Assembly: GCA_028692715.1 (NCBI GenBank)
Contig: JAQUWU010000007.1
Span: forward strand, 86,506 to 150,505
DNA: 64,000 bases
Source of the DNA: Paludibacter sp.
GTDB lineage: Bacteria > Bacteroidota > Bacteroidia > Bacteroidales > Paludibacteraceae
Reading direction: 5' to 3'
Part shown: in pieces, positions 1 through 64,000 of the stretch
Numbering within the stretch: the first letter of the stretch is position 1
How the letters are laid out: each line of letters begins with the position of its first letter
The notes under the pieces: model-generated
The model's input: the letters and a program-made list of their open reading frames with translations, nothing else
The model's database searches: none
What the model was told of the DNA's origin: nothing
Made by a program: the position numbers and the translations under genes

Positions 1-1835
1 GTGTCGTAAATTCCATCTTTATCAGAGTCCAGTGGACAACCAACAGAGTCAACTTCAACTCCCAGAGGTGTATCAGGACATTTGTCCAACCAATCGGGTT
101 TTCCATCTTTATCTGAATCATTTTCGCACCCATTTGCATCAACATATCCTTTTGCACTTTCAGGAGATTGCGGACACTTATCTAAATAATCCGGTACACC
201 ATCTTTATCTGTATCCAAAGGACAACCAAACTCGTCTACTTGCTTGGATGCTTCAGGTGGTGTTTTAGCACATTTATCCAAATAATCGGGGACACCATCT
301 CCATCAGTATCAACAGGACATCCATCTTTATTAACCTTAACATTCTTTGGAGTACCCGGACACAAGTCCCTTTTATCATCTACACCATCTTTGTCGGCGT
401 CTTTTCTGTTACCCAAGACAAGATTTAAACCCAATGCAAAATTAAATCCCTTTGTATTTGAAGGAATTAATGCAGAATAAGTTGGAAGACTTGAACTTAT
501 TTTATTTAATGGAAGGGGAATATAGTTTAATGGAATATAATCGGCCGTTAAAAACCAGTTTAAAAATCCTGCTCGAAGTCCGATCCCTGCTCCTATATTA
601 CTCATTCGTCCATTGATAACAGAATAGGAGGCAGACAAGTTGAACCAATTCACCGGACGTCCATTGATTGAAGCAGTTAATTCTTCAAATAATTTATTTG
701 ACTCCAATAAAGTTCTGGATAATAAACCCAAACTTAATTTATTCTGGAAAAAACCATATTCAACACCAACATTTAATTTTGGGGAAAGACAAGTACTATA
801 TAATTTTGCAGACGATTCTATGCTATCACTGTATGAATTTTGAAGATCATTTAATAATGAACTTGCATAATCATCAATATTTAAAGTAGAATTTAAACCT
901 AAAGAATCAATTCCGGTATATTTAAAATCGACATTATATCCTAATTTTTTTAAATTTTTATTCCAGCTTATCATTCCCAAATCAACTACAGCTAAAGAAA
1001 AATTGAGGTTTTCAACAGGTTGAAATGTAGCTCCGACATCAATTCCTACTCCATATCCCGATGGTTTCAGATAATCGATAATAGATGTAGGGAAAATAGG
1101 ATTTAATGTTTGAATACCATTTCCATTTAAATCTATCGGCGATGAGTATTTAATGGTACCGTTCCCTTTTAATACCCACTCATCAGTATTGGCATCGAAA
1201 TTTAGATTTTCATTAATTAATGAAATATTAGCGGTCCCCATTAATATTTTTAACTTTCCACCAACCGACCATTTATTATTCAATTTGATGGAATAGCCTA
1301 ACCCCGCTTCGGTAAAAGCCGTTGCATTCAGTGATAATGAACTAAAATCGAAGGAATTCTGATTTAGTTCAGGAGTTCCAAAAAGCATAAATTTAAAGAT
1401 GTCTGATGGAATAGAAGTTCTAGTTGTAAACCTCTCATTAACAGACAAACTCCAGTAAGCTCTTCCTGTTCTAAATCCGAAATCGAGTAAATTTACTTGA
1501 AAATCGGTATTGGAATTAAATGAATTATTTATTGCGTTCAAAAAAAGCAGTTTATCTCCGTTCGGGTGAAGAAAGGTTATAGGATTACCAACAGCATCTT
1601 TATAAATAACATCATTTAGAACAAAAGAATTATTACTTAAACTGAATTGGGTTAAACCTAAAACAGGTAACCCTAAATAAAAATCATTTAATGGTTGAAA
1701 AGCCGGATTCAATGAATTTCTGACCGGAACATTTTCCATAAAGTACAGAGTGTTTACTTGCTGCGAATAGCTATAAATTGATGTCAAAAACATCAAAACA
1801 AACAAAACTAATGTATATCGTTTTTTACTTTTCAA
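1..1835 (-). CDS. DUF5723-type outer-membrane protein with thrombospondin type-3 repeats (3' end outside window)
   Basis: The reading frame is open from a TTG at 1835 to the left edge, so the protein is at least 611 residues and its end is missing. The TTG start gives a signal peptide (charged KSKKR, hydrophobic core, end near SYSQQ). An in-frame stop lies just upstream, and the only other nearby start is an ATG at 1793, inside the hydrophobic core. The mature N-terminus (NTLYFMENVPVRN, then NPAFQPLNDFY) matches the DUF5723 protein at 3822-5453, so the two are paralogs. From about position 415 to 1 the protein carries four and a half calcium-binding type-3 repeats (DxDxDG, xPDxLDKCP). In Bacteroidota such repeats usually link a barrel to an OmpA-like peptidoglycan-binding domain, which is probably just outside. 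Role unknown. Confidence 0.85.
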   Translation of the reverse strand, partial: MKSKKRYTLVLFVLMFLTSIYSYSQQVNTLYFMENVPVRNSLNPAFQPLNDFYLGLPVLGLTQFSLSNNSFVLNDVIYKDAVGNPITFLHPNGDKLLFLNAINNSFNSNTDFQVNLLDFGFRTGRAYWSLSVNERFTTRTSIPSDIFKFMLFGTPELNQNSFDFSSLSLNATAFTEAGLGYSIKLNNKWSVGGKLKILMGTANISLINENLNFDANTDEWVLKGNGTIKYSSPIDLNGNGIQTLNPIFPTSIIDYLKPSGYGVGIDVGATFQPVENLNFSLAVVDLGMISWNKNLKKLGYNVDFKYTGIDSLGLNSTLNIDDYASSLLNDLQNSYSDSIESSAKLYSTCLSPKLNVGVEYGFFQNKLSLGLLSRTLLESNKLFEELTASINGRPVNWFNLSASYSVINGRMSNIGAGIGLRAGFLNWFLTADYIPLNYIPLPLNKISSSLPTYSALIPSNTKGFNFALGLNLVLGNRKDADKDGVDDKRDLCPGTPKNVKVNKDGCPVDTDGDGVPDYLDKCAKTPPEASKQVDEFGCPLDTDKDGVPDYLDKCPQSPESAKGYVDANGCENDSDKDGKPDWLDKCPDTPLGVEVDSVGCPLDSDKDGIYD

Positions 1836-1845
1836 AATAAATCAA

Positions 1846-3570
1846 TTAATTATTAAGAATATCAACAACAGTATTCCCTTTTATAAATAAACCCAATTTT
1901 ACATCAAAATTATTCTTAGTAGTCAAACTTATAGGATAAGAAGTCATTGTACCAAGAATATCCTTTTTATCACCAGTCAGATAGAGCGAAAAAACAATAA
2001 ACTTTGTTTGTTTTAGAGCATCAATCTGCGGTTTATTTAAAATTATTTTAATGTATTGCGGAACAACCTCAGAAACAAATCCATCGTCATTTACATTTGC
2101 TGAAGTAATAATATACTGACTTGTCAAATTTCCAGACTCTGAATCATCCGAAACGCTGTTTATTGAACCTCCAAAAGCAGATATTGTATCATTTGCTAAA
2201 TTTGATTTCCAAAATGTCATTCGATATTTAGCTCTTAACGGAAATCCATTTTTAAGTTTCAATACAAGAATTGCTGAATCAACTGCATCCAACATCTTTC
2301 CTACATCAATATCTTTAATTGTATCGGTAAGGGTAAAGTAACTATCTTCTTTAAATTGTAACGGAATAGTTACTTTCAGTTTTAATTTAGTTTTATTGTC
2401 AACAGAAATAAAACTTGAAGTCCGGGAAGCTATTGCCGACATCGCTACATCCCACTTCAACATATTGGGATAAGGCTTTTTATCAAATACTTTATCAAAT
2501 TCGCCATTTACATTATTAAACTCATCGAATTTTTTTGTAACCCAGTCTCCATACAATTGAGGTCCTATAAATGTATCGGAAAATGAGGTACTACTTGTTC
2601 CAGTGGCAGGATTAATGAAAACTGCTTCGAATTCATTTGCTGGAGTTCCCGAATTAAATGATTTTAAATGGTTTACGTCAAGTTTTAAGTCAATTCCTAC
2701 ATTTGAAGTCACCGAAAAATCCAACTTTGGATTGGAAAGTTGAATGAATGAATTTGGAATAAAACTATCCAAATTAACTTTTGTATCGTATGTATAACTG
2801 TCAGTAAGATCCACATTAAACTTACCATAAACTCTAGATAAATCAACATCCACAAAATCCATTCTTACTTTAACATACGAATCGGGAGTAATATTAATGG
2901 GTGAACTCTGAGTTTTTAAATAAACTTTAATATCTAAGGGTATTAACGACGATTTATTTAACGATATTTTAAATCCCTGTACAGTTTTATAACTGGGAAC
3001 TCCATACTCTAAGTCTTGAAACAATAAATTAGTTTGAGTGTAAAATTTCATAACATCATCGCTAAATAAAAATTCAACTGATAAATCAGATGGAGAGATA
3101 TTTTGTAAATCAGGTGATACTTCTACAATTATTTTCAATTTGGCTGAATTAATGATAACGCTGTCAACATACTCTTTGCTAATATTTTCATTTACCGTCA
3201 TTTCGATATCAGCATTAAAAGAAAAGGGATTAAGGGGATAAAAAGCAGGGATAGATAACGGTTCAGCGGATAAGTATAATAATTTCTGGAAAGGTTTAAT
3301 TGTATCCGCTTGCTCAAGTTTGTCATAGCTTAAAACAAGCTTAAAAGAATCGACATAACTAATTTGTGAATTTGTGGTATCTAAATAGTCTGGCAAACCA
3401 AGTTTTTTCAATAAATCTTGTACCGAAACAGTACCCTCAGCAACAGGGAAAACAAGGGATTCATCAATTAATACATCGGTTGATACATCAAAAAAATCAA
3501 AATCGCTAACACAAGATGTTACAAAAAATACTAGAAAAAATATAATATATAAAATAAATGATTTCTTCAT
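1846..3570 (-). CDS. Large lipoprotein of unknown function
   Basis: 574 residues beginning with a lipoprotein signal peptide: MKKSF, a hydrophobic stretch, and a lipobox-like FVTSC with the Cys at residue 20. The mature part is rich in beta-type, Ser/Thr/Asp-containing sequence, with no motif I recognise. It lies 10 bp upstream of the TTG start of the DUF5723/TSP3 protein on the same strand, so the two are almost certainly co-transcribed. A DUF5723 paralog lies upstream. The pairing suggests an outer-membrane lipoprotein partner of a DUF5723 barrel (inferred). A candidate -7 box (TAATTTTG) lies about 55 bp upstream of the ATG. No enzymatic function is claimed. Confidence 0.8.
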   Translation of the reverse strand: MKKSFILYIIFFLVFFVTSCVSDFDFFDVSTDVLIDESLVFPVAEGTVSVQDLLKKLGLPDYLDTTNSQISYVDSFKLVLSYDKLEQADTIKPFQKLLYLSAEPLSIPAFYPLNPFSFNADIEMTVNENISKEYVDSVIINSAKLKIIVEVSPDLQNISPSDLSVEFLFSDDVMKFYTQTNLLFQDLEYGVPSYKTVQGFKISLNKSSLIPLDIKVYLKTQSSPINITPDSYVKVRMDFVDVDLSRVYGKFNVDLTDSYTYDTKVNLDSFIPNSFIQLSNPKLDFSVTSNVGIDLKLDVNHLKSFNSGTPANEFEAVFINPATGTSSTSFSDTFIGPQLYGDWVTKKFDEFNNVNGEFDKVFDKKPYPNMLKWDVAMSAIASRTSSFISVDNKTKLKLKVTIPLQFKEDSYFTLTDTIKDIDVGKMLDAVDSAILVLKLKNGFPLRAKYRMTFWKSNLANDTISAFGGSINSVSDDSESGNLTSQYIITSANVNDDGFVSEVVPQYIKIILNKPQIDALKQTKFIVFSLYLTGDKKDILGTMTSYPISLTTKNNFDVKLGLFIKGNTVVDILNN

Positions 3571-3623
3571 ACTTAAATTAATATTAATCTGTTAAATCAA
3601 AATGCATAATAGAAACATGATTG

Positions 3624-3631
3624 CAAAATTA
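3624..3631 (-). promoter_or_regulatory. Candidate Bacteroidota -7 box for the lipoprotein at 1846-3570
   Basis: TAATTTTG on the minus strand fits TAnnTTTG and sits about 55 bp upstream of the ATG at 3570. No clear -33 TTTG was found at the right spacing. Confidence 0.35.
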
Positions 3632-3707
3632 TGAATTTTAATTTATAAATATAGATTATACAACAAATCCCTTAATATTTCCTTAAAATTGTTTGTAAAA
3701 GTACTTA

Positions 3708-3738
3708 TTTGTAAGAGTAAGATTCAATTGTATCTTTG
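3708..3738 (+). promoter_or_regulatory. Full-consensus Bacteroidota promoter pointing into a gene-free + strand
   Basis: TTTG at 3708-3711, a 19-bp gap, then TATCTTTG at 3731-3738 matches the Bacteroidota consensus (TTTG-N19-TAnnTTTG) exactly. No plus-strand gene follows. The transcript would run about 80 bp and then antisense into the 3' end of the DUF5723 gene at 3822. See findings. Confidence 0.4.
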
Positions 3739-3821
3739 AATGGCATAAAAAATGCTCAAAGATAACAATTTTTTGATTTAATTATCAAATTATTTGCCTG
3801 TATTAATGGGTCAAGAGCTTA

Positions 3822-5453
3822 TTATTGTTCACAACGGCAATCATTTTTTGATTTTGTAGGGTGAAGTCCTTTTTTGGGCTTAGATAAATTTTCAAAAAAA
3901 GATTTTAAACCGCGCTTTGAAGTATTGTGTTTCTGAGGGGAGAATGATTTATTCTTGTGAATATCTCCAAACCAAATATTTGATGATTTATTCTCATTTT
4001 TTTCATTATGATAATCGAAAACAAGATTTACACCCATTGAAAAATTAAATTCTCTGGAATTATAGGGTATTGATATATCTAACTCCGGAAACACTGATGA
4101 ATAATCAGAAGGATTGAATTGAAGTTTTTGAGTAGAGACATAATCGGTAGCCATAAATAAATTCACAAAACCAACATTTAAACTAACTCCTACTCCAAAA
4201 GTAGAAAAAGTGCCGTTTAAGAGTGAATAGGACAAAGTACCGTTTAACCAATTGTATGGTCGCAGATTTAATGCTAAGGTAGCATCTTCCACTATAATAT
4301 TTTTGTACAACTGAGTTTTCGACAGTAATCCCAATCCTAACATATGTTCGAAAAAATCATATTCCAGTCCTAGATTTAATTTTGTTGAAGTTGAACTAAA
4401 ATAGCTATTATTGGTTTTATTAGATGTTTCGGTTCTGTTTAAGACAGTTGAAAGACTATCAACTAATTCAGTATTATTATTTACGAGCTGATTAAATGTA
4501 TCACCGGGATTACTATAGGAACCATTATTATAATTCAAAATTCCATCATAAGACAATGAATAGTTATAATTTACAACATCACTTCTCCAACGAATAAAGC
4601 CTAAATCGAGAATTGAAGCTGATAAATCAACGTTTTGGTTTAAACGATAAACTAAACCAAGGTCTATGCCCACGCCAAAACCGACTGGCTTAAAAATTTG
4701 ATTAAAATTTTCTATTAAATAATTTGAAACTGTTTGATAATTATTACCAATATCCGATTGAATTAAATTAGCTATATTGACTGAACCTGTTGCATTAATT
4801 TGCCATGTAGGTAGCCCCGGTTGAATATCAAAATTTTGATTTGAATTGGACATATTCATATGACCCAGCAAAAATTTAAACTTTCCTCCGATCGACCATT
4901 TTTCATTCAATTCATTTGAATAACCTAAAGCAGTTTCAGTATAAAGTGTTAAGTCAGATTGTAATGGAGCAAAGCTGAAAGTGGATGTAAGCGATTCGGG
5001 ATTATTAAAAAGCATTAAATCCAATATATCTTTTGGTAAATTAATCGTTCCCGCTATTTTTTCGGAAATTGTAAAATTCCAAAATGAAGTAGACTTTTTA
5101 AACCCAAACGAAAGTAGATTTGTCTGAAATCCGATGTGTAAAACAGTATTCTGTTTAAGTATATTATTTATCAAATTTAAACCTGACAATTGATTTAAAA
5201 CATTAATATTCAAATCAGTTGGATTATTATATAAGTCATTAAATTTCAATGAATTATTCCCTACATCGAAACTGGCGAATCCTAAAATCGGCAGACTGAT
5301 ATAAAAATCGTTTTGAGGTTGAAAAGCCGGATTTTGAATATGTTGTAAAGGTGAGTTTTCGATAAAATAAAGAGTATTTATCTCTTGTGCAAAGAGTTGA
5401 TTTTGCAACAAAAGAATTATAAAGTAAAAAAATATAATCTTTATTTCGCTCAT
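3822..5453 (-). CDS. DUF5723-family outer-membrane protein
   Basis: 543 residues. An N-terminal signal peptide (about 22 residues, ending LFAQ) is followed by the family start NTLYFIENSPLQ and NPAFQPQNDFY, closely matching the paralog at 1-1835. The body consists of repeated amphipathic strands with many Asn, Tyr and Phe residues, as in an outer-membrane barrel related to PorP/SprF- or PorV-type proteins. Unlike its paralog it has no type-3 repeats and ends in a short Lys/Ser-rich tail with CRCEQ at the C-terminus. A 251-bp gap separates it from the downstream lipoprotein gene, so co-transcription is uncertain. Function unknown. Confidence 0.8.
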   Translation of the reverse strand: MSEIKIIFFYFIILLLQNQLFAQEINTLYFIENSPLQHIQNPAFQPQNDFYISLPILGFASFDVGNNSLKFNDLYNNPTDLNINVLNQLSGLNLINNILKQNTVLHIGFQTNLLSFGFKKSTSFWNFTISEKIAGTINLPKDILDLMLFNNPESLTSTFSFAPLQSDLTLYTETALGYSNELNEKWSIGGKFKFLLGHMNMSNSNQNFDIQPGLPTWQINATGSVNIANLIQSDIGNNYQTVSNYLIENFNQIFKPVGFGVGIDLGLVYRLNQNVDLSASILDLGFIRWRSDVVNYNYSLSYDGILNYNNGSYSNPGDTFNQLVNNNTELVDSLSTVLNRTETSNKTNNSYFSSTSTKLNLGLEYDFFEHMLGLGLLSKTQLYKNIIVEDATLALNLRPYNWLNGTLSYSLLNGTFSTFGVGVSLNVGFVNLFMATDYVSTQKLQFNPSDYSSVFPELDISIPYNSREFNFSMGVNLVFDYHNEKNENKSSNIWFGDIHKNKSFSPQKHNTSKRGLKSFFENLSKPKKGLHPTKSKNDCRCEQ

Positions 5454-5585
5454 TTATAGCCCATTAATTTTAAATTCGAAAACAGACTGAATCGTTATAA
5501 AATTATAACAGCGAAACAATTATTTGAGTTCAATACTATATGAGTTTATAAAATACAAATGAACATTTTTATTTCATAGTTTTCT

Positions 5586-6989
5586 TTATTCTTTTTTTTG
5601 AGGAAAATTAACTAAATACACTGTTTCTGAGGCTCTTGTGAGAGCGGTATAGAGCCAACGATAAAAATCACTATTAAGCTGTTCTTCCGAAACCTGACCC
5701 GGATCAATAAAGACTTTCTTCCACTGTCCTCCCTGTGCTTTGTGGCAGGTTACAGCATAAGCAAATTTTACTTGCAAGGCATTGTAAAATTCGTTTTCAA
5801 AAACTTTCTTGTATTTTTCTTTTTTTGTTGTGATTTCAGGATAATCTTCTAACACTGCTTCAAAAAGACGATTCGTCATTTCATTCATTTGACTTGGTGA
5901 TTCAGATTGTAAACCATCTAACCAAATCCGTGCATCAATTTCCCATTCGTAGTCCAGCGATTTCAGGGTTAAATCAACAAACCGGAAACCATACATCTCA
6001 TAATGTCTGCGAACTCTTACAACCTGCAAAATATCACCATTAGCAATAAAATCGATTTCTTTATATGGTTTATTCCAAAAATAATTATTTCGGGTCACCA
6101 TCAAAAGATCGCCGTTTGTTAGTTCATCCTCTTTCTGCATTACTCTGGCACGAATTCCGTTGTTGTAAATGTTAGCACGTTTATTCGAACGTGTTACAAC
6201 AATCGTATCCTCTACTCCTACTCCATCGTATGCCCGCTGAATTTCATCAATCAATTCCGCACCATTAAGTTTACAAATATCATCAAATTCTTCCAATTCG
6301 AATTCGGGAAACTCATTTGTTTGTTCTTCAAGCAGTCGATTTCTTAATAAAGTTGCATTGTGTAAAATTCCACTCTCCAACGCCTGACGCACAACATGCG
6401 TCAAAGTAAATTGTTGTAAATTCAAACCATATCCCAACAATTTATCAGGCTCAAGAGCCGGACTGTGTGGCTGCAAAACCGGTGGTAGCTGAGCTGTATC
6501 ACCTAATAACAACAAGCTACAACCTTCGCCACTGTAAACAAATTGAATCAAATCGTCCAACAACCTACCAGATCCAAAAGCAGTATCTGTTCCGGTATTC
6601 GAAATCATAGAAGCTTCGTCTACAATAAAAAGCGTATGGTTAAACAAATTATCAGCTAGTTGAAACTTGAATTCAGACATTGATTTCTGTCTGTAAATTC
6701 GTTTGTGAATAGTAAAAGCCGGAAAGCCCGAATATCCAGCAATAACTTTTGCAGCGCGCCCCGTAGGCGCAAGTAACATCGTTTTCTGTTTCAGTTCATT
6801 TAATGCTCTTACCATTGCACTTACTACAGACGTTTTACCAGTACCTGCATACCCTTTTAGCAAAAAAACTTTTTCCTTGTTGATGGACATAAGAAATACA
6901 CCCAATTCTTCAATCAGCTGGGTTTGTTGCTCGGTTGGTTCAAAGGGTAATTGTGCAGTAATCTGTGATGCGATAAAATTCTGTAGCAT
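5586..6989 (-). CDS. RecD-like SF1 DNA helicase (AAA domain plus UvrD-type C-terminus)
   Basis: 467 residues. Superfamily 1 helicase motifs are in order: Walker A GYAGTGKT (46-53), the nearby GRAAKV motif, Walker B VDEAS (123-127), motif III GDTAQLPP (163-170), motif V TCHKAQGGQW (about 420) and motif VI YTALTRA (about 447). This is the compact RecD/Dda-like family that occurs as single proteins outside RecBCD, expected to unwind DNA 5' to 3'; no nuclease domain is visible. The ATG follows a -7 box by only four bases, so the mRNA may be leaderless. No later Met precedes Walker A without cutting the conserved N-terminal helix region. Its role in repair or recombination is inferred from the family. 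Confidence 0.9.
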   Translation of the reverse strand: MLQNFIASQITAQLPFEPTEQQTQLIEELGVFLMSINKEKVFLLKGYAGTGKTSVVSAMVRALNELKQKTMLLAPTGRAAKVIAGYSGFPAFTIHKRIYRQKSMSEFKFQLADNLFNHTLFIVDEASMISNTGTDTAFGSGRLLDDLIQFVYSGEGCSLLLLGDTAQLPPVLQPHSPALEPDKLLGYGLNLQQFTLTHVVRQALESGILHNATLLRNRLLEEQTNEFPEFELEEFDDICKLNGAELIDEIQRAYDGVGVEDTIVVTRSNKRANIYNNGIRARVMQKEDELTNGDLLMVTRNNYFWNKPYKEIDFIANGDILQVVRVRRHYEMYGFRFVDLTLKSLDYEWEIDARIWLDGLQSESPSQMNEMTNRLFEAVLEDYPEITTKKEKYKKVFENEFYNALQVKFAYAVTCHKAQGGQWKKVFIDPGQVSEEQLNSDFYRWLYTALTRASETVYLVNFPQKKE

Positions 6990-6993
6990 ACTG

Positions 6994-7001
6994 CAAAGAT
7001 A
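6994..7001 (-). promoter_or_regulatory. -7 box of the RecD-like helicase gene
   Basis: TATCTTTG on the minus strand matches TAnnTTTG and ends four bases before the ATG at 6989. That places the expected transcription start at or beside the start codon. Confidence 0.5.
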
Positions 7002-7044
7002 AGAAAGATTGAGAAAATAAATATAAGTCCACTCAGTAAAAGGG

Positions 7045-7172
7045 TAGAACCTACCTACAGATAGGTAGGCGCAAATAACGCTAAAATCCGCAGATTAACA
7101 CAAATGCATAAATATCTATATAACAAGACAATACAAAAACAAATTTTGCGTGAATTTGCAAAATTTGCGTTC
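7045..7172 (+). repeat. MITE-like palindromic element, copy A (inverse orientation to copy B)
   Basis: The element begins TAGAAC and contains a perfect 8-bp hairpin CCTACCTA/TAGGTAGG with a CAGA loop at 7050-7069. It ends in GCGTTC. The first 30 bases align with the reverse complement of the right end of the element at 38586-38800 (TAGAACCT-CCT-CAG-AGG-AGGCGC). The rest is AT-rich with 'gcgtgaatttgc'-like stretches. Noncoding. Confidence 0.6.
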
Positions 7173-7228
7173 AAAAAAAAATTCGGAATAAACTCAAATA
7201 TCTAAAATTCTATATCAAAATTTTACTC

Positions 7229-7333
7229 TAAGTAATGAGAATAATATAATGACGTATTACTATTCAAGTAATTAGCTGTATATCTGCTTTTTATTAAATA
7301 GTAAATGGTACATTGTAAAATGGTAAATACTTA
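7229..7333 (+). repeat. 105-bp dispersed intergenic repeat, copy 1
   Basis: It is nearly identical in order and spacing to 28711-28814: AAGTAATGA, AATAATAT, CGTATTACTATTCAAGTAAT, TATTAAATAGTAA, GGTACATTGTAAAAT and TAAATACTTA are shared. Inside is a hairpin ATTACT/AGTAAT with a 5-nt loop. This copy is downstream of the PLP-enzyme gene (stop at 7390). Confidence 0.75.
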
Positions 7334-7389
7334 AAAAACAAACACGCAAATGATTCGCGGTTTAAATACTACAAACTTCCGACTATTTT

Positions 7390-8625
7390 CTATTTTAATG
7401 CTTGTATAAAATCCTGATACAAATCTTCCACATTTTCAAGTCCTATCGAAACACGAATTGTTTTATCAGAAACATTCATCTCCTTTCTGACTTCAGGTGT
7501 AAATGTTCCAAATATGGTACTTGCAGGATGTATGGCCAGTGTTTTATTATCAAAAAGGTTGGTTGCTCGTTTTATAAGTTTTAGTTTATTCATAAAAGTA
7601 AAACAAGCTTCACGTGAGCTTAAATCAAAGGTAAACATCGCCCCGGATTTTTCACCAAACTGTCTTTTACTCAATTCATGATATTTATTGGAAATTAAAC
7701 CGGTGTAGTTTACTGAACTTATTTCCGTTAATTTTTCTAATTTCTCGCACAACATCAAACAAGTTTCAGCAGCTCTGTCGTATCTCAAGCTCATTGTTTC
7801 CAAACCAAGCGTTTGCATATAAGCCACCTGAGGAGTCATATATGCTCCGAGATTCCGATGAATTTCTTTTTTTAGTTTAAAGGTAAATGCTGATTTCCCT
7901 TGCTCTTTTACCAAATTGTGCAATTTGGGAGACGAAAGCCAGTCGAAACTGCCATAATCTATAATCAATCCACCCAAACTGGTTGCTCCACCCGAAATAT
8001 ATTTTGTACTCGAAACGATTTCAATATCAATTCCAAATTTATTAGCTTTAAACGCACAAATCGGTATTACGGTCGTATCAGCAATCAAAGGCACAGAATT
8101 TCGCTTTGCAATTTCAGAAAGTCTTTCCAGATTTACTACTTCTAATTGAGGATTTGTGATTATTTCTAAAAAAATAGCGCAAGTATCTTTATTTACTAAT
8201 GATTCAACTTGTTCCGGATTATTTAAATCACAAAAACGTGTTTCTACACCAAAAGCTGCAAGTGTATTAACCAAAATAGAATAGGTATTTCCAAATAAAT
8301 GTTTGGAGGTAACAATGTTGCTGCCACTTTTAGCCAAAGCAATAAATGTATTACTTATTGCTGCCATTCCTGAATTCAATGCCGTAACACTTATTGCTCC
8401 GGTAATATTTTTTACTCTTTCTTCGAAATATTGGACCGTAGGATTATTGATCCGGGAATAAGTATAATCATTCGATTTCCCGGTAAAAGCGGCTTCCATC
8501 TGCTCAGCAGTATCGAATTCGTACGCAGCAGAATTGTAAACCGGCATACTCAATGCTCCATAAGCATCGGGTTTAGGATAATTAGTGTGAAGCAAGTCTG
8601 TTTCAAAAGATGAATTTTCTTTCAT
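7390..8625 (-). CDS. metY: PLP-dependent Cys/Met metabolism enzyme, probably O-acetylhomoserine sulfhydrylase
   Basis: 411 residues of the Cys/Met-metabolism PLP family, fold type I. Family marks are TYSRINNPT (55-63), the SGMAA cofactor phosphate loop (85-89), the DTT motif (183-185) and the PLP-binding lysine K208 in SSTKYISGG. The tyrosine in TYSRI and the overall layout fit O-acetylhomoserine aminocarboxypropyltransferase (MetY), which makes homocysteine from O-acetylhomoserine and sulfide. Cystathionine gamma-synthase or methionine gamma-lyase activity cannot be excluded from sequence. The gene stands alone, with repeat elements on both sides and no other methionine genes nearby. No clear -7 box was found. 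Confidence 0.85.
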   Translation of the reverse strand: MKENSSFETDLLHTNYPKPDAYGALSMPVYNSAAYEFDTAEQMEAAFTGKSNDYTYSRINNPTVQYFEERVKNITGAISVTALNSGMAAISNTFIALAKSGSNIVTSKHLFGNTYSILVNTLAAFGVETRFCDLNNPEQVESLVNKDTCAIFLEIITNPQLEVVNLERLSEIAKRNSVPLIADTTVIPICAFKANKFGIDIEIVSSTKYISGGATSLGGLIIDYGSFDWLSSPKLHNLVKEQGKSAFTFKLKKEIHRNLGAYMTPQVAYMQTLGLETMSLRYDRAAETCLMLCEKLEKLTEISSVNYTGLISNKYHELSKRQFGEKSGAMFTFDLSSREACFTFMNKLKLIKRATNLFDNKTLAIHPASTIFGTFTPEVRKEMNVSDKTIRVSIGLENVEDLYQDFIQALK

Positions 8626-8629
8626 TTTA

Positions 8630-8659
8630 CCTCCCTAACCCTTCCAAAGAAGGAATTTT
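8630..8659 (-). repeat. CCCTAACCC...AAAG hairpin repeat upstream of the PLP-enzyme gene
   Basis: CCTCCCTAACCCTTCC is followed by AAAGAAGGAATTTTA, forming CCTTC/GAAGG with a short CAAA loop. It has the same design as the elements at 22742-22760, 54766-54785 and 54871-54896, here with degenerate arms. It lies only a few bases before the ATG, so it may affect the 5' UTR. Confidence 0.4.
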
Positions 8660-8775
8660 ACGTAACTCAGCTTTATAAAATAAATATTAAGTTACAATTA
8701 TTTATAAATACACTTGTTATCAAAAACATATTTATTTTACTGGAGTCCAACCATTTAAATATTCTGGCTAGAGAT

Positions 8776-11235
8776 TTATCTTAATTTTGCCTGCAACTTA
8801 TTTTCAAAATTCGATTGCAATTTTTTCATGATTGAATCTATCTGACTATCAGTCATCGTTTTCGTTTCATCGTGCAAAATAAAGCTTACTGCATACGATT
8901 TTTTACCTGCTTCCAGATTTTTACCTTCGTAAACATCAAATAAATATACTTTCTTCAATAATTTGCGTTCAGTTTCGAAAGCAATTTTCTCTATCTCTGC
9001 AAAAGCAATATTTTTATCCAACAACAATGCTAAATCACGTTTTACTTCTGGAAATTTAGATACTTCACTGTATTGAATTTTATGACGTTTTAGCTCAGCA
9101 ACAATTGAATTCCAGTTAATGTCTGAATAATACACTTCAACATCAATGTCCATCATTTTGCGAATGTTGGGATGAACAATACCATAAACTGCCAACTTTC
9201 TTCCGGCTTTACTGTAAACGGTCAAAGCTTCACTTAACAAATCATCGGAATATTCTCCAACAACCAGGTTATTCAACTTGATTCCTAGTCGACGCAGAAT
9301 ATTTTCTACATAGGCTTTCAACTCAAAGATACTTGATTTTTCGTCTTTTGCAGCCCATGACTGTGAATGTTTATTACCCGTAATCCATATTCCCAAATGA
9401 AAATCTTCGGAATAAGCGGCTAATGTTTCACCCTCCTTCTTATTTTCTTCATTATAATAGTAGCAATTACCAAATTCGTAGAATTTCAAGTCTGAATTTT
9501 TACGATTTACATTACGAACAATATTATCCAGTCCTCCAAACAATAAGGTCTGGCGCATAACACTTAAATCGGAACTTAATGCGTTAATAATTTTTACCGA
9601 ATGTGCAGCAGGGAATGAAGTCAAATTGTTATAGTAAGCGCTTTTAGTCAACGAATTGTTTAGAATTTCATTGAAACCCTGAGCGGTAAGTTGTTCAGAA
9701 ATCATATATTGAAGTCGGTAACTGTCAGGTTTTGAGCTATAACTCAAAGTCGATTTTAAGGTTTCGCCAATCTCTACATTATTATAACCATAAATACGAA
9801 GAATATCTTCAATCACATCAACATCTCTTTGTACATCAACACGATATGCAGGGACTTCAAGTACATAACCTTCATGATTCTTACTTAATATTTTCATTTC
9901 GAGAGCAGAAAGAATTGACTCAATATTTTCAGTACCAATTTCCTTTCCAATCAACGAATTTATTTTTCTATTCGAAAGATTAACCACAAATGGTTTTATT
10001 TCCTGAGGGTAAACATCCACTATTTCACTCGAAATTTCGCCACCGGCAACTTCCTGTATTAATAATGCACATCGTTTCAATACATAAATAGTGTTTGTTG
10101 GATCGCAACCACGTTCGTAGCGGAAGGAAGCATCGGTATTTAATCCATGGCGTTTAGCCGTTTTTCGGATAGAAACCGGATTAAAATAAGCACTTTCTAA
10201 AAACACATTTTGAGTTGATTCGGTAACTCCTGATTCAAATCCACCAAAAACTCCACCAATACACATTGGAGCTTGTGCATTACAAATCATTAAGTCAGCA
10301 GCATTAAGTTTACGTTCCATTCCGTCCAAACTAACAAAAGGAGTTCCTTCGGGCAAACATTTTACACGCACTTCAGCACCAACAATTTTATCGGCATCAA
10401 AAGCATGAAGAGGTTGTCCCAATTCGTGCAAAACGAAATTAGTCACATCCACAATATTATTAATAGGACGAAGTCCGATAATCAACAAACGGTTTTTCAA
10501 CCAATCGGGCGATTCAGTTACTTTTACACCAGAAATTGTAAGGGCAGAATAGCGTGGACAAGCATCTGTATTTTCAACAGTTACAGGAATTGTAAGTTTT
10601 GTATTTTGGACAGCAAAGGCATCAACCGATGGCTTTTGCAATTTTACTGTTTTATCTTTCAATGCAAAAAATGCCGCCAAATCGCGGGCAACACCAAAAT
10701 GTGATGCTGCATCAATACGATTAGGAGTAATATCAACTTCCAATAAATAATCACTTTTTATTTCGTAATAATCTTTAGCTAAAGTCCCCACAACAGCATC
10801 CGAAGGCAAAACAATAATACCATCATGACTGGCTCCGATTCCAATTTCATCTTCTGCACAAATCATTCCCATCGATTCAACACCGCGAATTTTCGAACGT
10901 TTAATCGTAAAACTTTCATCGCCTGAATATAATTTTGTTCCAACAGTAGCAACAACCACCTTCTGACCCGCTGCAACGTTAGGTGCACCACAAACAATTT
11001 TAGAAGGTTCGTCAGCTCCTATATTTACGGTTGTAACATGTAAGTGATCTGAATTTTCATGCTCAACACATGTTAACACTTCTCCGATTACCAGACCCTC
11101 CAATCCGCCTTTCACAGTTTGTACTTCCTCTACTCCACCTACTTCTAAACCTATAGATGTCAGCGCTTTTGATAATTCATCGGGCGTAATATCAATATTA
11201 ATATATTGTTTCAGCCAATTATACGAAATATTCAT
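8776..11235 (-). CDS. pheT: Phenylalanine--tRNA ligase beta subunit
   Basis: About 819 residues from the ATG at 11235 (MNISYNWLKQYI). A longer frame exists from 11274, but its extra 13 codons run back across the -7 box, so it is not used. Domains in order: N-terminal core, EMAP-II/OB tRNA-binding domain (about 40-150, with HLHVTTVNIG and ICAEDEIG), B3/B4 editing domain (GGVFGG then RYERGCDP), B5 domain, catalytic-like core, and a C-terminal anticodon-recognition FDX-ACB domain (EVKRDLALLLD to the end). It forms the alpha2-beta2 enzyme that charges tRNA-Phe. pheS is not in the window, so the subunits are encoded apart. Confidence 0.97.
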   Translation of the reverse strand: MNISYNWLKQYINIDITPDELSKALTSIGLEVGGVEEVQTVKGGLEGLVIGEVLTCVEHENSDHLHVTTVNIGADEPSKIVCGAPNVAAGQKVVVATVGTKLYSGDESFTIKRSKIRGVESMGMICAEDEIGIGASHDGIIVLPSDAVVGTLAKDYYEIKSDYLLEVDITPNRIDAASHFGVARDLAAFFALKDKTVKLQKPSVDAFAVQNTKLTIPVTVENTDACPRYSALTISGVKVTESPDWLKNRLLIIGLRPINNIVDVTNFVLHELGQPLHAFDADKIVGAEVRVKCLPEGTPFVSLDGMERKLNAADLMICNAQAPMCIGGVFGGFESGVTESTQNVFLESAYFNPVSIRKTAKRHGLNTDASFRYERGCDPTNTIYVLKRCALLIQEVAGGEISSEIVDVYPQEIKPFVVNLSNRKINSLIGKEIGTENIESILSALEMKILSKNHEGYVLEVPAYRVDVQRDVDVIEDILRIYGYNNVEIGETLKSTLSYSSKPDSYRLQYMISEQLTAQGFNEILNNSLTKSAYYNNLTSFPAAHSVKIINALSSDLSVMRQTLLFGGLDNIVRNVNRKNSDLKFYEFGNCYYYNEENKKEGETLAAYSEDFHLGIWITGNKHSQSWAAKDEKSSIFELKAYVENILRRLGIKLNNLVVGEYSDDLLSEALTVYSKAGRKLAVYGIVHPNIRKMMDIDVEVYYSDINWNSIVAELKRHKIQYSEVSKFPEVKRDLALLLDKNIAFAEIEKIAFETERKLLKKVYLFDVYEGKNLEAGKKSYAVSFILHDETKTMTDSQIDSIMKKLQSNFENKLQAKLR

Positions 11236-11263
11236 AATTTTAAATGTTGATTTTTTGAAGCTA

Positions 11264-11271
11264 CAAAGATA
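11264..11271 (-). promoter_or_regulatory. -7 box of pheT
   Basis: TATCTTTG on the minus strand, 28 bp upstream of the chosen pheT ATG. It supports the shorter start, because the longer frame would begin inside the promoter. Confidence 0.5.
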
Positions 11272-11404
11272 CATTTTTTTTTAGAGCTAGCATTTTTGAT
11301 CTCTTCAAAATATCATGACAAGAATAATAAAACTCAAAATATTGTTTTTTTCCCTAATAAATAAAAATTCTGCACACAATTTATTGATATGTGTAATAAT
11401 TCAT

Positions 11405-11412
11405 TATTTTTG
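11405..11412 (+). promoter_or_regulatory. -7 box of the acyl-CoA ligase gene
   Basis: TATTTTTG preceded by ATTG 18 bp upstream (11383-11386), about 34 bp before the ATG at 11447. Confidence 0.45.
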
Positions 11413-11446
11413 TATCGGCTTTAATATAAATTGAAAACTCATAAAA

Positions 11447-13156
11447 ATGATTCAGGAAAACTTTATTCGTCTTATAGAAGACTCTTTCCGCAATAATTGG
11501 GAATTTCCGGCTTACAGTAACTATGGCGAAGAATTAACAGTAACCTATGCAGATGTTGCCAAACGTGTTGCACGACTACATATATTATTCGAACAATGTA
11601 AATTAAAGCCTAATGATAAAGTTGCATTAATAGGTAGAAACAACTCTAACTGGGCTATTACCTATCTTGCAGCTGTGACTTATGGAGCGATAATTGTCCC
11701 CATTTTACAAGATTTCAATGCTAATGATATACATCACATAACGAATCATTCAGAATCTACTTTACTTTTCACAGGGGACAATATTTGGGAAAATCTGGAA
11801 GAAGAAAAACTTTCAACAGTAAAAGCAGTTTTTTCTTTAACTGGGTTCAACTGTATAGCTTTACCAAATAAAGAACCAAAAACTGAAAACAAAGAACATG
11901 AAATTCAGGAATTATTGGTTCAAAAATACTTGCAACCCGACTATATTAATAGCCTTTTCCATTCAAAATATCCACAAGGTTTTTATCGCGACAATGTAAG
12001 ATACGTTGACAAACCAAACAATGAGTTGGTGTCAATCAATTACACTTCTGGAACTACAGGATTTAGTAAAGGAGTTATGACAAGTGGAAATGCCATTGCG
12101 GGAAATATCACATTTGGATTACGTACAGGATTGGTTGCACCACAATATAAAGTCATCTCATTTTTACCCCTTGCACATGCATACGGTTGCGCATTTGAAT
12201 TTTTAACATCAACTTGTGCCGGTTGTCATATTCATTTTATTGGAAAAATACCCTCTCCCAAAATACTACTAAATGCATTTGCTGAAATTAAACCAAATGT
12301 TGTTTTTTTAGTTCCATTAATTGTTGAGAAAATATATAAAAAACAGATTCAACCCTTGTTGGCAAAACCATCCATGCGTTGGGTATTAAGTATACCGTTT
12401 CTTGATCAACCAATTTTAGCCCAAATCCGCAAAAAACTAATGGATGCATTTGGGGGTGAGTTCTCACAAATTGTAGTTGGAGGTGCACCATTAAACGCCG
12501 AAGTAGAAGATTTTTTTGAAAAAATAAAATTTCCTTACACAGTTGGATATGGTATGACTGAATGTGCTCCACTTATCAGTTTTTCAAATCATAAGGATTT
12601 TATTCCAAAATCTTCAGGAAAAATTCTTGATGGTATGCAAGTAAAACTAATTGATGTAGAGCCCACTACCGGTGTCGGTGAAATATGTGTAAAGGGAGAA
12701 AATTTAATGAACGGTTATTATAAAAATGAAGAAGCTAGTGCCCGTATTATGGATAAAGATGGCTGGTTGTACACTGGTGATTTAGGAACTGTCGATGCAA
12801 AAGGTAATATCTTTATTAAAGGACGAAACAAATCAATGATTTTGGGAGCAAACGGACAAAACATCTATCCCGAAGAAATTGAAGCAAAACTCAACAATAT
12901 GCCCTATGTCATGGAAAGTTTAATTATAGAAAATAATGGGAAATTAACTGCTTTAGTTTGTCCTGATTACGATGCAGTTGATGCCGAACACTTAGACCAA
13001 AAACAGCTGGAAGTAGTGATGGAAGAAAACAAAAGATTACTAAATGCCATTGTTGCTTCATATGAAGCAATTTCAAAGATACAGCTATATCCACACGAAT
13101 TTGAGAAAACTCCGAAAAAAAGCATAAAAAGATATCTTTATTCATCTACAACTTAA
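11447..13156 (+). CDS. AMP-forming acyl-CoA synthetase (long-chain fatty-acid CoA ligase type)
   Basis: 569 residues of the ANL adenylating superfamily. The phosphate-binding loop YTSGTTGFSKG lies near residue 200 and the aromatic/acid motif GYGMTECAP near 367. The hinge GWLYTGDLG lies near 440 and the catalytic lysine motif KTPKKSIKRYLY at the C-terminus. The enzyme activates a carboxylic acid with ATP and transfers it to CoA; length and motifs fit fatty-acid CoA ligases (FadD-like), but chain length is not predictable. It is monocistronic, with its own promoter, and is followed by the tandem small-lipoprotein genes. Confidence 0.88.
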   Translation: MIQENFIRLIEDSFRNNWEFPAYSNYGEELTVTYADVAKRVARLHILFEQCKLKPNDKVALIGRNNSNWAITYLAAVTYGAIIVPILQDFNANDIHHITNHSESTLLFTGDNIWENLEEEKLSTVKAVFSLTGFNCIALPNKEPKTENKEHEIQELLVQKYLQPDYINSLFHSKYPQGFYRDNVRYVDKPNNELVSINYTSGTTGFSKGVMTSGNAIAGNITFGLRTGLVAPQYKVISFLPLAHAYGCAFEFLTSTCAGCHIHFIGKIPSPKILLNAFAEIKPNVVFLVPLIVEKIYKKQIQPLLAKPSMRWVLSIPFLDQPILAQIRKKLMDAFGGEFSQIVVGGAPLNAEVEDFFEKIKFPYTVGYGMTECAPLISFSNHKDFIPKSSGKILDGMQVKLIDVEPTTGVGEICVKGENLMNGYYKNEEASARIMDKDGWLYTGDLGTVDAKGNIFIKGRNKSMILGANGQNIYPEEIEAKLNNMPYVMESLIIENNGKLTALVCPDYDAVDAEHLDQKQLEVVMEENKRLLNAIVASYEAISKIQLYPHEFEKTPKKSIKRYLYSSTT

Positions 13157-13261
13157 CATATTTATTTAGCTGATTTACTGTCACTTATAATTATTTTGTA
13201 TCTCTAATGAAAATAATTTAAAAAAAGGTCTTAAATATTAATGTACAATAAAAAAATGATG

Positions 13262-13269
13262 TAACTTTG
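13262..13269 (+). promoter_or_regulatory. -7 box of small lipoprotein gene 1
   Basis: TAACTTTG preceded by AAAAAAATGATG. The same context recurs at 13687-13694 (TACCTTTG) in front of the second copy, so the promoter was part of the duplication. Confidence 0.5.
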
Positions 13270-13320
13270 CTGCGATTTTGAATAACAAAATTAACACGTT
13301 AAATTTTAAAGGTTAAAAAA

Positions 13321-13485
13321 ATGAAAAAAGTATTTTTATTCTGTGTAGTAGCATTGGCATTTGCATCTTGTGCACCTAAAGCTGCTGAAGAAACTCCTGC
13401 AGTTGACACCACAGCAGTTGTTGCAGTTGATACAGTTGCAGTAGTTGACACTGCAGCAGTTGATACAGTTGCTCCAGCTATGTAA
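13321..13485 (+). CDS. Small Ala/Val/Asp/Thr-rich lipoprotein, copy 1
   Basis: 54 residues starting MKKVFLFCVVALAFASC: a lipoprotein signal peptide with lipobox FASC, Cys at residue 17. The mature peptide of about 38 residues is acidic and low-complexity, built from VDT-AVV-type units (AVDTVAVVDTAAVDT) and ending APAM. It is about 85% identical to the protein at 13748-13909, and upstream and downstream signals are also duplicated. It has its own promoter and a strong terminator at 13520-13554. It is probably an abundant, membrane-anchored small lipoprotein; function unknown. Confidence 0.8.
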   Translation: MKKVFLFCVVALAFASCAPKAAEETPAVDTTAVVAVDTVAVVDTAAVDTVAPAM

Positions 13486-13519
13486 TTAAGAAAACGTAAA
13501 TAAATTTTTACGAATTTTG

Positions 13520-13554
13520 AGTCCGCTAGAAAAATCTATCGGACTTTTTTTTTT
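13520..13554 (+). terminator. Rho-independent terminator after lipoprotein copy 1
   Basis: Stem AGTCCG...CGGACT with an inner TAGA/TCTA pairing and a run of nine or more T. Confidence 0.8.
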
Positions 13555-13686
13555 ATAAACTATTAAAATTCACCCTGTTTTGTCGAAATTTGGTTCAAAA
13601 TGACTAAAAAGCCCCTAAATTTCGACCAAAATAAAAAATAATTTAAAAAAAAATGATATTTATTAATGCTAACTCAAAAAATGATG

Positions 13687-13694
13687 TACCTTTG
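13687..13694 (+). promoter_or_regulatory. -7 box of small lipoprotein gene 2
   Basis: TACCTTTG, in the same sequence context as the box at 13262. The leader up to the ATG is also recognisably duplicated (CGATTTTGAAT, then CAAAA, then TTTAATTTTAAA-like). Confidence 0.5.
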
Positions 13695-13747
13695 CATCGA
13701 TTTTGAATTGCAAAACAAACATGTTTAATTTTAAAAGATTTAAAGAA

Positions 13748-13909
13748 ATGAAAAAAGTAATTTTATTTTTTGTGGTAGCTTTGGCTTTCGCATCTTGCGC
13801 TCCTAAAGCAGCTGAAGAAACTCCAGCTGTTGATTCTACAGTTGTTGCTGTTGATACAGTTGCTGTCGTTGACACTATGGCTGTTGACACCGTAGCTCCT
13901 GCTATGTAA
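13748..13909 (+). CDS. Small Ala/Val/Asp/Thr-rich lipoprotein, copy 2
   Basis: 53 residues from the ATG at 13748. A frame from 13703 adds 15 residues that match the noncoding leader of copy 1, so the shorter start is chosen. It begins MKKVILFFVVALAFASC with Cys at 17, followed by CAPKAAEETPAVD as in copy 1 and then VDT repeats ending APAM. It differs from copy 1 mainly by conservative changes and one shorter repeat. Its own promoter and terminator flank it, so copies 1 and 2 are independent transcription units. Function unknown. Confidence 0.8.
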   Translation: MKKVILFFVVALAFASCAPKAAEETPAVDSTVVAVDTVAVVDTMAVDTVAPAM

Positions 13910-13950
13910 TAAAAAAAGCTATCGCAGAAAGGAATTCTTGCTGGCATTTA

Positions 13951-13982
13951 AGTCCGTTATATCAATAACGGACTTTTTTTTT
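13951..13982 (+). terminator. Rho-independent terminator after lipoprotein copy 2
   Basis: Perfect stem AGTCCGTTAT/ATAACGGACT with a short loop and nine T. It shares the AGTCCG/CGGACT base with the terminator at 13520, consistent with duplication. Confidence 0.85.
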
Positions 13983-14011
13983 GAAAAAATGCTGAACTCA
14001 TTCATTTTTTG

Positions 14012-14019
14012 TACCTTTG
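14012..14019 (+). promoter_or_regulatory. -7 box of hisG
   Basis: TACCTTTG, 27 bp before the hisG ATG and just after the terminator of the preceding gene. Confidence 0.5.
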
Positions 14020-14046
14020 TGCGCTAAATAATAAAAAAAATAAATT

Positions 14047-14898
14047 ATGTTACGAATTGCTGTACAAGCTAAAGGTCGATTGTATGATGAAACCATGTTA
14101 TTGCTTAGTGAATCAGGCATTAAACTTGAATCCGGGAAACGGTTACTACTTTTACCCGCTCGAAATTTCCCATTAGAAGTATTATTTTTACGCGATGATG
14201 ATATTCCTCAATCTGTAGCTGATGGAGTCGCCGACATTGGTATTGTTGGAGAAAACGAATATGCAGAAAAAAACAAAAAAGTAAATATTATCAAGCGATT
14301 AGGATTTAGTAAGTGTAGACTTTCGCTTGCAATTCCAAAAGAAACTGAATACACAGGCATTTCGTGGTTTAATGGAAAAGTAATTGCCACGTCATATCCT
14401 AAGATTTTAGACACCTATTTAAAAAAGCATAATGTAACTGCAGATACTCATATTATCACTGGCTCAGTTGAAGTAGCACCTTCTATTGGACTTGCCGATG
14501 CAATTTTCGACATAGTAAGTTCAGGCAGTACACTTGTTACCAACCACTTGAAAGAAGTTGAAGTACTAATGAAATCTGAAGCATTACTTATTTCAAATCC
14601 CGAGCTCTCCGATGAGAAAAAGCTAGTTCTTGATGAATTATTATTCCGCATTGAAGCTGTACAAATGGCTGAAGGGAAAAAATATGTATTAATGAATGTT
14701 CCTGCCGAAAATACGGATAAAATAATTGAAGTACTGCCCGGTATAAAAAGTCCAACCATTATGCCATTAGCAACTAAAGGTTGGAATTCGCTTCATGTTG
14801 TAATTGAAGAAAAAAGATTTTGGGATATAATTGGGAAATTAAAATCATTGGGTGCAGAAGGAATTCTGGTCATTCCAATTGAAAAAATGATTCTATAA
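14047..14898 (+). CDS. hisG: ATP phosphoribosyltransferase, long form
   Basis: 283 residues. It starts MLRIAVQAKGRLYDET, with the substrate-loop region PLEVLFLRDDDIP and the family signature DGVADIGIVGEN near residue 57-68. The PRPP-binding segment is DAIFDIVSSGSTL near 151-163. A C-terminal regulatory HisG_C domain (about 210-283, histidine-feedback type) makes this the long form that works without HisZ. It catalyses the first step of histidine synthesis, ATP plus PRPP to phosphoribosyl-ATP. No other his gene is in the window; the next gene is coaX, 41 bp downstream. Confidence 0.96.
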   Translation: MLRIAVQAKGRLYDETMLLLSESGIKLESGKRLLLLPARNFPLEVLFLRDDDIPQSVADGVADIGIVGENEYAEKNKKVNIIKRLGFSKCRLSLAIPKETEYTGISWFNGKVIATSYPKILDTYLKKHNVTADTHIITGSVEVAPSIGLADAIFDIVSSGSTLVTNHLKEVEVLMKSEALLISNPELSDEKKLVLDELLFRIEAVQMAEGKKYVLMNVPAENTDKIIEVLPGIKSPTIMPLATKGWNSLHVVIEEKRFWDIIGKLKSLGAEGILVIPIEKMIL

Positions 14899-14939
14899 AT
14901 TAACGTTTTAAATAAGTTCATAAAAAAAACTTTAAAATT

Positions 14940-15668
14940 ATGAATTTGTGCATCGATCAGGGAAATTCTAGTAGCAAAATAGGGCTTTTCGATAAAAACA
15001 CATTAATTGATAGTTTTATTTTTAAAACTATCAATTTTAATGATATTTATTCGTTATTAAATAAATACAAGATAGATGCATGTATACTCTCAAGTGTAAT
15101 TTCAGATAATTATGAATTGAAGAGGGTATTAAACGAAAAGATAAATATTAATTTCGAATTATCAAGCAAGACTTCAATCCCTGTGAAAAACCGATACGAA
15201 ACTCCCGATACCCTTGGGAAAGATCGGTTAGCTGCTGTCGTGGGTGCTTCGTTCTTGAAACCTGAAACTGATATTTTAGTAATTGATGCAGGGACAGCAA
15301 TCACTTACGACTTTATTGACGCAAAAGGAAATTATGAGGGTGGGAATATTGCACCTGGGGTAGATATGAGATTACGTTCGTTACATGAATTTACACAAAA
15401 ATTACCCTTGGTTAGTCCCTCGAATGATAACCCTTTTTTAGGAAAAAATACTAAATCAGCATTAATTTCGGGCGCTATTTATGGTATTGTATTCGAGATA
15501 GATGGTTACATAAACACATTAAAAATTAAATATCCACAACTTTCAACTTTTTTAACAGGCGGTAGCATTTTTTACTTTGATAACAAGCTAAAAAATGCCA
15601 TCTTTGCAGAAAAAAATTTAGTGTTAATCGGACTCAACCGTATACTTCAATATAATGTACAAAAATAA
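14940..15668 (+). CDS. coaX: Type III pantothenate kinase
   Basis: 242 residues with the ASKHA-fold CoaX marks. The N-terminal phosphate motif is DQGNSSSKIGLF, the pantothenate region DTLGKDRLAAVVGA lies near residue 90, and the acidic motif is VIDAGTAITYDF. The C-terminal glycine motif is LTGGS. The enzyme phosphorylates pantothenate in the first step of CoA synthesis; coaBC, for the next steps, is at 43815. The gene overlaps the start of the following outer-membrane protein gene by 14 bp, so the coaX-to-lptC block is likely one operon. Confidence 0.95.
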   Translation: MNLCIDQGNSSSKIGLFDKNTLIDSFIFKTINFNDIYSLLNKYKIDACILSSVISDNYELKRVLNEKININFELSSKTSIPVKNRYETPDTLGKDRLAAVVGASFLKPETDILVIDAGTAITYDFIDAKGNYEGGNIAPGVDMRLRSLHEFTQKLPLVSPSNDNPFLGKNTKSALISGAIYGIVFEIDGYINTLKIKYPQLSTFLTGGSIFYFDNKLKNAIFAEKNLVLIGLNRILQYNVQK

Positions 15669-16926
15669 GATTTTTCTTCTCGTAATTTCGTCGCTATTTT
15701 TAATTCAATTAGCTAATAGTCAAAACAATACAAATTCGCCTTATACACGTTTTGGCTTTGGAGAATTAAATGACGCCAATTCAGGAGAACAAAGAGCTAT
15801 GGGAGGAGTTTCGATAGGTGCACGTTCCAATTACAATATTAACACTGTAAACCCTGCATCATACAGCTGTGTTGATAGTATGACTTTTATGTTTGATTTT
15901 GGCACATCAGCTTTAGCTTCTCGTTTTTCTGACCCAAACGGAAGCAAAACAACTTTTAATGCAAATTTGGAATATATAACCATGCAGTTCCCCATTTATA
16001 AATGGCTGGGATTTAGTGCAGGGCTTCTTCCCTACTCCTTTTCGGGATATAGTTTTTACAACACCGATACTGAAACTATATTTTCAAACACAAGTGAATC
16101 GGACACTATAGAATACACAAAAAACTTTAGTGGTAGTGGTGGTATAAGTCAGATTTACGCAGGTGTCTCTACCAATCTTTTTAAACATTTTTCATTAGGT
16201 TTGAATGCATATTATATGTATGGTAGTTTAAATAACTATAGAAATATTGATTTTGGAAGTTTAAGTGGGTTTAATTCAACTACTCAATATAGTATTTTAA
16301 GTGTCAATAATTTTCGGTTTCGGTTCGGAGCTCAGTATTATAATACATTTGCAAAAAAACATGACATAACGTTAGGTATAATTTATGAAAACAAAGCAAA
16401 GCTCAATGGAGAATATACTGAGATTAGTTCGAGTGTATTAAATGACACATTAACTGTGGATGGGGATACAGAATTTGACTTACCTACAATGTTTGGTGTA
16501 GGTTTATATTATACTTATGACAAAAAATTATCTGTTGGCTTGGATTATAGCTTACAGAAATGGAGTGATGCTAATTTTTTAGGAGCTAGTGATGTATTAA
16601 ACGATCGATCAAAAATAGCTTTAGGGTTTGAATATTTACCTAATTACAGAGGGCGTAAATTTTCTGATAAAATAAAATATCGCGCCGGAGTTAATATGTC
16701 AAATGCATATTATAAAGTGGATGGTGTTGTGCCGCCAGAAAACTTTGGCATAAGTTTTGGGTTAGGATTACCGTTATATAATAAAGTCACCAATTCAACA
16801 TCTATGTTAAACACTACATTTGAGTATGGTATAATAGGTTCAAGCACAAGTTTAAGAGAAGATTATTTCAAATTTACACTTAATGTAACTTTCAACGAAC
16901 ACTGGTTTTTTAAACGCAAACTTTAA
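15655..16926 (+). CDS. Outer-membrane beta-barrel protein
   Basis: 423 residues with a signal peptide (about 22 residues, ending LANSQ). Mature sequence NTNSPYTRFGFGELND is typical of a Bacteroidota outer-membrane barrel family of the FadL/PorV type, found beside coaX and lptC in many genomes of the phylum. The rest consists of alternating strands with many aromatic residues. The stop follows FKRKL rather than the usual terminal aromatic residue. The start lies inside coaX (14-bp overlap). Position in an operon with lptC suggests envelope biogenesis, but no specific role is established. Confidence 0.85.
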   Translation: MYKNKIFLLVISSLFLIQLANSQNNTNSPYTRFGFGELNDANSGEQRAMGGVSIGARSNYNINTVNPASYSCVDSMTFMFDFGTSALASRFSDPNGSKTTFNANLEYITMQFPIYKWLGFSAGLLPYSFSGYSFYNTDTETIFSNTSESDTIEYTKNFSGSGGISQIYAGVSTNLFKHFSLGLNAYYMYGSLNNYRNIDFGSLSGFNSTTQYSILSVNNFRFRFGAQYYNTFAKKHDITLGIIYENKAKLNGEYTEISSSVLNDTLTVDGDTEFDLPTMFGVGLYYTYDKKLSVGLDYSLQKWSDANFLGASDVLNDRSKIALGFEYLPNYRGRKFSDKIKYRAGVNMSNAYYKVDGVVPPENFGISFGLGLPLYNKVTNSTSMLNTTFEYGIIGSSTSLREDYFKFTLNVTFNEHWFFKRKL

Positions 16927-16957
16927 TTTCAAAAAAAAATAAAAAAATTATATCAAA

Positions 16958-18361
16958 ATGAAAACGAGAAACATTGCTGTTCTTTTAGTTAGTGTGGTAG
17001 TATTTACCAACTGCTTTGCACAAAAAGAGAACAAAAAAGACAAAAAAGACAAAACCGAAATTGTAACAACGACTACAACTCCTGAAGTTACTACTCAGGA
17101 AGCACCGGTAATTACAGAACAATGTTTGGTAAATATCAGTTTGTTTAATGAATCAGCAAAAAACAAACAATATGCAGATGCATTAAAACCTTGGAGAGCT
17201 GCATATAATGAATGTCCAAACGCCAATAAGGTAATTTATTCGAAAGGTAGTGACATTCTAAAATGGGCAATTTCACAAGCTAAAACTGATGCTGAATACA
17301 AAGCTGTATTTGATGAATTAATGGGTATGTACGACAACCGAATCAAATATTTCGGAGATGACACTCGATATCCTAAAGCGTTGATTTTAGGTTGGAAAGC
17401 ACTTGATTACATTACTTATGTAAAAGGAGATGAAGCAAAAAAACCAGCTTATAAATGGCTAGAAGAATCAATCGACGGTATGGGTGAAGCTTCTGAACTT
17501 GAAGTTATACGTCAGTTTATGTTATTATCTACAGCAAATTATCAGGCTGATAAAAAAACTACTGATAAATATATTGCTGATTACCTAAAAGTGAAAAGTA
17601 TTTTTGAAATGAAATCAAAAGATGCAGATCAGGCATATGCAGAATATAATACCCAAATGGAGCAAGCGATTGATGGGTTGTTTGTACAAAGTGGTGCAGC
17701 CGATTGTAATACTCTGGATGGAGTTTACGAAGCTAAAGTGAAAGCGAATCTGAAAAACCTTGATTTCTTAAACAATGTGATTAATTTCTACAAACGCATA
17801 CGTTGTACTGAATCAGAAGTTTATTTTTCAGCTGCAGTAGCTGTTTATAAAATTAAACCTACCTCTGAATCAGCTAATGGTTGTGCTGAAATGTCATACA
17901 AAAAAAATGAATTTTCAAAAGCCATAGCCTTTTATGAAGATGCAACAAAACTGGCTACCGCTAAATTAGAAAAAGCGGATTATCAATATAAAATTGCTCA
18001 AATTTATTATATTGAATTGAACAATTTCCCCCGTGCCCGAGAATATGCACGCAATTCATTAGAATACAACCCAAACAATGGTAGTCCATACCTTTTGATT
18101 GGTTCGATGTACGCAAAATCAAAAGGAATCTATGACGATGCCGTTTTAGCAAAAACGATCTATTGGGTAGCTGTTGATAAATTTATCAAAGCAAAACAAG
18201 TTGATCAGAGTGCAAAAAATATCGAAGATGCGAATAAATTAATTCGTGTATATAGTGATTATTTCCCTTCAAAAGAAGATGTTTTCTTCCAACCTGACTT
18301 ACAATCCGGAAAATCTTTTACGGTAGGTGGTTGGATTGGTGAAACTACAACATGTAGATAA
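16958..18361 (+). CDS. Secreted TPR-repeat protein
   Basis: 467 residues. A signal peptide (MKTRNIAVLLVSVVVFTNCFA) is followed by a Lys/Asp-rich stretch (ENKKDKKDKK) and a Thr-rich linker. The rest is helical with tetratricopeptide-like repeats, clearest near 310-400 (AEMSYKKNEFSKAIAFYEDA, ARNSLEYNPNNGSPYLLIGS). It is expected in the periplasm or on the membrane as a protein-binding scaffold. It lies between the barrel protein and lptC on the same strand with short gaps (31 and 22 bp), so an envelope-assembly role is likely (inferred). Confidence 0.85.
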   Translation: MKTRNIAVLLVSVVVFTNCFAQKENKKDKKDKTEIVTTTTTPEVTTQEAPVITEQCLVNISLFNESAKNKQYADALKPWRAAYNECPNANKVIYSKGSDILKWAISQAKTDAEYKAVFDELMGMYDNRIKYFGDDTRYPKALILGWKALDYITYVKGDEAKKPAYKWLEESIDGMGEASELEVIRQFMLLSTANYQADKKTTDKYIADYLKVKSIFEMKSKDADQAYAEYNTQMEQAIDGLFVQSGAADCNTLDGVYEAKVKANLKNLDFLNNVINFYKRIRCTESEVYFSAAVAVYKIKPTSESANGCAEMSYKKNEFSKAIAFYEDATKLATAKLEKADYQYKIAQIYYIELNNFPRAREYARNSLEYNPNNGSPYLLIGSMYAKSKGIYDDAVLAKTIYWVAVDKFIKAKQVDQSAKNIEDANKLIRVYSDYFPSKEDVFFQPDLQSGKSFTVGGWIGETTTCR

Positions 18362-18383
18362 TTAAAAAACAGAACTCAACTGT

Positions 18384-18989
18384 ATGCTATTTTTCAAAAT
18401 TGTCAATACAATTTTAAACTATAAAGTTAATCGTAACATAACAACTGCCCTTACGGTAGTTGTTGTGTTGTTTTTAACGGTTACCTGTAGCAACGACAAA
18501 CCTGATACAATAGCAGCTGTCGTCGACCGTTCAACCCTTCCGAAGCTTCATGCCACAGAAATTACAACTGTAATATCCGATTCAGGAATTACACGATTCC
18601 GTATTTCTGCGCCAGTATGGGATATTTACGACAAAGCGAATAAACCTTATTGGGAATTTCCAAAAGGAATCCATTTTGAAAAATTTGATGTGAATTTAGT
18701 AGTTGATGCAAATATCCATGCACGCTATGCTAAGTTTAACGAGAATGAACAAATATGGGAACTGAGAGGGAAAGTTCGTTCAACGAATTTACAAGGAGAA
18801 TTATTTGAAACAGAACAACTTTTTTGGAATCAACGAGAAGAAAAATTTTATTCAGATAGTTTAATTAAGATCACTCAAAAAAGTCATATAATAACGGGTA
18901 TTGGATTTGAATCCAATCAGACTATGACAAAATACCTTATTAAACAACCACAAGGTATTTTCCCTGTTGATGAAGAAGAAAGCAAGTAA
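18384..18989 (+). CDS. lptC: LPS export periplasmic protein LptC
   Basis: 201 residues. An N-terminal membrane-anchor/lipoprotein-like segment (hydrophobic about 20-35, Cys in TVTCSND) is followed by the LptC/YrbK-type beta-jellyroll fold. Marks include a region rich in GITRFRISAPVWDIYD and the repeated pattern of strands ending in EQIWELRGKV. LptC links the inner-membrane LptBFG transporter to LptA in carrying lipopolysaccharide to the outer membrane. It is the last gene of the coaX block and is followed by a weak inverted repeat facing the convergent AraC gene. Confidence 0.85.
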   Translation: MLFFKIVNTILNYKVNRNITTALTVVVVLFLTVTCSNDKPDTIAAVVDRSTLPKLHATEITTVISDSGITRFRISAPVWDIYDKANKPYWEFPKGIHFEKFDVNLVVDANIHARYAKFNENEQIWELRGKVRSTNLQGELFETEQLFWNQREEKFYSDSLIKITQKSHIITGIGFESNQTMTKYLIKQPQGIFPVDEEESK

Positions 18990-18993
18990 AAAA

Positions 18994-19025
18994 TAATAAG
19001 TCGCAGAATAAAGAGCAGACTTATT
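18994..19025. terminator. Weak convergent inverted repeat between lptC and the AraC-type gene
   Basis: AATAAGTC and GACTTATT separated by about 15 nt, overlapping the 3' end of the AraC-type gene. The stem is AT-rich, so it may act as a weak bidirectional terminator. Confidence 0.35.
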
Positions 19026-19911
19026 TCATTTCAGAAATACTTATATTTCGATATTCGCCTGGTGTCTGACCAGTTCTTTTCTTAAAAAAGATAGGAAAAT
19101 AATCCGGATTTTCAAATTTTAAGCAATAGGAAATTTCTTTAATGGATTGGTTACTAGTTGAAAGTAATAATTTTGCTTCATTTAGTTTCAACTCTAACAT
19201 ATATTTAGATGGTGAGGTCCCGGTAAACTCCTTAAAGGCCTTCCTGAATCCTGAATAACTTATATTCAAACTTTTAGCAATATCTTCTGCACCAATATTT
19301 CGATAAACCGATTCGCGCATAATAACCTTCGCTTTATTTATTTTATTTATCAATTCTTCATCTTCAAAATCACGGGTCTTGTCACGGTAATACATTAAAC
19401 CTAATATATGCATCACAATTCCTGAGAGCGCTTGTTGAAATCCGGCACGTTCTTCATTAGCAATTTCAATAGCTTTCAGATACAAATCAATAATACGTTC
19501 ATTCAACCCAATATTAAAAACAGGAGCTCTATTTAAGAAAAAACCTTCTGATACAATTTTCTCAATGATATCGCCTTTGAAGCCTATCCAGTATTCACTC
19601 CAACCCGAGTTTTCAATTGGTTTATAGGTATGCCATACACCTGGCATTAAAAAAAACATTTTACCTTCAGTAATAAAACAAGATTGTTTTGAATTTCCAA
19701 AAGTAAAAACGCCATTACCATCAGTTATATAAAGTAACTGATATTCATTTAAAACTCTCCCTTTATCTACATTAAAAAAATATCCAAGTGGATGATTTGT
19801 TGGCGGATAAACATCATTTTCTAGGATATGTTGATGTCCCACAGTTGTTACTGTAAGCCCCCATAATTCATCTTCTTCGTTTGTTATCAAATAATTTAAA
19901 TTTGGTTCCAT
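19021..19911 (-). CDS. AraC-family transcriptional regulator, probably of rhamnose genes
   Basis: 296 residues. The N-terminal half is a cupin-type sugar-sensing domain (HHPLGYFF-like start, then ITEGKMFFLMPGVWHTY). The C-terminal half (about 195-290) has two AraC helix-turn-helix motifs: AEDIAKSLNISYSGFRKAF and the signature SIKEISYCLKFENPDYFPIFFKKRTGQTPGEYR, split here only for length. It lies downstream of rhaT and rhaA on the same strand, but a terminator separates it and it has its own -7 box (19955-19962). By context it is an RhaR-like activator of L-rhamnose use (inferred). Confidence 0.88.
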   Translation of the reverse strand: MEPNLNYLITNEEDELWGLTVTTVGHQHILENDVYPPTNHPLGYFFNVDKGRVLNEYQLLYITDGNGVFTFGNSKQSCFITEGKMFFLMPGVWHTYKPIENSGWSEYWIGFKGDIIEKIVSEGFFLNRAPVFNIGLNERIIDLYLKAIEIANEERAGFQQALSGIVMHILGLMYYRDKTRDFEDEELINKINKAKVIMRESVYRNIGAEDIAKSLNISYSGFRKAFKEFTGTSPSKYMLELKLNEAKLLLSTSNQSIKEISYCLKFENPDYFPIFFKKRTGQTPGEYRNISISEMK

Positions 19912-19954
19912 TTCCGGTTATAGTATGTTTATCAAATATTTTTATTCTCGACTA

Positions 19955-19962
19955 CAAATATA
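19955..19962 (-). promoter_or_regulatory. -7 box of the AraC-type regulator gene
   Basis: TATATTTG on the minus strand, about 44 bp before the ATG at 19911. Confidence 0.45.
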
Positions 19963-19988
19963 GAAAATTTTAAGTTCAAATTCCAACT

Positions 19989-20025
19989 AAAAATGGAGAT
20001 ACAATTATTTGCATCTCCATTTTTT
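19989..20025 (-). terminator. Rho-independent terminator after rhaT
   Basis: Stem AAAAATGGAGAT/ATCTCCATTTTT with a loop of about 12 nt, symmetric enough to work in both directions. It separates rhaA-rhaT from the AraC gene. Confidence 0.8.
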
Positions 20026-20052
20026 ATATTTTGCTTTTTTTTAATCCTATAT

Positions 20053-21123
20053 TTACATTGAATTACCAATACCCACTAAAAATACGGATAAAATAATAAC
20101 AACAATTCCGGTTGTAATCGTCCATTTCGTTTTTGGGGCTACCCCAGTCCATTCTTTGCGGTAAATACCCCACATATTGGCTGTGAGTATAATGGTAGAC
20201 ATATGTAGGATCCAAGAACTTGCACCATTTCCAAGTTTGCTTTCGCCCATTCCATAAAAGAAAAATTGCAAAAACCAGATTGTTCCTGCCATTGCAGAGA
20301 AAAGAATATTTTTTGAAATCGGTGTTTTTTTATCAGTAAAATTTCGATACGATTTGTTTTTCAAACTTAAAATCGTCGTCCAGATAAAATTGGTTGTAAG
20401 TCCACCCCAAAGCAATACTACATAAGTAACATTATTTTGAAACAAATGGCTTGATCCTTCAAACAGCATATCAGGAGCTTTCATAGCTACTTCAGCCATT
20501 GGTTTTCCTGCTTCAAGACCGAAGTTAAAGAAGGCACTTAATATACCTGAAATAACTGCAATAATTAAACCTTTTACCATACTGAATTCAGCCACACTTG
20601 CCATTTGTTGTTCTTTGGTAAGTTCTTTCTCCTTCATTATTCCGGCTTTCCCCGAAATTGCTATACCAATAACACAAACCAACACACCCAATAAGACCAA
20701 TTGTCCACCCGGATTTGCAAGCATATCAGTAAAAGACACTTTTCCTATACTTGGAAAAAACGAATAATAAATGGCTGGGACTGTAGATCCAAAAGCAGCA
20801 CAAAATCCTAGTGTCACGGAGTTACCCAAGGACATTCCTAAATATCGTACTCCGAGACCGTAAGTTAGTCCGCCAATTCCCCAAAGCAATCCGAGAATAA
20901 AAACGATGTATAGTATTTGTGTAGAAGCGGAAGAAATTATTTCCGTAAAGTGAGGAATAGTAAGCCAAGCAGCAAGTGGTGGAACAATCAACCAGGAAAA
21001 CAATCCTCCGACAATCCAGAAACTTTCCCATGCCCAACCTTTCACTTTATTAAAAGGCATATAAAAACTACCGGATGCAAAACCACCGATGGAGTGAAAT
21101 AAAATTCCTAAAAGTGCATTCAT
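20053..21123 (-). CDS. rhaT: L-rhamnose/proton symporter
   Basis: 356 residues with about ten hydrophobic membrane segments over the whole length. The N-terminus (GILFHSIGGFASGSFYMPF) and YGLGVRYLGMSLGNSV match the RhaT family of the drug/metabolite transporter superfamily. It imports L-rhamnose with H+. It follows rhaA by 120 bp on the same strand, with a hairpin repeat in the gap at 21209-21235. The kinase rhaB and aldolase rhaD are not in the window. Confidence 0.93.
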   Translation of the reverse strand: MNALLGILFHSIGGFASGSFYMPFNKVKGWAWESFWIVGGLFSWLIVPPLAAWLTIPHFTEIISSASTQILYIVFILGLLWGIGGLTYGLGVRYLGMSLGNSVTLGFCAAFGSTVPAIYYSFFPSIGKVSFTDMLANPGGQLVLLGVLVCVIGIAISGKAGIMKEKELTKEQQMASVAEFSMVKGLIIAVISGILSAFFNFGLEAGKPMAEVAMKAPDMLFEGSSHLFQNNVTYVVLLWGGLTTNFIWTTILSLKNKSYRNFTDKKTPISKNILFSAMAGTIWFLQFFFYGMGESKLGNGASSWILHMSTIILTANMWGIYRKEWTGVAPKTKWTITTGIVVIILSVFLVGIGNSM

Positions 21124-21208
21124 GATTTTCTTTTTAAACCAACTTATTCCAATCTCAAAGGGATGAAATAGTTGGTCGATTTTATAAGGTTAATAATTAT
21201 ATAAAAAT

Positions 21209-21235
21209 CCCAGCCCCACCCAAAGGAGGGACTGG
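21209..21235 (-). repeat. CCAGTCCCTCC hairpin element between rhaA and rhaT
   Basis: As minus-strand RNA, CCAGUCCCUCC pairs with GGUGGGGCUGG around a UUUG loop, with one G-U pair and one mismatch. It resembles the palindromic repeats common between Bacteroidota genes and may stabilise or attenuate the rhaA-rhaT transcript. Confidence 0.5.
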
Positions 21236-21243
21236 AAAAGTAT

Positions 21244-22506
21244 TTATCTTTTTGAAGTAACGTTCTTTTCGTATTGTTGAATATCAGCAATATACGCTTC
21301 TCCGGCAATAACTCCTTTTTGGTTACAATAATAATCGTAAACAGCCGACCATGGAAGTGATTTTGCTTCTTCCAATAATGCCATGCGTTCAAAGTTTTGA
21401 CCTTTTGCCTCAAATGTACGTAGTTGTGCTATTGGTTCCAACAAGGCTTGCAAAAATGCTTTCTGAGTTGCACGAACTCCTACAACATAAGCTCCAATGC
21501 GATTTATAGATGCATCAAAATAATCTAACCCCACATGAACACGATCAAGTGCTTTGGCACGAATAATTTCCTGAGAAAGTGCCAATAATTCGTCACTTAA
21601 TAGAACAACATGATCACTATCCCACCGAACACCACGACTTACATGAAGCATTATTTCGGGTGCAAAAAGTAATAACGATGAAATCTTGTCAGATATTACT
21701 TCTGTAGGATGAAAATGTCCTGAATCAAGAGTAATCATTTTATTATTGGCAACACCATAACCCATGTAAAACTCATGAGAACCAACTACATAACTTTCGC
21801 TACCAATACCAAATAATTTACATTCGATACTATCTAACATGTAATCATCGTTGGTTTTGTATTCGAAAATTTTATCCAAGGAATTTTTCAAATTCTGACG
21901 ATAGAGTAAACGATCAACTGTTTGGTCTTTTGATCCGTCAGGAATCCATATATTATGAATACATTTAGAGCCTAATTGTCGTCCAATTTCTTCTGCTATC
22001 TTGCGACAACGAATTACGTGGTCAATCCAAAACTCACGGATGGCAGGATCGCGATGCGACAAGGTAAATCCATCAGCTGATTTATCGTGAGAGAAACAAG
22101 TTGCGTTAAAGTCTAATTTGTATCCTTTTTCTTTCGCCCAATCAATCCAGCTTTGGAAGTGTTTAGGTTCAATTTCGTTACGGTCAACCTTTTCTCCTTG
22201 AAAATCGCCATAAAATGCATGTAAATTCACACGATGTTCACCGGGAATCAATGCCATTGCTTTATCTATATCAGCACGTACCTCAGCAATTGTAGTTGCT
22301 TTACCCGGATAATTTCCTGTTGCCTGAATTCCGCCTGTTAATTCGCCGTCTCCACTTTCAAAGCCGGAAACATCATCTGCCTGCCAACAATGCAATGATA
22401 TGGATAATTTATCCAATTCACTAATTGCTTTTTCGACATCTATACCAAGTTCGTTATAACGTGTTTTAGCATATTCAAATACCTGATTAATTTGTTGTTC
22501 GTTCAT
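21244..22506 (-). CDS. rhaA: L-rhamnose isomerase
   Basis: 420 residues, the usual length for RhaA. It opens with SISLHCWQADDVSGFE, and metal- and substrate-site segments include VNLHAFYGDF, HNIWIPDG, DSGHFHPTEVISDK and GVRWDSDHVVLL. The enzyme converts L-rhamnose to L-rhamnulose in the cytoplasm using a divalent metal ion. It is first in the rhaA-rhaT unit and has a good promoter (22535-22564). Regulation by the downstream AraC-type protein is inferred. Confidence 0.97.
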   Translation of the reverse strand: MNEQQINQVFEYAKTRYNELGIDVEKAISELDKLSISLHCWQADDVSGFESGDGELTGGIQATGNYPGKATTIAEVRADIDKAMALIPGEHRVNLHAFYGDFQGEKVDRNEIEPKHFQSWIDWAKEKGYKLDFNATCFSHDKSADGFTLSHRDPAIREFWIDHVIRCRKIAEEIGRQLGSKCIHNIWIPDGSKDQTVDRLLYRQNLKNSLDKIFEYKTNDDYMLDSIECKLFGIGSESYVVGSHEFYMGYGVANNKMITLDSGHFHPTEVISDKISSLLLFAPEIMLHVSRGVRWDSDHVVLLSDELLALSQEIIRAKALDRVHVGLDYFDASINRIGAYVVGVRATQKAFLQALLEPIAQLRTFEAKGQNFERMALLEEAKSLPWSAVYDYYCNQKGVIAGEAYIADIQQYEKNVTSKR

Positions 22507-22534
22507 GATTAAAGGATTTATTAAAAAACTGTTA

Positions 22535-22564
22535 CAAAGATATTTAATTGCATCTCATCCCAAA
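22535..22564 (-). promoter_or_regulatory. Promoter of rhaA-rhaT
   Basis: On the minus strand, TTTG (22564-22561), an 18-bp gap, then TATCTTTG (22542-22535), about 28 bp before the rhaA ATG. This is a good Bacteroidota consensus. Confidence 0.6.
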
Positions 22565-22611
22565 GATAATATTTGATAATATAACTTTAATTTTTGACAA
22601 TGATTACTTCT

Positions 22612-22650
22612 AAATAAAAAATCCTTGCCGTTCGTAAACAACAAGGATTT
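22612..22650 (-). terminator. Rho-independent terminator downstream of groEL
   Basis: Minus-strand stem AATCCTTG/CAAGGATT with a 14-nt loop and a T-rich tail (TTTTTTATTT). It lies about 110 bp after the groEL stop. Confidence 0.65.
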
Positions 22651-22704
22651 CAATTTATATATAGAGTCCACCGGATTTCGCCGACGGGAAGATAGTTTTT
22701 ATTA

Positions 22705-22735
22705 TTCGGAGTACAACTTTAAGTCGTGCCCCGAA
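22705..22735 (-). repeat. 31-bp inverted repeat downstream of groEL
   Basis: Minus-strand arms TTCGGGGCACGACTT and AAGTTGTACTCCGAA meet around a single base. Three positions are G-U pairs in RNA, so the hairpin is specific to the minus-strand transcript. It lies in the groEL 3' UTR, beside the CCCCTAAAGGGG element. Confidence 0.55.
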
Positions 22736-22741
22736 TTCTTA

Positions 22742-22760
22742 AGCCCCTTTAGGGGTTGGG
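22742..22760 (-). repeat. CCCCTAAAGGGG hairpin repeat just after the groEL stop
   Basis: Minus strand ACCCCAACCCCTAAAGGGGCTT, two bases after the groEL stop codon. The same design follows the S4-protein gene (54766-54785) and precedes the DUF4924 gene (54871-54896). Confidence 0.6.
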
Positions 22761-22762
22761 GT

Positions 22763-24394
22763 CTACATCATTCCACCCATTCCGCCGCCCATAGGCATTT
22801 GTGGAGCTGGATTATCTTCTTTCTTTTCTGTAATTACACATTCGGTAGTCAGAAACATACCGGAAATTGAAGCAGCATTTTCCAATGCAACACGGGTAAC
22901 TTTAGCCGGGTCAACAACTCCTGCAGCAAAGAAGTTTTCATAAACATCTGTACGGGCATTGTATCCGAAGTCAGCTTTCCCTTCACGAATTTTCTGAACA
23001 ACAACGGCACCTTCTTTTCCGGCATTGGCAACAATCTGACGAAGTGGTTCTTCGATAGCACGTTTAATGATTTCGATACCAGTATTTTCATCATCGTTAT
23101 CACCTTTCAAGTTTTCCAACACATCGATGGCACGAATATATGCAACACCACCACCGGGAACAATTCCTTCTTCGATAGCAGCACGGGTAGCACTTAAAGC
23201 ATCATCCACACGGTCTTTCTTTTCTTTCATTTCAACTTCGGAAGCAGCACCTACGTAAAGGACAGCTACTCCACCTGAGAGCTTAGCCAAACGTTCCTGC
23301 AATTTTTCGCGGTCGTAATCAGATGTTGTTGAAGCAATCTGAGCTTTAATCTGAGTTACACGGGTTGCAATAGCTTCTTTATCACCAGCACCATTTACAA
23401 TAACAGTATTGTCTTTGTTAACTGATATTTTTTCAGCTGTTCCCAACATTTCTAATGTTGCCTGTTCCAGTTTGATACCTTTTTCTTCTGAAATAACTAT
23501 ACCACCCGTCAAAATAGCAATATCTTCCAACATTTCTTTGCGACGATCACCAAATCCGGGAGCTTTCACTGCACAGATTTTTAAATTTGAACGAAGACGG
23601 TTTACTACTAAAGTAGTTAAAGCCTCGCTATCAACATCCTCTGCAACAACCAACAATGGGCGACCAGATTGAACAGCAGGTTCCAAAACTGGAAGTAATT
23701 CTTTTAGATTCGATATCTTTTTATCATGGATAAGGATATATGGTTTTTCCATTTCCACTTCCATTTTTTCGGTATTGGTAACAAAATATGCCGAGATATA
23801 ACCACGGTCAAATTGCATACCTTCTACTACTTCGATCGTTGTATCGGTACCTTTAGCTTCTTCGATAGTAATTACACCATCTTTTGAAACGGTGCGCATT
23901 GCATCTGCAATTAGTTTTCCGATAACCGCATCGTTATTAGCCGAAATAGACGCAACCTGTTCGATCTTATCATAATCGTCACCAACAGTTTTAGCCTGTG
24001 CTGCAATGCTTTTTACGACTTCAGCCACTGCTTTATCAATTCCGCGTTTCAAATCCATTGGATTTGCACCGGCAGCAACATTCTTCATTCCTACGCCTAC
24101 AATTGACTGAGCCAGAACTGTAGCAGTTGTTGTACCATCACCGGCATCATCACTTGTTTTAGATGCAACTTCTTTAACTAATTGTGCTCCAAGATTTTGG
24201 AACGCATCTTCGACTTCAATTTCTTTTGCCACCGAAACACCATCTTTTGTAATTTGTGGAGCACCAAATTTTTTCTCGATAATTACATTACGACCTTTTG
24301 GGCCAAGTGTTACTTTAACAGCATTTGCCAATATATCAACTCCTTTTTTAAGTTGATCACGAGCTTCGATATTAAATAAAATTTCTTTTGACAT
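22763..24394 (-). CDS. groEL: 60-kDa chaperonin GroEL
   Basis: 543 residues, typical length. It starts [17 protein letters not shown] and has the conserved ATP-site GPKGRNV and [11 protein letters not shown] segments. The hinge-region signature [12 protein letters not shown] lies near residue 405, and the C-terminal tail ends MGGGMGGMM. It folds proteins in the cytoplasm with GroES. It is encoded 74 bp downstream of groES; no CIRCE-type inverted repeat was seen upstream of either gene. The 3' UTR is rich in palindromic repeats. Confidence 0.98.
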
Positions 24395-24468
24395 AATTAT
24401 ATTTACTATTAATCATTTACTAATTACTATTTATTAATTTCCCCTATAGAGGATTTGATGGCAGTTCT

Positions 24469-24738
24469 TTAAATAATTGCCAAGATATCAGATTGACGCA
24501 TAATTAAATACTTCTCACCTTCCCATTCGAGTTCTGTTCCGGAATATTTTCCGTACAATACATTGTTACCAACGGCAACTACCATTTCTTCATCTTTTGT
24601 TCCATTACCTACGGCCAAAACTTCACCTTTTAATGGTTTTTCTTTTGCTGAATCGGGAATAATAATTCCACTAATCGTTTTTTCTTCTGCCGGTGCAGGT
24701 TTAACCAACACACGGTCAGCTAATGGTTTAATATTCAT
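24469..24738 (-). CDS. groES: 10-kDa co-chaperonin GroES
   Basis: 89 residues starting [20 protein letters not shown], with the mobile loop [16 protein letters not shown] and the conserved VAVGNG and [10 protein letters not shown] segments. It caps the GroEL ring. It precedes groEL and lies 43 bp downstream of the nitroreductase gene on the same strand. No good -7 box is visible in that short gap, so transcription may start within or before the nitroreductase gene. Confidence 0.98.
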
Positions 24739-24781
24739 ATTCTTTAGTTTTAAATAAATAATTATATATTTTAAATTTTCA

Positions 24782-25609
24782 TTAATTTTCGCATTTCCAA
24801 CTCATTGTATATTGTAAATCATCAATTGTATTAATCTTTGAAATATCATTTTTTTGCCAATCACCTTTTAGTCCGTTTTTCAGAGATACCAGTTCAAAAT
24901 GACTCATGGCTATTCCCATATCTATGTCGTGCAGACCCTTTAACTCGTAGGTCTGATTGGTTATTTTTTTGAAAAAATGAAATTCATTATTTTCTGAACT
25001 GTAATAAATCCTCCAAGGTTGAGTATTTCCTGATGAAGGTGCTAATCGTGTCATTAACAAAGATTCAACGTATTTATAATTTTCCTGCTTTTTCAGCACT
25101 TCTTTGGTTTCGTAGTTAAAAAATAATGATTCCCATGGCTTGCGTTTATCTGCATTTACAGCTCTTCTGATTAATTTTTCCTTTACAGGAATCTTTTCAC
25201 TCGCATAGCCAATTACTAATATACCCGGAATTACCAAATCTGTTTCAATTTGAACATCGTTAAAGTATTCTCTGTCAAACATCCCTACCCAACAAGTTCC
25301 CAAGTGTAATTCAGTAGCTTTCAACACAATTTTTTCCAGCAAATAACCATAATTAATCCGTGAAACAGGTGAAGACCTGATTTCACCAAATATATAAGTC
25401 TTATTCCCCCGAATTAAGCCATAGGGAATTTTCATTTGAACATCCGTATCGCTTTTTTCCAACAAAATAAAATCTACAGTTTCTCCATTGAGTCCATTTT
25501 TCCCAGTATTTATAAATTCTTCTAACTGTTTTTTGTCCGAAGGCTTAAGGCTTTCAGAAGAAAAAGTGCGACATGACTTACGCTGAACAATTGAATTTAT
25601 AATATCCAT
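24782..25609 (-). CDS. Nitroreductase-family protein
   Basis: 275 residues of the FMN-dependent nitroreductase fold, longer variant (putative TM-type). The N-terminal RKSCRTF phosphate-binding segment (residues 9-15) is followed by a middle region with [14 protein letters not shown]-terminal part has [13 protein letters not shown], which resembles the FMN-contact motif. Members reduce quinones or nitro compounds with NAD(P)H; the substrate here is unknown. It is immediately upstream of groES and may share a transcript with the chaperonin genes. A -7 box lies at 25626-25633. Confidence 0.8.
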
Positions 25610-25625
25610 TTAGATTTTTTAAAAT

Positions 25626-25633
25626 CAAAATTA
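25626..25633 (-). promoter_or_regulatory. -7 box upstream of the nitroreductase gene
   Basis: TAATTTTG on the minus strand, 16 bp before the ATG at 25609. Confidence 0.4.
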
Positions 25634-25754
25634 TCAATTGAGAATATCATTACAGTTGGGGACTTTGCGAAATTTATGCCAAAGCCTTTTGCTGACTTTT
25701 CTGACATAAATAACGATTTATAAACTGAAATATTTTCTTAAGGCTGACAACTTG

Positions 25755-26705
25755 TCATTTAATATACGAAGTTTTACAAAGGAAAAGAATTTTATACCAG
25801 TCATACAGGAAAAGAGAAGGATTTTTACTGCATAATTGTTTGCTTAGCAAATACTTAGTAAAATCAAATTTAAGAGCAAACAAACCAACAAAATTCCATT
25901 TTTTAAATTTTAAAAAGGTCGATAATAGTTTGGACTCCTGCGCCAGAAAGGGATATTTACCGGTTTTATATAATAAAAATAAATTGCGAGTCGCTTCCTC
26001 CGTTTTTTTTATAAATGTTTCGTTACTGTCAAGTCCTTTATGAATTAGCGGATTTTCTATCTGAATAAATTCAAATCCAAGCTGGTGTAATTGATGTCCA
26101 AAAAGCATGTCTTCATGACCGTAACCACGAATGCTTTCATCAAAACGAACACGGTTAAAAATGGTTTTTGCAATGAGGAAGTTGAATGTGGCGAAGTTGG
26201 ACCTCACCCCTTGCCTCTCTCCCCGGAAAGAGGAGAACTGATTGTCGATTTTATTTTTATGCTCTAAGGTTTCACGGTCAACAGCTGTTCTGGCTTCTCG
26301 TTTACGACCATATTTTAAGCGCAAACTAAAATTCGGATTCGATTCATCCGGGTCATAAGCTGTTCCACCAATAACAACACATTCTTCGTGACAAAAAGAC
26401 AAATAGCGTTCAATAAATTGCTCTGAACATACTTCTGCATCGCAATCCATAAACAATAAATGTTCGTATTTTGCTTCATCGGCAAGTTTATTTCGTATTG
26501 CAGAACGACCTATATTTTCTTTTAATACAATGTGTCTGCAATTCACTAATTCACTAATTGAATGATTTGTTTCTACTTCTTTAGTTGATCCATCTTCCAT
26601 TACAATTATTTCAAAATCTATCATTTGATCCATTGCCTGACGATGAAGTTCTTTCGTCAGTTGAGTAATGTCGTAATTGTATGTAGGAATGAGTATGGAG
26701 AGCAT
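25755..26705 (-). CDS. Family 2 glycosyltransferase with an in-frame repeat insertion
   Basis: 316 residues with a GT-A fold. It starts MLSILIPTYNYD, with EIIVMEDGST and the metal-binding LFMDCDAEV (DxD region near residue 92-96). The acceptor-side segment is GYGHEDMLFG, the ED motif typical of this subfamily. It transfers a sugar from a nucleotide donor, acceptor unknown. Residues about 153-164 (FSSFRGERQGVR) are encoded by a palindromic intergenic-type repeat (26201-26240) that appears to have inserted in frame, so the loop there should be unusual. It lies 20 bp downstream of the ferritin gene on the same strand. Confidence 0.87.
   Translation of the reverse strand: MLSILIPTYNYDITQLTKELHRQAMDQMIDFEIIVMEDGSTKEVETNHSISELVNCRHIVLKENIGRSAIRNKLADEAKYEHLLFMDCDAEVCSEQFIERYLSFCHEECVVIGGTAYDPDESNPNFSLRLKYGRKREARTAVDRETLEHKNKIDNQFSSFRGERQGVRSNFATFNFLIAKTIFNRVRFDESIRGYGHEDMLFGHQLHQLGFEFIQIENPLIHKGLDSNETFIKKTEEATRNLFLLYKTGKYPFLAQESKLLSTFLKFKKWNFVGLFALKFDFTKYLLSKQLCSKNPSLFLYDWYKILFLCKTSYIK
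26201..26240. repeat. Palindromic repeat inserted within the glycosyltransferase gene
   Basis: CTCACCCC, then TTGCCTCTCTCCCC, then GGAAAGAGGAGAA, with an imperfect CCTCT/AGAGG hairpin at its core. It resembles widespread short intergenic repeats rather than coding sequence, yet it is read through in frame. Confidence 0.5.
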
Positions 26706-26725
26706 TTAAATATGTTAGAATAGCC

Positions 26726-27238
26726 TTAAATTACTAAGGACGGAGCTGAATAATTTCTTGTAGACAATTCTGCATCAAGCAAATATAATCCACGTGCATC
26801 AACACCAAACAAGTCATAACGTTTATTCAAATCATCTGATTTTTGTTCTTCTTCACCCTGTTCTTTTACAAACCAATCTAGAAATTGCATCGTTTTAAAA
26901 TCTTTTAGTTCGTATGCAACAGCGTAAATATCATTAATAGATGCACTAATGTAAATTTCGTGCTCAAGTGATACAGCAAGAGGGTCTTTAAAGTCTTTGT
27001 ATGTATTTTCAGGAGCTGCGATAGTACTCATGACTACTTTTTCTCCGTTGTTTTGCAAATACTTTACAAACAACATTGCATGAGCATATTCTTCCTGCGT
27101 TTGGATAGCAAACCAGTTTCCAAAACCATTCAAATTTTTATCGTAATAATAATTTGACATATCCAAATATAAAAACGATGAATAAAACTCTTTGTTGATT
27201 TGACTATTGATTAAGTCTGTAATTCCTTTGTTTAACAT
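26726..27238 (-). CDS. ftnA: Ferritin
   Basis: 170 residues forming a ferritin four-helix bundle. Ferroxidase-centre residues are present: E17 (NKEFYSS), E50 and H53 (QEEYAHAM), E94 (SLEHEIY) and the EQGEEEQ segment. It stores iron as a 24-subunit shell. The gene has a strong Shine-Dalgarno sequence, AAGGAGG at 27247-27253, eight bases before the ATG, which is uncommon in this phylum and suggests high translation. Confidence 0.95.
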   Translation of the reverse strand: MLNKGITDLINSQINKEFYSSFLYLDMSNYYYDKNLNGFGNWFAIQTQEEYAHAMLFVKYLQNNGEKVVMSTIAAPENTYKDFKDPLAVSLEHEIYISASINDIYAVAYELKDFKTMQFLDWFVKEQGEEEQKSDDLNKRYDLFGVDARGLYLLDAELSTRNYSAPSLVI

Positions 27239-27341
27239 AGTAATTTCCTCCTTTTAATTATGGTTGAAAATATGAGAGTGTTGTTGATAGAAACAATTCG
27301 AAGAATAAAATGGTTTACGATAAGAACGATAAGGTTCAATT

Positions 27342-28649
27342 TTAGTCGATTCTGGTTATTTTAGCGCCCAATGCATTCAGACGAATATCAATATCCTGAT
27401 AACCACGGTCAATCTGATCAATATTGTGAATAGTGCTGGTTCCTTCTGCAGCCATGGCAGCAATCAATAAGGCAATTCCTGCACGAATATCGGGTGAACT
27501 CATGGTAGAAGCGCGTAAATGGAGTTGATTCCCCTGCCCTATTACGGTTGCCCTGTGCGGATCACAAAGAATAATTTGTGCGCCCATATCAATTAGTTTA
27601 TCGACGAAAAACAATCGGCTCTCAAACATTTTTTGATGAATTAAAACGCTTCCTTTTGCTTTAGCGGCAATCACGAGAAAGACACTTAATAAATCAGGAG
27701 TTAATCCCGGCCATGGAGCATCGGCAATCGTCATAATGGAACCATCAATAAATGATTCTATCGTATAATCATTTTGTTGTGGAATAAAAATATCATCTCC
27801 TCTTTGTTCGAGTTCGATGCCTAAACGACGGAAACTATCAGGGATAATTCCTAACTCATCGTAAGCTACATTTTTTATGGTTATTTCAGAAGCAGTCATA
27901 GCAGCCATACCGATAAAACTTCCAACTTCAATCATATCGGGAAGAATGCGATGATCGCAGCCTATCAATGATTTAACGCCTTCAATTTTCAACAAATTTG
28001 AACCAACACCGGAGATAATTGCTCCCATACTATTCAGCATTTTACAAAGTTGTTGCAAATATGGTTCACAAGCGGCATTATAAATAGTAGTAATTCCTTC
28101 AGCCAAAACAGCTGCCATTACTATATTTGCTGTTCCGGTAACAGATGCTTCATCCAGCAACATATAACATCCGGTTAGCTTATCTGCTTTTATTTCATAT
28201 TGTTTTAAATCTGGATCGTAGTGAAAATCGGCACCAAGTTTCTGTATTCCCAAAAAGTGTGTATCCAGTCTTCGACGACCAATTTTATCGCCTCCCGGTT
28301 TTGGAATAATTGCTTTACCAAATCGTGCTACCAACGGCCCTACAATCATTACGGAGCCCCTCAAAGAAGCACTTTTTTTGTAGAAATCTTTTGTTAGTAA
28401 ATAATCCTGATTGATATTTTCAGCTTTAAAGCTATAAGTATCAGGTTTCAATCTATTCACCACAACACCCATATCGGACAACAATGCAATCAGATTGTTG
28501 ACATCTAAAATATCAGGGATATTACTGATCGTAATTGTTTTATCAGTGAGTAAAACTGCACAAATAACCTGTAACGCTTCGTTTTTTGCTCCCTGTGGAG
28601 TAATAGATCCGGAAAGTCTGCGACCGCCTTCAATTTTGAATGATGACAT
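27342..28649 (-). CDS. murA: UDP-N-acetylglucosamine 1-carboxyvinyltransferase with Asp at the active-site Cys position
   Basis: 435 residues, full length. It starts with the EPSP-synthase-family KIEGGRRLSGSI and has PQGAKNEALQ (substrate lysine and Asn) and SLRGSVMIVGPLVARFGKA. The catalytic loop reads PGGDKIGRRRLDTH: D121 replaces the Cys of E. coli (C115) that fosfomycin alkylates. TPDLLSVFLVIA and DRGYQDID follow. It makes the first committed peptidoglycan precursor from PEP and UDP-GlcNAc. It follows the DUF4290 gene, an arrangement common in Bacteroidota, but rimM is not next. Confidence 0.96.
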   Translation of the reverse strand: MSSFKIEGGRRLSGSITPQGAKNEALQVICAVLLTDKTITISNIPDILDVNNLIALLSDMGVVVNRLKPDTYSFKAENINQDYLLTKDFYKKSASLRGSVMIVGPLVARFGKAIIPKPGGDKIGRRRLDTHFLGIQKLGADFHYDPDLKQYEIKADKLTGCYMLLDEASVTGTANIVMAAVLAEGITTIYNAACEPYLQQLCKMLNSMGAIISGVGSNLLKIEGVKSLIGCDHRILPDMIEVGSFIGMAAMTASEITIKNVAYDELGIIPDSFRRLGIELEQRGDDIFIPQQNDYTIESFIDGSIMTIADAPWPGLTPDLLSVFLVIAAKAKGSVLIHQKMFESRLFFVDKLIDMGAQIILCDPHRATVIGQGNQLHLRASTMSSPDIRAGIALLIAAMAAEGTSTIHNIDQIDRGYQDIDIRLNALGAKITRID

Positions 28650-28710
28650 AGATTTTCAGTTAACAATTATCAAATATCAGTTATAAAAATAAAATACTAG
28701 AGACTGCTAT

Positions 28711-28814
28711 TAAGTAATGAAAATAATATATTCTCGTATTACTATTCAAGTAATGAGCTGAATTTCTTTATTTTATTAAATAGTAACTGGTACATTGTAA
28801 AATAGTAAATACTT
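28711..28814 (+). repeat. 105-bp dispersed intergenic repeat, copy 2
   Basis: Copy of 7229-7333 in the same orientation. Here it lies between the DUF4290 stop codon and murA and touches the stop. The hairpin ATTACT/AGTAAT is conserved. Confidence 0.75.
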
Positions 28815-29400
28815 ATTTCTTTTTCCGTGGTTTATTTTTTTTATTATAAAGTACGTCGCGTGACTCAACCAGTTTTAAGAAATCTTCGGAAATGTCAAGT
28901 TTCCCTTTTGAAAGTTCTCGTAAATCGTCAAAAATTTTACGATCGTCCACTACTTCTTTGTTCCAGGTAAGAAAACATTTTTTCATCTGATTGGCAATGA
29001 GACGAATCAACTCATTTTTTTCTTCTCCTTCGGGATAAACGGCTACCTTTTCAATCATTTCTTCCAATGTACGACCATAATGTTGATAACGAATTCTGGA
29101 ATTTTTGTATGGGATAGGTTCGGGGCGAGAATATAAATTTTCTTCCTGAAGAATTTCGTATGGGAAATCAATATCCAGTTTAAAGTCTGACATTATGGCG
29201 ACATGATCCCACAGTTTATGCTTAAAATCATTCACATCACGCAAATAAGGAAATAAATTCCCCATAATATTGATAATTGTTTGTACGCAACGGGTTCTTT
29301 CTTCGCGATCTTCGATGGTAAGCGCATGAGTTACCATTTGTTGAATATTTCTGCCATATTCCGGCATTATTAATTTTCCCTGTAAGGTGGTATATTCCAT
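28813..29400 (-). CDS. DUF4290-family protein
   Basis: 195 residues from the ATG at 29400 (MEYTTLQGKLIMPEYGRN). A longer TTG-started frame from 29430 begins inside the -7 box and is rejected. The family, found in Bacteroidota, is helical with conserved PEYGRN and LWDHVAIMSDF segments and a basic tail (KKNKPRKKK). Function unknown. It is regularly found next to murA, as here, suggesting a cell-wall or housekeeping link. The stop codon lies at the edge of dispersed repeat copy 2. Confidence 0.88.
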   Translation of the reverse strand: MEYTTLQGKLIMPEYGRNIQQMVTHALTIEDREERTRCVQTIINIMGNLFPYLRDVNDFKHKLWDHVAIMSDFKLDIDFPYEILQEENLYSRPEPIPYKNSRIRYQHYGRTLEEMIEKVAVYPEGEEKNELIRLIANQMKKCFLTWNKEVVDDRKIFDDLRELSKGKLDISEDFLKLVESRDVLYNKKNKPRKKK

Positions 29401-29427
29401 AATTGGTTTGTTTTTTTTGATAAAGTA

Positions 29428-29435
29428 CAAAAGTA
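29428..29435 (-). promoter_or_regulatory. -7 box of the DUF4290-murA unit
   Basis: TACTTTTG on the minus strand, 27 bp before the chosen ATG. It supports the shorter start. Confidence 0.5.
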
Positions 29436-29471
29436 GCGATTTTTTTCTGAAATTTCTATTTTTACATAAAT

Positions 29472-29513
29472 AACAAAAGAGACAAAATACTTCTGAATTT
29501 TGCCTCTTTTGCT
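29472..29513 (-). terminator. Terminator after the secreted nuclease/phosphatase gene
   Basis: Minus-strand arms AGCAAAAGAGGCAAAAT and ATTTTGTCTCTTTTGTT around an 8-nt loop. It is AT-rich but long and nearly perfect. Confidence 0.7.
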
Positions 29514-29538
29514 ATTTAACAGAAAGTGAATTTAATTT

Positions 29539-30609
29539 TTACTTTGCATCTTTTAAAAGATAAATCAGCGTAGGATAGTGATCGCTATAGCCGTTTGTCC
29601 AAACACCGCCGGAGTGAGTTCTTAATGGAGATCCTTTGTATCTGCCTTCTTGTTGAGTTAAAAATGATTTATTAAATACTTCAGCTTTCCAAAGTTTAAG
29701 ATGATCTGTTTCTCCATGAGCCAGTTCCGATGAAATAATAATCTGATCGAAAAGATTCCATTGGTCATTATATGCCAGCGATCCTACTCCTTTGTCCAGC
29801 GTTTTCCACAAGGTATTATAAAGTTCGCCATCTTTAACATCGGACAATTCCTTTTTTGCTTGTAAAACTTTTTCACAACTTTCATTGGATGGGTCGTCAT
29901 TCAAATCACCCATAATAATAATTCGTGCTTTCGGGTCAACACGAAAAAGGGAATCGGCAATTGATTTTGTAAGTTGTGCTGCAGCTACTCGTTTAGGGCG
30001 AGAAGACATTTCACCACCATAACGTGATGGCCAATGATTGACAATTATATGCACTTTATCTCCTAACAAATAACCACTTACCATTAATTGGTCGCGCGTA
30101 AGAAAACCAGGGTCTTCCATTTTCAAACGATAAGATTTACTGTTGGTGACAATAAAATATTTAGGATTATAAATTAAACCCACATCTACCCCACGTCTAT
30201 CGGGACTGTCATAATGAACAATTTCGTACGAACGTCCTTTCAGTTCGGGTTGTTTTATCAAATCTTCAACAACTCCACGGTTTTCAATTTCTGAAATTCC
30301 TAAAATGGCTACTCCCACAGGTGAGTTTTCGAGTCCTATTTGGGAAATAGCATGTGCCATATGTTGAATTTTGGCAGTGTATTTCATGGTTCCCCATTTC
30401 ATTGGTCCATCCGGTGTATATTCTTCGTCATTTACATTTTCGTTATTAATGGTATCAAAAAGGTTTTCAAGATTATAAAAACCTACACAAGTTACTTGTA
30501 CGTTCAACTTTTCACTAGAGCTAGCAGCTACTTTATTTTTTGAAGTACATGCCTGACTAAGAAACAAGACTGTGAATATAAAAGAAATGATTCTGAAAGA
30601 ATTTTTCAT
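29539..30609 (-). CDS. Secreted lipoprotein of the endonuclease/exonuclease/phosphatase superfamily
   Basis: 356 residues from the ATG at 30609 (MKNSFRII), preferred over 30648, which adds an Asn run. A lipoprotein signal peptide (LFLSQAC) anchors it outside the inner membrane. DNase I-like fold marks in order: FYNLENLFDT, GISEIENR (metal-binding Glu), DRRGVDVGLIY, NHWPSR, IIMGDLNDDP and YSDHYPT (catalytic His). It hydrolyses phosphodiester or phosphoester bonds; substrate unknown. It is divergent from the TonB-dependent receptor and DUF5689 lipoprotein genes, which suggests joint action at the cell surface (inferred). Confidence 0.88.
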   Translation of the reverse strand: MKNSFRIISFIFTVLFLSQACTSKNKVAASSSEKLNVQVTCVGFYNLENLFDTINNENVNDEEYTPDGPMKWGTMKYTAKIQHMAHAISQIGLENSPVGVAILGISEIENRGVVEDLIKQPELKGRSYEIVHYDSPDRRGVDVGLIYNPKYFIVTNSKSYRLKMEDPGFLTRDQLMVSGYLLGDKVHIIVNHWPSRYGGEMSSRPKRVAAAQLTKSIADSLFRVDPKARIIIMGDLNDDPSNESCEKVLQAKKELSDVKDGELYNTLWKTLDKGVGSLAYNDQWNLFDQIIISSELAHGETDHLKLWKAEVFNKSFLTQQEGRYKGSPLRTHSGGVWTNGYSDHYPTLIYLLKDAK

Positions 30610-31012
30610 ATTGTTATTATTATTATTTTGTAAAAAATCTGTCAACAAAAGTGAGAAAAAAAAGTGAAAGAAAAAAATAGGGTTGAGATTTATTTTCTTG
30701 GAAATGCTTCGAATTCATTTTCTGAAATAATGAAGAGATTCAGTAACTACAAATTTTAAGAAATAGTTGAAAAGTAAGATTAAAAGGTTATTTTACGACA
30801 ATTTATAACTATCTGATTATATGATTTCTATGATTTTCGAATAATTTATATTTGAAATAAGTATTATTTTTATATTAAATTTAGTGACAAGTTTTAAATT
30901 CTTTTTGCATATTTATGTGATAATTGGAAAAATGATGCTACATTGCACGCCCTTTAAAAAAAAGAATATATATTGACACAAAAGCTTAAAAAATGAATGT
31001 AAATAATTAATA
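30610..31012. other. Divergent intergenic region between nuclease and TonB-dependent receptor
   Basis: About 400 bp without a coding frame I can support. It should hold the promoters for both directions. No full TTTG-N19-TAnnTTTG match was found, and no strong hairpin. It is very AT-rich. Confidence 0.5.
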
Positions 31013-33811
31013 ATGAATTGTATGAGAAAACTATTGCAGTTACTTTTTGTCTCGTTGTTGACATCCGTTTCACTTTTTGCGCAAACATCAGTGAAAGGTG
31101 TTGTTCTGATTTCGGGAACAGAAAATCCATTACCGGGAGTTAAAATTACGCTACTACAACAAAACATATCGACTCAAACTAATGCAAAGGGTGAATTTAC
31201 CCTGAGTTATATTGAAGCGGGCGATGATGAATTAAGTATTTCGCGTCAGGGTTATTTCACTCAGATAAAACTGATTAAAATTAATGCTGACAAAGAAAAT
31301 GATTTAGGAACTTTTGAACTGAAAGTAGATGTTCAGGAGGAAGTAAAACAAGATATGATCATACAGTTGAGCGAATCGCAGATAAGTGAAGATGAAGGGC
31401 GTTCTCAGAGCACATCTGCTACATTATCTTCGAAAGGTGATATATATCTTTCTCAAACCAGTTATTCCTTCAGTCCAATGCGCTTTCGTACGCGTGGTTA
31501 CGACAACAACTATGAATCTACTTATGTAAATGGAGTACACTTTATAGATGCTGAAAGAGGCGGTTTTAATTATTCCTCATTAGGAGGTTTGAACAATGCT
31601 TTTCGTAACAAAGACATAACATACGGTTATTCACCCAATAATTATGCTTTTGGTAATTTGGGAAATAATACCAATGTAGATGCTAAGGCAAGTTCTTTTG
31701 CTGCCGGCTCAAATGCCAACATAGCATTATCGAACCGATCGTACAAAATCCGCGGACAATATACTTATGCCACAGGATTACTGAATAATGGTTGGGCTTT
31801 TGCGGCATCAGGCGTTGTTCGGTGGGCCAATAGTGATGGAATACTAAAAAGCAATGTTGATGGAAATTTCTATAATTCAGGAGGACTATTTCTTGCTGCC
31901 GAAAAGAAATTTAATGAAAAACACAGCATTTCATTATCGGCATTTGGAGCACCAACACGTAGAGCAAGTCAATCTGCAATTACTAAAGAAACATACGATT
32001 TAGTGGGAGGCTCTGTTTATTATAATCCTTATTGGGGTTATCAGGATGGCAAAATCCGCAATTCTAGAATTGTAGAAACTTTTGACCCAACAGCGATTCT
32101 TGCACATGATTGGAAAATTAGCGAAACTCAACGTTTACGCACTGGATTTGCTTTTCACCACAGTTGGTATAGTAATACAGCATTTTCATACGATGGTTTA
32201 AACCCTGGTCCCGATTATTATAGAAATATGCCAAGTTTTGTCAACGACGATAATGTATTAAATGAGCAGTTAACATCTCTTTGGAAAACTGATGAGTACA
32301 CGCAACAAGTGAAATGGGATGAAATATATAATGCGAACCTTCAAAACAATATTGACAATCCTGATGGTCAAGCAAGATATATTTTGGAACGTAGACACAA
32401 TGATTTAATGGAATCAATATTAAATTCGGTTTATACCAATCAAATCAATAAAGATGTAAAACTAACTGCCGGTGTTGAAGCCAGAAGCTCCAAAGCTATG
32501 CACTATGTAACAATTGATGATATGCTTGGTGCTAACAATTATATTGATAAAGATACCTATGCCGAACGGGATTTGGTGGGTGGAACTTTACAAGATGCTG
32601 ATTCTCGTATTATTGAAAATGATCTGAATGATCCTGATAAAAATAAAACTACAGGTGATATTATACGTTATAATTACGATATGAATGTAATGACAGCCAA
32701 TGCATTTGCCAATATTGAATGGAAAATTTCACAATTAGATTTTTATGCCGGAACAAAAGCAACCTATACTCAGTTTTATCGTGACGGACATATGGAAAAT
32801 GGTCGTGCATGGTACTTGCGCGAAGTGAAAGGTCAGGACGTAAATTCTTATGGTAAAAGTACCACTTGGTTTTTCACTGACCCATCAGTTAAAGCAGGTT
32901 TCTCATACAACATTGATAATAGAAGTTTTATTAAAGCAAATGTACTTGCCGAAACAAGAGCACCATTGGTAAAAGATGCTTATGTATCGGAACGTATTAA
33001 AGACGTGCTTGTTTCGAATTTAACGAGTGAGAAAATTCTTAGCTATGATTTAACTTATTCATTTAATTATAAAGTAATTCGTGGTAGAGTGACTGGTTTT
33101 CGAACTCATATAAACGATGCTGTTGAAAAACTTGGTTATTATGATGATGCATACAAAACGTTTATAAATCATTTACTAAGTGGCGTAAATAAAATTCATC
33201 AAGGTGTTGAGGTAGGCATTTCAGTACCTATTAATGCAATGTTTACTTTATCATCGGCCGGTACTTATGCCGATTATCACTATACAAGCAATGCCACAGG
33301 TATTAAAAGTTATGAAAATGGTGCAGTTGACGATTTTACAGAAACAGTATTGACAAATGGTTTGAAAGTTAATTCAGGACCTCAATTGGCGGCTAATGTG
33401 ACATTGGATTTCTTTTATAAAATGTGGTTCGCAGATGTTACCTTGAATTATTACGACAATAACTATCTTGATTTTGCTCCAAACCGCTTTACCGAGAGTA
33501 ATCAGTTGGCTCTACAAGCAGATCAGGAATTATACGAAAAGCTTGGTAAACAAGAAAAACTTCAAGGTGGTTTTATGCTCGATGCATCGGTTGGTAAACT
33601 TATTTATTTTAAAAACAGAAATTCTTTGAATTTTAATTTAAGTGTTGGCAATTTATTGAACAATACCGAGATGATTACCGGCGGTTATCAACAAGCCCGT
33701 ATCCCAATGAGTAGTGGAGCAATTAATCCAAAAGGAGCAGATTGGTTCTTGAATAAATATTATTATGCCTGGGGTTTAAACCTATTTTTCCATGTTGGAT
33801 ATAAATTTTAA
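31013..33811 (+). CDS. TonB-dependent outer-membrane receptor with CarboxypepD_reg-like N-terminal domain
   Basis: 932 residues. The signal peptide ends SLFAQ (from ATG 31013, or a possible ATG at 31022). Next comes a carboxypeptidase-regulatory-like beta-sandwich (about 27-105, GVVLISGTENPLPGVKITLL). A plug region has MRFRTRGYDNNYESTYVNGV, and the rest is a 22-strand-type barrel ending in a terminal Phe (HVGYKF). It takes up a ligand through the outer membrane using TonB energy. No SusD follows; two DUF5689-type lipoproteins do, 14 bp and about 50 bp downstream. The substrate is unknown. The nearby secreted nuclease/phosphatase hints at nucleic acid or phosphate esters (inferred). Confidence 0.92.
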   Translation: MNCMRKLLQLLFVSLLTSVSLFAQTSVKGVVLISGTENPLPGVKITLLQQNISTQTNAKGEFTLSYIEAGDDELSISRQGYFTQIKLIKINADKENDLGTFELKVDVQEEVKQDMIIQLSESQISEDEGRSQSTSATLSSKGDIYLSQTSYSFSPMRFRTRGYDNNYESTYVNGVHFIDAERGGFNYSSLGGLNNAFRNKDITYGYSPNNYAFGNLGNNTNVDAKASSFAAGSNANIALSNRSYKIRGQYTYATGLLNNGWAFAASGVVRWANSDGILKSNVDGNFYNSGGLFLAAEKKFNEKHSISLSAFGAPTRRASQSAITKETYDLVGGSVYYNPYWGYQDGKIRNSRIVETFDPTAILAHDWKISETQRLRTGFAFHHSWYSNTAFSYDGLNPGPDYYRNMPSFVNDDNVLNEQLTSLWKTDEYTQQVKWDEIYNANLQNNIDNPDGQARYILERRHNDLMESILNSVYTNQINKDVKLTAGVEARSSKAMHYVTIDDMLGANNYIDKDTYAERDLVGGTLQDADSRIIENDLNDPDKNKTTGDIIRYNYDMNVMTANAFANIEWKISQLDFYAGTKATYTQFYRDGHMENGRAWYLREVKGQDVNSYGKSTTWFFTDPSVKAGFSYNIDNRSFIKANVLAETRAPLVKDAYVSERIKDVLVSNLTSEKILSYDLTYSFNYKVIRGRVTGFRTHINDAVEKLGYYDDAYKTFINHLLSGVNKIHQGVEVGISVPINAMFTLSSAGTYADYHYTSNATGIKSYENGAVDDFTETVLTNGLKVNSGPQLAANVTLDFFYKMWFADVTLNYYDNNYLDFAPNRFTESNQLALQADQELYEKLGKQEKLQGGFMLDASVGKLIYFKNRNSLNFNLSVGNLLNNTEMITGGYQQARIPMSSGAINPKGADWFLNKYYYAWGLNLFFHVGYKF

Positions 33812-33825
33812 TCAAATAAAATGAT

Positions 33826-34758
33826 ATGAAAAGTATATTAAAAAAAACCATCTATTTAGTTTCTATTCTTATTTTTGGAAGTTGTTCACAGTACAATTTG
33901 GATCCTCAGACTGAAATTAAAAAAGGAGAAAAAATTGAATCAACTATTACAATTGAAGATTTAAGCTCTACTTATATGACTTCGCTCGGTTCTTTTACTG
34001 CAGATAGAATAAGTTCAGACAATCCAGTTGTGATAAATGGTATTGTAACTAGTACCGATATTGAAGGAAATGTATATAAATATATTTCTGTACAAGAAGA
34101 ATTTACTAACGGACGTGCTATCCGTATTTCAATTGATGCATCTGGAATATCAGCAATATATCCGATAGGACAACGAGTATCGGTTGTGTTGAATGATTTA
34201 TGTATTGGTAAATATGGCGAAAGCCCACAAATTGGAACCTATTATTTAAAAGGCACTCGACTTTCACCAGGTGCTATTCCAATGCCTATAGCTCGTGAAA
34301 AAGTAATTGCTTATGGCAACGCAGAGCCTCAAGCTGTTGTGGCGGATACCATGACGATTGCAGAAATACTTGCAGCCCCTAAAGACGAAATGCATTATAG
34401 ACTTATTTGTATTAAAGATGCAAATTTTAATGGGTATGGAGAAGTTGAGTTTACATATAAAAAACTAACTGCTTCCGAATTGTATTTCGGTAACCCTATA
34501 CCTACTATAACAGGAGTTCCTATTGCAAGAGAATTAGTTGATGCTACAGGTAAAATATATGTTGCAACCAGCGAGTATGCAAAATTTGCTCAAAACCCAT
34601 TACCAGCATCTACCTACAAAGGAGATATAACCGTTTTAGTAAGTTGGTATAATAGTGACCCAAAATATACGGGTAACTATCAACTCACTTTACGAACTTT
34701 GGGCGACTTGGGTTCGGGTTTTGATGGATATTTAAGCACCGTAAACTATACAAGATAA
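33826..34758 (+). CDS. DUF5689-domain lipoprotein
   Basis: 310 residues. A lipoprotein signal peptide (LIFGSC, Cys at about 21) is followed by the DUF5689 region: TIEDLSSTY, VINGIVTSTDIEGNVYKYI, then GRAIRISIDASG, IYPIGQRVSVVLNDL and GKYGESPQIG. This alternation of short strands looks like an OB-type barrel. It lies 14 bp after the receptor gene, so they are co-transcribed. By analogy with SusD it may be a surface ligand-binding partner of the receptor (inferred). Confidence 0.85.
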   Translation: MKSILKKTIYLVSILIFGSCSQYNLDPQTEIKKGEKIESTITIEDLSSTYMTSLGSFTADRISSDNPVVINGIVTSTDIEGNVYKYISVQEEFTNGRAIRISIDASGISAIYPIGQRVSVVLNDLCIGKYGESPQIGTYYLKGTRLSPGAIPMPIAREKVIAYGNAEPQAVVADTMTIAEILAAPKDEMHYRLICIKDANFNGYGEVEFTYKKLTASELYFGNPIPTITGVPIARELVDATGKIYVATSEYAKFAQNPLPASTYKGDITVLVSWYNSDPKYTGNYQLTLRTLGDLGSGFDGYLSTVNYTR

Positions 34759-34793
34759 TTAAATAAACAATAATAAATTAAAATTTAGAAATT

Positions 34794-36839
34794 ATGAAGG
34801 AAATAAAATTCATGGTATTTATGCTGTTTGCTTTTACAATGGCATTTACCGGCTGTACTAATGTGAATGATCCAGAAGAAAATTCAAATGAAGAAACGGT
34901 TATATATTCTGAAAATTTTGGTACAGAATTAAGCACTACTACTCCGACTGATGGATGGCTTTCGGTAGGCAATTATACACAATATCAAAAAAATGGGAAG
35001 GGAGCTTCTGCAGTAACTTATAGTTCTGATGGTGGCGCAGTAACTCTCCGTGGGAATCAACCTTCATCCGGGTATACAGGAGCTTCGGGTTCTGCCAATG
35101 CTATGGCCGCTGCTGGAGGTGCAAGTTTAGTTATAAAGAACATTGCTACCTGTGGTGCAAAAAATTTGGTTCTTTCGTTTGGAAGTATTGTTGTAAGTGA
35201 CACTTTGTCTGTGTCATATAGAATTAGTGGAACGACTGATTGGATTCCTGTTGTTTATTCGAAAGATGTAAGCGGATGGGGCTTGGTAGAGAATCTGGAA
35301 ATCACACTACCAACAGGAACAAATACTATAAATTTAAAATTCACTGCAGCAAAAACTCAATATGGAACTCGTGTGGATGACATTAAAATAGTTACAAAAG
35401 ATGCAACAACAGCAGCTGTTGTTGACCCTGACAATGGTGATGTCAGCAATGCAACAGAAATTTCTATTGCCGATGTTCGTGCCATGAATAGCGATGTAGC
35501 AAAAACCACTTCAGTAACCATACCGGATGAGAAGAAAATTGTAGGTATTGTTGTTTCTGATGGTGTAAATTTGAATTCATATTCCACCAATTTACAACTA
35601 GTTTCTTTAGATAATTCAGCAGGTATTATGGTTCGTTTCGACAGTGATCATAGTTTCTCTTTAGGTGATAAAGTTGAAATTGTTGTTTCCGGACAATCCT
35701 TGGAATTTTACAAAAAACTACTACAAATCAACAATGTACCTTTGTCAAATGCCACAAAAATTTCGAGTGCAAACACTGTTACACCGACTACAGCTACAAT
35801 AGCACAAATTACAGCCAATATGGACGCTTACGAATCTCGTTTAGTGAAAATTGAAAATGCCACAATCACAAATACATCAAATACTTATAGTGGAAATTCG
35901 ACCATAAATGATGGTACGGGCGAAATAATACTTTATACTCGTTCACAAGCTACTTTCGCTACAACAAGTCTTCCTGTAAGCGCACAGAACATTACTGCAT
36001 TTGTAACACGATACGATGATACAAAACAGATTTCCATTCGTAATCTTGATGATGTAGTTTCAGGTAATCCAAATTTACCTGTGTTGCAAATTACTTCTGC
36101 AAATTCAGCTTCTGCAAATGTAAATGAACAATTTAGCCATACATTTATATCACAAGAAGCAAATTTGACTGGCACAACTGTTATTTCGTGTGACAATTTA
36201 CCGTCTTGGTTATCGATAAATGGCATGACAATTAGCGGTACAACACCAACTACAGAAGAAACTTTCGCACTCAACATAGTAGCAACCAATGGAATTATAA
36301 CAGCAAATCAGACATTTACTATTACTGTTAAAGCACCTACTGCTGCAGGGGTAAATTTGCTTACAAACGGAAGTTTTGAAGATTTTTCTGGCGTTGTACC
36401 TACAAGTTGGAATATTGGTACTTCTCCCAACAACCTACCTGTTGAGAAAATCACGACTGATGCTCAGAATGGAAGTATTGCAGTTAAAATGGCTGGTGAT
36501 GCGAACGGAAGATGTGATTTAAAACAAGCGGTTTCTGGAATTGAAGCTGGGAAAACTTATGTTGTTTCGTTCTGGTATAAAGATAATTTAAAATCTGCTA
36601 GTTCATCAGGTATTCGAATTTGGTCAAGTTTTACAAAGGCAGGTTCAAACATATCTGCATCTGGTGCAGATTGGGCAAGTGCATTGCAGCCTTCTGCTAC
36701 ATACGAAGCTGTTTCTGTTTGGACAAAATATGAAGTGGAAGTTGTTGCTCCTGCTGATGCAGACGGGTTTAATTTTGAAATTCGTGCAACTAAGAGTAAT
36801 TACGGAACAGTTGATAATTGTTCTCTCAGTTTAAAATAA
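34794..36839 (+). CDS. Multidomain surface lipoprotein (jelly-roll, DUF5689-like, Ig-like, CBM-like domains)
   Basis: 681 residues. A lipoprotein signal peptide (FTGC) is followed by a choice-of-anchor/jelly-roll-like domain (about 35-200, YSENFGTELST). A DUF5689/OB-like domain follows (about 230-425, GIVVSDGVNLNSY, SLGDKVEIVVSG). Then come a putative-Ig/cadherin-like domain (about 430-515, LPSWLSINGMTISGTTP) and a carbohydrate-binding-like C-terminal domain (about 520-681, NGSFEDFSG, YVVSFWYKDN). It is the last gene of the receptor operon and is followed by a terminator. It probably binds or presents substrate outside the cell. Confidence 0.85.
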   Translation: MKEIKFMVFMLFAFTMAFTGCTNVNDPEENSNEETVIYSENFGTELSTTTPTDGWLSVGNYTQYQKNGKGASAVTYSSDGGAVTLRGNQPSSGYTGASGSANAMAAAGGASLVIKNIATCGAKNLVLSFGSIVVSDTLSVSYRISGTTDWIPVVYSKDVSGWGLVENLEITLPTGTNTINLKFTAAKTQYGTRVDDIKIVTKDATTAAVVDPDNGDVSNATEISIADVRAMNSDVAKTTSVTIPDEKKIVGIVVSDGVNLNSYSTNLQLVSLDNSAGIMVRFDSDHSFSLGDKVEIVVSGQSLEFYKKLLQINNVPLSNATKISSANTVTPTTATIAQITANMDAYESRLVKIENATITNTSNTYSGNSTINDGTGEIILYTRSQATFATTSLPVSAQNITAFVTRYDDTKQISIRNLDDVVSGNPNLPVLQITSANSASANVNEQFSHTFISQEANLTGTTVISCDNLPSWLSINGMTISGTTPTTEETFALNIVATNGIITANQTFTITVKAPTAAGVNLLTNGSFEDFSGVVPTSWNIGTSPNNLPVEKITTDAQNGSIAVKMAGDANGRCDLKQAVSGIEAGKTYVVSFWYKDNLKSASSSGIRIWSSFTKAGSNISASGADWASALQPSATYEAVSVWTKYEVEVVAPADADGFNFEIRATKSNYGTVDNCSLSLK

Positions 36840-36865
36840 TAAGTTATTCAAATAATTGTAAAAGA

Positions 36866-36897
36866 AGCCGGGCAGAAGTATTTCTTGCTCGGTTTTT
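36866..36897 (+). terminator. Terminator of the receptor/DUF5689 operon
   Basis: Stem CCGGGCA/TGCTCGG (one G-U pair) with a T-rich tail. Confidence 0.75.
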
Positions 36898-37006
36898 ATT
36901 TGCCCATATATACTCTTGTTGCTCCAGCCACCGCAACTAAATTCCGTTTTGAAGTAAGAACTTATCGTGAGTCAACGACATCGGATGTTGCAGTCTTTGC
37001 AGCAGT

Positions 37007-37273
37007 TCACGCTAGAATCAAAGCATTTTGTTTGAAAGATGCACTTCCTCCTTTTCTATAATAATCATCTGCTTTAAACCCTGTATCATCTGCTTTACGC
37101 TTCATATCATCTGCTTTACTCTTCATATCACATGATATAGCATCCATATCAGTTACTTTACTCTTCATATCACATGATATGGCATCCATATCAGTTGCTT
37201 TACTCTTCATATCACATGATATAGCATCCATATCAGTTACTTTTTGTTTCATATCACATTTTTTTACAAACAA
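37007..37273 (-). CDS. Doubtful 88-residue ORF built on heptad repeats
   Basis: The frame is open from a TTG at 37273 (an ATG at 37252 is also possible). It consists almost entirely of seven-residue units encoded by the 21-bp repeats: DMKSKAT, DMDAISC, DMKRKAD. The heptad spacing with charged residues would suit a coiled coil. There is no signal peptide, no recognised family and no promoter or ribosome-binding site. The 21-bp period keeps the frame, which is the main argument for coding; it may still be only a noncoding repeat tract. Confidence 0.3.
   Translation of the reverse strand: MFVKKCDMKQKVTDMDAISCDMKSKATDMDAISCDMKSKVTDMDAISCDMKSKADDMKRKADDTGFKADDYYRKGGSASFKQNALILA
37064..37252 (-). 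repeat. Nine 21-bp tandem repeats
   Basis: Units of the form ATCAnnTGCTTTACTCTTCAT and ATCACATGATATAGCATCCAT (plus strand) alternate from the fourth unit on, giving a 42-bp higher-order period. There are no unique spacers, so it is not a CRISPR array. Confidence 0.85.
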
Positions 37274-37378
37274 GTTCTTCCGTTTGTTCCGTTTAATCCG
37301 TGTGCTAAGTAGTAAACTTTTTTTGAACTAATCCTTTGTGTTGTTTGTTTACATTAAAAACATTAAACACGTATTTTT

Positions 37379-37570
37379 ATGAGTGAGAATAGTATTGAAG
37401 TAAAAGTTATCAAAGGGGGTCCTTCTGTAGTATCAGGAAATTTCAAACTGATATTAGCCTCTGGCGAAGAAAAGGAAATGTCAGATAAAACATTCCTGTG
37501 TCGATGTGGTCAAAGCAAAAACAAACCTTTTTGCGATGGATCACATAAAAATAGTGACTTCGACAAATAA
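37379..37570 (+). CDS. CDGSH iron-sulfur domain protein
   Basis: 63 residues with the complete CDGSH signature: C41, C43, C52 and H56 in CRCGQSKNKPFCDGSH, which bind a 2Fe-2S cluster. The short N-terminal part (IKGGPSVVSGNFKL) is of the single-domain bacterial type. Such proteins carry redox-active, pH-labile clusters; the partner is unknown. It is monocistronic, with a terminator at 37592-37630. Confidence 0.93.
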   Translation: MSENSIEVKVIKGGPSVVSGNFKLILASGEEKEMSDKTFLCRCGQSKNKPFCDGSHKNSDFDK

Positions 37571-37591
37571 ATTGTCAACCTAAACCAAGTG

Positions 37592-37630
37592 AACAGATAA
37601 AGAAAATTTTCTCTATCTGTTTCTTTTTTA
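37592..37630 (+). terminator. Terminator after the CDGSH gene
   Basis: Stem AACAGATA/TATCTGTT with an inner AGAAAA/TTTTCT pairing and a T-rich tail. Confidence 0.75.
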
Positions 37631-37752
37631 CCCTACAAATAAGCTAAATTTCGCCACAATTATAATCACTTAACGTTATTTCCGTTTATTTGTAGTCTTA
37701 TGATAGTCATTCTTACGAATTTAATGTTAATTTTGTATGCTAAATATTAGTT

Positions 37753-38559
37753 ATGGATAAATTACGTTTTCAAAGTTTTGGTAGTGGAAGTAGTGGAAAT
37801 TGTTATTATATAGGTAATGCATCCCGTGGGTTGTTGATAGATGCCGGACTTGGGGTTCGTTCCATCCGTAAACATTTACGAAATATAGGTCTTGATTTTG
37901 AGAATATTTGGGGTGTTTTTGTTACACACGATCATGCCGACCATATAAAAGCTGTAGGACCCATCGGTGAAAAACATCATGTGCCCATTTATACAACCCG
38001 TGCAGTTCACGAAGGAATACAACGAAGTTACTGCGTTACAGAAAAACTGTATACCAGCAAGAAATATATAGAAAAAGGTGAAACTATTCAGGTAGGTGAA
38101 TTCAACATTACATCGTTTCCTGTTTCGCACGATGCTACCGACAATGTAGGTTATACTGTTGAATATAAAGAAAAAAGATTTACCTTTGCTACGGATTTAG
38201 GATATATAGGCGAAGAAGTTGCTAATGAATTAAAACAGGCGGACTTTGCCGTTCTGGAAGCAAATTACGATGAACAGATGTTACAAGAAGGTTCGTATCC
38301 CGTTCATTTAAAAAACAGAATTATTTCCAAAACAGGACATCTCAGTAATGATCAGTGTGGGTTGTTTTTGTCCGAAAATTTTCATTCTCGTTTGAAACAC
38401 ATTTTTTTGTGCCATTTGAGTCGTCAAAACAATCTTCCTGATTTAGCCTATACTACGGTACAGAACTATTTGGAAGAAAAAAAGATAATAGTTGGAAAAG
38501 ATGTACAACTAATTACATTGGATAGGTCAGAACCTTCCGAATTATTTATTTTTGAATAG
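37753..38559 (+). CDS. MBL-fold hydrolase of the WalJ/YycJ type
   Basis: 268 residues. It starts RFQSFGSGSSGNCYYIG, with metal motif THDHADH (H59, D60, H61, D63, H64), further metal ligands in SHDATDNVGY and EANYDEQM, and the distal HLSRQNN. These fit the WalJ (YycJ) group of metallo-beta-lactamase-fold proteins, linked in Firmicutes to DNA metabolism and cell-wall control. The genes of a WalKR system are not nearby. The precise substrate is unknown. Confidence 0.87.
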   Translation: MDKLRFQSFGSGSSGNCYYIGNASRGLLIDAGLGVRSIRKHLRNIGLDFENIWGVFVTHDHADHIKAVGPIGEKHHVPIYTTRAVHEGIQRSYCVTEKLYTSKKYIEKGETIQVGEFNITSFPVSHDATDNVGYTVEYKEKRFTFATDLGYIGEEVANELKQADFAVLEANYDEQMLQEGSYPVHLKNRIISKTGHLSNDQCGLFLSENFHSRLKHIFLCHLSRQNNLPDLAYTTVQNYLEEKKIIVGKDVQLITLDRSEPSELFIFE

Positions 38560-38585
38560 ATTTCTTTTTAATATATGAGAAAAAA

Positions 38586-38800
38586 TAGAACGCAGATCTA
38601 CACAGATTTAGCTGATTAAAGCTGATAATTTCACTTTAAAATACGGATTTGTTTCAGATTTAATCTTGCAAGCAAGATAAGATTTAGTTGTAATCCTAAA
38701 AATCATATCGGTTTACCGATATTTAATCCTCCCGATAGCTATCGGGATTAAATCCGTCTTATCAGTATAAATAGCGCCTGCCTGCTGCAGGCAGGTTCTA
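38586..38800 (+). repeat. MITE-like palindromic element, copy B
   Basis: Terminal inverted repeats AAATAGAAC (38583-38591) and GTTCTATTT (38795-38803) bound the element. Inside are four hairpins: ATCTTGC/GCAAGAT (38663-38678), ATATCGG/CCGATAT (38705-38722), an 18-bp perfect palindrome TCCCGATAGCTATCGGGA (38730-38747) and CCTGCCTG/CAGGCAGG (38777-38795). No coding frame is present. Confidence 0.65.
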
Positions 38801-38894
38801 TTTCTTTGTATATAAATTGCATATAAATTTTTGTCATGTACTTAGTTGATTTCTTTAAAACTTTATAGACTTTAAAACTTGTAACTCGCATCCC

Positions 38895-39641
38895 ATGTCG
38901 CAAAATCTAGTCATTATTCCTACCTACAACGAAAAGGAAAACATAGAGAATATTATTCGTACGGTGTTTCAACAACCTACTATTTTTCATGTATTAGTGA
39001 TTGAAGATGGCTCTCCCGATGGAACAGCAGCTATTGTAAAACGTTTACAAACCGAATTTCCCCAAAGTTTATTTATGGTGGAGCGAAAAGGCAAACTTGG
39101 ACTTGGAACTGCTTATATTACAGGATTCAAATGGGCACTGCAACGGAAATATGAGTTTATTTTCGAAATGGACGCCGACTTTTCGCACAATCCTGCCGAC
39201 TTGAATAAACTCTACGATGCCTGTGCCAATCAGGGTGCAGATGTTGCTATTGGATCGCGTTACGTGTGTGGTGTCAATGTTGTAAACTGGCCTATCGGTA
39301 GGGTTTTAATGTCTTATTTTGCCTCTAAATATGTTCGATTTGTTACAGGAATGAATATAGCCGATACTACAGCCGGATTCAAATGTTACCGTAGAGAAGT
39401 GCTGGAAACCATTAATTTGGATCGTATCCGATTTAAAGGATACGCGTTCCAGATTGAAATGAAATTTACCGCTTATAAATGTGGCTTTACATTGACCGAA
39501 GTTCCTATTATTTTTATCAACCGCGTATTGGGGACATCCAAAATGAGCGGTGGGATTTTTGGCGAAGCATTTCTTGGCGTAATACAATTGAAAATAAACA
39601 GTTGGACAAAAAAATATCCTCAGAAAAAGAAGAAGAAGTAA
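38895..39641 (+). CDS. Polyprenol-phosphate mannosyltransferase-like GT2
   Basis: 248 residues of the dolichol-phosphate mannose synthase family. It starts NLVIIPTYNEKENI, with VLVIEDGSPDGT (metal/UDP region), the DxD-like EMDADFSHNP near residue 96, GSRYVCGVNV and ADTTAGFKCYRR. It lacks C-terminal membrane helices, as soluble DPM1-type members do. It should charge a polyprenyl phosphate with a sugar (mannose or glucose) for envelope glycans or protein glycosylation; donor and acceptor are inferred from the family. MITE-like elements flank it on both sides. Confidence 0.88.
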   Translation: MSQNLVIIPTYNEKENIENIIRTVFQQPTIFHVLVIEDGSPDGTAAIVKRLQTEFPQSLFMVERKGKLGLGTAYITGFKWALQRKYEFIFEMDADFSHNPADLNKLYDACANQGADVAIGSRYVCGVNVVNWPIGRVLMSYFASKYVRFVTGMNIADTTAGFKCYRREVLETINLDRIRFKGYAFQIEMKFTAYKCGFTLTEVPIIFINRVLGTSKMSGGIFGEAFLGVIQLKINSWTKKYPQKKKKK

Positions 39642-39693
39642 TTTTCAAAAAAATGTATGTGGAACTAAATAAAACAGCATTTTAAAATAATAA

Positions 39694-39848
39694 TAGAACG
39701 CTGATTTCAGCTGATTTAGCAGAAAGAAACGGATAAAAAAAAAGATTTTTCCCGATAAATCGGGGCGGATTTCGATGCAAGTATAAGAAAATCATTTCGC
39801 TTTAAGCGATATCTAAATCATCCCGACAGCTATCGGAAATAAATTCTA
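39694..39848 (+). repeat. MITE-like palindromic element, copy C
   Basis: It starts TAGAACGCTGAT like copy B (TAGAACGCAGAT) and ends TTCTATT. Internal hairpins are CCCGAT/ATCGGG (39751-39764), TCGCTT/AAGCGA (39797-39809) and an imperfect version of copy B's palindrome (39821-39838, TCCCGACAGCTATCGGAA). Confidence 0.6.
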
Positions 39849-39858
39849 TTACTTAAGT

Positions 39859-41202
39859 ATGATGCAATTAATAAAAAATGCAACCATTGTAAACGAAGGA
39901 AGAACTTTTATTGGTTCGGTGCTGATAGATGGTGAGCGAATTTTGGAAGTTTTTGAAGGAAACAAAGAGATTGAAACCTCCAAACCTTATACAGAAATTG
40001 ATGCAACCGGCTTATTATTATTTCCGGGTGTAATTGACGATCAGGTTCATTTTCGTGAACCCGGACTAACCCATAAAGGCGATATTTTTTCTGAAAGTCG
40101 TGCAGCTGTAGCAGGTGGTATCACCTCGTATATGGAAATGCCCAACACCCGCCCTCAGGCTGTAACTGTTGATTTACTTGAAGATAAATATAAAATTGCG
40201 GCTGAAAAATCCCTTGCAAATTACAGTTTTCTAATGGGGGTTACCAATGACAATATTGATGAATTAAAAAAGATAAACCCACGAAACGTTGCGGGACTCA
40301 AAATGTTTATGGGTTCTTCAACCGGAAACATGCTGGTAGACAATAAAGAAACACTCAACAGAGTATTTTCAGAATTGTCCATGATGATTGTTACGCATTG
40401 CGAAGATGAAGGAACGATTCAAAAAAACATTTTGTATTATAAAAACTTATTGGGCGAGGATATTCCTGTGAAATATCATCCCCTGATTCGGAATGCCGAA
40501 GCTTGTTACAAATCTTCGTCGTATGCAGTTGAACTGGCCACAAAATATAATGCAAGGCTTCATGTTTTTCATTTGTCGTCCGAAAAAGAAATGTCCTTAT
40601 TTCGTTCCGATATTCCCTTGAAAGAAAAACGGATTACTTCAGAAGTTTGCGTTCACCATTTGTGGTTTTCGGATGCCGATTACGAGAAATATGGCAACCG
40701 TATCAAGTGGAATCCTGCAATAAAATTTGAATCCGACCGTTTGGCATTAATAGAAGCCGTAAATAACAATAAAATTGATGTGATAGCAACCGATCATGCA
40801 CCACATTTACTTTCCGAAAAAGAAGGTTCATGTCTGAAAGCTGCTTCAGGGGGTCCATTGGTGCAACATTCGCTGGTGGCAATGCTACAACTGGTAAAAA
40901 AGGGAAGTTTTACAATTGAAAAGGTGATAGAAAAAATGTGTCATGCACCCGCTGATTTATTTCGAATTGAAAAACGCGGATATATACGCCCCGGCTATTT
41001 TGCTGATCTGGTGTTGGTTGATCCAAATGCAGCATGGACGGTAAATACCGATAACATACTATATAAATGTGGTTGGTCACCCTTTGAAGGAACTAGTTTC
41101 GACAATTCAGTAGTAAAAACATGGGTAAACGGTCAGAAAGTGTATGACATGGGTGTGTTTGATGAAACGGTTCGCGGACAACGATTAATATTTGAATACT
41201 AA
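39859..41202 (+). CDS. pyrC: Dihydroorotase (QVH variant)
   Basis: 447 residues of the amidohydrolase fold. It has [18 protein letters not shown] near residue 58-75, [18 protein letters not shown], the metal-site His in HCEDEG and FHLSSEKEM, and the catalytic-site TDHAPH. It converts carbamoyl-aspartate to dihydroorotate in pyrimidine synthesis. The first His of the usual HxH metal motif is Gln here (Q62-V-H64); as far as I recall this is normal for Bacteroidota homologs. It is followed by apbE after four bases, so the two are co-transcribed. Confidence 0.92.
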
Positions 41203-41206
41203 CATT

Positions 41207-42244
41207 ATGAATAAAAAAGTAATTCTCTCCCTAATAATTGGTTCGGTTTTTTTAGTAGCAGCATTTGTATATAAATATTTTGAGAATGCCTCCACAAAAC
41301 CAAAAGTTGAATATATCCACAACGAAGGAAAAACGCAAGGAACATTTTATTCTGCCACCTATCTTCAACCTGAAGGAATCGACTTACAATCCAAAATTGA
41401 GGAAAAACTCCAACAGTTCGACCTGTCACTTTCTACATACAATCCAAACTCAATTATTTCTCAAATAAATAAAAATGTGGATACTGTAAAAACCGACATC
41501 TATTTTGACGAAATGTATGCAATGGCTCGTTCGGTTTCGGAAAAGACAAATGGAGCGTTTGATATAACAGTAGCTCCATTAGTAAATGCATGGGGATTTG
41601 GGTTTGGAAATCACAAACGAGATAAAGACCCTGATTTAAAAAGTATTTTGCCATATATCGGGTACAAAAAAATAAAACTGGAAAACCATAAAATAATAAA
41701 GGAGAATCCCCATATCGAACTCGATGCAAGTGCTTTAGCTCAGGGGCAATCCACCGATGTCATCTCCAAATTTCTAGAAGAAAATGGATGTACACAGTAT
41801 ATGGTTGAAATTGGTGGTGAAGTTATGTGCAAAGGATTAAATCCAAAAGGCGAAAAATGGAGAATCGGCATTGATAAGCCGATTGATGAGCCGACATCCA
41901 TGGAACAAGACTTTCAAACCATTGTTGCCATTTCAGGTGTAGCCATCAATACTTCAGGAAATTATCGTCAGTTTTATTATCGTGATGGAAAAAAATATGC
42001 ACACGAAATAGATCCACGTTCAGGTTATCCGGTGGTTCATAGTTTACTAAGCGCCACAGTTGTAGCACCTACCTGTATTCAAGCCGATGCCTACGCTACA
42101 GCATTTATGATACTCGGGGTGGATAGTGCGTTGCAAATTTGTAAAACGATTCCCGATATGGAATGCTATTTGATCTATTCAGATAAAAACGGTAAAAATA
42201 AAGTAGTTTATACCGAAGGCTTTAAAAAATATATAACAGAATAA
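41207..42244 (+). CDS. apbE: FAD:protein FMN transferase ApbE
   Basis: 345 residues from the ATG at 41207. A frame from 41192 starts with TTG inside pyrC and is rejected. An N-terminal hydrophobic anchor (IIGSVFLVAAFVYKYF) or signal segment is present. Family motifs are TYNPNSIISQIN, GAFDITVAPLVNAWGFGF, the Asp-containing LDASALAQGQSTDVIS and the C-terminal HEIDPRSGYPV. It attaches FMN covalently to a threonine of target proteins such as NqrB, NqrC or RnfG, outside the inner membrane. No NQR or RNF genes are in the window. Confidence 0.92.
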   Translation: MNKKVILSLIIGSVFLVAAFVYKYFENASTKPKVEYIHNEGKTQGTFYSATYLQPEGIDLQSKIEEKLQQFDLSLSTYNPNSIISQINKNVDTVKTDIYFDEMYAMARSVSEKTNGAFDITVAPLVNAWGFGFGNHKRDKDPDLKSILPYIGYKKIKLENHKIIKENPHIELDASALAQGQSTDVISKFLEENGCTQYMVEIGGEVMCKGLNPKGEKWRIGIDKPIDEPTSMEQDFQTIVAISGVAINTSGNYRQFYYRDGKKYAHEIDPRSGYPVVHSLLSATVVAPTCIQADAYATAFMILGVDSALQICKTIPDMECYLIYSDKNGKNKVVYTEGFKKYITE

Positions 42245-42484
42245 GTCATAAGAACAATTAAGAAACTGTTTAAAAATGTCACATTCTTATTATCAATTGT
42301 ATTTGCTATCGTTCCTTATTGAGGAATAGATTAGATTTTAAGAAACGACCTTAAATCATGACACTTAATTTCTAAAAACCAATAATTTAAATTATCAATC
42401 AGTTAAAATATCGATAATAAAAGTCTGAAATATCAGTGTTTGTTAAATCGAACAATTAAATTTTTTTATTACTGATTAAATAAC

Positions 42485-42492
42485 TACTTTTG
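42485..42492 (+). promoter_or_regulatory. -7 box of bamD
   Basis: TACTTTTG, 16 bp before the bamD ATG, preceded by an AT-rich tract. It gives a very short leader. Confidence 0.5.
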
Positions 42493-42508
42493 CAGTCCAA
42501 AATATCAT

Positions 42509-43312
42509 ATGAAAAGACTTCCGATTTTAATTTTACTAGTAGTTTTATCACTGGTTTCCTGTAGCAATTATCAAAAATTACTCAAATCCGATGATGCAGA
42601 ACTGAAATATACCAAAGCTGTTGAATATTTCGACAAAGGTGACTTTATGCGTGCTTCAACACTTTTCGATGGGATTGCAACTTACTATAAAGGTACCGAT
42701 CGCTCCGAAACGGTGTTAAACTATATTGCAAAGTCTTACATGGGTCAGAAGGATTATTTTTCGGCCAGCGAGTATTATAAAACCTATGTAAAAACGTATC
42801 CGAAGGGAAAATACGTAATTGAATCGAAATTTATGATTGGCTATTGCTATTATCTCGATTCGCCGGATGCTCGATTGGATCAGACTGAAACCTATAATGC
42901 AATTGCAGCATTTCAGGAATTTCTCGATGTTTATCCTGAGAGCGAAAGAGTGCCTGAAGCCAATAAATTATTGGATGAATTACATAACAAATTAGCTTAC
43001 AAAGCATTTATAAATTCAAAATTATATTTCAATCTGGGAAATTATTTAGGAAATAATTACGAATCGGCTATAATTACGGCACAAAATGCACTAAGGAATT
43101 TCCCTACAACTACCTATCGCGAGGAATTATCCATGTTGATTCTAGAATCGAAATATCAACAAGCGTTACAGAGTGTTGAAGATCGGAAAATTGATCGTTA
43201 CAGAAGTACGATAGACGAATATTATAATTTTATAAATGAATTCCCTGACGGTGAATTTAGAAAACAAGCTGACAAGATTTTTAACGATTCAAAAAAAGTA
43301 GTAAAAGATTAA
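42509..43312 (+). CDS. bamD: Outer-membrane assembly lipoprotein BamD
   Basis: 267 residues. A lipoprotein signal peptide (SLVSC, Cys at residue 18) is followed by five TPR-like helical repeats, including YTKAVEYFDKGDFMRASTLF and YKTYVKTYPKGKYVIESKFM. BamD works with BamA in inserting outer-membrane barrels from the periplasmic face of the outer membrane. It starts a plus-strand block with rpoZ (15 bp downstream), an arrangement typical of Bacteroidota. Confidence 0.95.
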   Translation: MKRLPILILLVVLSLVSCSNYQKLLKSDDAELKYTKAVEYFDKGDFMRASTLFDGIATYYKGTDRSETVLNYIAKSYMGQKDYFSASEYYKTYVKTYPKGKYVIESKFMIGYCYYLDSPDARLDQTETYNAIAAFQEFLDVYPESERVPEANKLLDELHNKLAYKAFINSKLYFNLGNYLGNNYESAIITAQNALRNFPTTTYREELSMLILESKYQQALQSVEDRKIDRYRSTIDEYYNFINEFPDGEFRKQADKIFNDSKKVVKD

Positions 43313-43327
43313 TAAACAAAATATAGT

Positions 43328-43657
43328 ATGGACTACAAAAAAGTAAATGCGCCATTGAACACCATTTCCCGCGACATGAACACATTAAGTGAGAATGTTG
43401 GGAATGTTTACGAAACGGTAAAAATTATTGGTAAACGTGCCAATCAAATTAGCGTAGAAATCAAATCGGAACTGGATAAAAAGCTTCTTGAATTTGCTTC
43501 GTTTAACGAAAACATTGAAGAAGTTTTCGAAAACAGAGAACAAATTGAAATTTCACGTTACTACGAAAAACTTCCAAAAGCAGTTCTTATCGCTACTCAG
43601 GAGTTTATTGAAGATAAAGTGTATTATCGTAATCCGATAAAAGATAAATTGAAATAA
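43328..43657 (+). CDS. rpoZ: RNA polymerase omega subunit, Bacteroidota RpoZ-like
   Basis: 109 residues. It starts DYKKVNAPLNTISRDM, with a long helical middle (ETVKIIGKRANQISVEIKSE) containing the KRANQI omega core and a Bacteroidota-specific extension ending DKLK. It is expected to support assembly of RNA polymerase. It follows bamD by 15 bp and ends at a strong terminator, so bamD-rpoZ is one transcription unit. Confidence 0.9.
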   Translation: MDYKKVNAPLNTISRDMNTLSENVGNVYETVKIIGKRANQISVEIKSELDKKLLEFASFNENIEEVFENREQIEISRYYEKLPKAVLIATQEFIEDKVYYRNPIKDKLK

Positions 43658-43683
43658 ATAATTTTTCATTTCATTTCTGATCA

Positions 43684-43732
43684 GATAAAAGAATATTGAG
43701 CACACAAAATCAATATTCTTTTATCTTTTTTT
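43684..43732 (+). terminator. Strong rho-independent terminator after rpoZ
   Basis: A perfect 16-bp stem (GATAAAAGAATATTGA/TCAATATTCTTTTATC) with a 10-nt loop and seven T. Confidence 0.9.
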
Positions 43733-43759
43733 GTTTGTACGGTGTTCAATTGTTTTTTG

Positions 43760-43767
43760 TATTTTTG
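43760..43767 (+). promoter_or_regulatory. -7 box of coaBC
   Basis: TATTTTTG with TTTG at 43734-43737, 47 bp before the coaBC ATG. Spacing to the -33 box is 22 bp, slightly long. Confidence 0.45.
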
Positions 43768-43814
43768 CATTTACAATTGCAAATCGGAAATTTATAAATT
43801 GTAATTAAAACAAG

Positions 43815-45008
43815 ATGTTACAGGGCAAAAAAATTATTTTAGGAATAACCGGAAGCATAGCAGCTTACAAAGCAGCTCAATTGGTTCGTTTGTTAGTAAA
43901 AGAAGGTGCTGAAGTAAAGGTGATAATGACTGAGCTGGCAAAAGAATTTATCACTCCGCTGACACTTGCCACTTTATCGAGGAATCCAATTTTGGTAGAT
44001 TTTTTTGATCCCACAAACGGTAATTGGAACAGCCACGTCGATCTAGGATTGTGGGCCGATGCCTATCTTATAGCACCAGCTACTGCCAATACCATTGGAA
44101 AAATGGCCGGCGGGATTGCCGACAATTTACTTTTAACGACTTATTTATCAGCAAAATGTCCGGTTTTCATTGCGCCTGCTATGGATCTCGATATGTTTGC
44201 ACATCCTGCTACACAACGAAATATCAAAACGCTTCAATCAATTGGGAATCTGATTATTGAACCTACAAGTGGTGAGTTGGCAAGCGGACTTGATGGTAAA
44301 GGAAGAATGGAAGAACCTGAAAATATTGTTCGTTTTCTTGATAACTTTTTTACGCCTAAATCATTATCCGGAAAAAAAATACTCATTTCTGCCGGTCCTA
44401 CATACGAAAAGATTGATCCTGTTCGTTTTGTAGGTAACTATTCTTCCGGGAAAATGGGATTTGCGTTGGCTGAAGTGTGTGCAAAACAGGGAGCCGATGT
44501 TTGTTTAATATCAGGACCTGTTCACTTAAAAACCTTTCATAGCAATATAGAACGTGTAGATGTTGAATCTGCCGAAGAGATGTACAATGAAGTTATGAAC
44601 CGTTTCTATGGCATGGATGGCGCAATTCTTTGTGCTGCTGTAGCCGATTTTAGCCCAAAAGGAACCTCCGACAATAAACTAAAACGGGGAATAGAGGATT
44701 TAGTATTAGAGCTTACGCCGACTCAGGACATAGCAGCTGCTATTGGACAAATGAAAATGGAACAACAATTTATTGTTGGATTTGCGCTGGAAACAAATGA
44801 CGAAGAAGCCAATGCACAACAGAAAATGGAACGTAAAAATTTCGATTTTATAGTGTTGAATTCTTTACAGGATGAGGGTGCCGGATTTGGTTACGACACC
44901 AATAAAATTAGTATAATTCATCGTTCAGGTACAAAAAAAACATTTGAACTAAAAAATAAAAATGAAGTAGCAGAAGACATTGTGAATGAAATTACACAAA
45001 TAATTTGA
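43815..45008 (+). CDS. coaBC: Bifunctional phosphopantothenoylcysteine decarboxylase/phosphopantothenate-cysteine ligase
   Basis: 397 residues. The N-terminal flavoprotein half (CoaC) has ILGITGSIAAYKAAQLVR, the His motif NWNSHVDLG, LIAPATANTIGKMAGG and PAMDLDMF. The C-terminal ligase half (CoaB) begins near residue 185 (ILISAGPTYEKIDPVRF) and has SSGKMG and AAVADF. It performs the second and third steps of CoA synthesis. It overlaps the start of the DUF4835 gene by one base (TGATG), indicating translational coupling. Confidence 0.96.
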   Translation: MLQGKKIILGITGSIAAYKAAQLVRLLVKEGAEVKVIMTELAKEFITPLTLATLSRNPILVDFFDPTNGNWNSHVDLGLWADAYLIAPATANTIGKMAGGIADNLLLTTYLSAKCPVFIAPAMDLDMFAHPATQRNIKTLQSIGNLIIEPTSGELASGLDGKGRMEEPENIVRFLDNFFTPKSLSGKKILISAGPTYEKIDPVRFVGNYSSGKMGFALAEVCAKQGADVCLISGPVHLKTFHSNIERVDVESAEEMYNEVMNRFYGMDGAILCAAVADFSPKGTSDNKLKRGIEDLVLELTPTQDIAAAIGQMKMEQQFIVGFALETNDEEANAQQKMERKNFDFIVLNSLQDEGAGFGYDTNKISIIHRSGTKKTFELKNKNEVAEDIVNEITQII

Positions 45009-45916
45009 TGAAAATGAAAATACTGAAGAAAATAATTTTCTTACAAATAATATTTTTCGCCGGATTTATTCAGGCACAGGAACTCAACTGTAAAATTCAA
45101 ATAAATTCCGAACAAATTCAGGGAACAAATAAATCTGTTTTCAATACACTCGAAAAATCAATGTCCGAATTCGTAAACAACCGAAAATGGACAGAAATGA
45201 CCTACGCAAATACCGAGCGGATTGAATGTACAATGAATATTATAGTAAAAAAAGTAGAAGATGATGTTTTCACTACTGAAATTCAGATTCAGTCACGTCG
45301 ACCTGTTTTTAATACTGCGTATTACACTACACTTTTCAATTATAAAGACGATAGTTATAGTTTCAATTACAAGGAATTTGATCAACTGGAATGGAATGAA
45401 AATGTAATTACCTCCAATCTGACAGCTGTTTTGGCTTACTATTCTTACATAATTATTGGTTTCGACATGGATTCATATTCACGTTTAGGCGGAACTGCCT
45501 ATTTCCAGAAAGCTGAAAGTATTGTAACTGCGGCTCAGGGTTCTAATTTAGGAGGCTGGGATGTATCGATAAAAGATCCTCACAATCGTTATGCATTAAC
45601 TAATAATTTATTGGATGAAGCCTTTAAAAAATATCGCAATTATTTTTACGAATATCATCGCATGGGATTGGACGAAATGTCGATAAATGCAAGTAACGGG
45701 CGTGCTAAAATTGCAGCAGGTTTGTCTACCTTACGCGATGCTTACAGAGCAAGACCATCATCACTGGTAATTACTACATTTTTAGATGCAAAAAATGATG
45801 AGTTGATAAATATCTTTTCAAAAGGATTAACAAAAGAAAAAACCGATGCCGTTGAAATTTTATCGGATGTAAATCCTACTTTGATATCAAAATATGAAAA
45901 GATATTAGATAATTAA
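45008..45916 (+). CDS. DUF4835-family protein (PorD-like)
   Basis: 302 residues from the ATG at 45008, which overlaps the coaBC stop; a TTG three bases earlier is less likely. A signal peptide ends FIQAQ. The mature protein starts ELNCKIQINSEQIQGTNKS and is mostly beta and helical, with FDMDSYSRLGG and AAQGSNLGGW conserved in the family. Relatives are annotated as type IX secretion component PorD in some Bacteroidota, but the role is not well established. It lies between coaBC and recN, a conserved order in the phylum. Confidence 0.87.
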   Translation: MKMKILKKIIFLQIIFFAGFIQAQELNCKIQINSEQIQGTNKSVFNTLEKSMSEFVNNRKWTEMTYANTERIECTMNIIVKKVEDDVFTTEIQIQSRRPVFNTAYYTTLFNYKDDSYSFNYKEFDQLEWNENVITSNLTAVLAYYSYIIIGFDMDSYSRLGGTAYFQKAESIVTAAQGSNLGGWDVSIKDPHNRYALTNNLLDEAFKKYRNYFYEYHRMGLDEMSINASNGRAKIAAGLSTLRDAYRARPSSLVITTFLDAKNDELINIFSKGLTKEKTDAVEILSDVNPTLISKYEKILDN

Positions 45917-45959
45917 CACTTTGTCAGTTTTCCTAAAATATTGAAATATAGTTTATAAT

Positions 45960-47621
45960 ATGCTTAAATCCCTTCATATATCCAATTACGCATTAATTTC
46001 CGAACTTGACATCAATTTTGAAGAAGGATTTTCTGTCATTACAGGAGAAACCGGTGCCGGAAAATCAATTATTCTTGGTGCACTTTCGTTGATTTTGGGA
46101 CAGCGCGCCGATTCTAAATCGATAAAAATTGATGCTGATAAATGTATTATTGAAGCAGAATTTGACATTTCAAAATATAAACACCTCGATACTTTCTTTA
46201 CCCAAAACGAATTGGATAATGAAGGAAATTCCTGTCTAATTCGCCGTGAGCTTACCAATACAGGTAAATCACGGGCATTTATCAACGATACCCCTGTCAG
46301 TCTGAATATTATTAAAGATTTGAGCAACCGTCTGATTGACATTCATTCCCAACACGAAAATCTGTTATTATCAAATACAGCGTATCAACTGGAAGTAGTG
46401 GATACAATTGCGCAAAACGCCACCTCTTATATCAGTTATCAACAATCCTATACCAATTGGAAAAAGCTTCAGCAAGAATTAAAACAATTGCAAAAGACCG
46501 CCGATAAGCAATCTTCCGATATCGATTATATACAATTTCAGTTTCAGACATTGACTGATGCTAAGCTTTTCGAAAACGAACAGGAAGAATTAGAAGTTGA
46601 ACAGGACACATTAAGTCACTCCGAGGAAATAAAATCAGAACTACTTAAAGCCTATCAATTGCTGGAAAACGAACAAATGTCACTTCCATTATTGAAAGAA
46701 AGTATAGCTGCTCTTTCACGGATAAAAAGTTACATTCCATCAGGAGATGATTGGTATGAACGCCTACAATCAGTTTTAATTGAGTTGAAAGATATTTCCG
46801 CCGAAATGATTTCGTTCGAGGAACGTGTTGAATTTAATCCGACACGATTGGAAATAGTAGAAAACCGCCTGAGTGAATTATTTACGTTGCAGAAAAAATA
46901 CAAAGTACTTACCGTTTCCGAATTAATTGCCTTACGCAATGAATTTGACAAAAAGTTGCAGCGGATTGACTCTTTTGACGAAGAATTGGAAAAGATGACG
47001 AAAGACTTGCAGAATGCTGAAAACAAATTGAGCATTGATGCAAAATTGCTGACAGAGTCGAGACTAAAGGCAGTAAAACCTATTGAGGAGTTTTTAGTGG
47101 AACAATTGACAAAATTAGGGATGCCTAATATACAATTCCAAGTGGCCATCTCTCCTCTTCATGATTTTACCGAAAACGGCATTGATGAAGTACAGTTTCT
47201 TTTCTCTGCCAATAAAAACCGACCAGTTCAACCTGTTAATCAGATTGCTTCCGGGGGTGAAGTTTCACGTTTAATGCTTGCCATAAAATCGTTAATGGCA
47301 AATAAAGCTGACTTGCCATCCATTATTTTTGATGAAATTGACACAGGAGTTTCGGGAGAAATTGCTCATCGCATGGCCGAAATAATGCAAACTATGAGTG
47401 CCGGAATGCAGGTCATTACCATAACACATTTACCACAGATTGCGGCGAAAGGAGCTCAACATTACCGGGTTTACAAAGACGAAAGTGCTGACATTACGCA
47501 AACTCATATTCAACGATTAACGTCTGCTGAACGTATAAATGAACTTGCCCAAATGCTCAGCGGCAAAAATATAACTGAAGCCGCTTTAAAAAACGCACAA
47601 GAGTTATTGGCTAATAATTAA
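45960..47621 (+). CDS. recN: DNA repair protein RecN
   Basis: 553 residues, SMC-like. N-terminal Walker A is GETGAGKSIILGAL (about 30-43). A long coiled-coil region (about 150-370) carries many Glu/Lys/Gln residues. The C-terminal ABC signature is IASGGEVSRLMLAIKSL, Walker B is IIFDEIDTGVSG and the H-loop is THLPQIAAKG. It acts in double-strand-break repair and sister-chromatid cohesion. It ends at a strong convergent terminator, closing the coaBC-DUF4835-recN unit. Confidence 0.96.
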   Translation: MLKSLHISNYALISELDINFEEGFSVITGETGAGKSIILGALSLILGQRADSKSIKIDADKCIIEAEFDISKYKHLDTFFTQNELDNEGNSCLIRRELTNTGKSRAFINDTPVSLNIIKDLSNRLIDIHSQHENLLLSNTAYQLEVVDTIAQNATSYISYQQSYTNWKKLQQELKQLQKTADKQSSDIDYIQFQFQTLTDAKLFENEQEELEVEQDTLSHSEEIKSELLKAYQLLENEQMSLPLLKESIAALSRIKSYIPSGDDWYERLQSVLIELKDISAEMISFEERVEFNPTRLEIVENRLSELFTLQKKYKVLTVSELIALRNEFDKKLQRIDSFDEELEKMTKDLQNAENKLSIDAKLLTESRLKAVKPIEEFLVEQLTKLGMPNIQFQVAISPLHDFTENGIDEVQFLFSANKNRPVQPVNQIASGGEVSRLMLAIKSLMANKADLPSIIFDEIDTGVSGEIAHRMAEIMQTMSAGMQVITITHLPQIAAKGAQHYRVYKDESADITQTHIQRLTSAERINELAQMLSGKNITEAALKNAQELLANN

Positions 47622-47660
47622 AAAAAACGGTTTCAAAATAAATTGAAACCGTTTTTTTTT
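47622..47660. terminator. Convergent terminator between recN and the LruC-domain lipoprotein
   Basis: Stem AACGGTTTCAA/TTGAAACCGTT with A-rich 5' and T-rich 3' sides, functional in both directions. Confidence 0.85.
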
Positions 47661-47674
47661 CGTAAACTAAACAA

Positions 47675-49996
47675 TTATTTAAGGTATACTAAACCAGTTG
47701 TAGGATATAAGTACCAGTCTGTATCTGTGGTTCCAGCTGAAGCAGCCCAAACTTTAAACTGAGGATAAGCTTCATATATTTTTACAGATTCAGTCGGATA
47801 TTTGAAGTCACCTACTGGCAACATAATTGCCCAAACCATATTGTTCGAATCTTTATAATTATTCGTTTCCTTTTGAACTTTACTACTTGGCTTGAATCCG
47901 GCCAAATGTACCTCATTGCGATCGTTTCCACTTGCATCTCCAACAATTATATAAAAATTCATTTTACTAATAATTACATCTTCGTTGCTTACAGGATTGG
48001 CAAAACTTACAGTAAAGGTATAGTTTTGAGTTTCAACTTTATTGGCATTGCTGAAAGTATTGATTACTACTGGCGACGACTTACCAAACAAACTGTGAAC
48101 ACTTGGAAACAATAGGATATTTGCTTCTGTCTGACCATTTTCAATGCTTCCTATTGAACCGGTAGAACTTAATGAAAGTTCACCAGAACTGATGTTATCA
48201 AATTGAAGAACCGCACTTAATTCTTTGGTTGATCCAGCTGCACGGGGCAAAATATCGAAGGACATTTCCAACACTTTATTTTCACTGTTGATGGTTTTTG
48301 TAATATTGTGAATGGTAAATACAAAGTCATTCATATCATAATCACCTAAATTAGGCCAAAGATCTTCCATAGCAAATGTATATTCATTGTTTTCAGTTAC
48401 AAGCATTGGAAACTCAGGGCTTTCAGGGCTACCACTACCATTATCTGCATTAACACCACCATTGTTACAATCGTTACCCGAAATTGATACTGTAGGTATT
48501 TCAACTATTGAGACATTGCTACCAATACTTAAATAATAATTTGAATTAGGTGTTTCGCCCGATGCCAAAGAGTATTCTAAATCACCCTGTAAACTCAACA
48601 CTTTCCATCCGGTTTTTTGGTTCAATTTTTTCACTGAAAATAATGGGTTTCCTGTTCCATCATTTTTACCGATAATAACCGCATTATAGTTAAAGATCAC
48701 TCCTTCAGTAAGTTTTCCCACTTCATCATTAATTGATACGCCAGTCATAAACATGGCGTTTCCACTCAATGTAACAGTGCTTTTATTAACATATAAATTA
48801 TTACAGGTAACAAGCGTACCGGCTGAACAATTAACCGTTGCACCACCTAATGACATATCAGTACACTCAACTTTACAGTTATTATTCAAAACACCCCCAC
48901 CATTCGACATGTCAAAATCTGAAGTTTTCATATAATGGTTATTGGTTATAACTGCAGTAACATTATCCGTTTCAATCGTTCCAGCTACTTCAAAAGTTCC
49001 TTCATTTCTGAATTTTGTGTTTGAATTCATTATATAATTTGTAGAAAACTTTATTTCTGAATTATTTACTAATTCTGAATTATTGGTTTGGGTAAGTTCG
49101 GTACCCACTAAAGTTCCATTATTTATAATTTTAGCATTAGAGCGGATTTCAAAATCATCATTAAAATAGGTATTTCCATCATTTACTAGAAAAGAACCAT
49201 TTCCAACAGAACTTACATTATTAAATATAAGTGAACCCTGTGGATGAACAGCCACAATAATTCCGGTTTGCTCAAAATCAGCTTTAGTATCAAAAGTAAC
49301 ACTTCCACCCGGAAGAACAACTAGTTTACAATTTGAAGGCATGTAAAATTTTTTCGCATTTATGATAACAGTACCTGCAACATATAATGCGGAATTGGAT
49401 TTCCAACCAAAATCGACACCTGAATTAGTAACTCCGGATGGGACGTAGTAACTAATACCATTAAGTGTTACAGAAGAACTTGTTAAGGTTGTATATGAAG
49501 CAGGCAATTCATAATCAACAGCTTTTGGATCAGGAGTTGCTACTACTTTTGCTGCTTTAACGGCTGCTACAGAAGTACTGTATGATTTAAAATTACAAGA
49601 AAAACTATCAGATCCAGAACTTAATTCTACTATTTTTACAGTTTTACGTTTTAATGGATCTGTCTGACGAATGTAAATTTGAGAAATGTGTTGTGGAATT
49701 ACCAAATTCGTTTTTAACGAACTAGTTCCTTTAGCCACACCGGCAGTCAGTAAATTTGCAACAGTGTCTGTAGAGAATGGATTACGATCAAACACTTCAA
49801 CTTTGTAATAGTATTCATCGTTATAAGTATCATTCACATTTACTTCAAGTTGAATTGCCTTTGTTGTAGAGTAAGTAAACTTTTCGTTTGCCGAAACAAC
49901 AACTTCAGGATTATCAACGTCATTATTACAGGATGTAAAAAACATTGAAAAAGTCAAAACGACTAAACCTACAAAAAAATTTGTTTTCATATTCAT
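47675..49996 (-). CDS. LruC/DUF4842-domain surface lipoprotein with a repetitive beta-solenoid-like middle
   Basis: 773 residues (a start six bases later, MKTNFF, is equally plausible). A lipoprotein signal peptide ends FFTSC. Residues about 230-400 are Asn-rich with repeated short units (NNGTLVG, NNSEIKF, NEGTFEV, NNHYM) that look like a right-handed beta-solenoid. The C-terminal 250 residues carry the LruC/DUF4842 signature DLWPNLGDYDMNDFVFTIH (a calcium-binding-like DYDMND), found in surface proteins of Bacteroidota and Leptospira. It is probably a surface-exposed adhesin or binding protein; ligand unknown. It is a monocistronic gene with terminators on both sides. Confidence 0.85.
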   Translation of the reverse strand: MNMKTNFFVGLVVLTFSMFFTSCNNDVDNPEVVVSANEKFTYSTTKAIQLEVNVNDTYNDEYYYKVEVFDRNPFSTDTVANLLTAGVAKGTSSLKTNLVIPQHISQIYIRQTDPLKRKTVKIVELSSGSDSFSCNFKSYSTSVAAVKAAKVVATPDPKAVDYELPASYTTLTSSSVTLNGISYYVPSGVTNSGVDFGWKSNSALYVAGTVIINAKKFYMPSNCKLVVLPGGSVTFDTKADFEQTGIIVAVHPQGSLIFNNVSSVGNGSFLVNDGNTYFNDDFEIRSNAKIINNGTLVGTELTQTNNSELVNNSEIKFSTNYIMNSNTKFRNEGTFEVAGTIETDNVTAVITNNHYMKTSDFDMSNGGGVLNNNCKVECTDMSLGGATVNCSAGTLVTCNNLYVNKSTVTLSGNAMFMTGVSINDEVGKLTEGVIFNYNAVIIGKNDGTGNPLFSVKKLNQKTGWKVLSLQGDLEYSLASGETPNSNYYLSIGSNVSIVEIPTVSISGNDCNNGGVNADNGSGSPESPEFPMLVTENNEYTFAMEDLWPNLGDYDMNDFVFTIHNITKTINSENKVLEMSFDILPRAAGSTKELSAVLQFDNISSGELSLSSTGSIGSIENGQTEANILLFPSVHSLFGKSSPVVINTFSNANKVETQNYTFTVSFANPVSNEDVIISKMNFYIIVGDASGNDRNEVHLAGFKPSSKVQKETNNYKDSNNMVWAIMLPVGDFKYPTESVKIYEAYPQFKVWAASAGTTDTDWYLYPTTGLVYLK

Positions 49997-50187
49997 AATA
50001 TTTAATGGATTTTATGTATTTGCCATTTAGTAATCAATATGTATGCCACCAAGCTATATCACAGATATACAGGAATTAAAGCAAATATCCCGAAAGGGAG
50101 AATTATTCATAAATGAAATCATCTATTCGAAAATGAAGAGAACAACATTTACTAATATACAATTACTGTAAAATAATTTATCGCACA

Positions 50188-50224
50188 AAAAAACCTGTTT
50201 CAAATTAAATTGAAACAGGTTTTT
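50188..50224 (-). terminator. Terminator after rplT
   Basis: Stem AAACCTGTTTCAA/TTGAAACAGGTTT with T-rich flanks; on the minus strand it ends the infC-rpmI-rplT transcript. Confidence 0.85.
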
Positions 50225-50243
50225 ATAAGAAATATTTTTTTGA

Positions 50244-50594
50244 CTAAGCGTTTTTAGCTTTCACTACGATAGCTTTAAAAGCTTCGGGGTGATTCATGGC
50301 TAAATCGGCCAATACTTTACGGTTCATTTCGATACCTGATTTGTGCAAAGCACCCATCAATTTTGAATAAGACATACCTTCCAAACGTGCAGCAGCGTTG
50401 ATACGTTGAATCCACAAAGCACGGAAGTTGCGTTTCTTGGTTTTACGATCGCGGTATGCATATTGCAACCCTTTTTCCCAGGTATTTTTGGCTACGGTCC
50501 ACACATTGCGACGACCTCCGAAATAACCTCTGGTGAGGCTTAAAATTCTTTTTCTTCTTTTACGTGAAGCAACGTGGTTTACTGATCTTGGCAT
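50244..50594 (-). CDS. rplT: 50S ribosomal protein L20
   Basis: 116 residues, starting [19 protein letters not shown] and highly basic in the N-terminal tail, with [15 protein letters not shown] conserved. L20 is needed for early 50S assembly and often represses its own operon. It follows rpmI by 99 bp, a gap that can fold into a branched hairpin (50610-50656). Confidence 0.98.
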
Positions 50595-50609
50595 AATTAA
50601 ATGATTTGT

Positions 50610-50656
50610 GAATGTTAGCGCCGCATTTCTATGCGATCTTCAGGCTAAAAACATTC
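50610..50656 (-). promoter_or_regulatory. Structured RNA element between rpmI and rplT
   Basis: On the minus strand, outer arms GAATGT and ACATTC, an inner pair TAGC/GCTA, and an apical hairpin CGCAT-AGAA-ATGCG. It lies just upstream of the rplT start, a position suited to autogenous control by L20. This is inferred; it is not a recognised leader class. Confidence 0.35.
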
Positions 50657-50693
50657 GATTTTGGACTAAGAATGAGATTTTAAAAGTTGTTGA

Positions 50694-50891
50694 CTATTTC
50701 AAGCAAAGCATTTCTTTAACGTTAGTCAAGTCAGTCTTGCAAACAAGAGCAGTGTGAGTAAGGTTACGTTTTTGCTTTTTTGTTTTTTTAGTCAAAATGT
50801 GACTTTTAAAAGCATGTTTTCTTTTGATCTTTCCTGTTCCGGTAAGAGTGAATCTTTTTTTAGCACCGGAAATAGTTTTCATTTTTGGCAT
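50694..50891 (-). CDS. rpmI: 50S ribosomal protein L35
   Basis: 65 residues, starting [20 protein letters not shown], very basic ([20 protein letters not shown]). It lies in the normal infC-rpmI-rplT order, 41 bp after infC. Confidence 0.97.
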
Positions 50892-50932
50892 TGTTACTTA
50901 TAATTTAGTTGTAAAAATCCTTAGTTATGTAA

Positions 50933-51505
50933 TTACTTTGGTTTTGTAGTTACTTTGGCTTTAGGAGAAAACATCACAATCATGCGCTTTCCTTCTAACT
51001 GTGGTAACTGATCTACTTTGGCATAATCTTCCAAATCGCTGGCAAAACGTAGTAATAAAACTTCGCCCTGTTCTTTGAAAAGGATAGAACGTCCTTTAAA
51101 AAATACATATGCCTTTACTTTGCAGCCTTCTTTCAAAAATCCTATCGCATGTTTCAATTTAAAATTGTAATCATGATCATCGGTTTGCGGTCCGAAACGG
51201 ATTTCTTTCAGAATTACCTTGGCTGTTTTTGCTTTGGCTTCTTTTTCACGTTTTTTTTGGTGGTACAAAAACTTCTGATAATCAACAATTTTACAAACCG
51301 GCGGGACTGCATTTGGTGAAATTTCCACCAAATCTAATTCAAGTTGATCAGCTATGCGAATGGCTTCATCATACGAAAATACACCTTGTTCTACATTATC
51401 ACCTACCAAGCGAACTTCTTTTAACCCTTTAATCTTTTCGTTGATACGATTGGGTTGCTCTTTTATCCGACCTTGTCTGGGTCTGATGGTTAATTGTTTA
51501 GCTAT
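50933..51505 (-). CDS. infC: Translation initiation factor IF-3, apparent AUA start
   Basis: 190 residues from an ATA codon at 51505-51503 ([12 protein letters not shown]). The conserved N-domain begins NRINEKI, with [14 protein letters not shown], and the C-domain has [16 protein letters not shown] and [14 protein letters not shown]. No ATG lies in frame before the conserved region. A longer frame starts with TTG at 51568, inside the -7 box. GGGAGG at 51515-51520, nine bases before the ATA, is a strong Shine-Dalgarno site. Rare non-AUG starts of infC are known to allow self-regulation by IF-3. Confidence 0.9.
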
Positions 51506-51565
51506 TGTTTGTTTCCTCCCTAACTTTAAAAAAATGAATATATTTTCTTTTCTATTTTGAGCCTG

Positions 51566-51573
51566 CAAATATA
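51566..51573 (-). promoter_or_regulatory. -7 box of the infC-rpmI-rplT operon
   Basis: TATATTTG on the minus strand, giving a leader of about 50-55 nt before the ATA start. Confidence 0.5.
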
Positions 51574-51663
51574 ATACATTTATTTGAATTACTACCAGCG
51601 CAAACCAAATAATTCAGATATAATTGCAATTTATTTCGACATAATCATCAATAAATCTGTTTA

Positions 51664-52806
51664 TTATTGCTGTTTTTTCAATAAATAAACCTCTAACCTA
51701 TTCATAGCTTTTTCAATATTCTCAATTGAATTTGCATAAGAGAACCGGATAAATCCTTCGCCTCCTGTCCCAAAGTCTACACCGGGAGTAATTCCTACAT
51801 GTGCATTTTCCAACACATCAAAGGCAAATTTATAGGAATCATTGGTAAACATACGCGCATCGCAAAACACATAAAAAGCACCCTGAGGTTCAGTATGAAT
51901 AATAAATCCCATTTTTTTCAATCGCTCAATAATATATATACGACGTTGATTGTAAATTGAATGCATTCTGTCAACATCAGCACTTGCCTCATTAATTGCA
52001 GCAATTCCGGCTTTTTGGGCTGTACTAGGTGCACAGATAAATAAGTTCTGTTGCATAATTTGCAACAAACGCATAAATTGCTTTGGAGCTATCACATAAC
52101 CCAGTCGCAATCCAGTCATAGCAAATCGTTTCGAAAAACCGCTTACCACAAAAGCATTGTCTGTAAATTCAAGAATTGACCTTGCTTTTCCTTCATAAAC
52201 TAATCCGTGATAAATTTCATCGGAAATAATTGGCACATCAAGTGCCGCCAACTCTTTATAAACCTGATCATTTACGAGCGTTCCGGTCGGATTCATAGGT
52301 GAATTGACAAATATAGCACGTGTTTTATTTGTTATTTTTTTCTTAATTTCTTCAATGTCATATTGAAAATCGCATTCGGCCTGTAATGCTACAAAAACAG
52401 GCTCAGCCTGGCAAGCCAATGCAAAGTTTTTATAACATGGATAACCGGGATTAGACATAATTACTTCATCGCCAGACTCACAAAGCAACATCAAAGTCAT
52501 TAAAATAGCTGGTGATGAGCCTGAAGTAACCAAAATGCATTCTGGGTCAACAACTACATTGTACTCTTTTTTGTAAAATTTACTGATTGCTTGACGCAAC
52601 ACAGGATCGCCTAAGGAATGAGTATAATGTGTATTTCCATTCTTCAATGCATCAATCGAAGCATTAGTAATACATTCAGGCATATCAAAATCTGGTTCAC
52701 CCACTTCAAGGTGAATAATATCAATTCCTTTACTTTGCAGTTCGTTAGCTCGTTCCAACACATCCATTACAATAAATGGAGTCATTCTATCGATAGTCTT
52801 ATTCAT
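51664..52806 (-). CDS. Class I/II PLP-dependent aminotransferase
   Basis: 380 residues from the ATG at 52806 (MNKTIDRMTPF). A frame from TTG 52833 starts inside the -7 box and is rejected. Family marks: HLEVGEPDFDMP, the phosphate loop SGSSPAILMT, NPGYPCY, SPMNPTG, SDEIYHGLVY (cofactor Asp and Tyr) and the PLP lysine in SGFSKRFAMTGLRLGY, then FIRFSYANS. It is an aspartate-type aminotransferase; the substrate amino acid is not predictable. It stands alone, divergent from rplY. Confidence 0.9.
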   Translation of the reverse strand: MNKTIDRMTPFIVMDVLERANELQSKGIDIIHLEVGEPDFDMPECITNASIDALKNGNTHYTHSLGDPVLRQAISKFYKKEYNVVVDPECILVTSGSSPAILMTLMLLCESGDEVIMSNPGYPCYKNFALACQAEPVFVALQAECDFQYDIEEIKKKITNKTRAIFVNSPMNPTGTLVNDQVYKELAALDVPIISDEIYHGLVYEGKARSILEFTDNAFVVSGFSKRFAMTGLRLGYVIAPKQFMRLLQIMQQNLFICAPSTAQKAGIAAINEASADVDRMHSIYNQRRIYIIERLKKMGFIIHTEPQGAFYVFCDARMFTNDSYKFAFDVLENAHVGITPGVDFGTGGEGFIRFSYANSIENIEKAMNRLEVYLLKKQQ

Positions 52807-52830
52807 TTTCACAAAGAATTTATTCTTTGG

Positions 52831-52838
52831 CAAAAGTA
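52831..52838 (-). promoter_or_regulatory. -7 box of the aminotransferase gene
   Basis: TACTTTTG on the minus strand, about 24 bp upstream of the chosen ATG. Confidence 0.5.
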
Positions 52839-52908
52839 CTTAATTTTCAAATAGCAATAATCAATTTTCATATACAATTAAGATATTGCACATTTCCAAA
52901 AATATAAC

Positions 52909-52916
52909 TACCTTTG
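52909..52916 (+). promoter_or_regulatory. -7 box of rplY
   Basis: TACCTTTG with ATTG (52885-52888) 20 bp upstream, about 98 bp before the rplY ATG. Confidence 0.45.
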
Positions 52917-53014
52917 TTCCACTTTTTTGCGAAAGAAAGTGTGATGGGAAATTAAGCGACTAATCACTTAATAATAAAACGCTTAAATTTTGAGTAACAC
53001 AATAAAAACAACAA

Positions 53015-53593
53015 ATGAAAACATTTGAATTAAAAGGAGCAGTTAGAACTGGTCTTGGAAAAAAAGCTACAAAAGCTGAAAGAGTTTCTGAAAACGTACC
53101 ATGTGTATTGTATGGTGGAAAAGAAAATGTACACTTTACAACCACTGTAAGTGACATTCGTAAATTAATTTACAGCCCGGATGTATTTGTAGTTAATTTG
53201 GACATTGATGGTAAAAAAGTGAAATCCATCATGAAAGCATTGCAATTTCACCCTGTATCCGACAAAGTATTGCACATCGACTTTTTGCAATTAACTGAAG
53301 ACAAACCGGTAATTGTTGAACTTCCTATTAAACTTGAAGGTCTTGCTGAAGGTGTAAAAGCCGGGGGTAAATTATCTTTAGAAATGCGTAAACTAAAAGT
53401 GAAAGGATTTTACAAAGAAATCCCTGAGAATATCGTTATTGACGTAACTAGCTTAGGTTTAGGAAAATCGATTCAGGTAGGGAAAGTTTCAGTTCCAAAA
53501 CTTGAAATTCTTAACGCTAAAAACGCTGTTGTTGCACAAGTTAAATTGACAAGAGCTGCTCGTGGTGCTGCTGCTACTACTACAGCAAAATAG
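53015..53593 (+). CDS. rplY: 50S ribosomal protein L25/general stress protein Ctc
   Basis: 192 residues. The N-terminal L25 domain (KTFELKGAVRTGLGKKATKAER) binds 5S rRNA; the C-terminal TL5/Ctc beta domain (about 100-185) makes it the long form. The tail is Ala/Thr-rich. It is the first gene of a translation-related block with pth and an S4-domain protein, a conserved Bacteroidota order. Confidence 0.96.
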   Translation: MKTFELKGAVRTGLGKKATKAERVSENVPCVLYGGKENVHFTTTVSDIRKLIYSPDVFVVNLDIDGKKVKSIMKALQFHPVSDKVLHIDFLQLTEDKPVIVELPIKLEGLAEGVKAGGKLSLEMRKLKVKGFYKEIPENIVIDVTSLGLGKSIQVGKVSVPKLEILNAKNAVVAQVKLTRAARGAAATTTAK

Positions 53594-53712
53594 TAATTAA
53601 GTTTAAAAGTTCAAGGTTTGAAAGTTTAAAAGTTGGGAGACATTAATGCCTTTGTCACATAAACTTTAGAACTTCATGAACATTATAAACCTTATAAACT
53701 TATAACTAGATG

Positions 53713-54300
53713 ATGAAATACTTAATTGTTGGTTTGGGAAATATTGGTAGCGAATACCAAGATACCCGCCACAACATAGGTTTTACAATGTTGGACGCTT
53801 TTGCTAAAGCGTCCAATGTTTTTTTTACCGAAAACCGTTACGGTGCTACTTGCGAAGTAAAACTGAAGGGGCGCACAATGATATTATTAAAGCCTTCTAC
53901 ATTTATGAATCTAAGTGGCAATGCGTTGCGTTATTGGATGCAAAAGGAAAACGTTTTGATTGAAAACGTGTTGGTTATCGTAGATGACATTGCTTTACCA
54001 TTCGGAACATTACGCTTAAAACCAAAAGGTTCGGATGCCGGACATAACGGATTGAAAAATATCCAGGAAATTTTAGGACATAACGATTATGCCCGATTGC
54101 GTTTTGGCGTTGGGAATGATTTTTCAAGAGGTAAACAAATAGAATATGTACTTGGGAAATGGACCGAAGAGCAAATGAAGGTGTTGCCCGAAAAAGCAGA
54201 ACGTTGCAATGAAATAATAAAAAGTTTTTGTCTGGCCGGCATGCAATTGACAATGACTGAGTTTAACGGGAAAGATCCCAAACCAATAAAGGGGCTATAA
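53713..54300 (+). CDS. pth: Peptidyl-tRNA hydrolase
   Basis: 195 residues (an ATG three bases earlier is also in frame). Catalytic signature: [19 protein letters not shown] with H20, then PSTFMNLSG and [17 protein letters not shown], and GHNGLKNI. It releases peptides from prematurely dropped peptidyl-tRNA. It is preceded by a tract of repeated aaactt/aagttt motifs and followed by the S4-domain gene. Confidence 0.97.
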
Positions 54301-54353
54301 TTCAAAATAGATTTAATCACATTAAAAAAAAATCCCTTTGGGGGTTAAGGTAT

Positions 54354-54764
54354 ATGAAAACCGAAGTACGCATAGACAAATGGTTGTGGGCAGTTCGCTT
54401 ATTTAAAACACGAACGCTAGCTTCAGATGCTTGTAAAAAAGGGAAAGTCATTGTTCAAAACGTACAGGTAAAACCATCGAAAAATGTGAAAGTCGGTGAT
54501 GTTGTCTCCATCAAAAAAAATCCGATTTTATTTTCATTCAAAGTATTGGCTTTGTCTGAAAACAGAATGAACGCCAAACTTGTACCCGACTTTATGTTGA
54601 ATGTCACTACTCCAGATCAGTTGGAATTAATTGAACTGGCAAAACTAGCAGGACAAAGCGGACGTGACAGAGGAACCGGCAGACCTACTAAAAAAGACCG
54701 ACGAGAAATTGAAGATTTTATTGAACCAACATTTATTGACGAAGAAGGAGATTGGAGTTTTTAA
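54354..54764 (+). CDS. S4-domain RNA-binding protein (HslR-like)
   Basis: 136 residues. The S4 domain at the start reads RIDKWLWAVRLFKTRTLASDA, with GKVIVQNVQVKPS. A basic tail has KLAGQSGRDRGTGRPTKKDRREIEDF. E. coli Hsp15 (HslR), a relative, recycles stalled 50S subunits carrying peptidyl-tRNA, which fits its place after pth. A CCCCTAAAGGGG repeat directly follows the stop. Confidence 0.88.
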   Translation: MKTEVRIDKWLWAVRLFKTRTLASDACKKGKVIVQNVQVKPSKNVKVGDVVSIKKNPILFSFKVLALSENRMNAKLVPDFMLNVTTPDQLELIELAKLAGQSGRDRGTGRPTKKDRREIEDFIEPTFIDEEGDWSF

Positions 54765-54765
54765 G

Positions 54766-54785
54766 ACCCCTAACCCCTAAAGGGG
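54766..54785 (+). repeat. CCCCTAAAGGGG hairpin repeat after the S4-domain gene
   Basis: ACCCCTAACCCCTAAAGGGG begins one base after the stop region. Same family as 22742-22760 and 54871-54896. Confidence 0.6.
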
Positions 54786-54870
54786 AATTATTTTAGAAAA
54801 TACTTGAAGATAAACGAAGAAAATAAATATTAACGTTGTATACTTCTTATTGAATTAAAAAAACAAACTC

Positions 54871-54896
54871 AGTTCCCCTTTAGGGGCTAGGGGTTA
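54871..54896 (+). repeat. CCCCTTTAGGGG hairpin repeat before the DUF4924 gene
   Basis: GTTCCCCTTTAGGGG followed by CTAGGGGTTAA, the reverse orientation of the element at 54766. The two face each other around an 85-bp AT-rich spacer. Confidence 0.6.
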
Positions 54897-54905
54897 AATT
54901 AAATT

Positions 54906-55457
54906 ATGTTTATAGCTCACAAATTAAAAAAAGGGAATATTTGCGAATATCTGCTGTATATGTGGCAGATTGAAGACTTAATCAGGGCTTTCAAACTTGA
55001 TATTGATGCCATAAATATGCAAATTATCGCACCTTATCCTGCAACAGATGCTGAACGTAAATCTTTGTACGAATGGTACGAAAGTCTGATTGAAATGATG
55101 CGACATGAAAATATTCAACAGAATGGTCATTTACAATTAAACAACAATATTCTTTCCGAACTAAATGAATTTCATACACTTATGTTGAAATCAGGAAATG
55201 AAGCGGGATATAATGCAAAGTTTTATCATATTGTGCCTCTGATTACTCAATTGCGCAACCAGCAATTAAATTCGCCAATTTCTGATATTGAAATCTGTTT
55301 TAATTTTCAATATGCCATTATGTTGTTAAGAATGAAAAAGACCGAAATAACTCCGGAAACACTTCAGGCTCAATCAGAAATAAGTAAATTTATGGTTTTG
55401 CTCAATAAATATTTTCAGTTGCATAAAACTGGTGAATTCAGTTTTGATGAAGATTAA
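54906..55457 (+). CDS. DUF4924-family protein
   Basis: 183 residues, helical, with the family start FIAHKLKKGNICEYLLYMWQIEDLIRA (given here in part as AHKLKKGNICEYLLYMWQIE). No catalytic motif or signal peptide. It is Bacteroidota-specific with unknown function. It lies between the translation block and rfbA, with palindromic repeats upstream. Confidence 0.85.
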   Translation: MFIAHKLKKGNICEYLLYMWQIEDLIRAFKLDIDAINMQIIAPYPATDAERKSLYEWYESLIEMMRHENIQQNGHLQLNNNILSELNEFHTLMLKSGNEAGYNAKFYHIVPLITQLRNQQLNSPISDIEICFNFQYAIMLLRMKKTEITPETLQAQSEISKFMVLLNKYFQLHKTGEFSFDED

Positions 55458-55552
55458 ACTCATATTTTGAGTCTTTGTTGCCAATTTTTAATTATTTTTG
55501 AGCTTCAAAACTTTATTAACTTTCTAACTTTACAAACGTTTAAACAAACAAT

Positions 55553-56428
55553 ATGAAAGGCATCATTTTAGCCGGAGGTTCTGGAACTAGGCTTTATCCT
55601 ATAACAAAAAGTATTTCGAAACAAATTATTCCGATTTACGATAAGCCAATGATATATTATCCATTATCAGTTCTGATGCTGGCAGGAATACGCGAGATTC
55701 TGATTATTTCGACTCCACATGATATACATTTGTACGAAAATTTATTGGGAAATGGTGACGATTTCGGGATAAAATTAGAATATGCCATTCAACCCTCACC
55801 TGATGGTTTAGCACAGGCTTTTATTATTGGTGAAAAATTTATTGGCAACGATAATGTTTGTATGATACTGGGCGACAATTTATTCTATGGTTTCGATTTC
55901 TCGAGGACATTACGCGAAGCTGCCGAAATAAAAGATGGAGCCATTGTTTTTGGTTATTATGTGAATGATCCGGAACGTTACGGAGTTGCAGAATTTGACA
56001 AAAACGGTAAAGTATTGAGCCTTGAAGAAAAACCTGAAAAGCCAAAATCAAATTATGCAGTTACTGGTTTGTATTTTTACAGCAATGATGTGGTAAAAAA
56101 ATCATTGGGATTGAAACCCTCAAAACGTGGCGAACTGGAAATTACTGATTTAAATCGTTTGTATCTTGAAGAAGAACGATTAAGCATGAAACTCATGGGA
56201 CGTGGAATGGCATGGCTCGATACCGGAACTCATGACAGCCTACTTGATGCATCCAATTTTATTTCAACGATCGAAAATCGTCAAGGCTTAAAAGTGGCCT
56301 GTCTGGAAGAAATTGCCTATCGTTCTGGATATATTTCAAAAGAAAAACTGATTCAACTAGCTGAACCATTAAAGAAAAATCATTACGGTGAATATCTAAT
56401 TAAAATTTCGAAAGAAGATATTGGGTGA
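55553..56428 (+). CDS. rfbA: Glucose-1-phosphate thymidylyltransferase
   Basis: 291 residues, typical length. Signature nucleotide loop [16 protein letters not shown], then [20 protein letters not shown], the metal site [26 protein letters not shown] and [14 protein letters not shown]. It makes dTDP-glucose, the first step toward dTDP-L-rhamnose. Its stop codon is inside the first unit of an octanucleotide satellite. rfbC follows; rfbB and rfbD are not in the window. Confidence 0.97.
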
Positions 56429-56576
56429 TGTGGTGATGAGGTGATGTGGTGATGTGATGATGTGGTGATGTGATGATGTGGTAATGTGGTAATGTGGTGA
56501 TGTGGTGATGTGGTGATGTGATGATTTGATGATGTGGTAATGTGGTGATGTGGTGATGTGGTGATGTGGTGATGAG
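56425..56576 (+). repeat. Octanucleotide satellite, 19 units of GTGATGTG
   Basis: Nineteen 8-bp units with variants GTAATGTG, ATGATGTG, GTGATGAG and ATGATTTG, without interruption. The first unit contains the rfbA stop (TGA at 56426-56428). The tract fills most of the gap before rfbC. No spacers, so it is not CRISPR. Confidence 0.95.
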
Positions 56577-56625
56577 TTTGAAAGTATAATTTAAAGTGAA
56601 ACTAAAAAAAATATTAGAAGATAGA

Positions 56626-57174
56626 ATGGAAATAATTAAAACACCAATAAAAGATTTAGTCATAATAAAACCTCGAGTATTCGAAGATGCACGGGGTTTT
56701 TTCTGTGAAACTTACAACGAGAATAACTATCGTAATGCGGGAATAGATCTTTCTTTTTGTCAGGATAATCAGTCGAAATCGTCTTACGGAGTGATTCGCG
56801 GATTGCATTACCAACTAAATCCTCAAAGTCAGTCGAAACTGGTATCGGTTGTTCAGGGATCAGTTTGGGATGTGGCTGTTGATTTACGTGCCGACTCTCC
56901 TACTTTCGGGAAATGGTATGGCGTAGAACTAACCGAAGAAAATCATCTTCAATTCCTTATTCCACAAGGATTTGCACATGGATTTTCAGTATTAAGTGAA
57001 ACGGCTGTTTTTTCGTACAAATGCGATAATTTTTATAATCCTACACTCGAAAGAGGAATTATGTACAATGATCCAAAATTGGCCATTGATTGGAAGATTC
57101 CATCCGAGAAAGCTATTATTTCTGAGAAAGACACAAAACATTCGCTTTTTGCCGATGCGGATAAAAATTTCTGA
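56626..57174 (+). CDS. rfbC: dTDP-4-dehydrorhamnose 3,5-epimerase
   Basis: 182 residues from the ATG at 56626 (MEIIKTPIKD), the usual start of the family. A frame from GTG 56596 adds ten residues. Cupin-fold marks: IKPRVFEDARGFFCETY, FCQDNQSKSSYGVIRGLHYQ (active-site His), WDVAVDLR, PQGFAHGF. It makes dTDP-4-keto-L-rhamnose. The satellite lies just upstream, so distance to the promoter or to rfbA could vary between strains. The FKBP gene starts six bases after its stop. Confidence 0.96.
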   Translation: MEIIKTPIKDLVIIKPRVFEDARGFFCETYNENNYRNAGIDLSFCQDNQSKSSYGVIRGLHYQLNPQSQSKLVSVVQGSVWDVAVDLRADSPTFGKWYGVELTEENHLQFLIPQGFAHGFSVLSETAVFSYKCDNFYNPTLERGIMYNDPKLAIDWKIPSEKAIISEKDTKHSLFADADKNF

Positions 57175-57179
57175 AAATC

Positions 57180-57704
57180 ATGAAATTAAGTAGTATATCC
57201 ATAACCATTATCCTATTATTTTCAATTGCGTTTATTTCGTGTAAAAAAGTATCACCTCAACTACCTTCTAATAAAGGGATAGAAAATGATCATAATGCAC
57301 AAAACTTGTTGGAAATCAATAAAAAACTGGCAAATAAAGAAGATCGTCTGCTTGAAATCTACGTAAAAAAACAAAATAAATCCTTCTATATAAAAAACGA
57401 GCTCGGATTTTGGTATACGATTAACAAAAAAACGAATGGAAAGAAATTGAGAAAAGATGAATTGTGTAAAATCAATTACAGTCTGAAATTGATTTCAGGA
57501 AAAACGGTTTTAAATGAATCAAAAGAATTTACAATCGGGAAAAAAGAAGTGATAGTTGGTCTGGAAGAAGGAGTAAAAATATTAAATAAAGGCGAAAAAG
57601 CCACATTCTTAATTCCCTGGTATCTTGGATACGGAATGCAGGGTTTAGATAATAAAGTACCACCTTACACCTCCATAATTTATGAAGTTGAATTAAAAGA
57701 GTAA
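57180..57704 (+). CDS. FKBP-type peptidyl-prolyl isomerase lipoprotein (GldI-like)
   Basis: 174 residues. A lipoprotein signal peptide (AFISC) is followed by a helical linker and an FKBP domain (about 90-174): VIVGLEEGVKILNKGEKATF, LIPWYLGYG and IIYEVELKE. It folds or stabilises exported proteins in the periplasm. GldI of Flavobacterium, a gliding/secretion lipoprotein, has the same architecture; that assignment is only by resemblance. It follows rfbC by six bases. Confidence 0.87.
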   Translation: MKLSSISITIILLFSIAFISCKKVSPQLPSNKGIENDHNAQNLLEINKKLANKEDRLLEIYVKKQNKSFYIKNELGFWYTINKKTNGKKLRKDELCKINYSLKLISGKTVLNESKEFTIGKKEVIVGLEEGVKILNKGEKATFLIPWYLGYGMQGLDNKVPPYTSIIYEVELKE

Positions 57705-57837
57705 GGTTTCAAATCTGTCTAAAATATAAGATTTTACCTAATTTTCGAAACATGTATAACTTATAACTTTATTTGATTTATTTAACTTTCAAATACCGTA
57801 TTTTAATCGGATATTTGCAAAATAATAATATACCTAA

Positions 57838-58377
57838 ATGAAAAAAATAATTTATTTAATTTCTATAGCTTTTTTCTTTACAATAATTTTAAGTTCTTGT
57901 AACGATACAACTTATGCCACTGAGTTGAAAAATGAAAAAATTTTAATTAAGGATTTTATTAAACGACAAGGCATTACCATTATAAAAACGGTGCCCCCCG
58001 ATTCAACTATTTGGAATAAAAATGAATATTACCTTACGAGTGACGGCTTGTATATTAACATAGTAGATCCAGGAACCGGAACTGACACAATAGAAACAAA
58101 CGATATTGTTGTTCCACGGTATTTACAATATACATTAGAGGCAGAAGCCGACACAATTAGCAACTGGACAACAATAGATGCCAATTATCCACTAGATTTC
58201 AATTACAACGATGAGAATGACGAAAATGCCTGTACTGCATTTCATGAAGCGATTTCGTATATGAAACGTAACGGATCTATAGCAAGATTGATTGTTCCAT
58301 CCAAAATAGATTTTAGTACTTTCTGGGATCCTGCCACTCCAATGGGATACTACATTAAGATAAAATTTCAGAAATAA
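57838..58377 (+). CDS. DUF4827-family lipoprotein (FKBP-related)
   Basis: 179 residues. A lipoprotein signal peptide (LSSC) is followed by the family-typical FIKRQGITIIKTVPPDSTIW. The C-terminal part (NGSIARLIVPSKIDF) resembles the last strands of FKBP domains. It lies between the FKBP lipoprotein and glmM, as in other Bacteroidales. Isomerase activity is unproven. Confidence 0.87.
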   Translation: MKKIIYLISIAFFFTIILSSCNDTTYATELKNEKILIKDFIKRQGITIIKTVPPDSTIWNKNEYYLTSDGLYINIVDPGTGTDTIETNDIVVPRYLQYTLEAEADTISNWTTIDANYPLDFNYNDENDENACTAFHEAISYMKRNGSIARLIVPSKIDFSTFWDPATPMGYYIKIKFQK

Positions 58378-58508
58378 GTCGTTTTAATATTTAGTGATTG
58401 GTTATTTAGTAATTGGTTAATTTGGACTTGCTAATCAATTGTTTTTATTAACAACACAAAACTCAGAACACTAGACTTTCAAATTGGAACTCTCAAACTT
58501 CAAATATC

Positions 58509-59900
58509 ATGACTTTAATTAAATCAATCTCCGGTATTCGCGGTACTATCGGCGGAGCAGTTGGTGATGGATTAAATCCGTTAGACATTGTTCGTTTTAC
58601 AGCTGCGTACGCAACTCAGATAAAAGCAACTAAAGAAACTAAATCTCTTAAAATTGTTGTTGGTCGTGATGCACGCATCTCAGGCGAAATGGTAAATCAA
58701 TTGGTTATTGGAACATTGTTGGGAATGGGATTCGATGTGGTAAATATTGGTCTTGCCACCACACCAACTACCGAATTAGCCGTAACTATGGAGAAAGCAG
58801 CCGGAGGAATTATTCTGACAGCGAGTCATAATCCTAAACAATGGAATGCGCTGAAATTATTAAATGAAAAAGGTGAATTTTTGAATGCTGCTGAAGGAGA
58901 AAACGTATTGAAAATTGCTTCAGAAGAAAGTTTTATATTTTCAGAAGTAGATGAATTGGGAAAACTAACCGAAGATTTCAGTTATACTCAAAAACATATT
59001 CAGAGTGTACTTGCTCTTGAATTGGTAGATGTTGAAGCTATAAAAGCTGCTAATTTTAGTGTAGCCATCGATTGTGTGAATTCAGTTGGAGGAATTGCAA
59101 TTCCTGAACTACTTACAGCACTTGGCGTTAGTAAAATTGAAAAATTATATTGCGAACCTAACGGACAGTTTCCTCACAATCCCGAACCACTACCCGAACA
59201 TTTGACTGAGATTTCCGGTATTATGAAAGCTGGTAAAGCAGATGTGGGTTTTGTTGTCGATCCGGATGTCGATCGTTTAGCTCTTATTTGCGAAGATGGT
59301 AGCATGTTTGGTGAAGAATACACCCTTGTTTCGATTGCCGATTATGTATTACAAAACACACCCGGAAATACTGTTTCAAATTTAAGTTCAACACGTGCAT
59401 TACGTGACGTAACGCAAAAACGTGGTGGAATATATACTGCTGCTGCTGTAGGCGAAGTAAATGTTGTTACAGCAATGAAAGCAACTAATGCAATTATTGG
59501 AGGTGAAGGCAATGGGGGTGTCATTTATCCCGCAAGTCATTATGGTAGAGATGCATTGGTAGGTATTGCATTATTTTTGACACATTTGGCAAAATCAAAA
59601 ACGACTGTTTCAGCTCTTCGTAAAACATATCCGGAATATTATATATCGAAAAATAAAATTCAGTTGACACCTAATATTGATGTTGATAAAATTTTAGCTA
59701 GTATTAAAGATTCCTATCAACAATACGAAGTGAATGATATCGACGGAGTTAAAATTGATTTTCCAACCGGATGGGTACACTTACGCAAATCGAATACTGA
59801 GCCGATAATTCGTATTTATTCTGAATCCGGTACACCTGAACAAGCAGAAGCATTTGCACAAGCCATTATCACAGAAATAAAAAGAATTATAACTATCTGA
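58509..59900 (+). CDS. glmM: Phosphoglucosamine mutase
   Basis: 463 residues of the alpha-D-phosphohexomutase family. Phosphoserine site TASHNP with S106, metal loop DPDVDR near residue 247, sugar loop GGEGNGGV and C-terminal phosphate site RKSNTEPIIRIYSE. It should convert glucosamine-6-phosphate to glucosamine-1-phosphate for UDP-GlcNAc, feeding murA. The Bacteroidota clade is sometimes annotated as phosphomannomutase, so the substrate is likely but not certain. A strong terminator follows. Confidence 0.92.
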   Translation: MTLIKSISGIRGTIGGAVGDGLNPLDIVRFTAAYATQIKATKETKSLKIVVGRDARISGEMVNQLVIGTLLGMGFDVVNIGLATTPTTELAVTMEKAAGGIILTASHNPKQWNALKLLNEKGEFLNAAEGENVLKIASEESFIFSEVDELGKLTEDFSYTQKHIQSVLALELVDVEAIKAANFSVAIDCVNSVGGIAIPELLTALGVSKIEKLYCEPNGQFPHNPEPLPEHLTEISGIMKAGKADVGFVVDPDVDRLALICEDGSMFGEEYTLVSIADYVLQNTPGNTVSNLSSTRALRDVTQKRGGIYTAAAVGEVNVVTAMKATNAIIGGEGNGGVIYPASHYGRDALVGIALFLTHLAKSKTTVSALRKTYPEYYISKNKIQLTPNIDVDKILASIKDSYQQYEVNDIDGVKIDFPTGWVHLRKSNTEPIIRIYSESGTPEQAEAFAQAIITEIKRIITI

Positions 59901-59949
59901 TAAAACAACAAGTCCTGATAAATTCAATTTATCAGGACTTGTTTGTTTT
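59901..59949. terminator. Convergent terminator between glmM and DUF4301
   Basis: A near-perfect stem ACAAGTCCTGATAAATT/AATTTATCAGGACTTGT, flanked by TAAAACA and TGTTTTA, works in both directions. Confidence 0.85.
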
Positions 59950-59961
59950 ATGAAATCTAAC

Positions 59962-61491
59962 TTATTGATGTTCTGTTCTCAATAAGTCATTAACCGTCTT
60001 TACAGGGTTGAAAGTGGCAACCGGCACTTCTACAAAAACCGAATTCCAATCACTCATAGCACCATTCCACAAACCCGGCAATTCCAACGCTTTCAGATCC
60101 TTTCCATTTTTCGATTTAAGTGAAATAAAGCCTGTTTTTTTATCAACATATTTTAATAAATCAAACTTCTGTCCTTTATAATTTTTTACTGCACAAACCA
60201 AATCAACCGGATTAAAGTGAGTCGATTGTTGCATAATTTGCTTGTCAACTGTATTTGACTGATCAATTTGCGAACTCTCAAGAATTTGTGGTGAAACAGT
60301 ACCATCAGAATTAACAGTAAGGAAAGGACCTCCACCGGGTTCTCCTTCGTTTTTCACCATTCCACAAACACGAATCGGACGATTCAATTTAGTGATCAGG
60401 TATGATTTCAGTTCATTATGAGACAAAGATTTGATATCGGAATAATGGATATTTAATTTTATTTCGCAAAACTGTGCAATAACTGCCAGTTTTTCATCAC
60501 TAATTATTTCACTCTCAAGTTCTTTTAAATAAGCAAAACATTGCTGCTGAATACCAACTAATAAGCCGGCAATAATTTTCTTATAATTTACAGTTTCGCT
60601 TTTTAAAGAATCCGGCACTACATTATCAATATTCTTAACGAAAATAATATCACCATCGAGGTCATTAAGGTTCTCAATTAAAGCTCCATGCCCACCCGGA
60701 CGAAATACGAGCTGATCTTTATCTCTGAAAGGTTGATTATTTTCATCAGCAGCAATAGTATCTGTCGATGGTTTTTGTTCTGAAAAACCAACCTGATATT
60801 TTACAGAAAATTTCTTTTCAAAGTCTGAAAGGGACTCACTCAAATGCTTTTCAAAAAGCAATCGATGCTCCTTCGAAACCGTAAAATGAATATTTACTTT
60901 TTTTGATTTGTTTGCGGCATACAATGCTCCCTCCACTAAATGCTCCTGCATTGGTGTACGATTTCCATCGGCGTACTTATGAAACTTAAGTAATCCTTTG
61001 GGTAACGACCCGTAATTCAAGCCTTTATCCAGCAATAAATTTGCAACAATTGCTTTATTTCTTTTATTCTTAATCAATTCCGGAATGTATAGATGGTCAT
61101 TTTTTAGGCAAACCTCATTCAAATCGGAATAAAAGGCAAAGTTTTGTATCTCGCTAAAAAATCTCATCATAAAAGCATTCTCAGGCTCTTCACTTTCTCC
61201 ATCCAGGAACTCGAATAAATCTTTAAACATCCGACTTGCAGCACCTGAAGCTGGCACAAATTTCAAAATAGATGCATCTGTTTGAAGGTAGCTTTCCCAA
61301 TCCCTGAGTACAGACTGAACTTCGTTTTCATCCAATTTCACAATACCCCTTCCTACTTCGGCAGCCGATTTTATTTTTAAATACGGAAATTCGTTTTCAA
61401 AAGATTTTAACTGGTCATCGATCTGCTGAGCTGAAATACCTCTTTTTTCCAGTACAATTTCATCCTTTTTTGTAAGCATCTTACTATCCAT
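59962..61491 (-). CDS. DUF4301-family protein
   Basis: 509 residues, cytoplasmic, no signal peptide. The family motif PASGAASRMFKDLF lies near residue 85, with FRPGGHGALIENLND and NEGEPGGGPF further on. The glycine-rich segments and size suggest a nucleotide-sugar or phosphate-binding enzyme distantly like nucleotidyltransferases, but no activity is established. It starts 25 bp after the DUF6340 gene on the same strand. Confidence 0.85.
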   Translation of the reverse strand: MDSKMLTKKDEIVLEKRGISAQQIDDQLKSFENEFPYLKIKSAAEVGRGIVKLDENEVQSVLRDWESYLQTDASILKFVPASGAASRMFKDLFEFLDGESEEPENAFMMRFFSEIQNFAFYSDLNEVCLKNDHLYIPELIKNKRNKAIVANLLLDKGLNYGSLPKGLLKFHKYADGNRTPMQEHLVEGALYAANKSKKVNIHFTVSKEHRLLFEKHLSESLSDFEKKFSVKYQVGFSEQKPSTDTIAADENNQPFRDKDQLVFRPGGHGALIENLNDLDGDIIFVKNIDNVVPDSLKSETVNYKKIIAGLLVGIQQQCFAYLKELESEIISDEKLAVIAQFCEIKLNIHYSDIKSLSHNELKSYLITKLNRPIRVCGMVKNEGEPGGGPFLTVNSDGTVSPQILESSQIDQSNTVDKQIMQQSTHFNPVDLVCAVKNYKGQKFDLLKYVDKKTGFISLKSKNGKDLKALELPGLWNGAMSDWNSVFVEVPVATFNPVKTVNDLLRTEHQ

Positions 61492-61516
61492 TTTTAATTA
61501 ATCTATTTTCTATTGG

Positions 61517-62566
61517 TTATTTTTCTCCAAGTTGATCTTTCAGAATGTCAATTTCTTTTTTACGTTGTGAAAGATCATTTACATACTCCATAGTTCTTAC
61601 ATACGACTCATAATCATATAGGTTAAGTTGATCCAGCATGTAGTATGAAACCGTAGCATATTCAAATGCTTTATCAATATCGCCAATAATTTCGTATGCG
61701 ATAGCAATATTGTTAGCAGCCTGTGATTTTATCCTTTTACTTTTGCTGCTATCATAAGCCGATACCCACAAGTCAATAGCAGATTTCCAGTTTTTCACGT
61801 AAACAGAATCCATGGCTTCTCTCATTAGTTTATTTCCCGGGTTATAAAAATAACGGTCTACTTTTTCCCAACGAGGAACAAACCTGTCAATTGATTTCTT
61901 CCCTGCCGTTATTGCGGCATCAATTAAGGCATCATATCGCAACGGAAGTTGACTCATTGTATTTTTCCGTTTGTATGATTCAGCCTCCCAATAGACAGTA
62001 TCTACAAATTGTACACTTGTGAGTTTAGAACTATTTATATAATGTACACTCCAGTCTGTTTCAACTTTCACTTCCAGTGATGCTAAAAAAGAGTTTTGCT
62101 GACTGTCAAAATACTCACTTAAATCGTCATACACCTTAATATTATCTAATGACAATACAACATTAGAATTGTTTTCCAAACATAATTGTTTCACTTTTTC
62201 GGATGTGAGTAGTTGATTTGTATTAAAATCGCCTGAATTATTTATCGTTTCGAGGAGGAAATTGACGTTTAAAAAGAAAGCCTTCGATTGCATTTCTTCA
62301 GTAAGAGAACTTATACAAAAAATACCTAAACTATCGGCACTCACTAATACTTTTTTAGGTTTCGTATTTATTAATTGAGTAGTATGACCATATTCAACAG
62401 GCTGTACAACTGCATTGTTTACGATTAACAAATTATTGGCATTAGGATTAAAAGCAACTTTTGCAGGACGCAGTACATCGAGGCTTGTATATAATAAATT
62501 GGTACAAGACGAAAGGAAAACACTTAAAAATATTAGGCTGATAAGTTTTAATTTCAAAGTATTCAT
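61517..62566 (-). CDS. DUF6340-family lipoprotein with C-terminal TPR-like helices
   Basis: 349 residues. A lipoprotein signal peptide (LSSC, Cys at residue 21) is followed by a beta-rich domain, an aromatic linker (FYNPGNKLMREAMDS) and TPR-like helices (about 260-330, SQAANNIAIAYEIIGDIDKA). It probably sits on the periplasmic face of the outer membrane. Function unknown. It is co-directional with DUF4301 and the MBL-fold gene. Confidence 0.82.
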   Translation of the reverse strand: MNTLKLKLISLIFLSVFLSSCTNLLYTSLDVLRPAKVAFNPNANNLLIVNNAVVQPVEYGHTTQLINTKPKKVLVSADSLGIFCISSLTEEMQSKAFFLNVNFLLETINNSGDFNTNQLLTSEKVKQLCLENNSNVVLSLDNIKVYDDLSEYFDSQQNSFLASLEVKVETDWSVHYINSSKLTSVQFVDTVYWEAESYKRKNTMSQLPLRYDALIDAAITAGKKSIDRFVPRWEKVDRYFYNPGNKLMREAMDSVYVKNWKSAIDLWVSAYDSSKSKRIKSQAANNIAIAYEIIGDIDKAFEYATVSYYMLDQLNLYDYESYVRTMEYVNDLSQRKKEIDILKDQLGEK

Positions 62567-62624
62567 ATCAAAAAAGTTTAAACAAAAGATTTATTATTAT
62601 TTAGATATATTCCAAATTAAGAAT

Positions 62625-63371
62625 TTAAACTTCAATTTCCAACCCATCAAATGCCAATTGGACATTTTTAGGCAACAACTTATTCACAACTGCATGCAAT
62701 CCCATATCATGACTCATATGAGTAAAATAAGTTTGTTTTGCATTAATTTTAGTTTTTAACTCCAGTGCTTGTTCTAATGACAAATGAGAAATATGTTCAT
62801 TAATTCTTAAAGCACTTAGTACTAAAACATCTAAATTTTGAAGTTGTTCAATAACTTTTTCATCTATCGTTTTTACATCAGTCAAATAAGCAATTTTTCC
62901 TATTCTAAAACCTAAAATGGGCAACTTATAATGATAAATCCTAACCGGTTGAATTTTTGTTTTTCCAATATAAAATTCATTCGTATCAATAGTATGCAAA
63001 TTAATTAACGGAACACCCGGATATTTATTTTCGACAAAGCAATAGGGCAAATTTCGTCGTATTACCTTTAATACATTTTGCTCTGCATATACATTTACAC
63101 TGCCCAACGGTCTTACGTCATCCAATCCTCCAACATGATCGTAATGTTCATGTGTCAATAAGATAGATGATATTTTAGTAATCTTGTTTTTCAGTAATTG
63201 CTGACGAAGATCAGGGCCGCAATCGATTAATATTTCATTCTCATTATCAGAAATCAATACAGAAGCGCGCAATCTATTGTCTTTTGGATCAGAAGAAGAG
63301 CAAACAGCACAATTGCATCCAATTTGTGGAACGCCGGTTGAAGTGCCAGTACCTAAAAAAAGTATTTTCAT
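62625..63371 (-). CDS. MBL-fold metallo-hydrolase (PhnP/RNase Z-like)
   Basis: 248 residues. It starts ILFLGTGTSTGVPQIGCNCAVC; the three cysteines (C19, C21, C24) resemble the extra zinc site of PhnP. The metal motif is THEHYDHVGG (H74, H76, D78, H79), then YLTDVKT and the distal HISHLSLEQAL and THMSHDMG. PhnP is a phosphodiesterase acting on cyclic ribose phosphates; without phn genes nearby the substrate remains open. It lies 58 bp upstream of the DUF6340 gene on the same strand. Confidence 0.87.
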   Translation of the reverse strand: MKILFLGTGTSTGVPQIGCNCAVCSSSDPKDNRLRASVLISDNENEILIDCGPDLRQQLLKNKITKISSILLTHEHYDHVGGLDDVRPLGSVNVYAEQNVLKVIRRNLPYCFVENKYPGVPLINLHTIDTNEFYIGKTKIQPVRIYHYKLPILGFRIGKIAYLTDVKTIDEKVIEQLQNLDVLVLSALRINEHISHLSLEQALELKTKINAKQTYFTHMSHDMGLHAVVNKLLPKNVQLAFDGLEIEV

Positions 63372-64000
63372 ATTAAATATTCAGCCTTATTCATTACTCT
63401 GTCGGAGCATAATTTTACAACGGTTACTCCCATTTTCCACCTACCCAAGAACATAATTTTCAATTGTTATAAATATACGCCTTGTTATAAAATCATTTAT
63501 ACTATTGATTACAAACCACATAAGTTAAAATATCAAGATTCGATATTTTTTAAATTAATATTCACAAAGACGCAAATTATAAATGCAATTATATGATAAT
63601 CAAAATTTATAATAATTTAAAACGAGCAGACTCCTTTCTGCTAAAGTATGAGGAAACAATGTTGATTTTCCGCCAGTTGTTGCACACAAATCAAAATATT
63701 TTGCAGCAATAGGAAAATGATGTGTCACTGCATCTGATAAATATCTTAAGCTTGATTCCTGCTCATAATAAATTCCGGTATGAAAAAGAGAAGCGGCAGT
63801 AAAATGTGGTTTTTCACTTAACTAATAACCAATATACGGCACGTGTGTTTTTTGTCAAAAGGGAAATAATTTAATTGGTATAGGCGTTTAGAGCGCACTC
63901 CGAAACCCCTGTTATTATTGACTATTTGGAATTTTGAACCATCCTTTTGAGGGTTACATTGAATATTGTCCCCATATATGCCCTACGGTTATATCTAAAA
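63372..64000. other. Right-end region without an intact gene
   Basis: About 630 bp without a complete coding sequence. It contains the methyltransferase relic at 63600-63821. The rest is AT-rich and the last 100 bp contain no frame I can assign. Confidence 0.6.
63600..63821 (-). pseudogene. Relic of a RsmB/RsmF-type RNA cytosine-C5 methyltransferase
   Basis: A 73-codon open stretch between a TAG (63824-63822) and a TGA (63602-63600), with no start codon. It encodes LSEKPHFTAASLFHTGIYY, an EQESS segment, and DLCATTGGKSTLF. These match the central part of NOL1/NOP2/Sun RNA methyltransferases: the DPLFHAG-YYVQEASS segment followed by the SAM-binding DLCAAPGGKST. Both the N-terminal RNA-binding part and the C-terminal catalytic cysteines are missing, and the APG of the SAM motif is TTG here. 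Confidence 0.75.

What the first reader, a model, noticed from the sequence alone, without database searches (positions are those of the whole stretch)
29539..36839. TonB receptor, DUF5689 lipoproteins and secreted nuclease/phosphatase: candidate uncharacterised uptake system
Seen: a secreted EEP-fold lipoprotein (nuclease/phosphatase motifs complete) is divergent from an operon of a TonB-dependent receptor and two surface lipoproteins. The receptor is not followed by SusD. Both lipoproteins carry a DUF5689 region that looks like an OB-type barrel, a fold often used to bind nucleic acids. Known: EEP enzymes cut phosphodiesters or phosphoesters. Inference: the locus captures, cuts and imports nucleic acid or organic phosphate at the cell surface, with DUF5689 proteins in the SusD-like position.
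Basis: partly seen in the sequence, partly recalled or inferred. Interest (0 to 1): 0.7.

Follow-up and report, generated by a model that had tools for sequence, protein, structure and literature searches.

The report
Likely DNA-uptake gate of a Paludibacter
These four genes look like the outer-membrane DNA-uptake apparatus that a related duck bacterium needs for natural transformation, so they suggest how a large group of bacteria without the usual pili could pull DNA inside.

Summary
The locus is not uncharacterised: it matches, in the same order, RA0C_RS04910-04915-04920 of Riemerella anatipestifer, where markerless deletion of RS04915 (receptor) or RS04920 (DUF5689) abolishes natural transformation (PMC8459023) and tonB mutants lower it (PMC8383284). 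Best reading: an outer-membrane DNA-import gate for transformation rather than a scavenging locus (confidence 0.70).

Added here: (1) spread in the window's order: receptor in 69 of 149 genomes, strong DUF5689 in the same 69 plus one, linked in 66 of 69. (2) A recurrent EEP partner for which I saw no test: 17 of 19 wider loci, but 24 of 52 named loci. (3) DUF5689 resembles tandem OB barrels (HIN, Teb1, POT1, RPA). (4) No T4P/T2SS-ATPase hit in this genome or in R. anatipestifer.

Against: acidic DUF5689 proteins, low TM-scores, uninformative ComEC distribution, reported pilus-gene homologs in Flavobacterium johnsoniae, P. gingivalis untested.

The parts
29539..30612 (-). EEP-fold exported hydrolase, counterpart of RA0C_RS04910 (listed as 29539-30648 from an upstream TTG; the ATG at 30612 begins the signal peptide)
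   Evidence: PF19580 E 9e-129; 37% identity, 240 bits to R. anatipestifer L145:14438-15625; catalytic-type residues invariant in 36 sequences
30613..31012 (.). divergent intergenic region, presumably with both promoters
   Evidence: sequence read; one TAnnTTTG site at 30847 (+), but this motif is at chance level in the window
31013..33811 (+). TonB-dependent receptor, 932 aa, ortholog of RA0C_RS04915
   Evidence: the R. anatipestifer receptor finds it in the own genome at 266.6 bits, next best 29.2; reverse 285 bits against 119 for the one R. anatipestifer paralog compared; one side of a 100/100 branch apart from three paralogs; plugged barrel fold
31091..31321 (+). CarboxypepD_reg-like N-terminal domain of the receptor (aa 27-103)
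   Evidence: PF13715/PF13620
31436..31687 (+). plug region of the receptor (about aa 142-225, bounds by eye), preceded by a low-confidence linker aa 107-141 where a TonB box would be expected (inference)
   Evidence: AlphaFold2 model, pLDDT below 50 at 107-141; Plug matched in 10 of 40 family members
33826..34758 (+). DUF5689 surface lipoprotein, 310 aa, counterpart of the N-terminal part of RA0C_RS04920
   Evidence: PF18942 E 2.7e-40; 29% identity, E 4e-19 to R. anatipestifer; lipobox FGSC, Cys20; model pLDDT 89.7 with OB-type matches
34794..36839 (+). second DUF5689 lipoprotein, 681 aa: DUF5689 at aa 221-421 (35454-36056) and a weak CBM_4_9-like region at aa 521-665
   Evidence: PF18942 E 9.3e-30; CBM_4_9 E 5e-4 at 20.9 bits, below its cut-off; lipobox FTGC, Cys21

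Best explanation
The locus encodes the outer-membrane step of natural transformation in a Paludibacter relative that shows no type IV pilus motor. DUF5689 lipoproteins (tandem OB barrels) sit on the cell surface over the receptor and catch extracellular DNA. The receptor, powered by TonB, lets DNA pass into the periplasm. The divergent EEP protein nicks or trims incoming DNA, so that a strand can be handed by the membrane-anchored triple-HhH protein to ComEC. Shown: gene order, orthology to R. anatipestifer genes with a transformation-null phenotype (phenotype from the paper), predicted folds, presence of ComEC and the HhH protein in this genome, and no T2SS/T4P ATPase hit. Inferred: that DNA itself passes through the receptor, that DUF5689 binds DNA, that the EEP protein is a DNase acting in this pathway, and that this Paludibacter is competent at all.
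For: Orthology: an unnamed 2,164,087-bp genome (G843) matches the published R. anatipestifer comEC primer exactly. Its order RecA - 4 genes - ComEC - 2 genes - EEP - receptor - DUF5689 (ORFs of 90 aa or more; RecA named by eye, the last three and ComEC by Pfam) fits locus tags RS04870, 04895, 04910, 04915 and 04920 in steps of five. Best hits both ways: 266.6 bits against 29.2 in the whole own genome; 285 against 119, the reverse compared with RS04915 and the only other G843 match. EEP 37% and DUF5689 29% identity. 22 receptors form one side of a 100/100 branch, three paralogs the other. Phenotype: deletion of RS04915 or RS04920 below detection against 5.4e-5 in wild type (PMC8459023); tonBA and tonBB deletions lower transformation, tonBA without an iron-uptake defect (PMC8383284). 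Linkage. Machinery: ComEC at G000:C33 (Pfam) and triple-HhH protein at G000:C82; PF00437 in 3 of 80 genomes, none in G000 or G843, while 13 of 14 control genomes have it. Fold: the best DUF5689 matches are tandem-OB DNA-binding proteins. EEP: 22 of 36 members match the ExeM/NucH DNase model at E<=1e-3.
Against: Identity to the R. anatipestifer receptor is only 25-27%. ComEC is found in 37 of 40 genomes with and 37 of 38 without the receptor, so it does not track it, and three receptor-bearing genomes (G002, G034, G050) show none. Length comparisons were mixed and post hoc: ComEC Mann-Whitney p 0.008 but Fisher p 0.25; HhH Mann-Whitney p 0.27, Fisher p 0.044. DUF5689 proteins are acidic: window pI 4.9, median 4.86 of 71. 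TM-scores to the OB matches are low, 0.19-0.32 by query length. DUF5689 against ExeM OB regions gave 2% probability, below two controls at 4% and 26%. The window EEP scores 28.2 bits where the ExeM/NucH cut-off is 300. EEP is absent near 28 of 52 named loci with both flanks; L152 has neither DUF5689 nor EEP beside the receptor. F. [quoted passage not shown] In one search only 21 of 36 (G000) and 21 of 27 (G843) first-look candidates were scored. tonB effects may be indirect.
Confidence: 0.7

Rival explanations
1. Nutritional import of nucleic acid or organic phosphate: the EEP enzyme cuts DNA, RNA or phosphoesters outside the cell, DUF5689 binds fragments and the receptor imports them as food.
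For: EEP fold with complete catalytic-type residues, weak match of 22 of 36 members to an extracellular DNase model, linkage of the three genes.
Against: The deletion phenotype of the R. anatipestifer orthologs is loss of transformation, which needs long DNA. Besides DUF5689 and EEP no protein cluster lies near more than 25 of 100 receptors, so no catabolic partner recurs. EEP is missing near many loci, odd for a feeding enzyme.
Confidence: 0.15
2. The receptor is an export or surface-assembly protein, like the TonB-dependent Oar of Myxococcus, and its loss disturbs the envelope so that transformation fails indirectly.
For: A TonB-dependent transporter required for PopC secretion is reported (PMC6434023, title and start of abstract seen); that Oar shares the CarboxypepD_reg plus barrel outline is recalled.
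Against: Near-constant pairing with a DUF5689 lipoprotein (76 of 76, 18 of 19); the single DUF5689 deletion gives the same null phenotype as the receptor deletion.
Confidence: 0.08
3. The receptor and DUF5689 import DNA, but the EEP gene is a neighbour with another role, for instance clearing surface DNA or cutting a different phosphoester.
For: EEP is absent near 28 of 52 named loci; PF19580 occurs in 135 of 149 genomes of the order but beside the receptor in at least 44. RS04910 is not among the 20 genes of the published screen and the paper names it once, as an upstream gene with unchanged transcription.
Against: It keeps company with the receptor through three gene arrangements (divergent upstream 16, same strand upstream 4, same strand downstream 4 of 52) and is divergent upstream in 16 of 19 wider loci.
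Confidence: 0.35

Closest known systems
R. anatipestifer RA0C_RS04915-RA0C_RS04920 (with RS04910), natural transformation locus, PMC8459023
   Same: Same three gene families in the same order and orientation; receptor and DUF5689 correspond by sequence.
   Different: The window has two DUF5689 lipoproteins (310 and 681 aa) instead of one of 467 aa, for which the paper also reports DUF5017. Its ComEC lies on another contig. No phenotype is known for it.
SusC/SusD-type glycan uptake systems (recalled)
   Same: CarboxypepD_reg-bearing TonB-dependent barrel followed by a surface lipoprotein in one operon.
   Different: No SusD family match; the lipoprotein model looks like tandem OB barrels; among the 50 PDB rows shown for the barrel the best are PqqU, Fiu, YncD, PiuA, FecA and BtuB, and no title names a SusC.
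ExeM/NucH/Xds extracellular DNases
   Same: EEP nuclease working together with OB domains; in Xds the OB and EEP domains are both required for activity (PMC6746945 passages).
   Different: There OB and EEP are one protein, here separate genes. No significant profile match between DUF5689 and ExeM OB regions.
Type IV pilus/secretin DNA uptake with ComEA-ComEC
   Same: Inner half: HhH protein and ComEC are present.
   Different: No PF00437 ATPase hit in G000 or G843; the outer half would be a TonB-dependent receptor.

Membership tests
R. anatipestifer-type transformation locus | receptor orthologous to RA0C_RS04915 | tested here: met
   best hits both ways (whole genomes; against two R. anatipestifer loci) and 100/100 branch against paralogs
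R. anatipestifer-type transformation locus | DUF5689 lipoprotein directly downstream | tested here: met
R. anatipestifer-type transformation locus | required for natural transformation | not testable with these tools
   phenotype seen only for R. anatipestifer; competence of this Paludibacter unknown
TonB-dependent transporter | barrel of TonB-dependent type with N-terminal plug | tested here: met
   model pLDDT 85.7, Foldseek E 2.7e-25 to PqqU, then Fiu, FhuA, BtuB; strands not counted
TonB-dependent transporter | TonB box and TonB dependence | tested here: inconclusive
   linker aa 107-141 is of low confidence, no clear box by eye; tonB mutants in R. anatipestifer lower transformation
SusCD system | SusD-family lipoprotein | tested here: not met
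   no SusD match at E<=1 in either lipoprotein
ExeM/NucH DNase | score over the family cut-off of 300 bits | tested here: not met
   28.2 bits
EEP superfamily hydrolase | complete set of catalytic-type residues | tested here: met
   invariant in 36 sequences; assignment recalled
tandem OB-fold (HIN/RPA/POT1-like) DNA-binding proteins | two OB barrels | tested here: inconclusive
   47 PDB matches at E<=0.001, those whose title names a molecule all tandem-OB DNA binders (recalled), but low TM-scores
tandem OB-fold (HIN/RPA/POT1-like) DNA-binding proteins | DNA binding through basic surface | tested here: inconclusive
   overall acidic, pI 4.9, which speaks against it; local patches could not be examined

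The most novel reading that the evidence does not exclude
A TonB-dependent transporter that imports double-stranded DNA as a polymer, capped by tandem-OB DUF5689 lipoproteins and served by a dedicated EEP nuclease, is the ancestral, pilus-independent outer-membrane DNA-uptake machine of much of the class Bacteroidia, vertically inherited in Bacteroidales and Flavobacteriales.
Probability: 0.45. Interest if true: 0.87.

Novelty: new member of a known kind. Interest (0 to 1): 0.68.

Why it matters
[quoted passage not shown] This locus turns that question into a three-gene hypothesis, adds a nuclease candidate to the two genes with a phenotype, and extends the candidate system to gut, oral and environmental Bacteroidales. 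No other TonB-dependent transporter is known to me (recall) to import DNA.

Tried and rejected
Phylogenetic profile with competence genes: ComEC and the HhH protein do not clearly separate genomes with and without the receptor; the length thresholds were chosen after seeing the data. Sequence link between DUF5689 and ExeM OB regions: not significant. PDB sequence searches: nothing useful for EEP or DUF5689, only the N-terminal domain for the receptor. Promoter motif TAnnTTTG: at chance level in the window, 104 found against 101.6 expected; sigma-70 and terminator scans also at chance. A charge argument for DNA binding failed. Catabolic reading: no recurring catabolic neighbour.

Rows left out: A1 used 24 of 30 receptor loci, the window included (split, fused, truncated or unusual ones dropped); A3 used 39 of 52 locus receptors under 1000 aa (of 78 listed) plus the window; A2 used 28 of 74 DUF5689 proteins plus the window; A4 used 35 of 48 EEP proteins plus the window. 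The 80-genome panel was 40 of 69 receptor-bearing and 38 of 80 other genomes of the order, chosen by me mostly for completeness, plus G843 and G428. The 100-bit limit for strong DUF5689 was set after seeing the table: 82 of 149 genomes match at E<=1e-5, and the best match in a genome outside those 70 is 70.1 bits (G019). Searches used RS04920 cut at the end of L145 (423 of 467 aa; found on checking). The arrangement tally printed for the wider set counted the second EEP of a locus that has two; the position rows give 16 divergent upstream, 1 downstream and 2 without.
Full report
What is in the window. The EEP ORF (29539-30648, minus strand) most likely starts at the ATG at 30612; the receptor (31013-33811) and the two lipoproteins (33826-34758, 34794-36839) follow each other on the plus strand with gaps of 14 and 35 bases. 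Pfam gives PF19580 for the EEP protein, CarboxypepD_reg for the receptor and DUF5689 for both lipoproteins, and no SusD. The own genome holds no other DUF5689 match at E<=0.001. The source is a Paludibacter relative: the receptor is 80-81% identical to two Paludibacter sp. MAG records; the order is therefore called Bacteroidales here.

The link that changes the reading. The only paper in the library that names DUF5689 is a transposon screen for natural transformation in Riemerella anatipestifer, PMC8459023 (passages; parts 3 and 4 of 6 of the text). Markerless deletions of RA0C_RS04915 (CarboxypepD_reg outer-membrane protein) and RA0C_RS04920 (DUF5689) were below the detection limit against 5.4e-5 for wild type. 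The authors proposed that RS04920 binds DNA and RS04915 passes it through the outer membrane. They write that RS04915 homologs were only found in Flavobacteriaceae, although the same section also calls the homologs widely distributed in Bacteroidetes. RS04910 is named once, as an upstream gene whose transcription did not change.

Is the window locus orthologous? The R. anatipestifer comEC primer printed in PMC8383284 matches 2 of 320 genomes of one family exactly, G841 and G843. In G843 the ORFs of 90 aa or more run RecA, four genes, ComEC, two genes, EEP, receptor, DUF5689; counting in steps of five from RS04870 gives RS04895, RS04910, RS04915 and RS04920 exactly. RecA was named by eye; Pfam named the EEP, receptor, DUF5689 and ComEC proteins. 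The R. anatipestifer receptor finds the window receptor at 266.6 bits, the next in that genome at 29.2. In reverse I compared the window receptor with two R. anatipestifer loci: RS04915 at 285 bits and the only other match at 119. EEP proteins are 37% identical and the 310-aa DUF5689 protein 29% over 317 columns, E 4e-19; the 681-aa protein is only marginally alike (E 0.006). RS04920 was cut at 423 of its 467 aa in these comparisons. In a tree of 22 receptors and 3 paralogs all 22 lie on one side at 100/100; R. anatipestifer groups with six rows of its own and a neighbouring family (97/94), the window with fourteen others (97/97), among which the ten rows of its own order group at 100/99. This looks like old vertical inheritance.

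How widespread and how tightly linked. In 149 genomes of the order, 87 match the receptor at E<=1e-20, but scores fall in two classes; 69 genomes are in the upper class (231 bits or more; the lower class ends at 138.7). DUF5689 at 100 bits or more occurs in 70 genomes: the same 69 and G113, where a diverged receptor match lies beside it. The two lie within 6 kb in 66 of 69; a strong EEP match lies within 6 kb in at least 44 of 69. In a 395-genome sample of the phylum, 69 match the profile at E<=1e-60, of which by my count of the rows 61 belong to the upper class, one of these in two pieces. In the window and named records DUF5689 is directly downstream in 76 of 76 loci that reach far enough; EEP is within 4.5 kb in 24 of 52 loci with both flanks (16 divergent, 4 same strand upstream, 4 same strand downstream) and absent in 28, many of them a group of rumen and gut Paludibacteraceae. 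In 19 wider Bacteroidia loci DUF5689 is beside the receptor in 18 and EEP near it in 17, 16 of these divergent upstream. Across 100 loci, clustered proteins within about 11 kb give receptor 100, DUF5689 95, EEP 53, and nothing else above 25; the next clusters belong almost wholly to the rumen and gut group. The module is thus two nearly constant genes and one frequent partner.

What the proteins look like. The receptor model (pLDDT 85.7) matches PqqU, Fiu, YncD, FecA, FhuA and BtuB: an ordinary plugged TonB-dependent barrel with an extra N-terminal domain. The 310-aa DUF5689 model (pLDDT 89.7, pTM 0.84) gave 47 PDB matches at E<=0.001: HIN domains of p202, p204, p205, IFI16 and MNDA, Teb1, POT1, RPA and the Oxytricha telomere protein; some titles name no molecule and I recall them as HIN domains. 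TM-scores are low, so OB barrels are supported and their pairing less so. The protein is acidic (pI 4.9; median 4.86 over 71 relatives, range 4.1-8.9), which argues against simple charge-based DNA binding. EEP residues of catalytic type are invariant in 36 sequences and 22 of 36 match the ExeM/NucH DNase model at E<=1e-3; the one score shown, the window's, is 28.2 bits against a cut-off of 300. In Xds of Vibrio, OB and EEP domains of one protein are both needed for activity (PMC6746945, passages); I could not show sequence kinship of such OB regions with DUF5689 (2% probability). Most EEP proteins of these loci lack a lipobox-like Cys (5 of 56 have one), so a periplasmic place is as likely as a surface one. 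That would suit the step which PMC8459023 leaves to an unidentified protein, conversion of double- to single-stranded DNA. This is inference.

The rest of the pathway. This genome has ComEC (G000:C33, 686 aa) and a membrane-anchored triple-HhH protein (G000:C82, 312 aa); G843 has an HhH relative at 528-529 kb, near where RS02645 would be expected by proportion. The T2SS/T4P ATPase family PF00437 is in 3 of 80 genomes (G064, G090, G106), not in G000 or G843, and in 13 of 14 control genomes; only part of the first-look candidates was scored there. PMC7965970 reports pilus-gene homologs in F. johnsoniae, so absence of a pilus cannot be extended to all Flavobacteriia. ComEC presence does not track the receptor: 37 of 40 with, 37 of 38 without. 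tonBA deletion lowers R. anatipestifer transformation without an iron-uptake defect (PMC8383284, abstract and passages), as a TonB-driven DNA gate would predict; the authors suggest a nutrient effect.

Judgement. The kind is known since 2021 in one species. What this adds is its spread through Bacteroidales, the EEP partner, the OB fold, and the missing pilus motor in this genome and in R. anatipestifer. Literature searched for this; PMC8459023 is the only paper found with the terms DUF5689 or RA0C_RS04915. The library holds open-licence PMC papers only, so work elsewhere may exist.

Noticed in passing
L040, L042, L045-L050, L052-L058, L060, L061, L063, L064, L073, L075, L081, L083, L091: A group of mostly rumen and gut Paludibacteraceae or Bacteroidales MAGs has enlarged receptors (1042-1234 aa) and no EEP hit in the DNA held around the locus; many share upstream genes that look by eye like AspS, DnaB, MeaB and RelA.
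   Followed up: partly
L157:12543-15179, L159:3745-6372, L161:16403-18952: In some Flavobacteriia-like genomes a paralogous receptor (244-373 bits) lies within 10 kb of the locus, in L159 and L161 with a second, shorter EEP gene (322 aa); in the tree the three paralogs stand apart at 100/100.
   Followed up: partly
L051:12802-14730, L059:6806-9583, L067:12783-15056: Lipoproteins of several Bacteroidales add one to three DUF6359 stretches behind DUF5689; DUF6359 was not examined.
   Followed up: no
L152 (G165:C8): A receptor of the upper score class (999 bits) with neither a DUF5689 nor an EEP hit beside it.
   Followed up: no
G030:C16 (L012), G370:C19, G148:C19: Receptor genes interrupted by a stop codon in relatives, possibly decayed copies.
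   Followed up: no
whole genome G000: A second PF19580 EEP gene exists in this genome, and 135 of 149 genomes of the order have at least one PF19580 match.
   Followed up: no
control genomes: The DUF5689 model also rings above its cut-off in the Bacillus subtilis control genome; I guess the OB-bearing nuclease YhcR (recalled, not checked).
   Followed up: no
window 47675-49996 (-): A 773-aa exported lipoprotein-like ORF with a beta-rich, repetitive middle and a C-terminal part that looks like a LruC-type domain by eye; not scanned.
   Followed up: no
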